Source of the DNA: Treponema sp.
Lineage (GTDB): Bacteria > Spirochaetota > Spirochaetia > Treponematales > Breznakiellaceae
NCBI GenBank assembly: GCA_031257695.1
Contig: JAIROB010000032.1
Coordinates: 1-8,423, forward strand
Length of the DNA stretch: 8,423 nucleotides
Reading direction: 5' to 3'
Shown: positions 1 through 8,423 of the stretch, piece after piece
Position numbering within the stretch: position 1 is the stretch's first letter
How the letters are laid out: every line of letters begins with the position of its first letter
Notes under the pieces: model-generated
Databases searched by the model: none
What the model was told of the DNA's origin: nothing
Seen by the model: the letters and a program-made list of their open reading frames with translations, nothing else
Position numbers and translations under genes: made by a program

Positions 1-695
1 ATGCGCCCTTCCGAAAAGGAAGCCACCTGGTCAAACAGGGTATACGCGTCCCGGAGGCTCCCGGTGGATTCCTTGGCAATCCAGAACAGGGCCTCGTCCT
101 CCGCCTCAATCCCCATCTCAGCGCAGGTCTCTTGCAGGATCCTCTGTATTGTTTCCAGGGGAATGAGCCTGAAATTGAACTGCTGGCAGCGGCTTCTGAT
201 GGTGGCCGGCACCTTATGCACTTCGGTGGTGGCAAAAATAAAGACGATATACCCGGGCGGCTCCTCGATGGTTTTGAGGAGCGCGTTGAAGGCGCTTGCG
301 GAGAGCATATGGACTTCGTCAATGATGTAGATCTTTTTCTTTCCCCCATGGGGCGGGAAGATCACCTCATCCCGGATTTGCCGAACATTGTCCACCGAAT
401 TATTGGAAGCCCCGTCAATCTCGATAATATCCAGGTTTGAGCCCCTGGCAATTTCCCGGCAGCTTGAACATTCCCCGCAGGGCGTTACCGTGGGCCCCTT
501 TTCGCAGTTGAGGGACCGGGCGAGTATTCGGGCGGCGCTGGTCTTGCCGCAGCCCCTGGGCCCGGAAAACAGGTAGGCCGGGGCAATATGCCCCGTTTCC
601 ACGGAACTTTTCAGGGTGGCGGCCACAAACTCCTGGCCTGCCAGCTCGTCGAACGTTTTCGGGCGGCGTCTGGTGGCGGTTACTTCATAGGACAT
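1..695 (-). CDS. dnaX: DNA polymerase III subunit gamma/tau, N-terminal part (runs off left edge)
   Basis: This is the clamp-loader ATPase that loads the beta clamp at the replication fork. Reading leftward from ATG at 695-693 gives 231 complete codons with no stop; the C-terminal domains lie outside the window. Visible in order: the DnaX N-terminal signature MSYEVTATRRRP; Walker A GPRGCGKTS at residues 45-53; zinc-binding cysteines C64, C73, C76 and C79; Walker B IYIIDEVHM with D126/E127; the FNALLKTIEEPP helix; and the SRC arginine-finger motif around R169. An in-frame stop at 725-723 lies just upstream and no other ATG, GTG or TTG falls between, so the start is well fixed. No Shine-Dalgarno sequence precedes it. 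The gene is divergent from the purine operon. The ATPase-domain identification is essentially certain; whether both tau and gamma forms are made cannot be judged from this fragment. Confidence 0.97.
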   Translation of the reverse strand, partial: MSYEVTATRRRPKTFDELAGQEFVAATLKSSVETGHIAPAYLFSGPRGCGKTSAARILARSLNCEKGPTVTPCGECSSCREIARGSNLDIIEIDGASNNSVDNVRQIRDEVIFPPHGGKKKIYIIDEVHMLSASAFNALLKTIEEPPGYIVFIFATTEVHKVPATIRSRCQQFNFRLIPLETIQRILQETCAEMGIEAEDEALFWIAKESTGSLRDAYTLFDQVASFSEGR

Positions 696-702
696 ATACG
701 CC

Positions 703-731
703 AGTATAGCCGAAACAGCCGATTAAAAAAA
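703..731 (-). promoter_or_regulatory. Possible dnaX core promoter, leaderless arrangement
   Basis: Read on the minus strand, TATACT (708-703) matches the -10 consensus at 5 of 6 positions and ends 7 nt before the dnaX ATG. The -35 position at 17-bp spacing (731-726) is only a T-run, a poor match. Transcription would start at or next to the A of ATG, which fits the lack of a ribosome-binding site. This is a consensus match only. Confidence 0.35.
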
Positions 732-735
732 GCCC

Positions 736-767
736 GCGCGTTGCCTCACGAAAAATGTTACCGAAAA
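736..767 (+). repeat. Left terminal inverted repeat of the 736-973 element
   Basis: This 32-bp arm begins GCGCGTTGCCTCA, has two mismatched bases (CG at 749-750) and ends AAAAATGTTACCGAAAA. Its reverse complement is found at 942-973. Identity stops abruptly outside both arms, which defines the element boundary. Confidence 0.85.
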
Positions 768-797
768 GAGTCCATGCCTCATATTGAAAATGTTACC
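752..797 (+). repeat. Direct repeat of AAAATGTTACC inside the element
   Basis: AAAATGTTACC occurs at 752-762 (inside the left terminal repeat) and again at 787-797, 35 bp further in. A third copy lies inverted at 947-957 in the right terminal repeat. Repeated motifs near an end are typical transposase-binding sites in some IS families, which is an inference here. Confidence 0.6.
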
Positions 798-824
798 CAA
801 ATGATATAAGTCGTTGTATTACAA

Positions 825-848
825 GGAATTAGGTAAAGACCTAATTCC
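825..848. repeat. Perfect 10-bp hairpin inside the element
   Basis: GGAATTAGGT (825-834), loop AAAG, then ACCTAATTCC (839-848) form a perfect stem. A short palindrome, TTGTA-T-TACAA (814-824), directly precedes it. No T-run follows on either strand, so it does not look like an intrinsic terminator. It could be a folding RNA feature, a protein-binding palindrome, or a scar of internal deletion of a larger element. Confidence 0.75.
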
Positions 849-941
849 ATATAGGATAAAGAGTTACAAAGAGGCTAAAAATCTGCCAGAAACCCTAAAT
901 GGGCATAGTTTAACTCTAAATCTATACAGGAAGTAGAGTTA

Positions 942-973
942 TTTTCGGTAACATTTTTGATGAGGCAACGCGC
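942..973 (-). repeat. Right terminal inverted repeat of the 736-973 element
   Basis: This is the reverse complement of 736-767 with mismatches only at 959-960. It ends 4 bp before the putative purE -35 hexamer. It places an in-frame TTG/ATG (957-962) upstream of purE, which I do not take as the purE start. Confidence 0.85.
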
Positions 974-977
974 CCCC

Positions 978-1006
978 TTGCCTAGCTTCCCCGGACATGG
1001 TAAATT
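978..1006 (+). promoter_or_regulatory. Likely purE operon promoter (extended -10), leaderless arrangement
   Basis: TTGCCT (978-983, 4 of 6 to consensus) is followed after exactly 17 bp by TAAATT (1001-1006, 4 of 6), with TG at 998-999 making an extended -10. The -10 ends 7 nt before the purE ATG, so the transcript would begin at or beside the start codon. No Shine-Dalgarno sequence is present, in contrast to most downstream genes. No purine repressor operator or riboswitch was recognised between here and the mobile element. This is a consensus match only. Confidence 0.45.
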
Positions 1007-1013
1007 TTCCCCT

Positions 1014-1501
1014 ATGAAAGCCGCCATAATTTTTGGTTCCCAGTCGGATAAGCCGGTGATGCAAAAAGCCGGTGAGGTGCTGCGGGAAGTTGGGGTGGAG
1101 TTTTCTGTCCATGTGCTGTCGGCTCACCGGGCGCCGGAGCTCCTGACCGATACCCTCCGTAAGCTGGAGGACGGCGGTGTCGAGGTTATCATCGCCGGGG
1201 CGGGGCTGGCGGCGCATCTCCCCGGGATTATCGCCAGCCGGACCCTGGTCCCGGTTATCGGGGTGCCCATTGTCTCCGGCTCCCTGGGGGGGCTGGACGC
1301 GCTGTACTCCATCGTTCAGATGCCCAGGCCCATACCGGTGGCCGCGGTGGGGCTGGACAACGCCGCCAACGCCGCCTACCTTGCCTGTGAAATTCTTGCG
1401 GTTAAATATCCGGAAATGAGGGAAAAACTGGCCGACTTCAGGGCGCGCATGAAGGCGGATTTTGAGCGGGATCATGTTCAGGACAGGGGAGGAGAGGAGT
1501 A

Positions 1502-1502
<1 letters not shown>
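1014..1502 (+). CDS. purE: N5-carboxyaminoimidazole ribonucleotide mutase, class I PurE
   Basis: PurE makes CAIR, the carboxylated AIR intermediate of purine synthesis. The 162-residue product is the usual length for single-domain PurE. Visible are the phosphate-binding GSQSD (8-12), SAHR (36-39, with the catalytic His at 38), [11 protein letters not shown] (61-71) and YSIVQMP (98-104). SAHR and AGAG-AAHLPG are class I features; treponemal class II PurE, as I recall it, has SAHK and AGRSN instead. Class I enzymes normally act after PurK, which is not in the window. I choose ATG 1014 because the family starts right before the first beta strand (MKAAIIFGS); the reading frame is open back to 957 but that part lies in the mobile element end. 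The TAA stop overlaps the purC ATG by one base. Confidence 0.96.
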
Positions 1503-2201
<699 letters not shown>

Positions 2202-2227
<26 letters not shown>

Positions 2228-3656
2228 AGGGCCGCACAGGGCCGCGCAGGATCCCGATGATGACGGCCTGCACGAAGAGTGCGGCGTTTTCGGCGTATTT
2301 CTGTCCGACTCTACCCTGGATGCCGCTTCCCTAACCTACTACGGGCTGCTGTCCCTGCAGCACCGGGGGCAGGAAAGCGCCGGCATTGCCGCGGCTGGCG
2401 ATAAGACCATAGAGTGCCGTAAGGGGATGGGCCTGGCCGGGGATGTGTTCAACTCCGATCTTATTTCCCAACTCAAAGGCCCCGCCGCGGTGGGGCATGT
2501 GCGCTACTCCACCGCCGGAAGCTCCAGCATCGAGAACGCCCAGCCCTTTGTAAGCCGCTCCAAGCTGGGCTCCGTCGCGGTGGCCCATAACGGCACCCTC
2601 ACCAATGCCGACGTGGTTCGGGAACTCCTGGAGGACGCGGGCGCCGGTTTTTCGTCATCCAGCGACAGCGAAGTTATCGTCAACCTGATCGTCAAAAATT
2701 ACAGGAAGGGCCTGGAAAAGGCGTTCACCGACACCATCAAATTTATCAAGGGCTCCTATGCCCTGGTGGTTCTTACCGACGACGCGCTGGTGGGCGCCCG
2801 GGACCCCACCGGGATCAGGCCCCTGTGCCTGGGCAGGCTCAAGGTCCGCAACGATGCTGCGGGGTGGATCCTGGCCAGCGAATCCTGCGCCATAGACGCG
2901 GTGGGGGGGGAATTTGTCCGGGACATAGAACCGGGGGAAGTGATCATCATCAGGAATGACGAAACGCTCTCCTTCAGCTTCAGCGAAAAAACCCGGCGGG
3001 CGGTCTGCGCGTTTGAGTACGTCTACTTTGCCCGACCGGACAGTATTATTGACGGGATCGATGTTTACGGATCCCGGGTGCGGGCCGGGGAAATTCTGGG
3101 ACGGGAATCCGCGGTTGTGGCGGACCTGGTTATCGGCGTGCCCGATTCGGGGGTCCCCGCGGCAATCGGCTACGGCAGGGCCACGGGAACGCTCTTCGGT
3201 CTGGGCATCGTAAAGAGCAAGTACGTGGGCCGCACCTTTATTGCGCCGGATCAGGCGGCCCGGGAAAAGGCCGTTTCGGTGAAGCACAACGCGATAGACC
3301 GGGAAGTCCGGGGAAAGCGGGTGGTGATCATCGATGACTCCATAGTGCGGGGCACCACCAGCAGGCGGCTGGTTGCAATTTTGCGGAAAGCCGGCGCCAG
3401 GGAGGTCCACATCCGGATCTGTTCGCCCCCGGTGCGCTTCCCCTGCTACTTCGGCATCGACACCCCCCACCGGAAGGACCTGATCAGCAACGGTTCCAGC
3501 GTTGTAGAGCTCTGCAAATCCCTGGGAGCGGACAGCCTGGCCTTTATCTCCGTGGACGGGCTTCTGGAATCCCTGGAGGCCACCGCGGAACGGTCCTACT
3601 GTTTGGGCTGCTTTACCGGGGAATACCCCATCCCGGTTTCAGGAGAAGCGCCATGA
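2202..3656 (+). CDS. purF: Amidophosphoribosyltransferase (glutamine PRPP amidotransferase), Fe-S type
   Basis: PurF catalyses the committed step, PRPP plus glutamine to phosphoribosylamine. The 484-residue product has an N-terminal Ntn glutaminase domain and a C-terminal phosphoribosyltransferase domain. The nucleophile is expected to be Cys27 in EECGVFGV after removal of a 26-residue propeptide. [11 protein letters not shown] (52-62) and HNGTLTN (129-135) are glutaminase blocks; [16 protein letters not shown] (374-389) is the PRPP-binding loop. Cysteines 269, 415, 467 and 470 correspond to the four Fe-S ligands of the Bacillus subtilis enzyme, including C-L-G-C near the C-terminus, so an oxygen-sensitive 4Fe-4S protein is likely. 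The start is a TTG with a good ribosome-binding site. The acidic propeptide is longer than the 11 residues known from B. subtilis. The TGA stop overlaps the purM ATG (ATGA). Confidence 0.97.
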
Positions 3657-4738
3657 CGGACTACAAACAGGCGGGGGTAGACATAGGCGAGGGCAGCCGG
3701 GCGGTGGACAAATACCGGGACCTGGCGGCCTCCACGGCTACTTCGGCGGCGCTCAACGGCCTGGGCAGCTTTGCGGGGATGTTTTCCCTGGGCGATCTCC
3801 TCCATGCCGGCGAGGGCATGGAGGAACCGGTGCTGGTTTCAGGAACCGACGGGGTGGGAACCAAGCTGGAAATCGCCTTCAGGCTGAAAAAATACGATAC
3901 CGTGGGCATCGACTGTGTGGCCATGTGCGTGAACGACGTGATCTGCCACGGGGCGCGGCCCCTTTTCTTTCTGGACTACCTGGCCTGCGGCAAACTGGAC
4001 GCGGATGTGGCCGCGGAGCTGGTCAAGGGTGTCGCCGTTGGCTGCCGGGAAACCGGGAGCGTCCTCCTGGGGGGGGAAACCGCGGAAATGCCCGGGTTCT
4101 ACGACGAGGGAAAGTACGACATGGCGGGATTTTCCGTGGGGATCGTTGACAAAAAGCGGATCGTCGACGGCGGGAAGATACGGGCCGGGGATGTCCTGGT
4201 GGGGATCGCCTCCTCGGGGCCCCACTCCAACGGGTTCAGCCTGATCCGCAGGGTTTTACCGGACCTGGACGAGGACTTCGGGGGTATGCCCCTGGGCTAC
4301 GCCCTCCTTGAGCCGACCCGGCTGTACGCAAAACCCGTGCTCCGCCTGCTGGAGCGGATCGAGGTGCGGGGCATGGCCCATATCACCGGCGGGGGCTTTT
4401 ACGAAAACATACCCCGGATGTTTGCCGCGCCGGTCTTTGACGCGGTGATACGCGGCGGAGCCTGGACCATTCCCCCCATTTTTGCCCGGATTGCAGCTGG
4501 CGTGGCGGGGCTTCGGGAAAGGGGCGCGGCGGCCCAGGCCGGGGGTACAAAACTGCTGGAGGCCGACGCCCTCTTGCGGAAACAGTTATTTAGCGCCTAT
4601 AATATGGGGATTGGATTTGTTTTGGCTGTGGCGGCCGCGGACAGCAAAGGGGCGATAGCGCTTTTGGAAGATCTGGGCTTCCCCGCCTGGGTGATCGGCC
4701 GGGTGGCGCCGGGAAATGGGGCGACGCGTTTTGAATAG
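3653..4738 (+). CDS. purM: Phosphoribosylformylglycinamidine cyclo-ligase (AIR synthetase)
   Basis: PurM closes the imidazole ring, converting FGAM to AIR with ATP. The 361-residue protein begins with the expected YKQAGVDI and shows SGTDGVGTKL (63-72), NDVICHGARPLFFLDY (94-109), GGETAEMPGFY (140-150), SSGPHSNGFSL (187-197), HITGGGFYENIPR (243-255) and NMGIGF (317-322). It is slightly long. The excess is a segment of about 20 residues, rich in Ala/Gly and charged residues, around 281-310, between PPIFARI and NMGIGF, where other PurM proteins have a short linker. AGGAG at 3641-3645 gives a good ribosome-binding site, and ATGA overlap couples it to purF. The last 23 nt overlap the small membrane ORF that follows. 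Confidence 0.97.
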   Translation: MTDYKQAGVDIGEGSRAVDKYRDLAASTATSAALNGLGSFAGMFSLGDLLHAGEGMEEPVLVSGTDGVGTKLEIAFRLKKYDTVGIDCVAMCVNDVICHGARPLFFLDYLACGKLDADVAAELVKGVAVGCRETGSVLLGGETAEMPGFYDEGKYDMAGFSVGIVDKKRIVDGGKIRAGDVLVGIASSGPHSNGFSLIRRVLPDLDEDFGGMPLGYALLEPTRLYAKPVLRLLERIEVRGMAHITGGGFYENIPRMFAAPVFDAVIRGGAWTIPPIFARIAAGVAGLRERGAAAQAGGTKLLEADALLRKQLFSAYNMGIGFVLAVAAADSKGAIALLEDLGFPAWVIGRVAPGNGATRFE

Positions 4739-4856
4739 AAACGAAAAACAATACTCCCCCCTAGTCCGCGGCCTGGTTCGGCTGGGGGGTCTGCTTATTT
4801 TCATCTTATGCGCGTTTCTTTTCGGGTACTTAATAGCGACCAGAGGAAACCGGTGA
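4716..4856 (+). CDS. Small single-span membrane protein, 46 aa, unknown function
   Basis: I do not recognise this protein. ATG 4716 opens a 46-codon frame overlapping the end of purM by 23 nt and ending in a TGA that overlaps the purN GTG start (GTGA at 4853-4856). The first third is basic and polar (R3, R4, R8, K11, R18). A hydrophobic span from about L20 to A41 follows (GGLLIFILCAFLFGYLIA is its core), then a short basic tail TRGNR. Such a pattern predicts one transmembrane helix. An in-frame TTG at 4731 would give 41 residues. The ribosome-binding site is weak (GGGTGG about 9 nt upstream of ATG), so coupling to purM translation is likely. The exact tiling between purM and purN and the clean helix argue for a real gene. 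The cysteine at 32 lacks a lipobox. Against it: it is very short, GC-rich, and holds a strong stem-loop that could be the selected feature instead. Confidence 0.6.
   Translation: MGRRVLNRNEKQYSPLVRGLVRLGGLLIFILCAFLFGYLIATRGNR
4756..4789 (+). other. Strong GC stem-loop between purM and purN
   Basis: CCCCCC (4756-4761) pairs with GGGGGG (4784-4789). Inside that, AG-T-CCG (4763-4768) pairs with CGGCT (4779-4783) with two single-base bulges, giving about 11 pairs around a 10-nt loop. U-rich but interrupted sequence follows (CTGCTTATTTTC). It could slow transcription or protect the RNA between purM and purN, or be a by-product of coding in the small ORF. It lacks a clean U-run, so I do not call it a terminator. 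Confidence 0.45.
4843..4855 (+). promoter_or_regulatory. Ribosome-binding site and GTG start of purN
   Basis: GAGGA (4843-4847) lies 5 nt before GTG 4853-4855. This supports GTG 4853 over the upstream in-frame ATG 4808, which would add 15 residues not found in the family and has no comparable site. Confidence 0.75.
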
Positions 4857-5452
4857 ATATCCTTGTGCTGGTCTCCGGGAACGGCGCTAATCTACAGGCT
4901 TTGATTGACGCGGAAAAGGAAGAGCGGCTGGGTCCGGGGCATATCGCCGCGGTCATATCCAACCGGAGCGGAGCCTATGCTCTGGAGCGGGCCAGGGCTG
5001 CGGGGATACCTACTTTCATTGAAACAACCGACAGGGGCCTTCCCGCCGGGGCGCGGCGGCGGGATCTTTCGGACCGGCTCCTGGGCGCTGCCCGGAGGAC
5101 CGGAGCGGGGCTTATTGTTCTTGCGGGCTTTTTAGGTATATTGGAAGGGGAGATCTTAAACGCCTACGAAAACCGGATCATCAACATCCACCCGAGCCTG
5201 CTGCCCAAATACGGCGGCGAGGGGATGTACGGCGATCGGGTCCACCGGGCGGTTCTGGCGGCGGGGGAGCAGGAGTCGGGCTGCACCGTGCACCTGGCGG
5301 ACCCGGGGACGGACACGGGCCCTATCCTGCTGCAGCGGAGGGTTCCGGTCCTGCCGGACGACACGGCGAAGTCCCTGGCGGAACGGATCCATGTTGAGGA
5401 ACATATCGCCATAGTCGAGGCCACGGCCTTGATGGCGAGAAAGTTACAGTAA
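4853..5452 (+). CDS. purN: Phosphoribosylglycinamide formyltransferase (GAR transformylase)
   Basis: PurN transfers the formyl group of 10-formyl-tetrahydrofolate to GAR. From GTG 4853 the product has 199 residues, the normal single-domain size, starting MNILVLVSGNGANLQAL as in the family. The folate/GAR catalytic residues line up with E. coli N106, H108 and D144: N111 and H113 in INIHPSLLPKY (110-120), and D154 in TDTGPILLQ (153-161). GCTVH (143-147) is also conserved. The start overlaps the stop of the small membrane ORF (GTGA) and has a GAGGA ribosome-binding site. It is followed after 13 nt by the aldo/keto reductase gene. No sign of damage. Confidence 0.96.
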   Translation: MNILVLVSGNGANLQALIDAEKEERLGPGHIAAVISNRSGAYALERARAAGIPTFIETTDRGLPAGARRRDLSDRLLGAARRTGAGLIVLAGFLGILEGEILNAYENRIINIHPSLLPKYGGEGMYGDRVHRAVLAAGEQESGCTVHLADPGTDTGPILLQRRVPVLPDDTAKSLAERIHVEEHIAIVEATALMARKLQ

Positions 5453-5465
5453 ATGGAGGTATGGT

Positions 5466-6623
5466 ATGGAAAAGCGACTTATCAAAAAAAGCGGCGAGGA
5501 ACTTTCTCTTTTGGGTTTTGGCCTGATGCGGCTGCCTTTAAAAGCGGGTTCACGGGAAATCGACAAAGCGTTGGCCCTGGAAATGGTGGACTACGCGAAG
5601 AACAAGGGGGTCAATTATTTTGACACCGCCTATATGTATCACGAAGGAAACTCCGAAACCTTTGCCGGGGAAGCTCTTTCGCGGTACGACCGGAATTCGT
5701 ATAAACTGGCCACCAAGATGCCCCTGATGATGCTGCAGAGGGAGGAGATGGTGGAAAATATCTTTGAAGAGCAGTTGAAAAAGTGCAGGGTTGAATATTT
5801 CGATTACTATCTGCTGCACAATGTCACCAGAGGGCAACTGAAAATGGTCGAAGATTTCAAGGTCTATGAGAAGCTCAAGGAAAAGCAGCGGCAGGGCAAA
5901 ATTCGCCACCTGGGGTTTTCCTTCCACGATGCCCCGGAAATTCTGGCAAAGGTGGTGGACAAATACGATTGGGACTTCGCGCAGATACAGCTTAACTATC
6001 TTGATTGGGATCAGCAGGACGCCAAGGGGCAGTACGCCATCCTTGAATCGCACGGAATTCCGGTTAATGTGATGGAGCCCGTTCGCGGCGGGTCCCTGGC
6101 GGATCTGGGCGGCGAAGCGGAGGCGATTTTCAAAGCCGCGGATCCCGGGGCCAGTATTCCCTCCTGGGCGATCCGGTTCGCGGCGTCCCTGCCGGGGGTG
6201 CAGGTTGTGCTCAGCGGTATGTCCGCCATGGAACAGGTTACGGACAATGTCGCGACCATGGAAAACTTCAAGCCCCTGTCGGAGGCGGACCGGGAGGTGA
6301 TTACCAAAGCTGTGCTGGCCTACCGCACCGCCGGAGCCGTTCCCTGTACGGGCTGCCGGTACTGTATGGACTGCCCCCAGGGGGTTGACATTCCCCGGAA
6401 CTTGGCGGCCTACAACGGTTACCTCTATAAAAAAGAGCGGAATGTGCCGGGCTATAATTTCAGCTTTATGATGGAGTACAACGGCATGGGCGAGGAGAAG
6501 CAGGCGCGTAACTGTGTAGGCTGTAAGCAGTGCGAGGAAAAGTGTCCCCAGCACATTGAGATTTCCCTCCAGATGGAGCTTATCCAGAAAGCGGCAACGG
6601 CAGCAATGCCCCCGCGCCCCTAA
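5466..6623 (+). CDS. Aldo/keto reductase with two C-terminal 4Fe-4S motifs
   Basis: This is a predicted oxidoreductase of the aldo/keto reductase family with a ferredoxin-like tail (the COG1453-type architecture). Residues 1-280 form the AKR barrel, with the tetrad visible as D53 and Y58 in FDTAYMYHEG, K84 in ATKMP, and H118 in YLLHNV. The tail carries CTGCRYCMDCP (C294, C297, C300, C303) followed by QGVDIP, and CVGCKQCEEKCP (C350, C353, C356, C360), consistent with two 4Fe-4S clusters. No signal peptide is visible, so it is probably cytoplasmic. GGAGG (5455-5459) sits 6 nt before ATG 5466. It lies between purN and purH with gaps of 13 and 12 nt, clearly within the transcription unit, yet no such enzyme is part of known IMP synthesis. 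My count of 5521-5940 gives about 50% GC, lower than purM and purF. Substrate and electron partner cannot be told from sequence. Confidence 0.9.
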   Translation: MEKRLIKKSGEELSLLGFGLMRLPLKAGSREIDKALALEMVDYAKNKGVNYFDTAYMYHEGNSETFAGEALSRYDRNSYKLATKMPLMMLQREEMVENIFEEQLKKCRVEYFDYYLLHNVTRGQLKMVEDFKVYEKLKEKQRQGKIRHLGFSFHDAPEILAKVVDKYDWDFAQIQLNYLDWDQQDAKGQYAILESHGIPVNVMEPVRGGSLADLGGEAEAIFKAADPGASIPSWAIRFAASLPGVQVVLSGMSAMEQVTDNVATMENFKPLSEADREVITKAVLAYRTAGAVPCTGCRYCMDCPQGVDIPRNLAAYNGYLYKKERNVPGYNFSFMMEYNGMGEEKQARNCVGCKQCEEKCPQHIEISLQMELIQKAATAAMPPRP

Positions 6624-6635
6624 AAAGGGTTTGTT

Positions 6636-8423
<1,788 letters not shown>

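Follow-up and report, generated by a model that had tools for sequence, protein, structure and literature searches.

The element between dnaX and purE

The stretch of DNA analysed here, called the window, comprises 8,423 nucleotides. It carries a run of genes which, by recognition from the sequence, we take to be dnaX (minus strand), purE, purC, purF, purM, purN, an Fe-S aldo/keto reductase, purH and the start of purD, with the element studied here located between dnaX and purE. The reductase-like ORF (5466-6623) lies within the purine operon, between purN and purH. The closest PurE protein was found in a Spirochaetaceae MAG (81% identity), and the next 12 PurE matches were from 10 Treponema MAGs and 2 Spirochaetia; these MAGs are perhaps from termite guts, which we presume from their isolate codes. 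The features of the dnaX-purE region are as follows.

3..695, minus strand: dnaX (5' part), an ORF whose name was recognised from the sequence, without a family search
703..731, minus strand: putative dnaX promoter, TTTTTT (726-731), 17-bp spacer, TATACT (703-708)
732..736, no strand: 5-bp flank at the duplication position, GCCCG, matching 973-977 at 3 of 5 positions
737..972, no strand: MITE (non-autonomous element) of 236 bp, with inverted repeats (30/32), no ORF and related copies elsewhere
737..762, plus strand: left outer end, tip CGCGT and repeat TGCCTCA...GTTACC, putative transposase site
775..797, plus strand: left inner repeat of the same putative transposase site, read from the sequence; partly repeat family D1
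806..943, no strand: conserved MITE interior, aligned with 18 other copies (83% mean column identity)
825..848, no strand: internal palindrome GGAATTAGGT..ACCTAATTCC, paired in the single-sequence fold and absent from the consensus fold
911..941, no strand: internal palindrome TAACTCTA...TAGAGTTA, a hairpin of 8 pairs kept in copies
947..972, minus strand: right outer end, of the left (promoter-facing) type; 942-972 matches left ends
973..977, no strand: 5-bp flank at the duplication position, CCCCC, matching 732-736 at 3 of 5 positions
978..1006, plus strand: putative purE promoter, TTGCCT (978-983), 17-bp spacer, TAAATT (1001-1006)
1014..1502, plus strand: purE, an open frame with the start at 1014 chosen by alignment with relatives; name recognised from the sequence

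An earlier note on this DNA had described inverted 32-bp ends, an interior of about 34% GC in a GC-rich setting and the absence of an ORF, and all three could be confirmed. Of the 32 positions in each end (736-767 and 942-973), 30 are complementary, the GC content is 33.9% in the interior (768-941) and 37.0% for 736-973 compared to 59.9% in the rest of the window, and the longest stop-free stretch in the six frames of 737-972 spans 43 codons. The note had given the element an extent of 238 bp (736-973). That a mobile element is located here was upheld, but its boundaries are likely 737 and 972 (236 bp), each end starting with the 5-nt tip CGCGT followed by TGCCTCA, because in other copies the 5-bp duplications lie directly outside such tips.

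Over 66-70 bp, positions 737-806 showed 93-95% identity to left ends found in other copies. The inner end repeat at 775-797 is additional to the feature described earlier, and its layout recurs in a full insertion sequence (IS) at locus L147, described below, and in the left end of 8/8 distant relatives. The right end of the window copy (942-972) is identical over 31 bp to the left ends of L145, L150, L162, L175 and L206; the usual right tips in the family are CGAAA, CGTGT, CGTAA and similar.

Folded as single-stranded DNA, 700-1010 reached -51.3 kcal/mol, compared to a mean of -24.8 for shuffled sequences (z -8.0), and was more stable than 100/100 shuffles. In the consensus fold of the interiors only one 8-bp hairpin was left (911..941), with a compensatory change at one pair: in 6 of 19 sequences both partners of this pair are substituted, and in 3 the pairing is lost. 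A single 8-bp hairpin with one compensatory pair was not taken as evidence for an RNA function of the interior. No Rfam match was obtained for window positions 600-1100, and a search of phage DNA returned two records of one phage with 20-bp chance matches only.

Related copies and an autonomous partner

When positions 730-980 were used in BLAST searches, the element or its ends were matched in at least 108 of 195 genomes of one Treponema-type family, where counts are lower bounds as at most four candidate stretches were scored per genome, and in 7 of the 13 genomes reached via PurE loci. The suggestion of the earlier note that the element belongs to a family of copies was thereby borne out in related genomes, in which two of the checks it had proposed gave a positive outcome: multiple copies were present, and a full IS bounded by ends of this kind was found at L147. 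The interiors of 19 copies, including that of the window, could be aligned with a mean column identity of 83%, and a model built from them found matches in 23 of the 195 genomes (up to 13 per genome), the source copies matching by construction. This shared interior was bounded by different end types, TGCCTCA...GTTACC, TGCCTCA...TCTAACC and TGCGCCA...TCTAACC; therefore, ends and interior had partly separate histories.

Some individual copies are recorded here as separate observations. The MITE interior, present in 19 copies with at least three end types, was not seen in the one full IS read (L147). The 3' interior hairpin of L135 (1499-1638) has a loop that seems to be the reverse complement of that in other copies, as if flipped. 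In L124 (approximately 60-360) the MITE is directly followed by another element end, with GGGGG common to both, i.e., a stacked insertion.

Target-site duplications (TSDs) were scored in 15 complete copies from 21 that were laid out, with L135 and L161 (contig ends) and L130, L156, L163 and L164 (ends unclear) omitted. An exact 5-bp repeat directly outside the tips was present in 6/15 copies and a 4/5 match in one, an exact TSD was lacking in 9/15, and exact repeats of 6-8 bp were found in 0/15. The flanks of the window copy match at 3 of 5 positions, and the full IS in L147 has no matching flank pair (GCCAC/GACCG). In the distant relative L365 a 5-bp TSD, AGTGC, was read by eye. The ISLbi1 group of ISNCY elements generates TSDs of 5 bp.

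The full IS extends from 1508 to 2907 of L147, encodes one ORF of 407 aa and carries two end repeats on each side; these tandem end repeats are shared by IS and MITE copies. The rve domain (PF00665, E 8e-11) was the sole domain of the transposase above its Pfam cut-off. Compared with the annotated ISLbi1 transposase from Leptospira biflexa p74, it showed 34.0% identity over 92% (residues 11-385, E 7e-54). ISLbi1 was the best-placed plasmid match in tblastn with a specific IS name, three higher matches being generic or unlabelled; one of these three carried the label 'IS256 family transposase | transposase'. A protein search yielded 1239 relatives at E 0.001, of which 120 are listed. The best NCBIfam match was IS481, which 21/21 aligned members matched at E below 0.001; with 35.3 bits against a cut-off of 224, the L147 transposase is not a member of IS481 by that model, and it was also below the cut-off of the IS3 model. 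In the motif FVEQKNGTVVR, in which the catalytic E is assigned by motif alone, the seventh residue after E is V. An AlphaFold model from 21 sequences was poor (mean pLDDT 49.2, pTM 0.27), and searching the PDB by sequence gave weak matches to retroviral integrases.

Tandem repeats of the TGCxTCA type were observed at the left end of 8/8 relatives inspected, including ISLbi1, and at the right end of 4/8, where three of the eight represent nearly the same Rhizobium IS. IS1202 was considered as partner family and dropped, as the tips are mostly CGCGT or CGCAT followed by TGCCTCA instead of TGT...ACA, and the transposase matched ISLbi1. Judged from both transposase homology and end architecture, the predicted autonomous partner is related to ISLbi1 (ISNCY group). 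With dispersed copies and an autonomous partner identified in related genomes, the earlier reading as a non-autonomous mobile element holds, and it is concluded that dnaX and purE are separated by a mobile element without genes, a MITE of 236 bp.

Placement beside predicted host promoters

Element ends were drawn from 97 stretches chosen out of the BLAST match list and from the loci obtained in the PurE and BLAST searches. Among 166 distinct ends, assigned by their 5-nt tip, 123 were of the left and 22 of the right type; the other 21 comprise inner repeats, degenerate ends and chance matches. Removal of the near-duplicate left end L159, a near copy of L129 2213, resulted in 122 left ends from 61 genomes and the window. 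These two ends, L129 2213 and L159 306, both from genome G049, have near-identical promoter flanks and different end types at exactly the same position, representing either two paralogous promoters or one locus assembled twice.

Reading outward from the left tip, the flank consists of 5 bp, a TTGACA-like sequence, about 17 bp and a TATAAT-like sequence. The ends were scored with a joint promoter rule requiring at least 3/6 matches to the -35, at least 4/6 to the -10 and a spacer of 15-19 bp. At an offset of 5 bp this rule was satisfied by 89 of the 122 left-type ends, with the predicted sigma70-type promoter firing away from the element, compared to 1-19 at offsets 0-4 and 6-15 (13 at offset 15, the end of the scored range). 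Shuffled flanks satisfied it for 6.6 of 122 ends on average and for 17 at most. Right-type ends satisfied it in 2/22 cases at offset 5 and in 0-4/22 elsewhere. TTG started exactly 5 bp from the tip at 81/122 left ends, compared to 0-4/122 for each of the remaining offsets between 0 and 15. The information content of the flank was highest at three -35 positions (1.28, 1.05 and 0.71 bits) and reached 0.79 bits at the adjoining base and up to 0.79 bits in the -10; among the 105 left ends with a -10, the spacer was 17 bp in 62 and 18 bp in 20.

A -10 at a spacer of 16-18 bp followed TTG at 93% of the left ends (n = 81) compared to 11% of 11,857 TTG in 98 control loci, which include coding DNA, so that the intergenic location of the ends may explain part of this contrast. 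Therefore, the placement does not merely reflect a preference for TTG. At least one promoter-placed end was found in 51 of the 62 sources, i.e., in 50 genomes and the window, and such ends made up 14/21 left ends in MITE loci, which include a few other ends in the same loci, and 75/101 in the others.

An ORF reading away from the element within approximately 260 nt was present at 99/115 left and 8/14 right ends, which is only a modest separation between left and right. Pfam families could be assigned to 10/10 ORFs picked by eye out of the 99 beside left ends: the ribosomal proteins S16, L32 and S6, PPDK, SAM synthetase, GARS, a glutamine amidotransferase, a cytidylyltransferase, an FGGY kinase and ATP synthase c. 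The start codons of the ORFs peak 40-44 nt outside the tip (23/99), 6-10 nt after the -10. At both dnaX (695) and purE (1014), 7 nt separate the -10 from the ATG, so many of the mRNAs of targeted genes may be nearly leaderless.

The joint rule was failed by 33 of the 122 left ends. The left end of the window copy is one of these, as the dnaX -35 is weak (2/6), whereas the predicted purE promoter passes the rule. Among the left ends with a weak -35 (n = 27), 13 had a placed -10 compared to 4-8 at control positions, a modest excess indicating that the -35 carries most of the signal. In distant relatives from rhizobia and other bacteria, 0/13 outer left ends met the rule; one of these relatives (L367) has TTGCAT at offset 5 but without a -10. 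As a separate observation, the ISNCY relatives from Rhizobium and Novosphingobium (L366, L370, L371, L365) adjoin a recurring motif like GCGACNATCAGGATGAGA, which is perhaps the end of another repeat or IS; another ISNCY lineage may also use a different fixed target.

Element-free loci could be compared for two genes. Upstream of ppdK, the element of genome G056 ends at the 5-bp flank before the promoter, and in the element-free genomes G057 and G001 homology (89%) begins inside this flank. Upstream of rpsP, the element of G066 is located 5 bp from TTGACA, and homology with the element-free G065 (86%) begins at TTGACA. The same place is occupied in G064 by an element end of another kind (GGCTAGATTAATTTTGAGGCA type), with another 5-bp flank; these differences in ends and flanks between L315 (G064) and L236 (G066) suggest independent insertions. 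Since the ppdK and rpsP promoters are present in element-free relatives, they belong to the host and not to the element. As both the -35 and the -10 lie outside, the element supplies no promoter and forms no hybrid ones. Expression may still be affected, because the sequence preceding the -35 is replaced by the element. The family tends to land 5 bp upstream of predicted host promoters, beside and not in them.

Origin, mechanism and relation to known systems

Comparison among the genomes shows a mobile family with a 5-bp duplication in part of its copies and an oriented placement 5 bp upstream of predicted promoters. We propose that the transposase of the ISLbi1-like IS mobilises the MITE in trans, that the transpososome would recognise the promoter, either its DNA or the RNA polymerase on it, and that strand transfer would occur at a fixed place beside the -35 with the left end leading. 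Such placement would let the element spread without breaking genes.

A simpler possibility, to which we give appreciable weight although it is not the favoured one, is that the transposase reads a short word close to CTTGAC in naked DNA without sensing a promoter. The -35 core and the preceding C indeed belong to the best-conserved positions of the flank (up to 1.28 and 0.79 bits, respectively), and the excess of placed -10 sequences at ends with a weak -35 is modest (13/27 against 4-8). However, a properly spaced -10 follows CTTGAC at 87% of left ends (n = 30) compared to 11% of 194 occurrences elsewhere, a contrast of which selection against intragenic insertions could explain part. As a tentative proposal, promoter sensing might be extended further: an rve-type transposase of the ISLbi1 kind could engage promoters occupied by RNA polymerase and insert a specific end at the upstream border of the -35, having evolved this independently of the Mutator-like TnGBS group. 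If true, this would be a bacterial parallel of retrotransposons docking on the transcription machinery, and recombination between promoter-parked copies would rearrange operons with promoters preserved, as at dnaX-purE.

For the window copy, the two flanking sides were followed separately. The dnaX side (480-736) matches 147 of the 195 genomes and the purE side (973-1230) matches 69. Homology on the dnaX side reaches 732-737 and then stops in 7 of 12 dnaX loci inspected, and on the purE side it reaches 972-973 and then stops in three genomes (G006, G143 and G142). Both promoter regions occur without the element in relatives. The dnaX T-run and TATACT-like box are found in most element-free relatives, which mostly have a C-rich run (top strand) at the position of 732..736. 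The purE TTG and TGGTAAATTT are conserved in the element-free G006, G143, G142 and G001, and CCCCC before the purE -35 is also present in L006/L352, L353, L356 and L001/L357. No element was found at dnaX or purE in the 12 dnaX and 13 purE loci of relatives inspected. Conservation of the whole intergenic region as a single copy, named in the earlier note as the contrary outcome, was seen in none of the relatives inspected.

The adjacency of dnaX and purE was not seen in any relative examined, and tblastn found no DnaX near PurE in 19 PurE loci. In G142 one contig carries both genes, at 3.89 and 0.39 Mb, and in G143 and G006 they are on different contigs. The window copy has a promoter-facing end on either side, with 5 bp between each end and a predicted promoter, the dnaX -35 being weak. 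Since dnaX and purE lie apart in relatives and the flanks agree at only 3 of 5 positions, the window copy is probably a recombinant of two promoter-parked copies. The dnaX and purE promoters would each have had a parked MITE, an exchange between the matching ends of these two copies would have removed or moved the intervening DNA, and the outcome would be one hybrid element with two promoter-facing ends and both promoters kept. We consider this origin somewhat probable; it explains the window copy with one step beyond the habit of the family.

A single MITE insertion between back-to-back dnaX and purE promoters, with a 5-bp duplication that later mutated and no recombination, is rather unlikely. 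The two flanks are both C-rich (GCCCG/CCCCC, 3/5), an alternative parse by eye (GCCCG/GCCCC) gives 4/5, and promoter-targeting ISs with nearly perfect inverted repeats are described as having promoters on both sides in the available part of PMC3942029. Yet in the relatives checked the two genes are not neighbours, with other sequence directly upstream of each, and an insertion of this kind would require them to have been joined beforehand at breakpoints located 5 bp from each -35.

The explanation as a whole, in which 737-972 is a MITE mobilised in trans by an ISLbi1-like (ISNCY) transposase and placed beside predicted promoters, is regarded as very probable, with promoter sensing as its proposed mechanism and the hybrid origin of the window copy as its somewhat probable part. 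It is highly improbable that the fixed distance is a by-product of selection, in which insertions inside genes and promoters die and those upstream survive: the outward ORFs at 99/115 left ends and the ribosomal protein and other housekeeping genes among the ten picked by eye fit this idea, but it predicts a spread of distances and both orientations, and the signal is confined to one offset and one end. It is hardly credible that the dnaX-purE region contains a conserved palindrome with a regulatory or RNA role and no mobile DNA. The strong fold, the interior kept between copies and the covariation of one pair in a hairpin fit such a role. However, the genes next to the copies are unrelated, a transposase gene is framed by ends of this kind, TSDs are present, and the sequence is absent from the inspected dnaX and purE loci and from Rfam.

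If the mobile-element explanation is right, promoter-adjacent insertion is carried out, in 50 genomes and the window, by a transposase of a class other than Mutator-like, and the spacing matches the length of its own target duplication. The left-end flanks would then form a natural map of predicted promoters in bacteria known mostly from metagenomes, and the system allows a direct test of whether a DDE transposase reads promoter DNA or the polymerase on it. The dnaX-purE copy suggests a way of reshuffling genes with their promoters kept. A literature search that covered few subscription journals returned no report of promoter targeting by an ISLbi1-like/ISNCY element or by these MITEs. In the papers found, as far as their available parts extend, oriented insertion next to promoters is ascribed to Mutator-like elements alone; ISs targeting motifs upstream of promoters are also mentioned, citing two TnGBS works, in the available part of PMC10433421.

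Among known systems, the family shares with ISLbi1 and ISNCY the transposase (34.0% identity), the tandem TGCxTCA-type end repeats and, in the relative L365, the 5-bp TSD AGTGC. It differs in that the window element has no transposase gene and that the predicted promoter lock was seen only in the Treponema-type group (0/13 in distant relatives). To IS481 it is linked by the best NCBIfam match of the partner transposase and separated by the score of 35.3 bits against 224.

According to the available part of PMC3942029, TnGBS, ISLre2 and some ISKra4 elements (p-MULT 3 and 4), which have Mutator-like transposases, insert 15-17 bp upstream of the sigmaA -35 in a mostly fixed orientation; this orientation is tied to the asymmetry of the ends, near-perfect inverted repeats leading to promoters on both sides. 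Insertion beside promoters, here predicted ones, is common to these elements and to the family described here (89/122 left ends), but the transposase here is of the rve/retroviral-integrase type, and the distance to the -35 is 5 bp, the length of the TSD, instead of 15-17 bp.

The IS1202 family of the ISAjo2 type is described, in the available part of PMC10132070, as ISs of approximately 1.5 kb with a transposase of 441-457 aa, an extra transposase site inside each end and a 5-bp TSD, inserted in one orientation 5 bp from the XerC binding site. The approximate size of the full IS, the layout, the putative inner transposase site, the 5-bp TSD (exact in 6/15 copies here), the single orientation and the distance of 5 bp from a protein-binding site, here a predicted promoter, are alike as far as that text extends, whereas the ends there begin with TGT and the target is dif/pdif, compared to CGCGT-TGCCTCA and promoters here. 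The family thus works like the TnGBS group and resembles IS1202 in layout, but departs from each in at least one defining feature.
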